Origin: an uncultured Erysipelotrichaceae bacterium
GTDB taxonomy: Bacteria; Bacillota_I; Bacilli_A; Erysipelotrichales; Erysipelotrichaceae
Direction of reading: 5' to 3'
DNA: 38,616 nucleotides
Assembly (NCBI GenBank): GCA_947167125.1
Contig: CAMVGT010000022.1
Location: 1 to 38,616, forward strand
The notes under the pieces: generated by a model
What the model was told of the DNA's origin: nothing
Database searches by the model: none
Seen by the model: only the letters and a program-made list of their open reading frames with translations
Position numbers and translations under genes: made by a program
Part shown: positions 1 to 38,616 of the stretch, in pieces
Position numbering within the stretch: the first letter of the stretch is position 1
Layout: the number at the start of each line of letters is the position of its first letter

Positions 1-22
1 GTTCTGATATCAAGCACACATG

Positions 23-49
23 AAAAAATCGAGCCTTTCGACTCGATTT
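23..49 (-). terminator. Rho-independent terminator of the DUF1232 gene
   Basis: On the minus strand an 8-bp stem (AAATCGAG/CTCGATTT) with an 8-nt loop is followed by six T residues. It lies 33 bases past the stop codon of the DUF1232 gene. Confidence 0.8.
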
Positions 50-81
50 AATGGACCTTACCCGTTACAGCCCCTTCATGA

Positions 82-489
82 TTACTGCTGCTGCTGTGTT
101 TCTTTCCAGGCTTTGTAGGCGTTGATTTCCGGTTCAATCACCTTCATTGCGACAATCATAACCGCAATATCATCAACTTTGCCGATGAGCGGGATAGTGT
201 CGGGAATCAGATCCTTGCGCTTGAGAAGATAAACCAGTGCGCTGACAACAGCCGCGACAACCTTCGGGGAAACAGCGGTATATTCCTTTGTGATATAGGA
301 TTTGACCATGCTGAGCATTGCCGGTACGTTGGCAATATCCTCGCCCACATGCGGAATTTCCCTGATCTTTTCTTCAGCTGTCTTCAGAAGATCGTTGATC
401 TGTGAAGGATCCTGCAGAAGCTCCTGTGCCTGTTCCATACCGGAATCCAGGACTTCCTTTGCCTTATCGAGATTGAATTCGTTTTCCAT
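82..489 (-). CDS. DUF1232 (YkvA-like) small membrane protein
   Basis: This is a 135-residue protein. Its C-terminal half carries the DUF1232/YkvA signature: a short hydrophobic helix, then LIPDTIPLIGKVDD and a second hydrophobic stretch. The N-terminal half is a charged, helical, probably coiled segment. DUF1232 proteins are small membrane-associated proteins with no assigned biochemical role, so no function is proposed. The start was placed at the second ATG (489) because AGGAGG sits 8 bases ahead of it; the ATG at 495 would leave only about 2 bases of spacing. The protein ends in a QQQQ run. It is monocistronic, bounded by terminators on both sides. Confidence 0.8.
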   Translation of the reverse strand: MENEFNLDKAKEVLDSGMEQAQELLQDPSQINDLLKTAEEKIREIPHVGEDIANVPAMLSMVKSYITKEYTAVSPKVVAAVVSALVYLLKRKDLIPDTIPLIGKVDDIAVMIVAMKVIEPEINAYKAWKETQQQQ

Positions 490-572
490 TTTCATTGCCT
501 CCTGATTCTATTTTTTCTTATTCATATTCCATCTGTCAATCCTGCACGGATTGAAATCAATATCTTAAACAA

Positions 573-603
573 ACACGGGAAGGATCTGCTGTCCTTCCCG
601 TGT
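573..603 (-). terminator. Terminator after the alpha-galactosidase gene
   Basis: A perfect 12-bp stem (573-584 with 592-603) and 7-nt loop, followed on the minus strand by GTTTGTTTAA. It lies 19 bases downstream of the GH36 stop codon and closes the sugar operon. Confidence 0.85.
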
Positions 604-621
604 TCATGCATGTTCAGTCAA

Positions 622-2841
622 TTACTGGCGGATCAGATGAATCTGGAATGATTCATATTCGCCCGGTGTCGGATTCCACGGAATTCCGGGAAGCTTGATT
701 CTCGGCATCGGCAGTCCGATTGTCATCAGTGCGCTTGCCGCATAGACATTTCCGCTTTCCTCATCCTTGTAGAAGGCTTCGGGATCGAGTCCTGCACAGC
801 GGACAAAGCGGTTGGGACCGTTGCCGGTCGCATCGAGTGTCACGATGTTGAGCAATGCCTCGCTCTGATCTTCCGCAACCATCATCCAGGCTGCTTCCTT
901 CCGGTTTCTGATCACATCCGTCAGACGGTAGTAAAGGCCGTTATGAAGCAGATTCCAGTATTTTTTGAATGTTTCGATCTGCTTCGGAACTTCCTCCATC
1001 TCTTCTTCCGTAATCAGATTGAGATCCAGTTCATAGCCGAATGTGCCTGCCATCGCCACCACAGCGCGGGTGTTGATCGGCGTTCTGCGGCGTGTGTCGC
1101 CGTTGGGAACAGCCGAAACATGGGCGCCCATGGTGCGGCATGGATAGCAGAAGCTGGTACCGTACTGAATGCGGATTCTGTCGATTGCGTCGGTGTTGTC
1201 AGAGCACCAGATCTGCGGGCAGTAGTACAGCATGCCGGCATCGAAGCGTCCGCCGCCGCCTGCGCATCCTTCCAGAAGAAGATCCGGGTAGCGTTCCAGC
1301 AGTCTTTCCATAAAGCTGTAGACACCGAGCATATAGTCATAGAGGATCTTTCCCCTGCTCTGTGTGCCTGCGGTTCTTGAATATACATCCGCGATCGGGC
1401 GGTTGAAATCCATTTTGACATAGTCAGCGCGGCAGTCATCCAGCACTGCTGAAATCTGGGAGAAGATGTTATCCACAACTTCTTTTCTTGAGAAATCCAG
1501 CACCAGCTGGTTTCTGCCAAGAATCGGCTCCTTGCCCGGAATTGTGAGCGCCCAGTCCGGATGTTCACGGTAGAGATCGGAATCTTCATTGACCATTTCC
1601 GGCTCAATCCATAAGCCGAATTTCATACCCATCGCCCGGATCTTATCTGCAAGTTCCCCCATTGTGCATCCGAGTTTTTCCGTATTCACCTTCCAGTCGC
1701 CAAGACCCGCGTTATCGGTATCTCTTGCCCCGAACCATCCGTCATCCAGCACCATCATCTCAACGCCGAGTTCGGATGCCTTGCGGGCAATGGAAAGAAT
1801 CTTTTCACCGTCAAATGTCATGCCGGTCGCTTCCCAGTTGTTGATCAGAACCGGTCTTCTGCGGTTTTTCCACGGTCCTCTGCAGATGTGTTCACTGATC
1901 ATCTTATGGAAACAGTGGCTCATCTTCGCAAAGCCTTCCGCGCTGTAAACCATCGCGGCTTCCGGGGCCTGGAATGTTTCTGCAGGATTCAGCGGATAAT
2001 TGAACAGTTCCGGCTGCAGACCCATAACGGCTCTTGTCGTTCCGAAAGCATCGCGGCTGATATTTGCAGAGAAGCCGCCGGAATAGACAAAGCACATGCC
2101 GACACACTGTCCCTTGTTTTCATCAGCGCCGTTTTCAGCGATGACGATAAACGGATTTTCATGATGGGAACTCATTCCCCTGCGGGTGCCGATCACGATT
2201 TCGCGCTCCGCGATTTCCACTCTTGCGGCAGCGCGTTCATTGGCATGGCGGCCATAGAAATGCATCAGCTCCCATTCGCCGCTGACAAAATCCAGGCAGG
2301 CGCTTGCGGTCTGGTTCAGAACAACCGGTACATTGCCTTCATTTGTGATCTGCACGGCTCTTGTGATGACATCGATTTCAGGCAGTACGCCGTACTGCAG
2401 AACAACTTTGATTCCGGCATCGCGGTCGCGCAGTGTGACGAGAAGCGTTTCCGCTTCCTCTTCATCCGCGTAAACTGCCGGCAGTCCTTTCAGGCTGTAT
2501 TTGCCTTTGACCACCTCATAGCCTTCATAGCGCAGATCGCATCCGGAGGCACCGTTTGCCCGGCTCACGGAGAATGCCGAAGCTCTGAAATCGCCGCTTC
2601 CTTCGCATGGATATTCCAGCGGAAGCGTATCCGAGGAAACCGTGCGGTTGAATTTGGAATCATACGGATTGACCGAAAAGCCTCTGTCGCGGTAGCTGAG
2701 CGCATAGCCGGCATCCCCGTTCATATGCGGGCCGTAGTAGGTGTGAACCAGAAGCCCGTTATGGACGGCTTTCATCTGATAAGTTGTATTTTTTGTATGG
2801 ATCGAAATGATCGATTCGGATTCATTGATTACGATAGACAT
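622..2841 (-). CDS. Alpha-galactosidase, glycoside hydrolase family 36
   Basis: A 739-residue cytoplasmic enzyme expected to release terminal alpha-1,6-linked galactose from raffinose-type oligosaccharides or melibiose. It has the GH36 order: N-terminal beta-sandwich (about 1-325), TIM barrel (about 330-650) and C-terminal beta domain. The nucleophile is Asp478 in KMDFNR and the acid/base is Asp548 in CSDNTDAIDR. LDDGWF (365-370), and the Trp in NNWEA, which shapes the -1 subsite in characterised homologues, are also present. Length is normal and no signal peptide is seen. The gene follows the DUF624 gene by 2 bases (TAATTATG) and is the last gene of the transporter cluster, so it probably acts on sugar imported by the ABC system. 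Exact substrate is inferred. Confidence 0.95.
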   Translation of the reverse strand: MSIVINESESIISIHTKNTTYQMKAVHNGLLVHTYYGPHMNGDAGYALSYRDRGFSVNPYDSKFNRTVSSDTLPLEYPCEGSGDFRASAFSVSRANGASGCDLRYEGYEVVKGKYSLKGLPAVYADEEEAETLLVTLRDRDAGIKVVLQYGVLPEIDVITRAVQITNEGNVPVVLNQTASACLDFVSGEWELMHFYGRHANERAAARVEIAEREIVIGTRRGMSSHHENPFIVIAENGADENKGQCVGMCFVYSGGFSANISRDAFGTTRAVMGLQPELFNYPLNPAETFQAPEAAMVYSAEGFAKMSHCFHKMISEHICRGPWKNRRRPVLINNWEATGMTFDGEKILSIARKASELGVEMMVLDDGWFGARDTDNAGLGDWKVNTEKLGCTMGELADKIRAMGMKFGLWIEPEMVNEDSDLYREHPDWALTIPGKEPILGRNQLVLDFSRKEVVDNIFSQISAVLDDCRADYVKMDFNRPIADVYSRTAGTQSRGKILYDYMLGVYSFMERLLERYPDLLLEGCAGGGGRFDAGMLYYCPQIWCSDNTDAIDRIRIQYGTSFCYPCRTMGAHVSAVPNGDTRRRTPINTRAVVAMAGTFGYELDLNLITEEEMEEVPKQIETFKKYWNLLHNGLYYRLTDVIRNRKEAAWMMVAEDQSEALLNIVTLDATGNGPNRFVRCAGLDPEAFYKDEESGNVYAASALMTIGLPMPRIKLPGIPWNPTPGEYESFQIHLIRQ

Positions 2842-2843
2842 AA

Positions 2844-3623
2844 TTATTCACCCTGCGCGGAGGCCTTCTTTCTGTTTTCTTTCAGTGTTTGTTCGATTTG
2901 GAATACTTCATCGAGGATGGGATAGATCATCTGGAATATCACAAGCAGCACCAGCCAGAATCCGCATACCAGAAGCAGGAATACGGATGCCGGAAACAGC
3001 CTGATCAGAAGCGCGGTATAAGCCGCGAAAAGCACAATGCAGACAAAGGATTTTCCAAAATAGCGGAAGCACAGCAGAATGCTGTTTTTGATCAGTGCGC
3101 CAAAGCTCAGCTGAAGCAGCACCGTCTGCGGCAGAGCCCATAAGAAGATGCCGAGACACACCGCGACGCTGACTGCTTCGCAGATCAGAAGCCCGAGGCC
3201 GCCAAGCTGCGGCAGATGCAGGATAATAAAGATCGGCAGCGCGAATACCATGCCGAATACGGCACCGGGAAGAAGCGTGCTCACCCAGTTGTTTCTGAGT
3301 GCGCGCATGTAGCGGTGAATGCCGTACGCAGGCTCATCCCTGAGACCTCTTAAGATCACATCCGCCAGTCCATAGAAGAACGGGGCCGCAATCAGTCCGC
3401 CGATCACACCTGCAAGCAATGCGAACAGGATGGAATGCAGTGCGACCGCGTAGCCGCACATAAACAGAAACGGCAGGAATGTAATCACATTGATCAGTCC
3501 CGCCAGCATCAGCGGATTGTAATCACGTGAGAGAACTTCCAGGATGCGTTTGATTCCGGTTTCCCGGGGAAGCTCTTCTTCAAATTCGCTTTCGTAGCTG
3601 CTGTAATCATCATGCAACGGCAT
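2844..3623 (-). CDS. DUF624 (YesL-like) membrane protein
   Basis: A 259-residue polytopic protein with an acidic cytosolic N-terminus (SYESEFEEE) and about five hydrophobic segments. It matches the DUF624/YesL family, commonly encoded beside LplB/LplC-type sugar permeases and glycosidases in Firmicutes. Its biochemical role is unknown; the context suggests an accessory role in uptake of the operon's sugar. The start is the ATG at 3623, with AGGAA 6 bases ahead; a GTG two codons upstream is also in frame but worse placed. It is nearly joined to the GH36 gene. A long hairpin separates it from the permease genes upstream. Confidence 0.8.
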   Translation of the reverse strand: MPLHDDYSSYESEFEEELPRETGIKRILEVLSRDYNPLMLAGLINVITFLPFLFMCGYAVALHSILFALLAGVIGGLIAAPFFYGLADVILRGLRDEPAYGIHRYMRALRNNWVSTLLPGAVFGMVFALPIFIILHLPQLGGLGLLICEAVSVAVCLGIFLWALPQTVLLQLSFGALIKNSILLCFRYFGKSFVCIVLFAAYTALLIRLFPASVFLLLVCGFWLVLLVIFQMIYPILDEVFQIEQTLKENRKKASAQGE

Positions 3624-3656
3624 AGGCACTTCCTTTCTCTTTCATTATAAAACAGA

Positions 3657-3701
3657 ATCCTCTTCTTTCCCTCCCTGCCGCAGGGAGGGAAAAAAGAGGA
3701 T
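3657..3701 (-). terminator. Long intercistronic hairpin after the permease genes
   Basis: A stem of about 20 bp with a 3-base loop (core CCCTCCCTG/CAGGGAGGG, extended by AGAGGAT/ATCCTCT after one small mismatch) lies between the second permease gene and the DUF624 gene. On the minus strand it is followed by TCTGTTTTATAAT rather than a clean T-run. It may be a partial terminator or an mRNA-stabilising structure that lowers expression of the distal genes. A TATAAT at 3644-3649 could serve a secondary promoter, but I see no good -35 box. Confidence 0.6.
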
Positions 3702-3709
3702 AATGAGAG

Positions 3710-4594
3710 TTATCCCTTCACGCTTCCCAGGGTAAGGCCCTTGGTAAAGTAGCGCTGCAGGAACGGATATACCATCATGATCGGCAGAGCGCCGAGGAAC
3801 AGCTGCGCAGCACGGCCGGTACGGGCATTCATCTTGGAAAGAATATCCTGGATATTGCCGGTTGTATCGGACTGCAGAAGCTTTTCGAAGTCGACGAGGA
3901 GGGTCTGCAGATAAGTCTGAAGCGGATAGTTCATCGGATCGCTCATGTAGATCATACCGGCGAACCAGTCGTTCCAATGGCCGACCATTGAGAACAGACC
4001 GACAGTTGCCAGAGACGGGCCGAGCAGCGGGAAGATAACACTCCAGAGGGTTCTGAAAGGAGATGCACCGTCAATCCAGGCTGCTTCTTCGAGTTCATGA
4101 GGAAGTCCGCGGATGAAGTTCATGAGGATGATCATGTTGTAAACCGGCAGAGCGCCCGGCAGGATCAGAGCCCAGATGGTGTCTTTGAGTCCAAGACCGG
4201 AAACTAACAGGTAAGTCGGGATCATACCGCCGCCGATGAGCATTGTCAGTACGAAGAATCCGGAGAGGATTCCGCGGAAAGGCAGGTCTTCTTTTGCCAG
4301 CGGATAAGCTGTCAGAACCATGAGAACGATGTTCAGCAGTGTTCCGAGAATAACACGTTCAATGGAGATGCCCATTGCGTGCAGGAAACGGCCGCCGGTA
4401 ATGACATATTCATAGGAAGCTGCAGTAAATTCAACCGGCCAGAAGCCGACTCTTCCGGCTGCGACTGCAGATGAGGATGAGAATGAAACTGCAAGCAGAT
4501 GAATGAAAGGCAGGACGCAGGTAATGCAGATGATGCCAAGACCGATTGTCAGAATTACATCAAATACGGATACACCCTTTTTCTTCTTTTCCAT
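3710..4594 (-). CDS. Carbohydrate ABC transporter permease (LplC/YtcP type)
   Basis: A 294-residue inner-membrane subunit with six predicted membrane segments. The ABC permease (EAA) loop that docks the ATPase is clear: EEAAWIDGASPFRTLW, near residues 170-185. It belongs to the CUT1 LplC/YtcP group used for oligosaccharides. The C-terminal TLGSVKG tail is typical of this group. It follows the partner permease by 12 bases and starts at an ATG with AGGTG upstream. It should form a heterodimer with that partner and work with the lipoprotein binding protein. No ATP-binding subunit is encoded nearby. Confidence 0.92.
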   Translation of the reverse strand: MEKKKKGVSVFDVILTIGLGIICITCVLPFIHLLAVSFSSSSAVAAGRVGFWPVEFTAASYEYVITGGRFLHAMGISIERVILGTLLNIVLMVLTAYPLAKEDLPFRGILSGFFVLTMLIGGGMIPTYLLVSGLGLKDTIWALILPGALPVYNMIILMNFIRGLPHELEEAAWIDGASPFRTLWSVIFPLLGPSLATVGLFSMVGHWNDWFAGMIYMSDPMNYPLQTYLQTLLVDFEKLLQSDTTGNIQDILSKMNARTGRAAQLFLGALPIMMVYPFLQRYFTKGLTLGSVKG

Positions 4595-4606
4595 ACTTAC
4601 ACCTCA

Positions 4607-5506
4607 TTACAGAATTCTGTATCCGGCGAGCTTGTCTGCCAGTCTGTAGGAGACAACAACCAGAATCGCGGATACGAGTGATTTGAACAGGCCGACCGCC
4701 GCACCGACGGAATACTGAGCCTGCTGAATACCTAAACGGTAAACATATGTATCAATGACGTCACCGGTCTCCCATACAGCCGGGCTGTACAGGTTGTAGA
4801 TCTGGTCGAAGCCCGCATTGAGCACGCTTCCCAGAGAAAGGACTGTCATCAGGATGATGGTAGGCATCAGCAGCGGAATCGTAACGTTCTTGATCTGCTG
4901 CCAGCGGGTAGCGCCGTCCAGCATTGCGGATTCGTAAAGGGCCGGATCGATACCGGTCAGCGCTGCAAGGTAGACGATGGTTCCGTAACCGAAGCCCTTC
5001 CAGACATCGGAGATAATCATTGTCCACGGGAATATTTTCGCATTTCCGAGGAAGTCCACGCTATGGAAGCCAAGCTTCATGAGAATAACGTTGATCGCAC
5101 CTGTGCTTGCCAGGATATCCATGAGAACACCGGCCATGATAATCCATGACAGGAAGTTCGGGATATAAATCAGTGTCTGATAGAATCTCTTGAGTTTTTC
5201 TGATCTCATTTCGTTGAGGAGAATCGCGATCGTAACCGGAACAACAACACCGAGAGCGAGTTTCCAGACAGAGATAAACAATGTATTGGTGATCGTTCTT
5301 GTGAATGTAGGCTGGCTGAACAGATAGCGGAAGTTCTCCATGCCGACCCACGGTGAGCTGAAACCTAAACCGACATTGTATTTCTCAAAGGCGATGATAA
5401 CGCCGTAGAGGGGAATATAACTGAAGATGAAAGTGACAATCACACCCGGGATCAACATGAGATAATACTGCCAGTAGCTTGCTATACCCTTTTTTTTCTT
5501 ATTCAT
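4607..5506 (-). CDS. Carbohydrate ABC transporter permease (LplB/YteP type)
   Basis: A 299-residue permease that begins MNKKKKGIASYW. It has six membrane segments and the EAA loop ESAMLDGATRWQQIK near residues 195-210. It is of the LplB/YteP type and is the expected partner of the LplC-type permease downstream. The reading frame runs further upstream, but ATG 5506 is chosen because AAGGAG lies 6-7 bases before it and the added residues are not family-like. A strong hairpin lies between this gene and the upstream binding-protein gene. Confidence 0.92.
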   Translation of the reverse strand: MNKKKKGIASYWQYYLMLIPGVIVTFIFSYIPLYGVIIAFEKYNVGLGFSSPWVGMENFRYLFSQPTFTRTITNTLFISVWKLALGVVVPVTIAILLNEMRSEKLKRFYQTLIYIPNFLSWIIMAGVLMDILASTGAINVILMKLGFHSVDFLGNAKIFPWTMIISDVWKGFGYGTIVYLAALTGIDPALYESAMLDGATRWQQIKNVTIPLLMPTIILMTVLSLGSVLNAGFDQIYNLYSPAVWETGDVIDTYVYRLGIQQAQYSVGAAVGLFKSLVSAILVVVSYRLADKLAGYRIL

Positions 5507-5527
5507 ATTCGCTCCTTGTTTCGGAAA

Positions 5528-5566
5528 ACGCGGTACGGTTCGGACATTTCTCAAACCGTACCGCGT
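5528..5566 (-). terminator. Hairpin between binding-protein and permease genes (partial terminator)
   Basis: A perfect 13-bp stem (5528-5540 with 5554-5566) with a 13-nt loop and a short TTTT on the minus strand lies in the 71-base gap. Such structures in ABC operons often let only part of transcription continue into the membrane subunits, or protect the upstream mRNA, giving excess binding protein. The role here is inferred. Confidence 0.75.
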
Positions 5567-5577
5567 CATTAACAGCA

Positions 5578-7212
5578 TTAGTCGCCGTAGATTTCGTTGA
5601 TTTCTTCTGTTGCCTTCGCACCGCCGGCAGTCTTCCACTGCTCAACGAGTTCATCGAAGTAGTCGATCGGCTTTTCACCGATGATAATCTTTGTGAATCC
5701 TTCAACCAGGATGTCTTTGAGAGTGCTGCCGGCAGCCTGGAGAGTCGGTGTATCCGGTCCCCACTTAGCGTCCTGAACATACTGCTTTTCATCGACATAT
5801 TTCTTAGCGATACCGTAAGCGGAGCGGTCATTGCCCTGCTGCAGGAAGTCGCCTACGCCATTGGGATCCTGAGATGTGACCCAGTTGACACAGCTTTCAT
5901 ACTTGGAGAGGTTTGTGCCGAGGGCGCTTGTGTCGACGTCTTCACCTGCCTGATATCTGTCAAATGCATCTTTGACCTGGATGTACTGGTTGTAGTCGTT
6001 CATCGGGTTGATAATACGTGTGCCGCGTACGCAGTTCGGATAGTTGAAGCTGTGCAGAGAGGACAGATATTCATTGGTTTCTTTGCCTACTGCATCATTG
6101 ACTGTATAAACATAGAAGTTGACGATCTTCATGATTGCTTCAGGGTTCGGGCAGTCTTTTCTGATGACAACATATCCGTTGTTGTTGAATGTAACGCTGC
6201 CCTTGATCGGGGAGCCGTCCTGTGTCGGAATTTCATACGGATAGAAGATTGCGTCTGCTCCCTGGTTCTTGATCAGGTCAGGCAGCGGGTTGTAGCCGAA
6301 CCACTGAGCGAACGGAATAACACCGCATTCGCCGTTGATCATGCCCTGCATCATCTTGTCCCAGTTCAGAGTTGTGAAGTTCGGGTTGATGATTCCTTCT
6401 TTGTACCATTCAGCATACTGTGCAAGAGCTTCTTTCATTTCCGGCTGGATTGTGCCGTATTCGATTGTACCGTCATCCTTCTTGACCCAGATATCCGGAT
6501 GAGCACCCCAGCTCAGAGCGAGTCTGAACAGATTTTCAAGAGTCTGGCATTCCGGCAGAGCATATCCGCCGTACTTTTCAGCGAATGTTGTGGCGATCTT
6601 GATGACGTCATCCATTGTCTTGGGTTCTTCAAAACCGCATTCTTTCATCCAGTCCTGACGGATCCAGATGTACTGGAACTGGTCGATGATACCATAGGAC
6701 ATCTGCGGCATGCCGTAGAGATGGCCGTCAAATTCACCGGTTTCCCATGTATCCGCATAGTCTTTGCGGTAGCCCTTGAGAACATCGGAAGCATAGCTGT
6801 CGAATACTTCGTCCAGGTTCATGATGAGACCTGCTTCATACAGTGTTGTCAGACGTGCAGAGTCAACATAGAACACGTCAGCGATATCTTTATCAGCGAT
6901 CGCCAGATTCAGCTTTGTTCCATAGTCATTGGAAATCCACTTATTGACGAGATTGATGTTAAAGCGTTCTTTATAAGCGCGGTACCAGGGGTTGTTGCCG
7001 TAGTCATCATCGCCCTGGAACTCAGTTCCGCTGTTTTCTTCACCCATTGTGGTTACTGTAACAGTTTCTTCATACGGTGCCCAGATGTCTGCGGGCGGTT
7101 CGACTCTTGCGGATTCATTGCCGCCTGTCGGGGATGCTGGTTTGGACATGCAGCCAGTCAGGCATGCGGCTGACAGAAGCAGCGCTGCGCCTTTGCGGAA
7201 ATTCTTGTGCAT
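5578..7212 (-). CDS. Extracellular solute-binding lipoprotein (LipO/YtcQ type)
   Basis: A 544-residue sugar-binding protein of the large family 1 type that pairs with LplB/LplC permeases. The signal peptide (MHKNFRKGAALLLSAACLTGC) ends in an LTGC lipobox, so Cys21 should be lipidated and the protein anchored on the outer face of the membrane. The mature part has the family's aromatic-rich stretches such as EFDGHLYGMPQ and AQWFGYNP. The start is ATG 7212, preceded by GAGGAG; an in-frame extension upstream is rejected because it would bury the signal peptide. It is the first gene of the transporter operon, divergent from the AraC regulator, with a cre-like box upstream. Confidence 0.93.
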   Translation of the reverse strand: MHKNFRKGAALLLSAACLTGCMSKPASPTGGNESARVEPPADIWAPYEETVTVTTMGEENSGTEFQGDDDYGNNPWYRAYKERFNINLVNKWISNDYGTKLNLAIADKDIADVFYVDSARLTTLYEAGLIMNLDEVFDSYASDVLKGYRKDYADTWETGEFDGHLYGMPQMSYGIIDQFQYIWIRQDWMKECGFEEPKTMDDVIKIATTFAEKYGGYALPECQTLENLFRLALSWGAHPDIWVKKDDGTIEYGTIQPEMKEALAQYAEWYKEGIINPNFTTLNWDKMMQGMINGECGVIPFAQWFGYNPLPDLIKNQGADAIFYPYEIPTQDGSPIKGSVTFNNNGYVVIRKDCPNPEAIMKIVNFYVYTVNDAVGKETNEYLSSLHSFNYPNCVRGTRIINPMNDYNQYIQVKDAFDRYQAGEDVDTSALGTNLSKYESCVNWVTSQDPNGVGDFLQQGNDRSAYGIAKKYVDEKQYVQDAKWGPDTPTLQAAGSTLKDILVEGFTKIIIGEKPIDYFDELVEQWKTAGGAKATEEINEIYGD

Positions 7213-7361
7213 TTTTCTTTCTCCTCTTTTTTCTGAATTGTAAGAATGCTTGTTCAGTTTTGATAAGCCGGCTGTTTGGCATCCGGAAGGATTCAGCGGG
7301 ATTCCCACGCGTGCACTCACGGGAATTTCCCCTTCCTTTTGTCATTCACAGTTTAGCAATT

Positions 7362-7375
7362 TGTAAGCGATTTCC
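7362..7375 (-). promoter_or_regulatory. cre-like (CcpA) box upstream of the ABC operon
   Basis: TGTAAGCGATTTCC matches the catabolite-responsive element consensus TGNAANCGNWWNCA at all but the last position. It lies about 150 bases upstream of the binding-protein start, in the divergent promoter region. I could not place the -35/-10 boxes of this operon with confidence. Confidence 0.5.
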
Positions 7376-7453
7376 CTATTAGCAGATGTGAGTATTTATA
7401 TCTCATTTCTGCGAATTTCTGTGGATAAATGCAAATTATGTCACAATATGATA

Positions 7454-7459
7454 TATAAT
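7454..7459 (+). promoter_or_regulatory. -10 box of the AraC-family regulator gene
   Basis: A perfect TATAAT lies 44 bases before the start codon. The -35 region is poor, which suits an activator-dependent or weak promoter. Confidence 0.5.
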
Positions 7460-7471
7460 GTATCCAAGCAT

Positions 7472-7485
7472 AGTAAACGCTTACA
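7472..7485 (+). promoter_or_regulatory. cre-like box in the leader of the AraC-family gene
   Basis: AGTAAACGCTTACA matches the cre consensus except at its first base and has strong dyad symmetry (GTAA..TTAC). It starts 12 bases after the -10 box and ends just before the ribosome binding site, where bound CcpA could block transcription. A LacI-family operator would look similar. Confidence 0.5.
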
Positions 7486-7502
7486 TAATGGAGGAGAAAA
7501 GG

Positions 7503-8378
7503 ATGGCTGTTAAAGATATAGAATTCCGGAAAGACGGTCCGAAATATAAATTCCACGTCGCACGAGACGAGCTTTTCATCGATCTGAACCTTTATCAGTT
7601 CGGCTATGAAAAGTGTTCACCGATGCATTCCTACGGTCCTGCCCGCAGAAATCATTTTCTGTTCCATTACATCCTCCGCGGCAAAGGAACGCTGGACACC
7701 AGCGGCAATACATGGCATCTCGGACCCGGACAGGGGTTTCTTCTGTGCCCGGAACAGATTTCAAGCTATCAGGCTGATTTCGATGATCCCTGGTTCTATG
7801 TATGGGTCGAGTTTGACGGACTCAAAGCACGTGAATGCATGACCCTTGCCGGGCTCAGCGAACAGCAGCCGGTCTATACAAGCATTTCACCGCAGAACAA
7901 TTCGATCGCAGATCATATGCTGGCAATTGTCGACGGTGCCGATCACTCTTTTATCCGTCTGGTCGGACTGGGTATGCTGCTGATGGATGAAATCATGGAA
8001 ACATCCAAGACAAAAGTAGTGATGGAAAGAAGAAAGATGCGCGATTTCTATATGAAGGAAGCACTCAACTTCATTGAAAGCAATTATCAGAGGGATATTT
8101 CCGTTGAAGAGATCGCTGACCGCAGCGGCCTCAACCGCAGCTATTTCAGCCGTCTTTTCAAGGAGACATTCGGCCAGTCACCGCAGCAGTTTCTGATCAC
8201 CTACCGGATGAACAAAGCTTCCGAACTGCTGAAAAACACAAAAATGCCGATTCATGAAGTCGGAAAACAGGTCGGCTATGAAAATCAGCTTCATTTCTCG
8301 AGAGCCTTTAAAAATACATTAGATATGTCGCCCCGCGAATACCGCGACCGGAATATGGTTCATCCGGTTTCCCAGTGA
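7503..8378 (+). CDS. AraC-family transcriptional regulator
   Basis: A 291-residue regulator. Residues 1-150 form a cupin-like sugar-sensing domain (HYILRGKGTLDTSG, then GPGQGFLLCPEQI). The last ~100 residues hold the two AraC helix-turn-helix motifs, with ISVEEIADRSGLNRSYFSRLFKE and the family end motif IHEVGKQVGYENQLHFSRAFKNTLDMSPREYR. The start is ATG 7503, 7 bases after GGAGGAG; upstream in-frame codons lie in the leader. It is divergent from the alpha-galactoside-type ABC operon and precedes an MFS transporter, so it is probably the local activator of these genes. The inducer is not visible from sequence. Confidence 0.93.
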   Translation: MAVKDIEFRKDGPKYKFHVARDELFIDLNLYQFGYEKCSPMHSYGPARRNHFLFHYILRGKGTLDTSGNTWHLGPGQGFLLCPEQISSYQADFDDPWFYVWVEFDGLKARECMTLAGLSEQQPVYTSISPQNNSIADHMLAIVDGADHSFIRLVGLGMLLMDEIMETSKTKVVMERRKMRDFYMKEALNFIESNYQRDISVEEIADRSGLNRSYFSRLFKETFGQSPQQFLITYRMNKASELLKNTKMPIHEVGKQVGYENQLHFSRAFKNTLDMSPREYRDRNMVHPVSQ

Positions 8379-8418
8379 TTCCCGTACATGTTTTCTGAAC
8401 AAATCCGTTTCATTTTTC

Positions 8419-8447
8419 TTGTGACATGCATGGAAGTTTCATAAAAT
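8419..8447 (+). promoter_or_regulatory. Promoter of the MFS transporter gene, with CATGCATG in the spacer
   Basis: TTGTGA and TAAAAT are separated by 17 bases, 20 bases before the MFS start codon. The palindrome CATGCATG (8425-8432) directly abuts the -35 box, as in two other promoters of this window. Confidence 0.65.
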
Positions 8448-8466
8448 TTAAACAGGGAGAAAACAT

Positions 8467-9687
8467 ATGAAATACAAATATCTTACTTTGAAGTACGCTG
8501 CTATCAACGCTGCTTTCATGTTCCTTCTCTGCGCAACCGCCGGCTATGCCTATAATTTCCTGTCACAGAGCGGATTCTCGGACGGTACAACCGGAATCAT
8601 CATCACTCTGGTCAGCTTGTGCGGCCTCATCGGCCAGACATTAAGCGGATCCCTGATCGACAGACTGCCGAATCTGACAGAAAAGAAATTCATCTCCGGC
8701 GCAATGATCGTCACTGCCGCTCTCGCGCTGTTAATGACAATCGCACCGCAGGGATCGATCCTGCTCTCCGCATCCGTCATCCTCTGCTTCACAGCCGCTG
8801 CCATCGGCATGCCGTTCTTTAATTCAATGGCATTCATCTATGAAAAAGACGGACAGAAGATCAACTACGGTCTTGGCAGAGGCACAGGTTCCGCCGCTTA
8901 CGCGATCGGTTCCAATGTCGTCGGAAGACTCTGGGGCAGATTCGGAAAAGTCGTTATGCCCTGGTATATCATTGTATTTGCGATTATATGCCTGCTGCTG
9001 ATGCAGCTGATGCCGCAGCCTTCCGCAGCTGTTGAAAAGGAAACAGAAGCTGCCGAAGCCGCAGCCCGGAAGCAGTCCATGTCCTACGGCGCATTCTTCA
9101 GGAAGTATGACAAGATGATCCTGATCGCAGGCGCGATGATCTTTCTCTACTTCTGCCATATGATGATCAACACCTACATGGCAAAGGTTGTCGGAAACAT
9201 CCTCGGTGAAGGTGCGGCCGTCGCCGGCGAAGTCGAACGTGTACAGGGCAATGCCCTCTTCATCGCCGCAATGGTGGAACTGCCTACCATGTTCCTGTTC
9301 AGCTTCATCATCAAGAAGATTCCGGTCAACAATCTCATGATCATCGCCGGCATCGGCATGACAGTCAAGCACGCTCTTACATGGCTCTGCCCCAATGAAA
9401 TCACACTCTACATCGTCTGCGTGATCCAGATGTTCGCCTATGCCGTTCTCGCACCGGCCAGCGTCTACTTCGCAAATGAAAATGTTGCGGAAGAAGACCG
9501 CAACAAAGGTCAGGCGCTCATGGGTGTCACCGCGACAGTCGGCGGCCTGCTGGCATCTCTTGTCGGCGGTCAGCTGTTCCAGTACATGAGTGTTCCGGTT
9601 GTCTTCGGAATCGGCGTCGCAGCTTCCGCTGTCGGTACCGTACTGATGTTCATCGGCATCAGCCGCATCAAAGCTTCCAAAGCCTGA
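8467..9687 (+). CDS. MFS transporter, LacY-like oligosaccharide/nucleoside symporter group
   Basis: A 406-residue membrane protein with about 12 hydrophobic segments and a central cytosolic loop (about 185-210). It resembles the MFS_1-like/LacY-type proton symporters: GQTLSGSLIDRLPN in the loop after helix 2, and a GLGRGTGSAAYAIGS segment like helix 5 of that group. Substrate cannot be read from sequence; its position behind an AraC regulator and a galactosidase/ABC cluster suggests a sugar. A GGGAG ribosome site precedes the ATG. It has its own promoter, and a terminator follows. Confidence 0.85.
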   Translation: MKYKYLTLKYAAINAAFMFLLCATAGYAYNFLSQSGFSDGTTGIIITLVSLCGLIGQTLSGSLIDRLPNLTEKKFISGAMIVTAALALLMTIAPQGSILLSASVILCFTAAAIGMPFFNSMAFIYEKDGQKINYGLGRGTGSAAYAIGSNVVGRLWGRFGKVVMPWYIIVFAIICLLLMQLMPQPSAAVEKETEAAEAAARKQSMSYGAFFRKYDKMILIAGAMIFLYFCHMMINTYMAKVVGNILGEGAAVAGEVERVQGNALFIAAMVELPTMFLFSFIIKKIPVNNLMIIAGIGMTVKHALTWLCPNEITLYIVCVIQMFAYAVLAPASVYFANENVAEEDRNKGQALMGVTATVGGLLASLVGGQLFQYMSVPVVFGIGVAASAVGTVLMFIGISRIKASKA

Positions 9688-9702
9688 TTCAGACAGTTTT
9701 TC

Positions 9703-9728
9703 AAAGGTCAGCTCCGGCTGGCCTTTTT
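9703..9728 (+). terminator. Terminator of the MFS gene
   Basis: A 10-bp stem with one G-T pair (AAAGGTCAGC/GCTGGCCTTT), a TCCG loop and a T-run, 15 bases after the stop codon. Confidence 0.85.
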
Positions 9729-9794
9729 CTTTCGCCCGCTTTTCATGCATGGCAGAAAACATGCATGCCATTGTGTGCTGCGATCCCTTCAGAA

Positions 9795-9824
9795 GAAAAA
9801 GCGGCATCATCGCGATGCCGTTTT
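9795..9824 (-). terminator. Terminator of the BlaR1-like gene
   Basis: On the minus strand, CGGCATC pairs with GATGCCG and is followed by CTTTTTCTTC. It lies just past the stop codon at 9839 and faces the MFS terminator. Confidence 0.8.
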
Positions 9825-9838
9825 AAACTGCTTACTGC

Positions 9839-12025
9839 TTACTCAAGAACGGTATATCCATCCATCGATATTGCCAGTTCGCCATTATCCAGATACATCA
9901 ATGTGCCGGATGCTTCAACCAGGCAGTTGCCGTCACTCGGCTTATAGTCGATAATCCGGATCTTCTGACCGCGGTCATTGACACCGCAGAGATACAGAAT
10001 CGCATTGCCGGATGCGTCAAATCCGGATATGCTCTGAGGAAGATTTCCCTGAACATATACATATGTATTTACATAGGCAGACGGACTTTGAAGCACTGTT
10101 TCAACCGTCAATGGCGTTCCGGCTGACTGCTGGGAAAGAACGGTATATCCATCCATGGATATTGCAAGGTCGCCGTTATTCAGCCATACAATTGTGCCGG
10201 TTGCTTCCACAAGGCACGATCCGTCCTGCGGGTTATAGTCGACAATACGGATATGCTGATCGAGATCATTTGCACCGCAGAGATACAGAATCGCATTTCC
10301 GCTGCTGTCATATCCGGCAATGCTCTGGGGCAGATTGCCCTGGATATGAACATATGTATTGGCATAGGCCGACGGATTCTGCAGCAGGGATTCAACGGTT
10401 ATGACTGATGTTCCGGAAGGCTGTTCAGGCGGCTGGTAAGGCTGCACCGAAGGCTGGGACATGATTGTATATCCATCCATGGATATCGCAAGATCCCCGT
10501 TATCCAGGTAAAGAATTTTACCGGTCGCCTCGACAAGGCACGCGCCGTCTTTCGGCGTATAGTCGACAATCCGGATATGCTGATCAAGATCCTGGACGCC
10601 GGCAAGATACAGAATCGGTTCGCCGTTTTCATCAAATCCTGCCATGCTCTGGGGAAGATTGCCCTGCACACGTACAGTTTTATCAATATAGGCTGACGCA
10701 TTTGAAATCAATGTTTCAACGGTCAGCACGGTAACGGAAGGCTGCGATTCAATCGTATAACCCTCCATCGATAATGCAGTTTCGCCGTTGTCCAGTTTTA
10801 CCACAGTGCCGTATGCCTTCACTTTGCACGCACTGTCCTGCGGGATATAGTTTACAATCCGGATTCTCTGATCCAGATCTTCCGCTCCGTTAAGATATAA
10901 AACCGGATTGCCCTTTTCATCTGTTCCGGAAGAACTCTGAGGAAGATTGCCTTCCACATAAACATATGTATCAACATAAGGAGCCGGATCCTTGACCAGT
11001 GTTTCCACGGTTACAACCGGAGCGTTTTCCTTATCCTGTTTGTTTCCGGACTCCTCTTTGGACCCTGAGTCAGGTATTTCCTGAGGCTTGTTTCCCTGAT
11101 CCCCGAAACAGCCCGCACAGATCAGTGATGCGCAGACCAGCAGACATACTGCCAGCAGTGCGGACGGCTTGCGGTATTTCAGTATATTCTTTATTCTCTT
11201 TTTCACGTCAGTTTCTCCGAATGCGACAGGAGCTGCTGCGATCTGTCCTTCAGAAGCACATTCGAGCAGTGTCTGCGCATAGCTGCTTCTTTCTTTTCTT
11301 GCCATCTTCTGGATAACTGCTTCATCGCATGCCATTTCGATGTCTCTGCACAGCAGACGGTATGCAATCCATACCAGCGGATGAAACCAGTAAACGGAAA
11401 GGATGATAAATGCCAGGGGTTTGAGAATATGATCTTTTCTTTCAATATGTGTTCTTTCATGAAGAAGGATCATATTTTTCTTTTCTTCTTCGCACGGCGG
11501 CAGACAGATCACCGGTCTGAACATTCCGAACACAAACGGCGCTTCAAAGTCGCTGCTTTCGGAAACCCCGTGATCCGGTGTGCCGGAACGTCTGATTTCT
11601 TTTCTTAACCAGAGAGAGGAGACAATCATATAGCCGATCATGAACAGAATGCCGGCAATCCAGGCTGCTGAAGCAAATGCGGTAACGACCTGCAGCGGAT
11701 TGACAGAATTTTCCGGTGCCGGCGCAAAATTCTGCTGGAGCACCGGATTGACTGCCTGGTCGACCGCCTCAAATCCGCTTGCGATCTGCGGCGTCTGACT
11801 CATTGCAATATCAGTGGGTATCACTTCCGTATGCGGCAGTACGGACGGCAGTGCGGAGAATGAAAACGGAAAGATCAGACGGATGCCTACCATGATCCAG
11901 AGCCAGACCATGTACTTCCTTCCTGCTTTCGCGAAAATCATGCGGATGAGAAGGACAGCCAGAATCATATAAGAAGCACGGATTGAAAGATTGAGACATT
12001 TCAGAAACAGTTCTTCCATAATCAT
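9839..12025 (-). CDS. BlaR1/MecR1-like M56 membrane metalloprotease with four tandem C-terminal repeats
   Basis: A 728-residue sensor protease. Residues 1-305 form the M56 part: membrane helices near 15-32, 38-58, 115-140, 203-222 and 288-306, with the zinc motif HERTH (189-193) and CDEAV (233-237) on the cytosolic side. In BlaR1 this domain inactivates the BlaI repressor after a signal from outside. The usual beta-lactam-binding domain (SxxK, KTG) is absent. Instead, after a Gly/Ser/Lys/Glu-rich linker, four ~92-residue repeats begin at 337, 433, 541 and 638, each with a TVE(T/S) start, GNLPQS, ILYL.G, IRI and a LDNG..AISMDGYT end. They look like small beta-barrel (possibly OB-like) extracytoplasmic domains; that fold is inferred. 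The gene overlaps blaI by ATGA, so translation is coupled. Confidence 0.9.
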   Translation of the reverse strand: MIMEELFLKCLNLSIRASYMILAVLLIRMIFAKAGRKYMVWLWIMVGIRLIFPFSFSALPSVLPHTEVIPTDIAMSQTPQIASGFEAVDQAVNPVLQQNFAPAPENSVNPLQVVTAFASAAWIAGILFMIGYMIVSSLWLRKEIRRSGTPDHGVSESSDFEAPFVFGMFRPVICLPPCEEEKKNMILLHERTHIERKDHILKPLAFIILSVYWFHPLVWIAYRLLCRDIEMACDEAVIQKMARKERSSYAQTLLECASEGQIAAAPVAFGETDVKKRIKNILKYRKPSALLAVCLLVCASLICAGCFGDQGNKPQEIPDSGSKEESGNKQDKENAPVVTVETLVKDPAPYVDTYVYVEGNLPQSSSGTDEKGNPVLYLNGAEDLDQRIRIVNYIPQDSACKVKAYGTVVKLDNGETALSMEGYTIESQPSVTVLTVETLISNASAYIDKTVRVQGNLPQSMAGFDENGEPILYLAGVQDLDQHIRIVDYTPKDGACLVEATGKILYLDNGDLAISMDGYTIMSQPSVQPYQPPEQPSGTSVITVESLLQNPSAYANTYVHIQGNLPQSIAGYDSSGNAILYLCGANDLDQHIRIVDYNPQDGSCLVEATGTIVWLNNGDLAISMDGYTVLSQQSAGTPLTVETVLQSPSAYVNTYVYVQGNLPQSISGFDASGNAILYLCGVNDRGQKIRIIDYKPSDGNCLVEASGTLMYLDNGELAISMDGYTVLE
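9842..11017 (-). repeat. Four tandem ~276-bp coding repeats
   Basis: Repeat units on the minus strand are 10742-11017, 10454-10729, 10130-10405 and 9842-10114. Units 2, 3 and 4 are closely alike in protein (shared IRI(V/I)DY, LVEA(T/S)G, DLAISMDGYT); unit 1 is the most diverged. Short linkers separate them; the one between units 2 and 3 is Pro/Gln-rich. Such an array could gain or lose units by recombination. Confidence 0.9.
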
Positions 12026-12387
12026 TGTCCTTTCCGGTAGTCGGATATCATTTTCTCCAGTTCATCGATATCCGATTCACTGAGTTTTTCATGTTTGGTG
12101 AATGTGTTGATAAAGGCGGGAAGCGATCCTCTGAATCTCTTTTTGACCAGGTCGTCGATTTCAAAGGCCTGGACCTCTTCCCTGCTGACGAGCGATCTCA
12201 CCACGGCATTCTCGTTTTTCACCGCCCCCCGCTCACTGAGCCTGCGGATGACGGTATAGGTTGTTGCCTTGGACCAGCCGAGCTTCTCTTTACATAAACG
12301 CACCAGCTCGGTACTGTTGACCGGTTCATTCTCCCAGAGAATTTCGCAGAACTGATATTCACTTTCATAAATCTTCGGTGTTTCCAT
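12022..12387 (-). CDS. blaI: BlaI/MecI-family transcriptional repressor
   Basis: A 121-residue repressor. Residues 1-70 are the winged helix (YQFCEILWENEPVNSTELVRLCKEKLGWSKATTYTVIRRLSERG), and the C-terminal dimerisation helix contains VKKRFRGSLPAFINTF, the region around the cleavage site in BlaI/MecI. The start is ATG 12387, with GGAGGG 5-6 bases ahead; a TTG four codons upstream falls inside that site and is rejected. The stop codon overlaps the start of the M56 sensor gene (ATGA). No beta-lactamase or penicillin-binding protein gene is nearby, so the pair may control itself and distant targets. Two matching operators lie in its promoter. The symbol denotes the family, not a proven antibiotic role. 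Confidence 0.9.
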   Translation of the reverse strand: METPKIYESEYQFCEILWENEPVNSTELVRLCKEKLGWSKATTYTVIRRLSERGAVKNENAVVRSLVSREEVQAFEIDDLVKKRFRGSLPAFINTFTKHEKLSESDIDELEKMISDYRKGQ

Positions 12388-12400
12388 ATTTCCCTCCAAG

Positions 12401-12416
12401 GTTTAATCTATTCAAC
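12401..12416 (-). promoter_or_regulatory. Candidate BlaI operator 2 (leader)
   Basis: GTTTAATCTATTCAAC is a 16-bp imperfect dyad of the form GTTTAA-N4-TTMAAC, placed between the transcription start and the ribosome binding site of blaI. It matches operator 1 with centres 27 bases apart. Confidence 0.6.
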
Positions 12417-12426
12417 CTTCAATTGT

Positions 12427-12455
12427 AGTTTAATGCGTTAAACCTCCTCCGTCAA
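12427..12455 (-). promoter_or_regulatory. Promoter of the blaI-M56 operon
   Basis: On the minus strand TTGACG (12450-12455) and TAAACT (12427-12432) are separated by exactly 17 bases. Operator 1 covers the -10 box. Confidence 0.7.
12428..12443 (-). promoter_or_regulatory. Candidate BlaI operator 1 (over the -10 box)
   Basis: GTTTAATGCGTTAAAC has perfect arms (GTTTAA/TTAAAC) around a 4-base centre and overlaps the -10 box, the expected place for autorepression. Confidence 0.65.
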
Positions 12456-12481
12456 TAGGTTATGTCAACTTTCCCAAAAAT

Positions 12482-12506
12482 AAAAAGCATCCCGTTCTGA
12501 GATGCT
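12482..12506 (-). terminator. Terminator of the chrA operon
   Basis: An 8-bp stem with one G-T pair (AGCATCTC/GGGATGCT) is followed on the minus strand by TTTTTATTTTT, just after the second ChrA gene. Confidence 0.8.
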
Positions 12507-12510
12507 GTAT

Positions 12511-13068
12511 TCAATAAATTCCGTAAACCATGATTCCGGCAAGAGCCGAAATCACAATCAGCGTGATGGGAGAAATGCCTTTCTTCCGGAAATGGCGGAT
12601 ACCGTAATAAACTGCCGCAAGACATACAGTCATAACCGAAGGAACCGGATTGAACCCATCCGTTACAGCACAATGGCGCAGAATCATATACATACCGGTC
12701 GCATAGACAATCCCTGCCGCAGCCGGCTTCATCCCATTAAGTACAGCCTGCACATATGGATTTTTGAGCAGCGGCTTCATCAATGCCACGATCAGCAGAA
12801 TCACCGCAAAGGAAGGCAGCACGACTGCCGCTGTCGCAATCAATGCCCCTGCAAGTCCGGCCTGTGAATTTCCGACGTAGGTCGCAAGATTCACCATGAT
12901 CGGCCCAGGTGTGCTTTCACTGACCGCAATCATATTTGCAAGCATTTCCTCACTCAGCCATCCATAGGAAAGCACTGTCTCACGGATCAGAGGTATTGCG
13001 CCGTATGCGCCGCCGAAGGCAAAGCAGCCGACTTTGAGAAAGCCCAGAAACAGTTCCAGAAGGATCAT
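12511..13068 (-). CDS. ChrA-family chromate-type transporter subunit (second)
   Basis: A 185-residue membrane protein, half the size of long ChrA proteins, starting MILLELFLGFLKVGCFAFGGAYGAIPLI. It carries the CHR motifs FGGAYGAIP and ESTPGPIMVNLATYVG. Short ChrA proteins occur as pairs that together equal one long transporter; the first partner is encoded immediately upstream. Start codon and upstream stop overlap as ATGA, and GGGGGAG precedes the ATG. A long in-frame extension upstream lies inside the partner gene and is rejected. Chromate efflux is the studied role of the family; the physiological anion here is unknown. Confidence 0.9.
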   Translation of the reverse strand: MILLELFLGFLKVGCFAFGGAYGAIPLIRETVLSYGWLSEEMLANMIAVSESTPGPIMVNLATYVGNSQAGLAGALIATAAVVLPSFAVILLIVALMKPLLKNPYVQAVLNGMKPAAAGIVYATGMYMILRHCAVTDGFNPVPSVMTVCLAAVYYGIRHFRKKGISPITLIVISALAGIMVYGIY

Positions 13069-13637
13069 GTCCGCTCTCCCCCTTTCCTGCTGTTTTTCAT
13101 CATGAAAAGCGAAAGGCTGACAAGCCCGCCGGCAGCCATGACCGCAATGGAAGAAAGCTTCCAGGAAAATACATTGCTCAGAAGAATACAGAGTGCTGAA
13201 ACAGCCGCGATGCACAGCGGCATCTGTTTCTTCGGCATTTTCTGAATCATTCTGATTCCTGCATCCAGAATCAGGATTCCCACTGCCGCCTGAATGCCTT
13301 TGAAAGCTCCGGCAATCCATCTGATTTCCAGAAAGTTTTCCAGATAACAGGAGACCGCAAAAATAATGCAGAAAGAAGGAAGAATGATTCCCAGGGTTGC
13401 CGCTATGGCTCCTGAAAAACCTTTCTGCTTAAAGCCAACATACGTCGCGCAGTTGATTGCGATCGGCCCCGGTGTGGATTCCGCTATGACAGTCACATCC
13501 ATCATTTCATCATGTGAAATCCATTGTTTCTTCTCTGCGCAGGCATCTTCAATCAGCGCGATCATCGCATATCCGCCGCCGAATGTAAAAAGTCCGATTT
13601 TCGCAAATGTCAGAAACAGCTCACTCAGAATACTCAT
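13065..13637 (-). CDS. ChrA-family chromate-type transporter subunit (first)
   Basis: A 190-residue membrane protein beginning MSILSELFLTFAKIGLFTFGGGYAMIALIED, with the CHR motifs FGGGYAMI and ESTPGPIAINCATYVGFKQKG. It pairs with the ChrA protein encoded downstream, which it overlaps by 4 bases. The start is uncertain: ATG 13637 fits the family N-terminus and has GGAAAG about 8 bases ahead, while ATG 13679 would overlap the upstream gene. It lies 17 bases after the DUF134-NifX gene, so that regulator probably controls it. Confidence 0.88.
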   Translation of the reverse strand: MSILSELFLTFAKIGLFTFGGGYAMIALIEDACAEKKQWISHDEMMDVTVIAESTPGPIAINCATYVGFKQKGFSGAIAATLGIILPSFCIIFAVSCYLENFLEIRWIAGAFKGIQAAVGILILDAGIRMIQKMPKKQMPLCIAAVSALCILLSNVFSWKLSSIAVMAAGGLVSLSLFMMKNSRKGGERT

Positions 13638-13654
13638 GAAATGTTTCTTTCCGC

Positions 13655-14386
13655 TTAATGGCATCCATGACTGCCGCATCCATGTTCATAGTGGCATTCA
13701 TGTCCTTCTTCATGTTCATGATCATGATGATGGCATGTCTCATCCGGATCAAAGGAAAGCGTACCGGCAAGATATGCTTTAACAGCCTCATCGCAATTTC
13801 CCTGTGCACCCGGAATCAGTTCGATTCCGGCCTCCTGCAGAGCCATTCTCGCACCCTGCCCGATGCCTCCGCAGATCAGTCTGTCCGCCTTTGCGGCTTT
13901 CAGAAATCCTGCCAGGGCACCGTGTCCGGTTCCGTTGGTGTCAATGATCTGTGTTTCCGCAATTGTTCCGTCTGTCACATCATAAAGACAGAACTGTGCG
14001 GTTCTTCCGAAATGCTGACCGACATTTCCGTAATCATAAGTCACTGCAATTCTCATGGTATTCTCTCCTTTTTCTTTCACTTTGATCAGGAACGGTCCCT
14101 GGTCCATCTGATAGGAACCTCCGGTTATCTGTATTCTTTTCCCATATACAAGCATCTGCGCGGTTTTATAGCGGGCACGCTCATAGATTGCGGCTACTGT
14201 GGCACGGGAAACCTGCATCCTTTCGGCACATTCCTCCTGCGTCAGTTTCTGATCATCAATCAGACGGATTGTCTCCAGCTCATCCAGCGTCATCACAACT
14301 GTCTCAGAGCTCTGTACTTCTTCCGCAGCGAAACTCCAGAAATCCGGATACCCGCAGATTCTTCTGCATCGTTTAGGTCTGGGCAT
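13655..14386 (-). CDS. DUF134 HTH regulator fused to a NifX/NifB-type cofactor domain, with His/Cys-rich tail
   Basis: A 243-residue protein. Residues 1-90 are a DUF134 domain: MPRPKRCRRI with Cys8 and Cys11, then a helix-turn-helix (LTQEECAERMQVSRATVAAIYERAR). Residues 111-210 are a dinitrogenase iron-molybdenum cofactor (NifX-like) domain (MRIAVTYDYGNVGQHFGRT, ICGGIGQGAR). The last 26 residues are rich in His and Cys (CHHHDHEHEEG, HGCGSHGCH), so metal binding is likely. DUF134 and NifX-like genes are often neighbours; here they form one frame. A perfect AAGGAG lies 8 bases before the ATG of residue 111 (14056), so a free NifX-like protein may also be made. GAGGTG precedes the start at 14386. 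It heads the operon with two chrA genes and may regulate it in response to metal or redox state (inference). Confidence 0.85.
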   Translation of the reverse strand: MPRPKRCRRICGYPDFWSFAAEEVQSSETVVMTLDELETIRLIDDQKLTQEECAERMQVSRATVAAIYERARYKTAQMLVYGKRIQITGGSYQMDQGPFLIKVKEKGENTMRIAVTYDYGNVGQHFGRTAQFCLYDVTDGTIAETQIIDTNGTGHGALAGFLKAAKADRLICGGIGQGARMALQEAGIELIPGAQGNCDEAVKAYLAGTLSFDPDETCHHHDHEHEEGHECHYEHGCGSHGCH

Positions 14387-14400
14387 ACGCACCTCATTTC

Positions 14401-14446
14401 TGACATATGTCAATTATAAGTGTATTCATGTTTCTGACATATGTCA
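14401..14446 (-). promoter_or_regulatory. Duplicated palindrome TGACATATGTCA at the DUF134-NifX promoter
   Basis: The perfect 12-bp palindrome occurs at 14401-14412 and 14435-14446, each inside the same flank (TTTC before, AAT after), centres 34 bases apart. A TATAAT -10 box (14413-14418, minus strand) lies between them; the upstream copy covers the -35 region and the other follows the -10. This is the layout of an operator pair, most simply for the DUF134 domain encoded just downstream. Confidence 0.75.
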
Positions 14447-14482
14447 ATAAATGCGGTGATCCATCCAATGAACAGCTCACAG

Positions 14483-14512
14483 AAAAACTGCTTCCGTTTT
14501 TCCGGAAGCAGT
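14483..14512 (-). terminator. Terminator of the lone EIIB gene
   Basis: A perfect 10-bp stem (ACTGCTTCCG/CGGAAGCAGT) followed on the minus strand by TTTTTCTGTG, 16 bases past the stop codon. Confidence 0.85.
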
Positions 14513-14527
14513 CAGCTGCTGCGTATT

Positions 14528-14944
14528 TCATTTTTTCTGGGCGATGAATTTGCGGTGGGAAACGGTACGGTGCACACGGATCGCGACCGCTTCACCTTCA
14601 AAGTGAAACGGATTCATTCCGGTTTCCTGAAAGCCTGCGATCGCATCTTCTGCGTCTTCAATCAGTTCTTCCGCCTTCATCATACCGTAAAGTCTCGTCG
14701 GAATGATGTAGAAAGGCATGTGCGGATATGCCTTTACCAGCTTATCCGCATATACTGCCATATGCGGACACAGCATGACAATATCAAGATCCTTCCCTTC
14801 TGTTTCAACCGAACGGGCTCCGTATTTCGGGAAAATGAACTGCACCTGATCATCCATTCCCTTTTCCCTGACTTCATTTTCAAGCTGCGCAGCCAATGCG
14901 CTTGATGAGAAACCGCCCAGACACATAATCATGATTTTCAGCAT
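14528..14944 (-). CDS. PTS lactose/cellobiose-type EIIB protein, stand-alone
   Basis: A 138-residue cytosolic protein of the PTS EIIB lactose/cellobiose family. The phosphoryl-accepting Cys8 lies in MIMCLGGFSSSALAAQLE, followed by the Rossmann-like core. In a full PTS, EIIB takes phosphate from EIIA and passes it to sugar bound by EIIC. No EIIA or EIIC gene is near, and the C-terminus (about 105-138) extends past the usual EIIB end, so it may serve a distant EIIC or be regulatory. The ATG is preceded by GGGGAG. It is transcribed alone from the promoter at 14972-15000. Confidence 0.85.
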   Translation of the reverse strand: MLKIMIMCLGGFSSSALAAQLENEVREKGMDDQVQFIFPKYGARSVETEGKDLDIVMLCPHMAVYADKLVKAYPHMPFYIIPTRLYGMMKAEELIEDAEDAIAGFQETGMNPFHFEGEAVAIRVHRTVSHRKFIAQKK

Positions 14945-14971
14945 ATTGATATCTCCCCTGCGTTCGAATCG

Positions 14972-15000
14972 ATCATATGGAATTTAACATGCATGTACAA
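14972..15000 (-). promoter_or_regulatory. Promoter of the EIIB gene, with CATGCATG in the spacer
   Basis: On the minus strand TTGTAC and TATGAT are separated by exactly 17 bases. CATGCATG (14988-14995) begins at the last base of the -35 box. Confidence 0.65.
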
Positions 15001-15019
15001 CAGGCAGTTTCCGAAAAAT

Positions 15020-16006
15020 CTATTGTTTTAAAGCAGAGTTCATGAAAACAACATGAACCGGTTCTTCATTCTGTATGCTTTCAATGATGGCTTCATAGCT
15101 GTCAAACTGTTCATCCGCTATCACCGCAGCCATCTCATGCCATGTTCTGCCTTCTTCTGAATCATCTCTTTCACAGAAGGACAGATACTTCCCGTATCCG
15201 GAATAGAATGTTTCGTCCGGCGCATATGTATCGCGCGATAAATCTTCCGCGTAATAGCATCCTTCGCCATCGAAAAACACATAGGAGTAAATCAGATCGC
15301 CTTCAATGGTGTACTTGGCGGTGATCAGCGTTGCCGGCGTTCCCTGCTCATATCTGTCAAGAAACTGTCTGAATGTTTCTTCATTCTTCAGGCCGTCGTG
15401 GCTGTTAATCAGATAACGGTATCCTTCCGGATCCCCCAGCTGTTCGAGGAATGCTCTGACTGATGCGTCATCTGTCGGCGCATAGTTCTCTTCGGCTGCG
15501 GAAGCCTGTTCCTTTGCCTTTTCAAACAATGCTTTGAGTTTCTCAATTGTCTCCCTTTCGGCAATCAGAAGATGGCGCTCTTTTCCGTTTTTCCATACAT
15601 CTGCACTGTACGCATTCCGGAATTCAGGAATATCCGTGATTCCTTTGAAACTGCCGGCCATGAAACCGATCGTATTTTCCCCGTCGCTCATATACATGTC
15701 ATTGATATTATCCATGCCGTCAATTTCAAGAATATTCACCCTGTCAGACTGAATGTTCATCAGTTCTTCTGCCATCGCGTCAAATTCTTCAATGATTTCA
15801 CTGTCGCTGACGGTATAGTCCATTCGTTCCGCCTCATCGCGCAGAGTCAGATTTCTTGCGGCTGTTTCCGGTTCCTGTGTTTTCTGAACAGCAGGCTCTT
15901 CAGGAATGCTTTCTTTTTCTTTGGTACATCCGCTGCCTGCAAGTGAAACAGCAGCCATCAGACAGAGCGCTGCCCGTAATGCTGATTTTCTGTATTGTTT
16001 TGCCAT
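15020..16006 (-). CDS. Hypothetical lipoprotein
   Basis: A 328-residue secreted lipoprotein of a family I do not recognise. The signal peptide MAKQYRKSALRAALCLMAAVSLAGSGC ends at a lipobox Cys27, followed by a Lys/Glu/Pro-rich linker and a mainly charged domain with no metal or catalytic motif that I can see. The mature domain has many acidic and aromatic residues (MDNINDMYMSDGENTIGF, YSYVFFDGEGCYY). GGGAGGAAAA precedes the ATG. It lies between nrdD, which has its own terminator, and the EIIB gene. No function is proposed. Confidence 0.75.
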   Translation of the reverse strand: MAKQYRKSALRAALCLMAAVSLAGSGCTKEKESIPEEPAVQKTQEPETAARNLTLRDEAERMDYTVSDSEIIEEFDAMAEELMNIQSDRVNILEIDGMDNINDMYMSDGENTIGFMAGSFKGITDIPEFRNAYSADVWKNGKERHLLIAERETIEKLKALFEKAKEQASAAEENYAPTDDASVRAFLEQLGDPEGYRYLINSHDGLKNEETFRQFLDRYEQGTPATLITAKYTIEGDLIYSYVFFDGEGCYYAEDLSRDTYAPDETFYSGYGKYLSFCERDDSEEGRTWHEMAAVIADEQFDSYEAIIESIQNEEPVHVVFMNSALKQ

Positions 16007-16164
16007 TTGCAGTTTTCCTCCCGATATTTCAACTGCGTAAAAGATATACGGCGCTGCAGATTTCTGAAGGATTTGTCGGATCCTTCAACCGCAATGTAAT
16101 ATATGCGGCCGTTTCGGTCAACGATGTGCGCATTCATCTTAAGAATCGTCTTGTCAGAGTATTG
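16007..16164. other. Intergenic leader of the lipoprotein gene, no confident gene
   Basis: Between the nrdD terminator and the lipoprotein start there is an open minus-strand frame (59 residues from an ATG at 16137), but it lacks a ribosome binding site and runs into the lipoprotein gene. I see no clear promoter boxes. Confidence 0.4.
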
Positions 16165-16192
16165 AAAAAAGCCCTCCCGTATTGAGAGGACT
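16165..16192 (-). terminator. Terminator of nrdD
   Basis: On the minus strand AGTCCTCTC pairs (with G-U pairs) with GGGAGGGCT around an AATAC loop and is followed by TTTTTT, about 20 bases past the nrdD stop. Confidence 0.8.
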
Positions 16193-16210
16193 TCGCGGTA
16201 ATTCAATGAA

Positions 16211-18415
16211 TTACAGGTGCAGGACTCTTTCCTTGATTTCCTGGGTTCTGCCCTGGTTCCAGTACTGTGTTCCGATGTAGCCGCATGTACGTCTTGCGAC
16301 ATTCATCTTGTTCTGGTCTGTATTGCCGCAGTTCGGGCATGTCCAGATCAGCTTGTGATGTTCATCTTCCTTAATCTGGATTTCTCCGTCATATCCGCAG
16401 ACCTGGCAGTAGTCGCTCTTTGTGTTGAGCTCTGCGTACATGATGGTCTTGTAGATATGCTTCATCAGGGCAAGAACTGCCTGGATGTTGTTCTGCATGT
16501 TCGGAACTTCGACATAGGAGATCGCTCCGCCTGGGGAAAGCTTCTGGAAGCGTGCTTCCTTTGTCAGCTTGTCAAAGGCGTTGATTTCTTCTGTGACATG
16601 GATGTGGTAGGAATTTGTGATGTAGTTCTTGTCAGTTACGCCTTCGATAATGCCGAAGCGTTCCTGCAGGCACTTTGCAAACTTGTAGGTTGTGGATTCC
16701 ATCGGTGTTCCGTAAACGGAGAAGTCGATGTTTGTATCCGCCTTCCACTTTGCGCATGCGTCATTCATATGCTGCATGACTTCCAGACCGAACTTTTCGC
16801 CTTCCGGTGTTGTATGGGAGAGGCCTGTCATGTATTTGACGCATTCGCTGAGTCCGCCGTATCCAAGGGAAATGGTGGAATATCCGTTATAGAGCAGCGG
16901 GTCAATGACTTCGCCCTTCTGCAGTCTTGCGATTGCGCCGTTCTGCCAGAGAATCGGAGCGACATCGCTCGGTGTTCCCTTGAGGCGGTTATGACGGATC
17001 ATAAGCGCTCTGTAGCAGAGATCGAGTCTTTCATCGAAGATCTCCCAGAACTTCTTCATGTCCTTTCCTGAAGAACATGCGATATCAACCAGGTTGATTG
17101 TGACAACGCCCTGGTTGAAGCGTCCGTAATACTTATGCTTGCTCGGATCATAGTTGCCGGCATGTTCGGGATTGCCGAATTTTCCGGTATCTGTGAATCT
17201 GTCCGGTGTCAGGAAGGAACGGCAGCCCATGCAGCCATAGACATCGCCCTTGTATTCCTTCATCAGCTTAGCGGAGATGTAGTCCGGAACCATTCTCTTG
17301 GCTGTGCATTCAGCAGCCAGCTTTGTCAGATACCAGTATTTGGAATCCTCATGGATATTGTCTTCATCCAGAACATAGATCAGTTTCGGGAAGGCAGGTG
17401 TGATATAGACACCCTTTTCATTCTTGACGCCGAGCATTCTCTGTCTGAGCATTTCTTCAATGATCAGAGCGAGGTCATCTCTTGTCTGTCCTTCTTCCGC
17501 TTCATCCAGATACATGAAGACTGTAACGAACGGTGCCTGTCCGTTGGTTGTCATCAGGGTGATGATCTGATACTGAATGGTCTGAACGCCGGTGGAGATT
17601 TCCTTGCGGACTCTCTTTTCGGCGATGATATTGATCTTGTCGTTATCGACATCGATTCCTGCAGCAGCGAGTTCTTCGGCAACTGCCTTTCTGTGCTTCT
17701 GTCTGGAAACCTCAACAAACGGTGCCAGATGTGTCAGGGATACTGTCTGTCCGCCGTACTGGTTGGAAGCGACCTGGGCAATGATCTGGGTGGCGATATT
17801 GCACGCTGTCGCGAAGCTGTGCGGCTTCTCAATTGCTGTTTCGGAAATAACGGTTCCGTTCTGCAGCGTGTCTTCGAGGTTGGTCAGGCAGCAGTTGTAC
17901 CTCGGCTGAGCGAAGTAGTCAGAATCATGGAAATGGATAATGCCCTTTGTATGAGCTTCCCAGATGTCCTGCGGCAGCAGGAATCTCTTTGTGATGTCCT
18001 TGGAGACTTCGCCTGCCATATAGTCGCGCTGCGTGGAGTTGACAGTCGGATTCTTGTTGGAATTTTCCTGTTTGGCTTCTTCATTTGTACGGCCGATCAG
18101 AGTCAGGATCTGCTTGTCGGTTGTGTTTGCCTTACGGACAAGAGCTCTTTCATAACGGTAAGTAATATAGTTATGAGCGACCTGGAAGATCTGGGCTGCC
18201 ATCAGCTCGTTTTCAACCATGTCCTGGATCTCTTCAACGGATACCGCTCTGCCCAGTGCCATGCACTTATCTACAACAGAATTCGTGATTCTGGTGATTT
18301 CATCTTCGTCTGTTCTTTTTGCAGGTTCAGTTGCGGCATTCGCTTTTCTGACCGCATTTTCGATTTTTGCGGCGTCGAATGTGACTTCTTCACCGCTTCT
18401 TTTAATTACATTCAT
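16211..18415 (-). CDS. nrdD: Anaerobic ribonucleoside-triphosphate reductase, class III large subunit
   Basis: A 734-residue glycyl radical enzyme that reduces ribonucleoside triphosphates to deoxy forms without oxygen. Residues 1-95 are an ATP-cone allosteric domain (MNVIKRSGEEVTFDAAKI). The C-terminus has the zinc site with CxxC pairs at 670/673 and 693/696, then the glycyl radical loop RTCGYIG with the radical at Gly712. The start is ATG 18415, with AAGGGGTG upstream; an in-frame extension of 56 codons lies in the promoter region and is rejected. The activase gene nrdG, usually next door, is absent here, and a terminator follows nrdD. The enzyme indicates anaerobic growth. Confidence 0.97.
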   Translation of the reverse strand: MNVIKRSGEEVTFDAAKIENAVRKANAATEPAKRTDEDEITRITNSVVDKCMALGRAVSVEEIQDMVENELMAAQIFQVAHNYITYRYERALVRKANTTDKQILTLIGRTNEEAKQENSNKNPTVNSTQRDYMAGEVSKDITKRFLLPQDIWEAHTKGIIHFHDSDYFAQPRYNCCLTNLEDTLQNGTVISETAIEKPHSFATACNIATQIIAQVASNQYGGQTVSLTHLAPFVEVSRQKHRKAVAEELAAAGIDVDNDKINIIAEKRVRKEISTGVQTIQYQIITLMTTNGQAPFVTVFMYLDEAEEGQTRDDLALIIEEMLRQRMLGVKNEKGVYITPAFPKLIYVLDEDNIHEDSKYWYLTKLAAECTAKRMVPDYISAKLMKEYKGDVYGCMGCRSFLTPDRFTDTGKFGNPEHAGNYDPSKHKYYGRFNQGVVTINLVDIACSSGKDMKKFWEIFDERLDLCYRALMIRHNRLKGTPSDVAPILWQNGAIARLQKGEVIDPLLYNGYSTISLGYGGLSECVKYMTGLSHTTPEGEKFGLEVMQHMNDACAKWKADTNIDFSVYGTPMESTTYKFAKCLQERFGIIEGVTDKNYITNSYHIHVTEEINAFDKLTKEARFQKLSPGGAISYVEVPNMQNNIQAVLALMKHIYKTIMYAELNTKSDYCQVCGYDGEIQIKEDEHHKLIWTCPNCGNTDQNKMNVARRTCGYIGTQYWNQGRTQEIKERVLHL

Positions 18416-18436
18416 ATCAAAACACCCCTTACATTG

Positions 18437-18462
18437 AGAAAGGTTGGATTTCCAACCTTTCT
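18437..18462 (-). promoter_or_regulatory. Perfect hairpin in the nrdD leader
   Basis: AGAAAGGTTGGA and TCCAACCTTTCT form a perfect 12-bp inverted repeat with a 2-base centre, between the -10 box and the ribosome site of nrdD. It may be an operator or an mRNA stem; it has no T-run typical of a terminator. Confidence 0.6.
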
Positions 18463-18475
18463 TTACAATACCAAC

Positions 18476-18529
18476 ATTATAGTATTTCACAAACCTTCGC
18501 AAGTGCTTTGAACCAAAATTCTTTGTGAA
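18476..18529 (-). promoter_or_regulatory. nrdD promoter region with flanking inverted repeat
   Basis: A TATAAT -10 box lies at 18476-18481 (minus strand). Upstream, TTCACAAA (18486-18493) and TTTGTGAA (18522-18529) form an inverted repeat 28 bases apart. The half-sites resemble Rex half-sites (TTGTGAA), but neither forms a complete 18-bp Rex palindrome. I see no convincing NrdR boxes. Confidence 0.4.
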
Positions 18530-18599
18530 CTTTCGAACTAGTATGTTTCGTCTGAAAATGTCTGAAACTTTGCGAAAAGTCACCGTTTTTTATACAAAC

Positions 18600-19829
18600 T
18601 CAGTTGTATTCTTCGACGATATTCTCGATATACTGCTGCCAGAATGTTCCTGCGGCATACTTTTTCCAGAGATTTCTGCCTTCTGCATTCTCCAGTTTAT
18701 GGATTTCCGGCTCATCACCGGTGAAATAGGCTGTATTCATGGCTGAAGCATATTTCACCATCTCTGCCTGTTCGGCTTCATCGGCTCCGGTGTCCTTCAC
18801 CGTCTGCTCAGTCATCCGCAGAACCGTTTCAATAAAGCGGTCATCCGCTTCCTGCTCAAACAGATCCAGCTTTGCACGTTCATAATCAAAACTCTTTCTG
18901 TCCGCGCGGATCTTAATCATACCATACTGAAGCGGATAAAGCGCAATGGATTCTGAACAGATGTCGGTCAGTCCGTCGGAAACAGCTGTATGCTGAAGAT
19001 GCGAGTGGCCTGACAAAGCCAGGAAAACGCCGTATTTCTTCAGCAGAGCTGAGACTTCTTCATAATTGGAAATGACATAGCCCTGATACATCATTGTCGA
19101 CTGGATCAGCACATTCTGATGGGACATTGCAACAACAGTGATCCCCTTTTCCTGTGCTTCTTTTAAAACCGTCTCCATCCAGGCGATGGTTTCTTCCGGA
19201 ATGCGGCAGTAATTCTCCACTGTATTTGCGTCAAGCGTCAGGATCCAGAAATCATCGGTTACCGGATAGACATAGGCAAGTGTTTTTTCATCCCTGTACA
19301 GTGCTTCTTCATAGCCGAACTGTCCCATCACCTCCGCAAACTGTTCAGAAGAAATCCGGTCCACAGGTTCAGGATCCGATCCGAAATAGCGCATTGCATA
19401 GCGGTATGAAATATCATGGTTGCCGGGAATCACAAGAACCTGGATGCCTGCAGCCTCCACTTCCTCCATCGCTTTTTTCACTTCCAGAAGCGAAACCATT
19501 TCGCCATTGAATGTCAGATCACCTGTAAGCAGAAGCGCGTCAGGATGGACCGCAATCGCCTCTTCCTTAAGAGCTTCAAGGATCTCGGTGCTCTTTTCAA
19601 ACAGCTTGCCGTCATTGGTCTCCATCAGGGTATGGAATATCGGCGAATTTTCATCATAAAGCTCTTTGGCAAGATGATGCAGATCGGTTGTCACCATCAG
19701 ACTGACTTCTTCCCTGTCCATTTCTTCCTCCTGGATATTTTCACTGCACGCACTGCAGAAACAGATCATGCAGCAAATTAACAATTTCAAAAGCACATTT
19801 CTTTTTCTGATTCTGTTCATCCGGTTCAT
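18600..19829 (-). CDS. Calcineurin-like metallophosphoesterase lipoprotein
   Basis: A 409-residue exported phosphoesterase. The N-terminus has a basic stretch, a hydrophobic core and a lipobox ending FCSAC. The metallophosphoesterase motifs occur in order: DLHH, GDLT, GNHD, SHQN and GHSH, which hold the two metal ions. The target is unknown; cyclic nucleotides and other phosphoesters are possible. The C-terminal ~100 residues are helical and charged. The start is uncertain: 19829 gives a normal signal peptide but has no clear ribosome site, 19820 is nearby, and 19877 has GGTGG but would put about 30 residues before the hydrophobic core. Confidence 0.85.
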   Translation of the reverse strand: MNRMNRIRKRNVLLKLLICCMICFCSACSENIQEEEMDREEVSLMVTTDLHHLAKELYDENSPIFHTLMETNDGKLFEKSTEILEALKEEAIAVHPDALLLTGDLTFNGEMVSLLEVKKAMEEVEAAGIQVLVIPGNHDISYRYAMRYFGSDPEPVDRISSEQFAEVMGQFGYEEALYRDEKTLAYVYPVTDDFWILTLDANTVENYCRIPEETIAWMETVLKEAQEKGITVVAMSHQNVLIQSTMMYQGYVISNYEEVSALLKKYGVFLALSGHSHLQHTAVSDGLTDICSESIALYPLQYGMIKIRADRKSFDYERAKLDLFEQEADDRFIETVLRMTEQTVKDTGADEAEQAEMVKYASAMNTAYFTGDEPEIHKLENAEGRNLWKKYAAGTFWQQYIENIVEEYN

Positions 19830-19915
19830 TATAAGCTGAAATGACGGATTCTTCTTTTCATCCGCTCTTTTTTTCATCCCACCGTTCAAAACGCAATCAG
19901 GCTCAAATCAAAACA

Positions 19916-19942
19916 AAAGGGAACCGCACCTCGGTTCCCTTT
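19916..19942 (-). terminator. Terminator of the EIIB-ROK / oxidoreductase operon
   Basis: A perfect 11-bp stem (AAAGGGAACCG/CGGTTCCCTTT) with a 5-nt loop, followed on the minus strand by TTTTGTTTTG. Confidence 0.85.
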
Positions 19943-19965
19943 CTGACTGCTTCAATCTGCCGGAA

Positions 19966-20997
19966 TTATTTCAGATCCTTTACGCCTGTTTCCAGCATTT
20001 CAATCTGGATCAGTGTCTGTTCCGGTGTCACCAGCTGGGGCTTTCCTGCGATGACTGTCTGATACAGGGCGTCATAGTAATAACCGTAATCTCCTTTGAC
20101 ACTCTGCACCTTTTCTTCGTGATACTGCTTTTCATCATCGTAATAAATCAGAGTGCCGTAGTCTTCCGGCGTGTCCAGGCCGAAGTCGGGATGTCCTTCA
20201 GGAAGATAGAATTTCTTGAGATCTGCTTCCTGTCTGTCCTTGGCATATTTTTCAAACATGCCTTTTTTGCCGTAGATCACAAATGACGGTCTGCTCTTGA
20301 CACGGAAGTAGGAAGATTTGACGGAAACCTTGAAGATTCCGTAATAGAGATCAAGATCGAAATAATCATTCATTCTTCCTTCGCCAAGCAGCTGCCTTAC
20401 ATCATAATGGACATGATCCGGTTTGCCGAAATAAGAAATCACCTGATCCAGTGTATGGCACCCATGGCCATAGAGATAGGAAAATGCAGGATGGAATTCT
20501 TTCACCGATTCCGGGATTTCCGGACGGTAATAATCAAAATGCATTTCCAGTTCCAGAAGATCGCCGAGCTTTCCGCTTTCAATGACTTTCTGAACGGTCA
20601 GGAAATCACTGTCAAACCGTCTGTTCTGATAGCACTGCAGCATCAGTCCCTTTTCCTTTGCCAGCGCAAAGACTTCTTCCGCCTGTTCCTTTGTTTCGGT
20701 AAACGGCTTTTCGCATACACAGTTTTTGCCGGCGTTCAGAACCTTTTTGATGTAATCATAATGAAGATGATGAGGAAGCGTGATCACAACCACATCAATC
20801 TCAGGATCATTCAGAAGCTCATCCAGATTGTCCGTATAATGAACGCCTTCAATTCTTGCCCAGTCTGTTTTATTCAGATTTCTTGCCCAGATTGTCTTGA
20901 TCTGCATCGTGTCTCTTCTGGTCAGCACAAACGGTGCATGATATCTGTTTGTGCTTTTTCCGTTTCCGATATAGCCGATCTGCATTTTTCTATCCAT
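19966..20997 (-). CDS. Gfo/Idh/MocA-family oxidoreductase
   Basis: A 343-residue NAD(P)-dependent oxidoreductase, probably acting on a sugar or sugar-like polyol. The N-terminal Rossmann fold starts IGYIGNGKSTNRYHAPF, the form seen in YhhX/YdgJ-like members, and CEKPFTET holds the catalytic-loop Lys of the EKP motif. Length is typical. It overlaps the end of the EIIB-ROK gene by 8 bases, and its ribosome site (GGGAGGAAAAG) lies inside that gene, so the two are translated together and probably work on one pathway. Substrate is not visible. Confidence 0.9.
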   Translation of the reverse strand: MDRKMQIGYIGNGKSTNRYHAPFVLTRRDTMQIKTIWARNLNKTDWARIEGVHYTDNLDELLNDPEIDVVVITLPHHLHYDYIKKVLNAGKNCVCEKPFTETKEQAEEVFALAKEKGLMLQCYQNRRFDSDFLTVQKVIESGKLGDLLELEMHFDYYRPEIPESVKEFHPAFSYLYGHGCHTLDQVISYFGKPDHVHYDVRQLLGEGRMNDYFDLDLYYGIFKVSVKSSYFRVKSRPSFVIYGKKGMFEKYAKDRQEADLKKFYLPEGHPDFGLDTPEDYGTLIYYDDEKQYHEEKVQSVKGDYGYYYDALYQTVIAGKPQLVTPEQTLIQIEMLETGVKDLK

Positions 20998-22423
20998 TTT
21001 CTTTTCCTCCCTGCTTTTTCATCAGCTTCTTTGTATCCTTCTTCAGTGAATGCATGCCGTACAGCATTGTTCCGAGAAGTGCATATTCGGTAATATCCCT
21101 GACATGAATCAGATCAGGAATATATTTTTCATCGATGTATTTTTTCAGTTCTTCTTTCAGTTCATCCATATCCGGCGTCAGGGCACTGCGGACCAGAATC
21201 ACTTCCGGCGCAATTTCCGCAATACACATCAGAAGATAGAATATCACTGCCTCTTTGATTTCTTCTGCTGTTCCGCTGTCCTTTTTCTCACTTCTTTCCG
21301 GCCAGTGATGAAAGAAAACAGGTTCCAGTTCACCGCCCATCTGCTTTCTGCCGTCCAGCGGAATCCCCCGGTAAACACTTCCGGTTCCGCCGATCAGCGA
21401 TCCCGTCACCTGGCTGTGATAGCAGACAATATCGTATTTTTCCTGCTGGGCATAATAGCCATAGGCGACAGCAGCGGTATTGTGATGCACATAAACCGGA
21501 AGTTCATAGCGTTCACTGAGCTGTGAAGAAAGATTTTCATAATCCACCCGCTCCCTTTCATTTCCATAGTTCACAATACCCGGCAGCGAAATTGCACAGG
21601 CATCGACATGGAAATTCTTCCGGATTGCGCGAAGTGCCGTATCCAGGATGTCATAAATATCCTGAATGCTGTCCTGTTCCTTGATGACTTCTTCTGTCAG
21701 AAGAACATTGCCGGCTTCATACAGTCTTTGCACATAGCGGGTTGAATTGAGATCGTGCGTCATGTTCACCGCAAACAGAACGGCATTGGTGTCGATGTCG
21801 CGCATGACTTTGGCAATTGCGGTCTGTTCCCTTGTCTTCTTCTGTTTTGCGCGCTCTTCATGAATCAGAGCTATGACTTTTCCGGCATCATAGGAAGCGA
21901 AAACGGAAGCGGGTATGGTGATGACAAGCTGGTCCGTAAAGACTTCCTTCACCTTTTTCAGCTGCCAGGCGATCTGCGGCGCCAGCAGAATGACATCGGC
22001 ATTGAAGCCGGCATTGTGAATGGAAGAAAATGCGACAGCACTGTACTCATGATCAAGCGAAAGCGTTTTTGCGGCTTCATTCAGCTTTTCCGCAAAGAAG
22101 CCGGTTGTCATACCGCTGGTGCAGCTAAGCAGAACATGAAGCGTGCAGCGGCTTTCGCGCTTCTTCAATGTGTCGATCATCTCACGGTAAAGACCATGCG
22201 CATGATCTTCTTCCTTCAGTTCGAAATGAAGGAAGAAAAAGTTTTCGTGCGTTGCGCGGTCGCTTAAGCGCATTTCCACAACATCCGTTTCCTGGTGATA
22301 GACCAGAACTTCCCCTTCCGATTTTTCCGAACGGATGACGATCTGATCATCATTTTCCTGCGTCACTGAAAAGCCGTTGTGTGGCTGCGAAGCGATCCAT
22401 CCGATATATTCTCTGCTGTTCAT
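20990..22423 (-). CDS. PTS EIIB-like domain fused to a degenerate ROK-like domain
   Basis: A 477-residue protein with an unusual architecture. Residues 1-90 are an unrecognised beta-rich domain. Residues 93-193 match a lactose/cellobiose-type EIIB, with phosphosite-like Cys101 in SCTSGMTTGFFAEKLNEA. Residues 211-470 resemble a ROK (sugar kinase/NagC) fold: SLPGIVN (279-285), VYVHHNTAAVAYG (310-322) and SLIGGTGSVYRGIPLDG (342-358). The catalytic Asp of the ROK N-D-A motif is Thr315, the N-terminal D-x-GGT phosphate loop is missing and so is the Cys-rich zinc motif, so sugar kinase activity is unlikely. No HTH is seen. It could be a PTS-linked sugar sensor (inference). The gene overlaps the downstream oxidoreductase gene by 8 bases. 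A TATAAT lies at 22444-22449. Confidence 0.75.
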   Translation of the reverse strand: MNSREYIGWIASQPHNGFSVTQENDDQIVIRSEKSEGEVLVYHQETDVVEMRLSDRATHENFFFLHFELKEEDHAHGLYREMIDTLKKRESRCTLHVLLSCTSGMTTGFFAEKLNEAAKTLSLDHEYSAVAFSSIHNAGFNADVILLAPQIAWQLKKVKEVFTDQLVITIPASVFASYDAGKVIALIHEERAKQKKTREQTAIAKVMRDIDTNAVLFAVNMTHDLNSTRYVQRLYEAGNVLLTEEVIKEQDSIQDIYDILDTALRAIRKNFHVDACAISLPGIVNYGNERERVDYENLSSQLSERYELPVYVHHNTAAVAYGYYAQQEKYDIVCYHSQVTGSLIGGTGSVYRGIPLDGRKQMGGELEPVFFHHWPERSEKKDSGTAEEIKEAVIFYLLMCIAEIAPEVILVRSALTPDMDELKEELKKYIDEKYIPDLIHVRDITEYALLGTMLYGMHSLKKDTKKLMKKQGGKENG

Positions 22424-22443
22424 AGATATATTTCCTTTTTCCT

Positions 22444-22449
22444 ATTATA
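22444..22449 (-). promoter_or_regulatory. -10 box of the EIIB-ROK operon
   Basis: TATAAT preceded by TG on the minus strand, 20 bases before the start codon; the -35 region (TTCCGT) is weak. Confidence 0.45.
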
Positions 22450-22548
22450 CAGGACAGAAAAAGGCAGACGGAAGATCCTGACAATCATTCGCCGAATTTT
22501 CTTAAATGATGATGCTACAATGGAATTAATCAGAAAGAGGAAAACATC

Positions 22549-22866
22549 ATGGCAAATAATAAGAAACCGGTATCGCAGATGAGCGAACAGGAACTGCTTG
22601 CCGAGCTGGTTGAAAAAAGCAGAAAAACGCATATTCTGCAGATGATTCTCAGTATCGCCGCATTCGTGGCAGTTATTTCCGTTATCGTCGGCATGACAAT
22701 CGTTGTGCCGAAACTCCTGGGTTCCCTGGAGGCTCTGGATACTCTGTCAAAAACAGGAACAGAAGAACTGGGCGAGCTGTCCAAGATTGATTTTGACGCG
22801 CTGAATGAAGGCATTGCGGATTTCAACGCGATTGTATCTTCACTTGCCAAATGGTTCGGCAGATAA
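22549..22866 (+). CDS. Small single-pass membrane protein, hypothetical
   Basis: A 105-residue protein with a charged N-terminus (QMSEQELLAELVEKSRKTH), one long hydrophobic helix (about 31-57) and a helical outer part (about 58-105). I do not recognise the family. The shape, one helix followed by an amphipathic helical segment, resembles small accessory or stalk proteins, but no function is claimed. AGAGG precedes the ATG, and a TACAAT -10-like box lies about 30 bases upstream. It is transcribed alone, against its neighbours. Confidence 0.7.
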   Translation: MANNKKPVSQMSEQELLAELVEKSRKTHILQMILSIAAFVAVISVIVGMTIVVPKLLGSLEALDTLSKTGTEELGELSKIDFDALNEGIADFNAIVSSLAKWFGR

Positions 22867-22903
22867 GAAGCCATACCGCAGATACAGACGTATCATGAGA
22901 CTT

Positions 22904-22934
22904 AAAAAACGGCCATTTATATCGGCCGCTTTTT
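22904..22934. terminator. Bidirectional terminator
   Basis: Stem CGGCC/GGCCG flanked by A6 and T5 runs between two convergent genes; it can serve both the small membrane protein gene and the E2-like gene. Confidence 0.75.
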
Positions 22935-22942
22935 CTGAGTAT

Positions 22943-23830
22943 TTACTTATAATCAAATCCGCTCGGTTCGCACAGAGGCTTTTCCAGCAGGTCGGGATTT
23001 TCAAAGATATGACGGATCAGTTTCAGGCTTCTTGCGAAATAGAAACCGTCGCCGATTCTTTCATCCAGAGTCGCGCCGATATCGATCACATCACGTATTT
23101 CCTTATGGCCGTCTTCCATCAGGATCTCCTCTTTATGAAGCGTTCCGATGGTCACCATGATGGAGTTTGTTCCGTAGTTGTTCAGATGGTGATAGACAGC
23201 AGGTGCCTTGATGGAGCCGAGGTTTGCCACAAGAATGGTGGAATAGTTCGGATCTCCCGCTGTGATGAAATCGGGATTCTTTCCCCAGAAATCAAGATAG
23301 CGGATCAGGCGTACGCTTCCTGCAAGCAGAGGTCTTGGCAGAGCTGCGAATTTATCAAGCAGTTCATCGACGCCTCCGGTTGCGTGATCGCTTTTTCTTG
23401 CCTCAGCGACATCGCCGATGATCTTCTTTGAAATCTCATTGACGGTATCGGTTTCCGCCGGCACCAGGAACATCAGTGTTTCTTCCGCATTGTCGGCGAA
23501 TCTTCTTTTTGCGACAAAGGAAAGAGAAATCTCATTGCGTTCATAGATGCGGTAGCCCTGAATGAAGCGGTTCATCAGAGGCCTCTCCTTTACCATTCTT
23601 GCAAGCGCGGTAATTGCGCAATGGAAAATGGTAACCTTGTCTTCCGTTCTGCCTTCATTCTTTTCGGCCAGATATTTCATCAGGTTGGTCGCATCAATCT
23701 TGTCGTTGAGATATACTTCGGCTTCTGTCCGTTTCGGCATCAAGGCCGTCATGACAGTCTGCAGACCGGGTGCTTTTACTCTGTGCCCGTCTTTTCTGTC
23801 GCCCCAGGCAACTCTCTTCGCGTTTTTCAT
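22943..23830 (-). CDS. 2-oxoacid dehydrogenase E2-like (CAT-fold) acyltransferase, stand-alone
   Basis: A 295-residue protein like the catalytic domain of E2 acyltransferases, without lipoyl or E1/E3-binding domains. The core matches the CAT fold: LNDKIDATNLMKYL near the start and ILVANLGSIKAPAVYHHL, then the region where E2 enzymes have the active-site D-H-R-x-x-D-G. Here it reads DERIGDG (256-262), with Glu257 in place of the catalytic His. Such lone E2-like proteins occur beside acyl-CoA ligases; whether they are active is unknown to me. It lies 69 bases after the acyl-CoA synthetase gene on the same strand, so a joint role with acyl-CoA is plausible. Confidence 0.8.
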   Translation of the reverse strand: MKNAKRVAWGDRKDGHRVKAPGLQTVMTALMPKRTEAEVYLNDKIDATNLMKYLAEKNEGRTEDKVTIFHCAITALARMVKERPLMNRFIQGYRIYERNEISLSFVAKRRFADNAEETLMFLVPAETDTVNEISKKIIGDVAEARKSDHATGGVDELLDKFAALPRPLLAGSVRLIRYLDFWGKNPDFITAGDPNYSTILVANLGSIKAPAVYHHLNNYGTNSIMVTIGTLHKEEILMEDGHKEIRDVIDIGATLDERIGDGFYFARSLKLIRHIFENPDLLEKPLCEPSGFDYK

Positions 23831-23899
23831 TCAAATATCTCCTGCATCGATTGTATATCAGAACAATGCGCATCTGCGCAAAGCGGAAGGCGGAAGCCG

Positions 23900-25585
23900 T
23901 TACTGCGGATTTTCCTGTTCCTCCAGAACATGGTAGGCAACCTTGCCGACCAGGGTTCTGGGCAGATCATCGCGGAATTCGATTTCCTTCGGCAGTGCAT
24001 AGGCTGCGACTGACTTTTTCAGACGGTCCATGATTTCCTGTTTCTTGGCGTCTGTTTTTTCAACACCGTCTTCAAGAACGACATAGGCCTTGACCTTCTG
24101 GCCGCGTCTTGTGTCTTTGATTCCAAGAACACAGGAAAGCAGCACGCCGTCGACTCTGTCGATTTCATTTTCCAGGATTTCCGGATAGACGTTATAGCCG
24201 TTGGTAATGATCATTCTCTTCATTCTGCGGGCAAAATAGACATATCCGTCTTCATCCATATAACCGGAGTCACCGGTATACAGCCATGTATCGCCATCGC
24301 TTCTCTTACGGAGCGTTTTGGCTGTTTCCTCTTCGTTATGCAGGTAGCCGAGCATGAGTGTCGGACCTTTGAGAACAATTTCGCCCTCTTCGCCGACCGG
24401 CAGACTTTCATCGGTTCCAGGTCTCACAATGTCATAAACCGTATCCGGGAAAGCAACACCGATCGAACGCTCACGGTAGTTATCCCTCGGTGTCAGACAC
24501 GAAGCGGTAACGCATTCGGTCAGACCGTATCCTTCACGGATCTGGATATTGGCATGATGTTCATGCAGGAAGTCATCGACTTTGCGCTTGAGTTCCACCG
24601 GCAGTGAATCGCCGCCGCAGAACATGCCCATTAAGAAGGAAAGATCAGCACCTTCAAGATCTTCGGCGTGCAGAAGCGCTTCGAAGATGGTCGGAACGCC
24701 GGCAATGAAGTTCGGCTTCTTTTCCTTGAGCATCTTTGCGTATGTCTTGATGTTGAAGGAAGGCATCAGAATACTCTTGACGCCATAGATCAGAATCGTA
24801 TGGATGTTGATGCCAAGACCGAAGCCATGGAACATCGGCATGCATGACAGCATGCTGAGACCGGGACGGAATTCCATCTCAATTGATTCCCTCGCCTGCA
24901 TTGCGCATGCGTTGAAGTTCAGATCGCTCAGGCAGACGCCCTTGGGCTTGCCGGTTGTGCCGCCGCTGTAGAGAATAACAGCGGTTCTGGTTTTATCGAA
25001 CTTCGCTTCCGGAAGCTTGACGGCATGATTCTGTTCCAGATATTTCTGCCAGACAATATCTCCCTTGTAAGGATATTTGAGATATTTGCGTCCTTCCTTG
25101 AGAATGTACGGCAGCTTCAGCATACCGGGCAGCTGGTCCTGCATTCGGGCACAGAGAATCGTTACCTCATGATCAACCTCCTTGAGAGACTCATGTACCT
25201 TTTCGTAGAACATGTCCGGGACAAGAATATACTTACTGCCTGAAACATTCAGGTAATATGTGATTTCCTCCTGGGCGGAAAGCGGATGGATCATATTGGC
25301 AATTGCGCCGATGCGGCTGATTGCGTAAAAAGCATCCACTGTCTGGGGCAGATTCGGCATACAGATCGTCACCGGATCCCCCTGTTTTACGCCGAGTGCT
25401 GTCAGTGCTGAAGCAGCCCGGTTTATATTGCGCAGAAACTGTGCGTATTTCGTTTCCTTGCCATAGAATTCATAGGCAGGTTCATTCGGATATTTTGAAG
25501 CGATTCTGGCAATCATCTGATACATCGTCAGTTCAGGATAGTCCAGATGTCTTCTCACTCCGTTCTTATAATCATATGTGTCCAT
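23900..25585 (-). CDS. AMP-forming acyl-CoA synthetase (long-chain type)
   Basis: A 561-residue ANL-superfamily ligase that should activate a carboxylic acid to acyl-AMP and then acyl-CoA. The phosphate-binding loop LYSGGTTGKPKGV is near residues 205-217, followed by the substrate-site motif YGLTECV, the adenylate Asp in YTGDSGYMDEDG, the RRMKRMI hinge and the C-terminal PRTLVGK with the catalytic Lys. Length is typical of FadD-like enzymes, but chain length cannot be read. It precedes the E2-like acyltransferase gene. The ribosome site is weak (GGATAG). Confidence 0.9.
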   Translation of the reverse strand: MDTYDYKNGVRRHLDYPELTMYQMIARIASKYPNEPAYEFYGKETKYAQFLRNINRAASALTALGVKQGDPVTICMPNLPQTVDAFYAISRIGAIANMIHPLSAQEEITYYLNVSGSKYILVPDMFYEKVHESLKEVDHEVTILCARMQDQLPGMLKLPYILKEGRKYLKYPYKGDIVWQKYLEQNHAVKLPEAKFDKTRTAVILYSGGTTGKPKGVCLSDLNFNACAMQARESIEMEFRPGLSMLSCMPMFHGFGLGINIHTILIYGVKSILMPSFNIKTYAKMLKEKKPNFIAGVPTIFEALLHAEDLEGADLSFLMGMFCGGDSLPVELKRKVDDFLHEHHANIQIREGYGLTECVTASCLTPRDNYRERSIGVAFPDTVYDIVRPGTDESLPVGEEGEIVLKGPTLMLGYLHNEEETAKTLRKRSDGDTWLYTGDSGYMDEDGYVYFARRMKRMIITNGYNVYPEILENEIDRVDGVLLSCVLGIKDTRRGQKVKAYVVLEDGVEKTDAKKQEIMDRLKKSVAAYALPKEIEFRDDLPRTLVGKVAYHVLEEQENPQ

Positions 25586-25631
25586 CTATCCGATTCTATC
25601 ACAGTTTGTTATGAATAAGTAATCACGATAT

Positions 25632-25664
25632 AAAAAACACACATGCAAAACGTCACATGCGTGT
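25632..25664 (-). terminator. Terminator of the DAC-like gene
   Basis: A 9-bp stem (ACACGCATG/CATGTGTGT, one G-T pair) is followed on the minus strand by TTTTTT. It separates the DAC-like gene from the acyl-CoA synthetase gene. Confidence 0.75.
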
Positions 25665-25691
25665 CTCATTCTGTCTGATCAATCCGGATGC

Positions 25692-27029
25692 TCAGATATT
25701 CAGCCTTGTGACTTTTTCACCGGCAACCGCGTCGGTGGTGCCGTCTTCGGAAATGACGATCGCCACAAAGTTCTGTCCGAGTTCTTTTCTTCTGCGTATG
25801 TAATTGAGGGATGAATTGAAACGCGCGCCTCTTGCGATGGTTCCTTTTGCGGCATCTCCGTCAAGGATTGCGCCGATGCAGACGCAGGAACATCTGGTGT
25901 CCATCAGCACTGCACCGTCAATTGAAACAAAGGACGGCAGCATATCCTTATGATGATCCAGGGAAATCGGTGAAATGCCGATGCCGACTTTCGCCTGGGT
26001 CAGACGTTCGCATTCGGACTGGATGTCATCGGTTTTTCCGATGATCAGAATCGTTCCGTATTTCTGCGAAGCAGCGTCCATAATCACATTCGCGATCCGG
26101 GAAACTTCCACCGGGGAAAGCGTCGGATCGACGGATTTCATCAGATCGCTGACATCAAGATCCGCCTTGCGGCTGACATTGATATGATAGCGGGCATTGT
26201 GATAGGAAATCTTCTGTCCGGCATCATAGGCAATCCGCCAGGAAAGATGTCCCTTGATTTTGACTTCGCATTCATTCGGGAAGGCATGCTTGTCAGAAAG
26301 GCCTCTGATTTTTCCGGTCTCATCCACAACCAGCGCCAGTGCGTCATTGGACAGTTCGAGCAGCTTGCGGATCTGTCTGTGGCTTTCCGGCGCAAAGGCA
26401 ATCGGTTCGCTGAAGGCAACCTTCAGTCCCTGCTTCAGTGTTCTTCTGTTTGTGCGGGAACCGATGCGGGGAATGATGATCCGGCTGTCGGCATATTTGC
26501 GTTCATACGTTTCTGCGGAAAGGTTCTGCAGGAAGTTGATATCCAGACGGTAAAGACCGTAGAAGAATTCCAGGATGCCGCCGGAAATGATCAGGTCATA
26601 CATATGGGAGATGCTGACGCGGCGGATGCCGTAGAAATAGATCTGCTTATAGACTTCTTCAAAGAAGGATCTTGTCACAAACTGCAGCGGCGAAATACCC
26701 CCGCCGCAGTAATCGAAGATGACAAAGATATTGTCCTGATACCATGTGTAGGAATTTTCAAAATTCTCAATCTCGGTCACATCATGAACAATATGCTCTG
26801 TGATATCGCGGTTTTTTCTCGTGATTGTCGCGATCCTGTAGCCGCTTTCCAGTCCCTCCTCCTCGCTTTTCTGCTCAAGGGAAAAGTGAATGCGGAAATC
26901 GGGAATATCCCGGGGATTGTCGTAGAGATGTTTCAGAAGGGATGTATACAGTTCTCTGATCCGCAGAAAGACATCTTCCAGTTCCGCGGATTCGTCCTGG
27001 GCAAGACTGATCCAATAATTATTTTCCAT
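25692..27029 (-). CDS. DAC (DisA_N, diadenylate cyclase-like) domain protein
   Basis: A 445-residue protein whose C-terminal third looks like a diadenylate cyclase domain: SIDGAVLMD with the DGA motif at 371-373, then ARGARFNSSLNYI with GARFN at 401-405, where classical enzymes have the RHR motif. In DAC enzymes these two motifs bind ATP to make cyclic di-AMP. The RFN variant makes the activity uncertain. The N-terminal ~330 residues have no clear motif; a DACNV/DACNH-type sensor module is possible (inference). No membrane segment is seen, unlike CdaA. The neighbour on the same strand, 71 bases upstream, is a membrane protease. A TATAAT lies at 27061-27066. Confidence 0.7.
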   Translation of the reverse strand: MENNYWISLAQDESAELEDVFLRIRELYTSLLKHLYDNPRDIPDFRIHFSLEQKSEEEGLESGYRIATITRKNRDITEHIVHDVTEIENFENSYTWYQDNIFVIFDYCGGGISPLQFVTRSFFEEVYKQIYFYGIRRVSISHMYDLIISGGILEFFYGLYRLDINFLQNLSAETYERKYADSRIIIPRIGSRTNRRTLKQGLKVAFSEPIAFAPESHRQIRKLLELSNDALALVVDETGKIRGLSDKHAFPNECEVKIKGHLSWRIAYDAGQKISYHNARYHINVSRKADLDVSDLMKSVDPTLSPVEVSRIANVIMDAASQKYGTILIIGKTDDIQSECERLTQAKVGIGISPISLDHHKDMLPSFVSIDGAVLMDTRCSCVCIGAILDGDAAKGTIARGARFNSSLNYIRRRKELGQNFVAIVISEDGTTDAVAGEKVTRLNI

Positions 27030-27060
27030 AACTCTTTCCTGCTTCTATTGTGCTGAATTC

Positions 27061-27092
27061 ATTATACATGCGATTGATCCGATATGCATGCA
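27061..27092 (-). promoter_or_regulatory. Possible promoter of the DAC-like gene
   Basis: TATAAT (27061-27066, minus strand). At the -35 position lies the palindrome TGCATGCA (27085-27092) instead of a consensus box. Confidence 0.4.
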
Positions 27093-27100
27093 GAGCAATG

Positions 27101-28162
27101 TCAATCGCTGACAAAGATATAGTCTTTCAGAAAATCCTTCGCCGTTTCAAGATCCACCATCCACGCCAGATTCTCCGTGCTCAGTGATTTTGCCGAAGCG
27201 ATGCCGATCACTTTTCCTTTGGAAGAAATCACCGGACTTCCCGAGATTCCCGCTTCCAGCGGCATTGCGATCGCTGTATATTCCAGTCCGTTTTCAAAGA
27301 CTGCTTGCGTTCCGATATATGTTCCTTTCAGCACGCTCAGCTTCTGATTGCCCGGATACCCTACCGTATAGATTGTTTCATCCTTCTTAGGTTCCGATGT
27401 ATCAAAGCTCAGCGTATTTTTCAAAGGCACATCCGCTTTCATCAGGGCGATATCCTGTTCTTCTGAAACCGCGATGGTTTCCGCATTGTATACATTTTCA
27501 CGGTAAATGATCCGGTAGCGCACCGCATGATGATCGACCACATGGGCGTTGGTGACAATATAGCCGTCATTTGTCACGGCAAAGCCGCAGCCCCGCCATC
27601 CTTCTTCGCCGATCGAGCTTTCCGCATATACACGCACAACCGCGTTTCTGACCAGTTCCCCGATTTTTTCTTCGGTCTGTATATCTGTCTGCTGCGGTGT
27701 TCCGGCAGTCATTGAAATCCGCCATATCAGCAATCCCCCGATCAGTATTGTCAGGATCATTAACAGAGCAGTATAGATCCACGATCCTTTTTTCGGATCT
27801 TCTTTTTTGACATAGATATCCTTCTGCCTGTTTTCAATCAGTGTCCTCAGCTGATCGAAGCCGATCTTCGACGCGTCGATCACTTCCGCATTTTCAATCA
27901 ACATTCCGGTTTCTTCATCAAGCAGACTGCGGTGGACAACAATCACCGGAATATTCCGCTGCGCAGCTGTTTCAAGAAAACTGCAGGAAAGTTCATCCGG
28001 CTTTTCAGTTTCACCGAAAAACAGAGCCGCGTCGCTTCGCAGCAGCAGTTTTTCATCGCGCGCAAAAACCAGAGTGAATCCCCTGCGTTTGAACTCGGCG
28101 GCATAAAGCTGTTTTTCTTCACTGTCAGGAACAGGATTGATCACAAAAATAATTTTCTGCAT
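27101..28162 (-). CDS. Membrane-anchored trypsin-like serine protease with cytosolic Rossmann-like domain
   Basis: A 353-residue protein. Residues 1-115 form an alpha/beta domain (KIIFVINP, SDAALFFGETEKPDELSCSFLE, NIPVIVVHRSL) that recalls TIR-like or nucleoside deoxyribosyltransferase-like folds; this assignment is tentative. One membrane helix spans about 128-150. Residues 165-350 are a trypsin-like (S1C) domain with His207 (TNAHVV), Asp237 (QDIALM) and Ser307 (GISGSP). Unlike HtrA/DegP there is no PDZ domain. The topology puts the first domain inside and the protease outside, so it may respond to an internal signal. It lies just upstream of the DAC-like gene. The ribosome site is weak (GATAGTGG). 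Confidence 0.8.
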   Translation of the reverse strand: MQKIIFVINPVPDSEEKQLYAAEFKRRGFTLVFARDEKLLLRSDAALFFGETEKPDELSCSFLETAAQRNIPVIVVHRSLLDEETGMLIENAEVIDASKIGFDQLRTLIENRQKDIYVKKEDPKKGSWIYTALLMILTILIGGLLIWRISMTAGTPQQTDIQTEEKIGELVRNAVVRVYAESSIGEEGWRGCGFAVTNDGYIVTNAHVVDHHAVRYRIIYRENVYNAETIAVSEEQDIALMKADVPLKNTLSFDTSEPKKDETIYTVGYPGNQKLSVLKGTYIGTQAVFENGLEYTAIAMPLEAGISGSPVISSKGKVIGIASAKSLSTENLAWMVDLETAKDFLKDYIFVSD

Positions 28163-28235
28163 GCCACTATCTTATCATATGTAGGAGAACCTGCTTTCAT
28201 GTGCTAAAATCTATGAAACCAGTGAGGTGGAGCGT

Positions 28236-29030
28236 ATGTCTGTCAAAAAGAACCGCATTGTTGTCAAAGTCGGAACATCGACATTAACCAATGAGAACGG
28301 AAATTCAAACCTGAGAAGAATCGAGCTGCTTGCCCGGATTCTTTCGGATATTCAGAATATGGGAAATGAAGTCGTGCTTGTATCAAGCGGCGCGATCGCT
28401 GTCGGAGCCAATAAAATGCATCTGCCGGGAAAGCCGACGGAAATGAGAATGAAGCAGGCGGCTGCTGCTGTCGGCCAGTGCGAGAATATGTTTCTCTATG
28501 ACAAATTCTTCGGTGAATACGGAAAGATTGTCGCCCAGATCCTTCTGAATGCGGATGATATCAAGCAGGAAGTCAAAAAGGAAAATCTGGCCAATACATT
28601 TGAAGCGCTGCTGGAACAGAACATTATCCCGATCGTCAATGAAAACGACTCGGTCAGCTATACCGAAATCGAATCCGAAGAAAAACTCTTCGGCGACAAT
28701 GACATGTTATCCGCGGTTGTCGCGATTCTCTGCCGGGCGGACAGACTCATCATTCTTTCCGACATCGACGGTTTCTATGACCGCGATCCCCGTCTATACA
28801 AGAATGCGAAACTGATTGAAACGATTGAAGACATCACACCGGAAACATACGATCTTGCCGGAGGCGCCGGATCCAGACGCGGCACCGGCGGCATGCGCAC
28901 CAAGCTGCAGGCGGCTGATCTTGCGACTGCCCAGGGCATCACGGCATATGTCATCAACGGATCCAAGCCTTCCCTTCTCTATGATCTGATGGAAGGAAAA
29001 TCCGTCGGTACATGTTTCAAGGCACATTGA
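28236..29030 (+). CDS. proB: Glutamate 5-kinase, short form
   Basis: A 264-residue amino-acid kinase that phosphorylates glutamate in the first step of proline synthesis. It begins with the family's VVKVGTSTLTNENG, then VSSGAIAVG, PIVNENDSVSY (substrate site), FGDNDMLSAVVA and GTGGMRTKLQAA near the C-terminus. The C-terminal PUA domain of long forms is absent. The start is ATG 28236, 5-6 bases after GAGGTGG; an in-frame GTG three codons upstream lies in that site. proA and proC are not in the window; a terminator follows, so proB stands alone here. Confidence 0.95.
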   Translation: MSVKKNRIVVKVGTSTLTNENGNSNLRRIELLARILSDIQNMGNEVVLVSSGAIAVGANKMHLPGKPTEMRMKQAAAAVGQCENMFLYDKFFGEYGKIVAQILLNADDIKQEVKKENLANTFEALLEQNIIPIVNENDSVSYTEIESEEKLFGDNDMLSAVVAILCRADRLIILSDIDGFYDRDPRLYKNAKLIETIEDITPETYDLAGGAGSRRGTGGMRTKLQAADLATAQGITAYVINGSKPSLLYDLMEGKSVGTCFKAH

Positions 29031-29041
29031 AAGAAACAATC

Positions 29042-29104
29042 AAAAAGACAGTACTGAGAAGGACTCAAAAATTGTCCCTGAGGTACTGTCTTTTCAGTGA
29101 TATT
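29042..29104. terminator. Bidirectional terminator after proB
   Basis: The outer 12-bp stem AAAAGACAGTAC/GTACTGTCTTTT, with an inner GGAC/GTCC stem and T- and A-runs on both sides, lies between convergent genes. Confidence 0.85.
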
Positions 29105-29116
29105 CAGAACGTGCAG

Positions 29117-29536
29117 TTATTCTGCATCCTGTGCCGCAACATCCGCAAACGGATCTTCGAGCATCTGCTCTTCCAGAGAAGGCTCTGCTTCTGCAGCCTC
29201 TTTTTTCTTTTCCGGTTCCTCAGCTGCTTCAGGTTCCGGCAGTTCGACATCGGCGTCCTGGGCGGCGACATCCGCAAACGGATCCGCAAGCATTTCTTCT
29301 TCAAGAGTTTCTTCCTCTTCAGGAATCACTTCAGGTTCCGATGTTCTTACTGCAGTTTCTTCCCCGAGCTGTTCACGCTGGAATTCTGCATATTCTTCGG
29401 TATAGCGGCTGGAAGGCATTTCGGTTTCTTCCGGCAGTTCTTCTGCTTTCAGCGCTGTAAATTCCACTTTGTTTTCTTCCATTTTCGCTTCCTCTTTCTT
29501 ACCGCGTCCAAACAGTTTTCTGATCCAATCAAACAT
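29117..29536 (-). CDS. Acidic low-complexity protein with internal duplication
   Basis: A 139-residue protein, mostly Glu, Ala and Pro. The first ~16 residues (MFDWIRKLFGRGKKEE) form a basic amphipathic helix that could bind the membrane or a partner; the rest is probably disordered. A 19-residue segment, (T/S)LEExMLxDPFADVAAQDA, occurs twice (about 78-96 and 121-139) and the second copy ends the protein. I do not recognise the family. AAAGGTG precedes the ATG. It is a single gene between proB and the phosphoesterase. Confidence 0.7.
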   Translation of the reverse strand: MFDWIRKLFGRGKKEEAKMEENKVEFTALKAEELPEETEMPSSRYTEEYAEFQREQLGEETAVRTSEPEVIPEEEETLEEEMLADPFADVAAQDADVELPEPEAAEEPEKKKEAAEAEPSLEEQMLEDPFADVAAQDAE

Positions 29537-29606
29537 ACGCGCACCTTTAAACGCAATGGCGTTCCTTTGATTCTATTGTAAAAAGTCTGCATGGAATTCT
29601 CAAGAA

Positions 29607-30098
29607 CTATTGACTGGCTAACGGATCATAAACCATTCTTTCCGCTTTGATTTCCTCTCTGGTAATATCAAGAACCATATATGTTCTGAAAAAGAAGGAG
29701 AAATCCTTCGGCCTGCGGATGGAACCCGGATTCAGCAGTCTGATTCCGTTTACCGTCTGATCGCAGGATACATGGCTGTGGCCGAAGAAGACGGCGTCGC
29801 AGCCTTCCTTCTTTGCGGCATTGATCAGTGCCGTCGGATCGGAACGGTCAAGCGGATTGAGATACCCGTTGCCATGCACGATCAGAACGCGGTGGCCTTC
29901 AAACTCTTCCACTCTCGACCATGGATACTGATGATCAAAATCGGTATTCCCTCTGACGCAGATGAAATCCTTCACTTCAGAAGCCGGGATTTCAAGATCT
30001 CCGCAATGGACAAACGCGTCCGCGTCGGGATAGGTGTTTCTCAGAAAGTCCAGGCATTTCCTGTCGCCATGGCTGTCTGATACAAGAATCACTTTCAT
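29607..30098 (-). CDS. YfcE/MJ0936-family phosphodiesterase
   Basis: A 163-residue cytosolic metallophosphoesterase. The metal motifs occur in order: SDSHGD (7-12), HCGDLE, RGNTDFD, VHGNG and FGHSH. The YfcE family hydrolyses phosphodiester model substrates with Mn2+; the true substrate is unknown. It is close to the usual length. It follows the DUF5052 lipoprotein gene by 7 bases and is the last gene of that run. Confidence 0.9.
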   Translation of the reverse strand: MKVILVSDSHGDRKCLDFLRNTYPDADAFVHCGDLEIPASEVKDFICVRGNTDFDHQYPWSRVEEFEGHRVLIVHGNGYLNPLDRSDPTALINAAKKEGCDAVFFGHSHVSCDQTVNGIRLLNPGSIRRPKDFSFFFRTYMVLDITREEIKAERMVYDPLASQ

Positions 30099-30105
30099 AT
30101 GCGCC

Positions 30106-30726
30106 TCAGTCGATCAGATCAAGATCGATAATCTGGAAGTTGGCACGGTGCAGATAGAGCGCTTTGTTATCCACCATCAGCTTTGTGAACTTCGGCAGAT
30201 CGGCAGGAATCGACCATGTGACTTTCTTTCCTGAGAAGGCATAGATCGGAACGCCTGTCTGTGACTTGATGATGACAACAACCGGCTTGCCGAATTTGTT
30301 TTTGACGGAATTGACAAGTGCGGAGATGATCGGTGCGTCGGTGATGGAATCCGATTCAGAATCGATGGTGTCGATCTGGAAATCATAATCGGGAACCAGT
30401 CCCTTTTCATAGAAGATGCAGGTATCGCCGCATGTCAGCATCTGCGATCCGTCGATATCCAGCGTGATGACAGAACTCAGTGTATTGACATAGCCGGTGG
30501 AATTTTCATCGGCGGAATAGGTTTCCTCCTGCACAACATTTCCCGATACATCAATGCGGTCGCCATGGGTAGTCAGCACCAGACGTCCGTAATTGTCAAA
30601 TGTATCGATTGTATAGGTGTTTCCGGAGATGTGTCCGTTCCAGTCATTGACCTGCTGTCTGATGGAACCGCATCCTGCGCACAGTGTCAGCAGCGGGACA
30701 AGAATCCATTTCATTGCTTTTTTCAT
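30106..30726 (-). CDS. DUF5052-like lipoprotein
   Basis: A 206-residue lipoprotein. The signal peptide MKKAMKWILVPLLTLCAGC ends in a CAGC lipobox at Cys19. The mature part (NDWNGHISGNTYTIDTFDNYGRLVLTTHG, then the end KFTKLMVDNKALYLHRANFQIIDLDLID) matches my memory of the DUF5052 family, which has no assigned function. AAAAGGAGC precedes the ATG. It lies between the MATE pump gene (14-base gap) and the YfcE gene (7-base gap) in one transcription unit. Confidence 0.75.
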   Translation of the reverse strand: MKKAMKWILVPLLTLCAGCGSIRQQVNDWNGHISGNTYTIDTFDNYGRLVLTTHGDRIDVSGNVVQEETYSADENSTGYVNTLSSVITLDIDGSQMLTCGDTCIFYEKGLVPDYDFQIDTIDSESDSITDAPIISALVNSVKNKFGKPVVVIIKSQTGVPIYAFSGKKVTWSIPADLPKFTKLMVDNKALYLHRANFQIIDLDLID

Positions 30727-30740
30727 ATTCAGCTCCTTTT

Positions 30741-32102
30741 CTAAATATGGGCAGTCTCCCCGTCCGCGGGGAATTTTCTGTAAACTGTCAGATACATGGT
30801 AACAAATGAAGCCAGGCCGCCGATGACATTGGAGACCGGCTCAGCCGCAAATACGCCATCCACGCCATATCCGATTGCCGGTAACAGCAGCGTCAAAGGC
30901 ACAACGATAATGACCTTGCGGAAAATCGAGAAGAAAACCGCCCGCTTGGAACATTTCAGAGCGGTGAATGCTGACTGTCCGGAAAACTGGAAGGTCATAA
31001 AGATAAAGCCGAAGAAATACAGCTTGAGCGCCGGTGTACCTGCTTCAATCATTTCCGATGAGCTGGTGAAGATGCTCATCAATGCGTGCGGCATTAAGAC
31101 AACCGCCAGCCATGCGATGGCTGTATAGACAAAGGAGATCGCCGTTGAAATCCTGATTCCTTCCTTGATCCGGCTGTATTGTTTTGAGCCGAAGTTGTAG
31201 GAAAGAACCGGCTGGGTTCCCTGGGAAAGCGACTGAACCGGCAGGGAAAGAATCTCACGCACGGAATTGATGACTGTCATGAGTCCGACATACAGGTCGC
31301 CGCCGTATTGGCGTAAAGCGATATTGCATACAATCTGCACCGCCGCGTTGGTTCCCTGCATGACAAATCCGGCAAGACCCAGCGGAACGATTTCCTTTAA
31401 CAGCGATACATCGGGCAGAATCTGCGATATGCGGATTTTATAAACCGATGTGTGTCCGGCAAAGAAGCTGATTGCCCACGCAGCCGAAGCCACCTGAGAA
31501 ATGACCGTCGCAAGCGCCGCTCCGGCAACTCCCATATGGAATAAATAGATGAATACCGGATCAAGAATCAGATTCATGAGGGCGCCGAGGAACACTGTCA
31601 TCATTCCGATTTTCGGATAGCCGGAAGCGTTGATGAAACCGTTGAGGCCGGTTGACATCATCGCGGCTGCTGTTCCCCATAAATAGATCCTGAGATACTG
31701 ATCCGCATAGACATAAGACGCATCGGAAGCACCGAATGCATAGAGGATCGGCTTACGGAAGATATAGCTGATCAGAAAGAGAATCAGGGAAGAAAACAGC
31801 AGATTGCCGAATACCTGTGAAAGATAGCGCTCCGCTTTTTCTTCATTCCCTTCACCGCGGGCAATCGCGAACAGCGGTGTGCCGCCGGTCGCAAACAGAT
31901 TGGTGAACGCGGCGATCAAAGTTGTCAGAGGGAAACACAATCCGATTCCCGTCAGTGCCATCGGACCGATGTCCGGCAGATGGCCGATGTAGATTCTGTC
32001 AACGACGTTATAAAGAAGATATACCAGCTGTGCCAGCATGAGCGGTACGGATTGTGCCAGTATTACCTTCCAGATTTTTCCTTTTCCGAAATCATTCTGC
32101 AT
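30741..32102 (-). CDS. MATE-family efflux transporter (first)
   Basis: A 453-residue membrane protein with about 12 helices in two similar halves, of the DinF/MepA-like MATE group (VPLMLAQLVYLLYNVVDRIYIGHL at the start, LSQGTQPVLSYNFGSKQYSRI in the second half). MATE proteins export cationic compounds using Na+ or H+; the substrate is not visible. AAGAGGC precedes the ATG. It follows the DUF4129 gene by 43 bases on the same strand and begins the MATE-DUF5052-YfcE unit. Confidence 0.92.
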   Translation of the reverse strand: MQNDFGKGKIWKVILAQSVPLMLAQLVYLLYNVVDRIYIGHLPDIGPMALTGIGLCFPLTTLIAAFTNLFATGGTPLFAIARGEGNEEKAERYLSQVFGNLLFSSLILFLISYIFRKPILYAFGASDASYVYADQYLRIYLWGTAAAMMSTGLNGFINASGYPKIGMMTVFLGALMNLILDPVFIYLFHMGVAGAALATVISQVASAAWAISFFAGHTSVYKIRISQILPDVSLLKEIVPLGLAGFVMQGTNAAVQIVCNIALRQYGGDLYVGLMTVINSVREILSLPVQSLSQGTQPVLSYNFGSKQYSRIKEGIRISTAISFVYTAIAWLAVVLMPHALMSIFTSSSEMIEAGTPALKLYFFGFIFMTFQFSGQSAFTALKCSKRAVFFSIFRKVIIVVPLTLLLPAIGYGVDGVFAAEPVSNVIGGLASFVTMYLTVYRKFPADGETAHI

Positions 32103-32145
32103 ATTTGCCTCTTTTCCCGCCTATTCTATCACCAAATAAGGATAA

Positions 32146-33321
32146 TCAGCTTTTTCTGGAAGCGGCTTTCGCGCTTTTCCAGAATTCTTTTGCGGACTGC
32201 ACATCCTGCTGGGAAGGAACAGCTTTTGAGTAGCGTGCTTTGATATAGACAGCACGGAAAGCGGACGCGTCCTCATAGGAGAGCAGATGATCCTGCTCAA
32301 GAAGATCGCGGGATGTCATCTGCGCTTTCAGCAGCACGCCGTGCTTTCCTGCTTCTTTGAGATATTTTGCATAATACCAGCGGATCGCTTCTTTGGGATC
32401 CGAAGGCACAAACAGAGAGAGCCTGTGCTTTTTCTCCGGTGTGATTTTTTCACTGATGTCCCCTTCATGTTCACGGCGGTAATAGCGGTGTCCCTTCATG
32501 GAATAAAAGAGAAGATAAATGATCGTACCGACCGCAATCACAATGATCAGGACTATGATGATTTTTTCAAGCAGTCCCATCTCTTTGATCTGTTCAATGA
32601 CAGCCGGCATCGCATTTCCGTCTGAAGGCAGCAGCTCTCCGGAAGGAAGATCCGGATTCACAGCAGAAGGAATTTCAATTTCTTCTGCCGGCGGCAATAC
32701 CTGCGCAGAACCGATATTGAACAGCAATGAGACAAGCCGCAGATACCACTGTTTGAATTTCCCGAACAGAACCGGAAAGAAACCGGTCAAAGCCGCAAAG
32801 AGGGAAAACAGTGAAACACCTGCGCATAAGCCAAGTGAAATCATTCCGCCTGTATGTTCCTGTCTGAAATAGCGCAGCGAACATACCATTGCGCATAATT
32901 CAACACTGACAAACGGAATGGCATTGATGAGTGCGTCTGCCCATCCCGGCAGGAAGAAAAGACACAGAGCCGCAAGCACCTGGACAAGGAGAATAGTACG
33001 GCAGAGCTTCAGACATTCATACCATGACAGGTCATAGGTTTCTTTCAAAGCGCTGTAAACAAGATAGATCCATACCGGAACCATCATCGCAAACTGCAGC
33101 AGTGACGGCTTAAAAAGAAGTGAAAGAAGCGGAATCAATGCGCCGATGGCAATCAGGCGTTTCTCCTGTCTTGCGCAGGCCAATGCAAGAACGCATACCG
33201 TTAACAGCAGGAATCCGAATCCCGGCATGAAATAGGGAATCCTGAGAATCAGGCAGGCAAGATAAAGGATCAAAGCGCAGTATGCGGAAAGATCGCTCAG
33301 AAGTCTGAAAAAAGCAGTCAT
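32146..33321 (-). CDS. Membrane protein with C-terminal DUF4129-like domain
   Basis: A 391-residue protein. About six hydrophobic segments occupy residues 1-190, a loop follows, then one more helix (about 250-275) and a soluble C-terminal domain (about 300-391) with IRWYYAKYLKEAGKHGVLLKAQMTSRDLLE, like DUF4129. DUF4129 usually sits in membrane proteins encoded with MoxR and DUF58 genes, often with a transglutaminase domain. No transglutaminase Cys-His-Asp set is seen here. The start overlaps the DUF58 stop (ATGA). Function is unknown; the operon type is linked to cell-envelope or complex assembly. Confidence 0.8.
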   Translation of the reverse strand: MTAFFRLLSDLSAYCALILYLACLILRIPYFMPGFGFLLLTVCVLALACARQEKRLIAIGALIPLLSLLFKPSLLQFAMMVPVWIYLVYSALKETYDLSWYECLKLCRTILLVQVLAALCLFFLPGWADALINAIPFVSVELCAMVCSLRYFRQEHTGGMISLGLCAGVSLFSLFAALTGFFPVLFGKFKQWYLRLVSLLFNIGSAQVLPPAEEIEIPSAVNPDLPSGELLPSDGNAMPAVIEQIKEMGLLEKIIIVLIIVIAVGTIIYLLFYSMKGHRYYRREHEGDISEKITPEKKHRLSLFVPSDPKEAIRWYYAKYLKEAGKHGVLLKAQMTSRDLLEQDHLLSYEDASAFRAVYIKARYSKAVPSQQDVQSAKEFWKSAKAASRKS

Positions 33322-34379
33322 CTTAATTCCTCCCTGAAATCATCCGCATAAATCACCGTGCAGTCGCTGCCGCTGACTGTACGGAGTCTCTGCATAAAGG
33401 CATCTGCCTCTCCTCTTGCGCAAGGCGTGATCACAATACACTCTGAACCGGAACGGCTGTGATCCCGGATCGTTTCAAGAAGCTTTGATTCGGCAGCCAC
33501 AGAACCGGGACGGATTCTGGCCAGCTGATCCAGAAACATCCCGCTGGCGAATCTTGAAGCTTCGGATTCATAGATTTCAAAAGGACGGCATGCCTGCAGA
33601 TAGGCATTGGTGAAAAACTGCAGCTGCACACCCTTTTCCATTAACATTTCACCGGCTGTTCTGCCGATTCTTGCGCATAATTCCATTCCGTCCTCATCCG
33701 CCTGAACCGATCCGAGCACAACCAGACAGCAGGAACGCTCTCTTGTATAGTCAAATTCCCTGACCATAAGACTGCCCCTTTGGGCACTCTTTTTCCAGCT
33801 GATTGTCTTCATCGGCTCATTGCCGGTATATTCCCGTACACCGATCGAAAGAATGGGATCGCGCATCAGGTATGGCTTTGAAAGAAAATCGCCGATAATG
33901 CCGCTGAGCGTATCCACCGAGCGGGAATCCTTCAGTCTGCGGGGAAGAACCGCGATTGAGGAATATCCCCAGCAATGGGTAAAAGAAGAGCGCAGGCCGA
34001 GGAAATCGCCGCGTTCCATCTCCGCGTCCTCAAACCAGTAAAGCCCTCTTTCACTCAGTGTTAACGGCACTTTTCTTGTGATTCTTCTGTGTCCGAGCAG
34101 AAAATAGCGCTGTGTGCTCTGCCGTTCAAACGAATTCATCTGCACCGTCCGCTTTTTCTGACCGGCACTGCCATGGGGAAACAGAATCTTTGTTTTCAGG
34201 AATGTCACCGGAATCCAGGATGTGTTGGACACTTTTTCAATCATATAAAATGCCGCATCCGGTTCCGTCGTCCTTTCATCACTCTGAAATTCAAAATGAA
34301 TGTTTCCGAAAGAAGAATTCAATGAGATATATTCCAGAATCAGGCCGAGTATGATAAGCACAATCAGGAATGCGATCAT
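33318..34379 (-). CDS. DUF58 domain protein
   Basis: A 353-residue protein. One or two membrane helices lie at the N-terminus (IAFLIVLIILGLILEYISL), followed by an immunoglobulin-like region and then the DUF58 core (GVREYTGNEPMKTISWKKSAQRGSLMVREFD) leading into a von Willebrand A-like domain. DUF58 proteins are membrane partners of MoxR ATPases. The gene overlaps the genes on each side by 4 bases, so the three proteins are translated together. Confidence 0.92.
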   Translation of the reverse strand: MIAFLIVLIILGLILEYISLNSSFGNIHFEFQSDERTTEPDAAFYMIEKVSNTSWIPVTFLKTKILFPHGSAGQKKRTVQMNSFERQSTQRYFLLGHRRITRKVPLTLSERGLYWFEDAEMERGDFLGLRSSFTHCWGYSSIAVLPRRLKDSRSVDTLSGIIGDFLSKPYLMRDPILSIGVREYTGNEPMKTISWKKSAQRGSLMVREFDYTRERSCCLVVLGSVQADEDGMELCARIGRTAGEMLMEKGVQLQFFTNAYLQACRPFEIYESEASRFASGMFLDQLARIRPGSVAAESKLLETIRDHSRSGSECIVITPCARGEADAFMQRLRTVSGSDCTVIYADDFREELR

Positions 34380-35320
34380 GCCGTCACACTCTCTTCAAGC
34401 GGTACCGGAACCTTGTTCACGATGGAAGCGACCGCTTCCTCCTGATCCAGGCGGCTGCCGCCGGCAGATAACAGAATGCGGTGGGCAAAGACCGGAACCG
34501 CAAGATCGCGGATGTCTTCCGGAATCACATAGGGGCGGCCAGCGAAAGCAGCCTGCGCCTTGGCGCATTTATAAAGCGCAATCGCGCCTCTTGTGGAAAC
34601 GCCGACACGGATTGCGGCGTCGTTTCTTGTGGCTTCGACAATGCGCATCAGATAGTCCAGAACATCCGCTGTCACTTCCGTATTTTCAATCTGTTCAACT
34701 GCGGCTTTGGTGTCTTCATGGGAAATCACCGGCACAAGTGTTTCCAGCAGAGTGGATGTGTCTGTTCCTCTGATGACTTCCATCTCCTCTTCCCGCTTCA
34801 TATAGCCCATCGAAAGGCGCATCAGGAAACGGTCGCTCTGCGCTTCGGGAAGCGCAAAGGTACCGAAGGATTCCAGCGGGTTTTCGGTGGCCATGATCAT
34901 AAACGGATCCGCCATCGCATATGTTTTTCCATCCACGCTCACCTGCTTTTCCGCCATCGCCTCCAGCAGTGCGGACTGGGTACGCGGAGTGGCGCGGTTG
35001 ATTTCATCAGCCAGAACCAGATTGGCAAACAAAGGTCCCGGGCGGAAGACAAATTCCGAAGTCTTCTGATCAAAGATATTGATGCCGGTCAGATCCGACG
35101 GCAGCAGATCCGGCGTGAACTGGATTCTGCGGAAGCTTCCTCCGGTGGTTTTCGCAAATGCGCGCAGAAGAACCGTCTTTCCGGTTCCCGGCACATCCTC
35201 TAAAAGAATATGTCCGCCGCAGACATAGCAGATCAGTACTTTTTCAATCATATCCCGCTTGCCGCGGATAACCTTTTCACAGCTGCTTACTATTCTTTCT
35301 TTATAATTCATCAGATCCAT
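34376..35320 (-). CDS. MoxR-family AAA+ ATPase
   Basis: A 314-residue cytosolic AAA+ ATPase. Walker A is GTGKT (45-49) in EDVPGTGKTVLL, Walker B is LVLADEINRATP, the sensor is MIMATENPLE and the C-terminal lid has DRFLMRLSMGY. MoxR proteins act as chaperones that help assemble or insert partner complexes. It is the first gene of the MoxR-DUF58-DUF4129 operon, overlapping DUF58 by 4 bases. AGAGG precedes the ATG. A TATACT-like -10 lies about 25 bases upstream, without a clear -35. Confidence 0.94.
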   Translation of the reverse strand: MDLMNYKERIVSSCEKVIRGKRDMIEKVLICYVCGGHILLEDVPGTGKTVLLRAFAKTTGGSFRRIQFTPDLLPSDLTGINIFDQKTSEFVFRPGPLFANLVLADEINRATPRTQSALLEAMAEKQVSVDGKTYAMADPFMIMATENPLESFGTFALPEAQSDRFLMRLSMGYMKREEEMEVIRGTDTSTLLETLVPVISHEDTKAAVEQIENTEVTADVLDYLMRIVEATRNDAAIRVGVSTRGAIALYKCAKAQAAFAGRPYVIPEDIRDLAVPVFAHRILLSAGGSRLDQEEAVASIVNKVPVPLEESVTA

Positions 35321-35458
35321 GATGCTTTTCCTCTTTCTTTTCCATTAGTATAAAACATCTGTCAGTTCTTCGCATACTTCCCGTTTTTAACATGCGCAGA
35401 CGGATGTATTCATGCGGATGTTCTGCTATCATATTTAAGTTGAAAAAGAGGTGGATGT

Positions 35459-36859
35459 ATGAGTGAAAAAAAAGAACTGATCCGTGATCTGACCACCGGC
35501 AGCGTGCCGAAGACATTGCTGACGTTTGCGATGCCGCTGTTCATGTCCGGACTGCTGCAGACTTTCTACAACATGGTCGATATGATCGTTGTCGGTAAAT
35601 TTGTCGGAACGGGCGGACTTTCAGCTGTATCGATCGGCGGCGAAGTACTGATGCTGCTGACATTCTTCGCGATGGGTTTCTCCAATGCCGGACAGATCCT
35701 GATTTCCCGCTATGTCGGCGAAAACAGAAGAGACCGGGTCGGACAGATGATCGGAACCCTGTTTACCTTCCTGTTTTCTGCTGCTGTGGTCATTATGATC
35801 ATCTTCCTGATCAGCTATAAAGGAATCATCGCATGGCTCAACACACCTGAAGAAATCTTTGAGATGACCAGACAGTACTGTGTCACCTGCGTATACGGCA
35901 TTGTCTTCATCTACGGCTATAACCTTGTATCCGCAATCTTAAGAGGCATGGGCGACTCAAAGCATCCCTTCATGTTCATTGCCATCGCCTCCATTATCAA
36001 TGTCATTCTCGACCTTGTATTTGTCGCAGTGTTCAAATGGGGACCGTTCGGCGCCGCGCTTGCGACCGTCATCGGCCAGGGTGCCAGCTTCCTCTTCGCG
36101 ATCACTCTGCTTTACAGATCCCGCGAACAGTTCAACTTCGACTTCAAACCGGAACATTTCAGGGTTTACCCGGAAGTCTTCAAACCGCTGCTCTCCCTTG
36201 GCATTCCGATGGCGATCCAGTCGGCTGCGATCACCTTCTCAATGCTGTTTGTCAATTCCTATATCAACACATACGGTACAACCGCAGTCGCTGTCACCGG
36301 TGTCGCAAGAAAGCTTGAATCGATGATCTCCATCGTTTCCCAGTCCATTTCCTCCGCCGGCGGCGCAATGATTGCCCAGGCACTCGGCGCAGCGAAAATC
36401 AACCGTGTTCCCAAGGTTGTCTATCATGCATTATGGATTGTCGCGATCCCGGCTTCTGTCTTTGCGGTAATCACATTATTTAAACCGGAATGGCTGTTCG
36501 GTCTCTTCTCAAGCGATCCGGCTGTTCTTACCATGGCACTTGAATATATCCCTGTCGCAATGGTGCAGTATCTTGGCGCAACCCTGCGTCCGGCAAACTT
36601 CGCGCTGATCAACGGCTCCGGCAATTCAAAGCTGAATCTTGCCGTGGCGCTGCTTGACGGCATTGTCTGCCGCATCGGTCTGGCACTGCTGTTAGGTGTG
36701 GTGTTCAGTATGGGAATCAAAGGACTCTGGTACGGAAACGCGCTCAGCGGTCTTGTCCCCTTCTTCATCGGCGGCGCATATCTGCTTTCCGGAAAATGGA
36801 AAGAGCGCGCTTCAAAAGTGGACACAATGAATCATCACGCTTCCAAAGAAGCGGCATAA
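35459..36859 (+). CDS. MATE-family efflux transporter (second)
   Basis: A 466-residue membrane protein with about 12 helices, of the DinF-like MATE group (LLTFAMPLFMSGLLQTFYNMVDMIVVGKFVG at the N-terminus). It is a different subtype from the MATE pump at 30741-32102, so it is not a recent duplicate. The start has GAGGTGG 6 bases ahead. It is divergent from the MoxR operon and transcribed alone, ending at a terminator. Substrate unknown. Confidence 0.92.
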   Translation: MSEKKELIRDLTTGSVPKTLLTFAMPLFMSGLLQTFYNMVDMIVVGKFVGTGGLSAVSIGGEVLMLLTFFAMGFSNAGQILISRYVGENRRDRVGQMIGTLFTFLFSAAVVIMIIFLISYKGIIAWLNTPEEIFEMTRQYCVTCVYGIVFIYGYNLVSAILRGMGDSKHPFMFIAIASIINVILDLVFVAVFKWGPFGAALATVIGQGASFLFAITLLYRSREQFNFDFKPEHFRVYPEVFKPLLSLGIPMAIQSAAITFSMLFVNSYINTYGTTAVAVTGVARKLESMISIVSQSISSAGGAMIAQALGAAKINRVPKVVYHALWIVAIPASVFAVITLFKPEWLFGLFSSDPAVLTMALEYIPVAMVQYLGATLRPANFALINGSGNSKLNLAVALLDGIVCRIGLALLLGVVFSMGIKGLWYGNALSGLVPFFIGGAYLLSGKWKERASKVDTMNHHASKEAA

Positions 36860-36862
36860 AAG

Positions 36863-36889
36863 AAAAAAGTTTCCTGCGGGAAACTTTTT
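36863..36889 (+). terminator. Terminator of the second MATE gene
   Basis: Stem AAAAAGTTTCC/GGAAACTTTTT with a TGCG loop. The A- and T-runs make it usable in both directions, so it can also stop transcription of the convergent yerC gene. Confidence 0.85.
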
Positions 36890-36924
36890 AAATGGAAGAA
36901 TGAAGCATTCCGCTTCTTCAGCTG

Positions 36925-37215
36925 TTATTTCTGAGTGATCCGTTCAGCCGCCATTTCAAGACCGTCCTCATCATCGTTGAGCAGTCTTCTGACACGGCTG
37001 ATCGTTGCAGTGGAAGCACCTGTTTCCTTGGAGACTTCCTGGTAGGTGCTGCCGTTCAGCAGACGGATACCGACATCAAAGCGCTGCGCGAATGTGAGCA
37101 GCTCATTGACTGTACAGATATCCTTGAAGAATTTTCGGCATTCCTCTTTTGTTTCAAGAGACAGAATTGCGTCGAACAGCTGATCGACTTCCGCTGTGTT
37201 CAGATTATTTTTCAT
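36925..37215 (-). CDS. YerC/YecD-type TrpR-related regulator
   Basis: A 96-residue DNA-binding protein of the TrpR superfamily, YerC/YecD type. The helix-turn-helix is GSTYQEVSKETGASTATISRVRRLL (about 54-78), preceded by FAQRFDVGIRLLNG. The family's ligand is generally unknown; it is named by likeness to the Trp repressor. The start is ATG 37215, with TGGAG 6-7 bases before it; an upstream in-frame part runs through the promoter and is rejected. It is divergent from a sodium:solute symporter gene, a likely target. Confidence 0.9.
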   Translation of the reverse strand: MKNNLNTAEVDQLFDAILSLETKEECRKFFKDICTVNELLTFAQRFDVGIRLLNGSTYQEVSKETGASTATISRVRRLLNDDEDGLEMAAERITQK

Positions 37216-37272
37216 TGAATTTCTCCACTTACAGTTTAACACTTTAAATTCATAAATACAATGAATTAGGGG

Positions 37273-37301
37273 TTGCAATACATGCATGAAAGCGTTATAC
37301 T
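37273..37301 (+). promoter_or_regulatory. Promoter of the sodium:solute symporter gene, with CATGCATG in the spacer
   Basis: TTGCAA and TATACT are separated by 17 bases. CATGCATG (37281-37288) lies 2 bases after the -35 box. Transcription should start near 37308, just ahead of the 16-bp repeats. Confidence 0.75.
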
Positions 37302-37308
37302 TTGCTGG

Positions 37309-37356
37309 ACTAAAGTTTTAATGCACTAAAGCAATGAAGCGTTAAAGCGAAGTCTA
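37309..37356 (+). repeat. Three 16-bp direct repeats in the symporter leader
   Basis: Units ACTAAAGTTTTAATGC, ACTAAAGCAATGAAGC and GTTAAAGCGAAGTCTA follow one another with no gap and share (A/G)(C/T)TAAAG at a 16-base period. They start at about the transcription start point. A related TTAAAGTGTTAAAC occurs on the other strand near 37235-37248 in the yerC leader, so they may be YerC binding sites. Confidence 0.55.
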
Positions 37357-37370
37357 AGGGGGTTAACATT

Positions 37371-38616
37371 ATGTTTTTCAAAGTATTCCTGCTGATTGTA
37401 TTCTTCGCAGTCATGATCGCTGTAGGCTTCTTCTACAGACATGGCTCAAAAGATGTAAACGGATTTGTCCTTGGCGGACGTACGGTCGGACCGTGGGTTA
37501 CCGCTTTCGCATATGGTACATCTTACTTCTCCGCAGTTATCTTCGTCGGCTATGCCGGTCAGTTCGGATGGAAATACGGAATCGCTTCAACATGGATCGG
37601 TATCGGCAACGCGCTGATCGGTTCCCTGCTTGCCTGGGTCATTCTCGGCAGACGCACCCGTATCATGTCCCAGCACCTCAACTCGGCAACCATGCCGCAG
37701 TTCTTTGAGGCAAGATTCGGCAGTTCCGCATTGAAGATCGCGGCTTCCGTCATCACCTTCATCTTCCTGATTCCCTATACAGCATCTCTTTACAACGGTC
37801 TTTCCCGTCTGTTCGGAATGGCATTCAATATCGATTACTCCATCTGTGTCATCGTCATGGCAGTCCTGACCGGTGTCTATGTCATTGCCGGCGGATATAT
37901 GGCTACCGCAATCAATGACTTCATCCAGGGCATCATCATGCTGTTCGGCATTACCGCTGTCATCGCTGCTGTACTCAAATCACAGGGCGGCTTCCTGGCT
38001 GCGCTGGACGGTCTTGGAAAAGTTACGGACCCTGCCGTTTCATCGACACCGGGCGTATTCAATTCCTTCTTCGGACCGGATCCGCTCAACCTGCTCGGCG
38101 TTGTCATCCTGACATCCTTAGGCACATGGGGACTTCCGCAGATGGTTCAGAAGTTCTATGCCATTAAGTCTGAAAAGTCCATTTCCACAGGTACAATCGT
38201 ATCCACCGCTTTCGCATTCATCGTTGCCGGCGGATGCTACTTCCTGGGCGGCTTCGGCAGACTCTTCTCCGCACAGATCGATATCGCTGCCGGCGGCTAT
38301 GACTCCATCATTCCGACCATGCTCAGCGGTCTGCCCGATTTCCTGATTGCGATCGTTGTCATCCTGGTTCTCTCCGCTTCCATGTCCACCCTTTCCTCAC
38401 TGGTACTGACATCTTCCTCCACCATGACACTTGACCTTCTCAAGGGCCATGTCATCAAGGATATGGATGAAAAGAAACAGGTTCTGATCATGCGTGCTCT
38501 GATCGTTGTATTCATCGCGATTTCAGTCATCATCGCAATTGTTCAGTACAAATCCAACATCACATTCATCGCTCAGCTCATGGGTATTTCCTGGGGCGCT
38601 CTGGCCGGCGCTTTCC
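37371..38616 (+). CDS. Sodium:solute symporter family transporter, 3' end cut by window
   Basis: The first 415 codons of an SSS-family (PutP-like) membrane transporter, open to the end of the window with no stop. Translation starts MFFKVFLLIVFFAVMIAVGFF, then GFVLGGRTVGPWVTAFAYGTSYFSAV, the family's helix 1 region, and VIAGGYMATAINDFIQGIIM, the SSS signature. At least ten hydrophobic segments are seen. Members carry amino acids, sugars or vitamins with Na+; the substrate is not clear. AGGGGG lies 8 bases ahead of the ATG. It is divergent from the YerC-type regulator gene. Confidence 0.92.
   Translation, partial: MFFKVFLLIVFFAVMIAVGFFYRHGSKDVNGFVLGGRTVGPWVTAFAYGTSYFSAVIFVGYAGQFGWKYGIASTWIGIGNALIGSLLAWVILGRRTRIMSQHLNSATMPQFFEARFGSSALKIAASVITFIFLIPYTASLYNGLSRLFGMAFNIDYSICVIVMAVLTGVYVIAGGYMATAINDFIQGIIMLFGITAVIAAVLKSQGGFLAALDGLGKVTDPAVSSTPGVFNSFFGPDPLNLLGVVILTSLGTWGLPQMVQKFYAIKSEKSISTGTIVSTAFAFIVAGGCYFLGGFGRLFSAQIDIAAGGYDSIIPTMLSGLPDFLIAIVVILVLSASMSTLSSLVLTSSSTMTLDLLKGHVIKDMDEKKQVLIMRALIVVFIAISVIIAIVQYKSNITFIAQLMGISWGALAGAF

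Follow-up and report, generated by a model that had tools for sequence, protein, structure and literature searches.

An EIIB–ROK fusion protein of an Erysipelotrichaceae bacterium, probably a soluble signalling protein of PTS sugar flux

What is the role of a soluble protein in which an EIIB domain of the phosphotransferase system (PTS) is joined to a ROK fold that lacks both the ATP P-loop and the zinc motif? The question is raised by a gene in a stretch of 38,616 nucleotides from an uncultured Erysipelotrichaceae bacterium, called the window here. An earlier note on this DNA had described a fusion of an EIIB and a ROK-like domain at 20990..22423, and our analysis bears this out. The gene, on the minus strand like all its parts and the oxidoreductase gene beside it, encodes 477 residues; it is supported by its open reading frame and translation, by Pfam, by a predicted structure with a pLDDT of 91.4 and by homologues, including five further full-length copies in the same genome (six with that of the window, all candidates having been scored). 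Three domains are predicted. The N-terminal domain, residues 1-92 (22148..22423), is formed of a helix, five strands and a helix. It is followed by an EIIB domain of the lactose/cellobiose (Lac/Cel) type, residues 94-198 (21830..22144), by a linker, residues 199-211 (21791..21829), with pLDDT below 50 at residues 199-205, and by a ROK-fold domain, residues 212-470 (21014..21790). The linker lies where, in the split relatives described below, one gene ends and the next begins.

Both fold and motif support the EIIB assignment, with a PF02302 match of 37.8 bits against a curated cut-off of 23.6. In the predicted structure Cys101 closes the strand formed by residues 95-101 and thus stands at the loop after strand 1, the phospho-acceptor loop C101-T-S-G-M-T-T107 (22103..22123). 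In column counts Cys101, Pro149, Gln150 and Pro171 are each present in 105/105 fusions, a set gathered before the sequences of a sister family were added, and T106 is invariant in an alignment of 92 rows. The earlier note had staked its reading on the conservation of this Cys, which is complete in these fusions. Judged by the alignments, conservation is stricter on the EIIB side of the protein than on the ROK side. The N-terminal domain has no Foldseek match at E ≤ 0.001 and no Pfam family of its own in the Pfam copy searched, and it appears to resemble TriTu-like immunity proteins in fold only. In a sample of 344 genomes across the phylum it was found in 18, all from the same order, and always in open frames of at least 198 residues, lengths compatible with a junction to an EIIB domain. 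No PRD domain is listed for the window protein in a Pfam scan at E ≤ 1.

A structure comparison places the C-terminal part of the protein in the ROK fold (PF00480), as the earlier note had proposed, and the losses that it reported there, of a helix-turn-helix (HTH), of the D-x-GGT loop and of the zinc motif, were all found. No HTH family is scored by Pfam and no such element is seen in the predicted structure. The P-loop position is occupied by residues 215-223, FAVNMTHDL (21755..21781, from the translation), and the pattern D-x-GG-T/S occurs in 0/134 fusions, that of the window included, and in two of the three ROK kinases used as a check. These 134 sequences comprise 104 fusions from the taxonomic family of the window and 30 from the sister family, one with masked residues having been left out. 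The motif E-x-G-H is likewise absent from all 134. As for the Cys-rich zinc motif, the window protein has no Cys at residues 366-399, and the pattern C-x-C-x(3-5)-C, counted at any position, was matched in 2/134 fusions, both in open frames of more than 580 residues. Other landmarks of the ROK sugar kinases are retained, with the PG, GG and E columns conserved; Glu365, in the G363-G-E365 sequence (21329..21337) that takes the position of the ROK 'AGE' motif, is kept in 119/134 fusions.

The catalytic Asp requires separate treatment. Its position in the window protein is taken by N315, within H314-N-T-A317 (21473..21484), so that the loss reported by the earlier note is real in this protein. 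It does not extend to the family: most relatives have N-D-x-N here, the Asp being kept in 87/134 fusions and lacking in 47/134, which rules out its absence as a family-defining trait. H314-N315 is found in 12 of the 13 members of the window's clade (at least 48% identity to the window protein), and HNTA is therefore a mark of this clade. The Asp is also found in 14/14 relatives in which the ROK domain carries an HTH (HTH-ROK proteins, three paired with an EIIB gene and 11 solo); as these are not expected to be kinases, retention of the Asp is no pointer to catalysis.

All fusions in the sampled genomes come from a single bacterial order, in which some gut and rumen bacteria have several copies; the two members with names are a Solobacterium and an uncultured Erysipelotrichaceae assembly. 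Within the taxonomic family of the window 186/272 genomes have a match at E ≤ 0.001, many of these being short EIIB matches, and per-genome copy numbers from the family searches are lower bounds, at most four to five candidates having been scored per genome. In profile searches, 83/294 genomes of the order match at E ≤ 1e-20, and 13/296 genomes of the class and 20/392 of the phylum at E ≤ 1e-30. The only match from outside the order in the class and phylum samples (G336) is to the ROK part alone. As the order, class, phylum and N-terminal domain searches drew on samples of genomes, a broader distribution is possible. Comparison of the two closest pairs gave dN/dS of 0.15-0.17 for the whole gene (0.023/0.144 and 0.141/0.921) and of 0.09-0.21 by domain, with 0.026/0.167 and 0.174/0.879 for ROK alone; in two wider pairs dS was saturated. 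These ratios indicate purifying selection on all three domains. Fusion paralogues broken by stops also occur, in G302 (L198, 6910-7596) and G303 (L199, 6952-8360).

How the fusion arose is suggested by three genomes of the sister family, in which a gene for the N-terminal domain and EIIB is followed by an adjacent ROK gene with an N-terminal extension. The two genes overlap by 1 bp in G272 (L157, 8456-9067 and 7488-8456) and by 4 bp in G275 (L158, 7448-8101 and 6522-7451), and lie 3 bp apart in G302 (L197, 10314-11006 and 9300-10310). The ROK partner in G302 matches NagC at residues 3-236 (54.8 bits, cut-off 650) and Mlc at residues 8-237 (31.3 bits, cut-off 530), far below both cut-offs, and since these matches begin at residues 3 and 8 they include the HTH. 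As HTH_DeoR was scored only weakly (E 0.008) in the partner in G272 and no HTH family by Pfam in that in G275, the presence of an HTH in all three pairs is partly an inference. For L162, a solo relative, the alignment with the ROK repressor Lmo0178 starts at residue 8. The Cys-loop pattern is present in 13 of 14 short proteins made up of the N-terminal domain and EIIB, of which three are paired, nine stand alone and two are the first pieces of broken fusions. A gene of this kind stands next to an ABC-F-like gene (by eye) in both G273 and G302, but in G273 the ROK gene is absent.

Phylogenetic analysis of the two halves of the protein is in agreement with this picture. A tree of ROK domains was built from 83 rows, of which 66 are fusions (36 of the 104 in the window's family, 30 in the sister family). 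A branch with 100/99 support sets all fusions, with one solo sequence on a long branch (L207) among them, apart from the other rows. Intermediate between the fusions and a group (95/83) of solo HTH-ROK proteins and kinases are the paired HTH-ROK proteins (95/66); within that group the three kinases are placed among the solo proteins. A tree of the N-terminal domain and EIIB (77 rows, with 31 and 27 fusions from the two families), for which free EIIBs served as outgroup, unites intact and broken fusions in one clade (96/91); outside this clade lie the paired and solo forms, the paired ones not as one group. Roots were placed at the midpoint, and the branching order is read with kinases or free EIIBs taken as outgroups. 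Both trees fit a single fusion of an adjacent pair of EIIB and HTH-ROK genes, accompanied by loss of the HTH. The fusion family thus appears, from its sequences, to descend from a two-gene pair of sensor and repressor, and for this reason the fusion is probably a sugar-flux signalling protein.

A precedent for such a pair is known. In E. coli the ROK repressor Mlc is sequestered by EIICB-Glc when the latter is dephosphorylated (PMC3901232). There too an EIIB and a ROK protein act as a signalling unit in which the phosphorylation state of the EIIB is the signal, and the ROK partner in the split pair of G302 resembles NagC and Mlc; in E. coli, however, the two are separate proteins, the EIIB is joined to an EIIC and Mlc has an HTH, whereas the window fusion is one soluble chain with a Lac/Cel-type EIIB, an extra N-terminal domain and no HTH. 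The EIIB that binds Mlc is of the Glc type and not of the Lac/Cel type, and the parallel is therefore functional and not homologous. By this analogy the fusion family fits the Mlc/EIICB-Glc logic, transposed from two proteins into one: the pair has apparently first become adjacent, then fused, then multiplied. Other known proteins share single features with the fusion. No ROK fold scored a higher Z than the staphylococcal ROK family protein MecR2 (PDB 4ija), which several kinases equalled; MecR2 is called an antirepressor in the title of a paper, but has no EIIB domain in the PDB match. In PRD regulators, those of the MtlR type having EIIA- and EIIB-like domains, an EIIB-like domain is present within a regulator and shares in phospho-control (PMC6148471), but these proteins carry PRDs where the window fusion has a ROK fold. 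Free chitobiose/cellobiose PTS EIIBs, 103-116 residues long in those solved, lack both the N-terminal domain and ROK, and ROK sugar kinases share the fold and the PG, GG and AGE landmarks but not the absence of the P-loop and E-x-G-H from all the fusions or, in the window's clade, of the Asp.

The earlier note knew of no described system of this kind. For the fusion itself this stands within the openly accessible papers searched for both domains together: no EIIB–ROK fusion turned up among the matches listed, and ROK regulators are mentioned near chb PTS genes without one. For the principle it does not hold, as the sources cited above describe EIIB control of a ROK protein in trans (PMC3901232) and EIIB-like domains within regulators (PMC6148471). 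The window protein and seven relatives tested all stayed below the cut-off of every NCBIfam model.

We consider it somewhat more probable than all other readings together that the fusion is a soluble PTS sugar-flux signalling protein, phosphorylated on Cys101 through a Lac/Cel-type EIIA and with a non-catalytic ROK part, and that it belongs to a paralogous family that arose when genes for an EIIB sensor and a ROK regulator fused and the HTH was lost. Sequence and structure prediction show three domains, a Cys without variation, loss of the P-loop, split gene pairs and purifying selection, together with EIIA-Lac/Cel genes at two places and HPr genes at two places in this genome; phosphorylation, ligand binding and output are inferred, and we propose the following. 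At low sugar flux the EIIA would phosphorylate Cys101, which would lose its phosphate again during import of the cognate sugars. The shape of the protein would depend on whether Cys101 is phosphorylated and possibly also on a sugar or sugar phosphate held in the non-catalytic ROK cleft, the ROK part reading the signal from Cys101 and perhaps a sugar ligand. The output would pass through contact with another protein, most likely an HTH-ROK repressor, which the fusion would bind or pair with as an anti-repressor; action on these repressors is our leading guess, and the N-terminal domain would serve as a second contact surface. As the window's clade has also replaced the catalytic Asp, the window protein itself is probably a pure switch and not an enzyme. 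The phospho-switch sensor of PTS flux suggested by the earlier note would fit and gains a basis in the split pairs. Such a protein would make PTS activity readable in the cytosol without dependence on any membrane transporter, and would offer these gut and rumen bacteria a candidate way to rank sugars. Thanks to the split pairs and the invariant Cys, the signalling reading is open to direct tests.

Candidate targets are found in the gene neighbourhood of some fusions. In G030 and G036 an HTH-ROK gene lies 127 bp downstream of a fusion; only its ROK part is scored by Pfam, and its HTH is deduced from L208, a protein 38% identical to it whose match to NagC starts at residue 7. In a comparison of 70 genomes of the genus, genes of this type are present in 17/32 genomes with a full-length fusion (best E < 1e-50) and in 2/38 without one (Fisher p 7e-6, kinship ignored); a gene was counted if its match began at model position 1 and covered 300 positions or more, and a fragment of 50 positions in G079 was left out. 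The remaining 15 of the 32 fusion-bearing genomes lack the type of HTH-ROK gene searched for, so that such a partner is not obligatory. In five f2 genomes a PHP-domain gene lies directly beside a solo HTH-ROK gene (L162, by Pfam; L165, L167, L203 and L205, by eye), and a PHP-like gene precedes the fusion paralogue in L043.

Against the signalling reading stand the varied neighbours of the fusions, which offer no fixed target among the genes scanned. No family dominates as a conserved operon partner among 123 adjacent same-strand proteins (gap < 150 bp, Pfam), obtained from 136 neighbours of 135 fusions by removal of duplicates and by length (127 left) and then of four doubtful open frames. As raw numbers that imply no enrichment, these include His_Phos_1 (7), AAA_22 (6), Hydrolase_3, AAA, PTS_IIB and STAS (5 each), PHP and Gfo (4 each) and GH1 (3); remarks on neighbourhoods made by eye refer to the loci listed. 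The solo EIIB genes counted here, for example next to the fusions of L042, L177 and L187, would suit a protein that serves as a phosphate sink or adaptor within the PTS, its EIIB feeding or draining EIIC transporters and its ROK part being only a scaffold or dimeriser, as would a gene for the N-terminal domain and EIIB (L202) clustered with EIIC-like and GH4-like genes (by eye). However, of the 25 families most frequent among the neighbours PTS_IIB alone belongs to the PTS, purifying selection acts on the ROK domain, whose PG, GG and E columns are conserved, and in the split form the EIIB is coupled with a regulator-like ROK protein. We give this explanation only a small chance.

A slimmer chance attaches to a soluble PEP-dependent sugar kinase, in which a sugar bound by the ROK cleft would take its phosphate from the EIIB Cys, which would stand in for ATP and for a membrane EIIC alike. 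In its favour are the loss of the P-loop combined with retention of the cleft residues in many fusions, and the invariant Cys; besides the three GH1 neighbours a GH4 gene lies two genes from the fusion of L041. On the other hand, the Asp is missing from the window protein and from roughly a third of the fusions, it persists in HTH-ROK relatives that are not expected to be kinases, and there is no fixed metabolic neighbour. Kinase activity driven by the phosphorylated Cys is unlikely in the window protein itself. That it occurs in the Asp-bearing paralogues, with phosphorylation of cytosolic sugar in the ROK cleft, the Asp-less window clade being a sensor offshoot, strikes us as still less probable than the kinase explanation at large. 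Were these paralogues kinases of this sort, neither ATP nor a membrane EIIC would be needed for sugar phosphorylation driven by the PTS.

We are equally doubtful that the fusion is a partner or modulator of the neighbouring oxidoreductase of the Gfo/Idh/MocA superfamily (19966..20997, by Pfam), whose gene overlaps that of the fusion by 8 bases and whose nearest NCBIfam model is PRK10206 (333.6 bits, cut-off 352). The overlap noted earlier is present and gaps of 18-28 bases separate the two genes in the closest orthologues, but the association is not family-wide: the genes are directly adjacent in 6/13 members of the window's clade, or 6/12 assessable ones, as for L009/L018 the contig ends too early, and at no fusion locus examined beyond this clade. 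As a general function this partnership is ruled out, with the caveat that fusions in two f2 genomes, G276 and G281, have members of this superfamily one gene away (L179 8663-9694, on the other strand, E 3e-159; L179 4916-5905 and L189 8604-9614, E about 1e-14). That the protein is a decaying, functionless relic of a regulator, as the loss of the HTH, the P-loop and, in the window, the Asp and the two broken fusions might suggest, is hardly credible, being already disfavoured by dN/dS well below 1 in all three domains as well as by the six full-length copies in the genome.

Several other genes of the window are of note. On the plus strand, 22549-22866 encodes 105 residues that match no Pfam family convincingly and probably include a membrane segment (by eye); open frames 40-44% identical to it occupy the same place in four other loci. 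The sole Pfam match of 22943-23830 is the catalytic domain of 2-oxoacid dehydrogenase acyltransferases, and an AMP-binding enzyme (23900-25585) adjoins it, each being found in five loci, the window included. The gene at 25692-27029, also in five loci with that of the window, has a DACNH match (E 1.8e-6) and weak DAC matches; its sole NCBIfam match is to the anti-phage model DS2_3 (127.8 bits, far below the cut-off of 630). A metallophosphoesterase with a cyclic nucleotide phosphodiesterase C-terminal domain (18600-19889) has a weak match, at 42.9 bits (E 2.9e-11, cut-off 420), to a model of anti-phage phosphoesterases. An ordinary galactoside uptake locus (622-8378) comprises a GH36 alpha-galactosidase (622-2841), two ABC permeases with a solute-binding protein (3710-7320) and a divergent AraC regulator (7458-8378). 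Outside the window, two different genes of G286 (L172 8444-9358 and L173 6928-8379) share an initial stretch of 26 residues and adjoin copies of a transposase-like open frame (by eye); an insertion seems to have lent both a new start.
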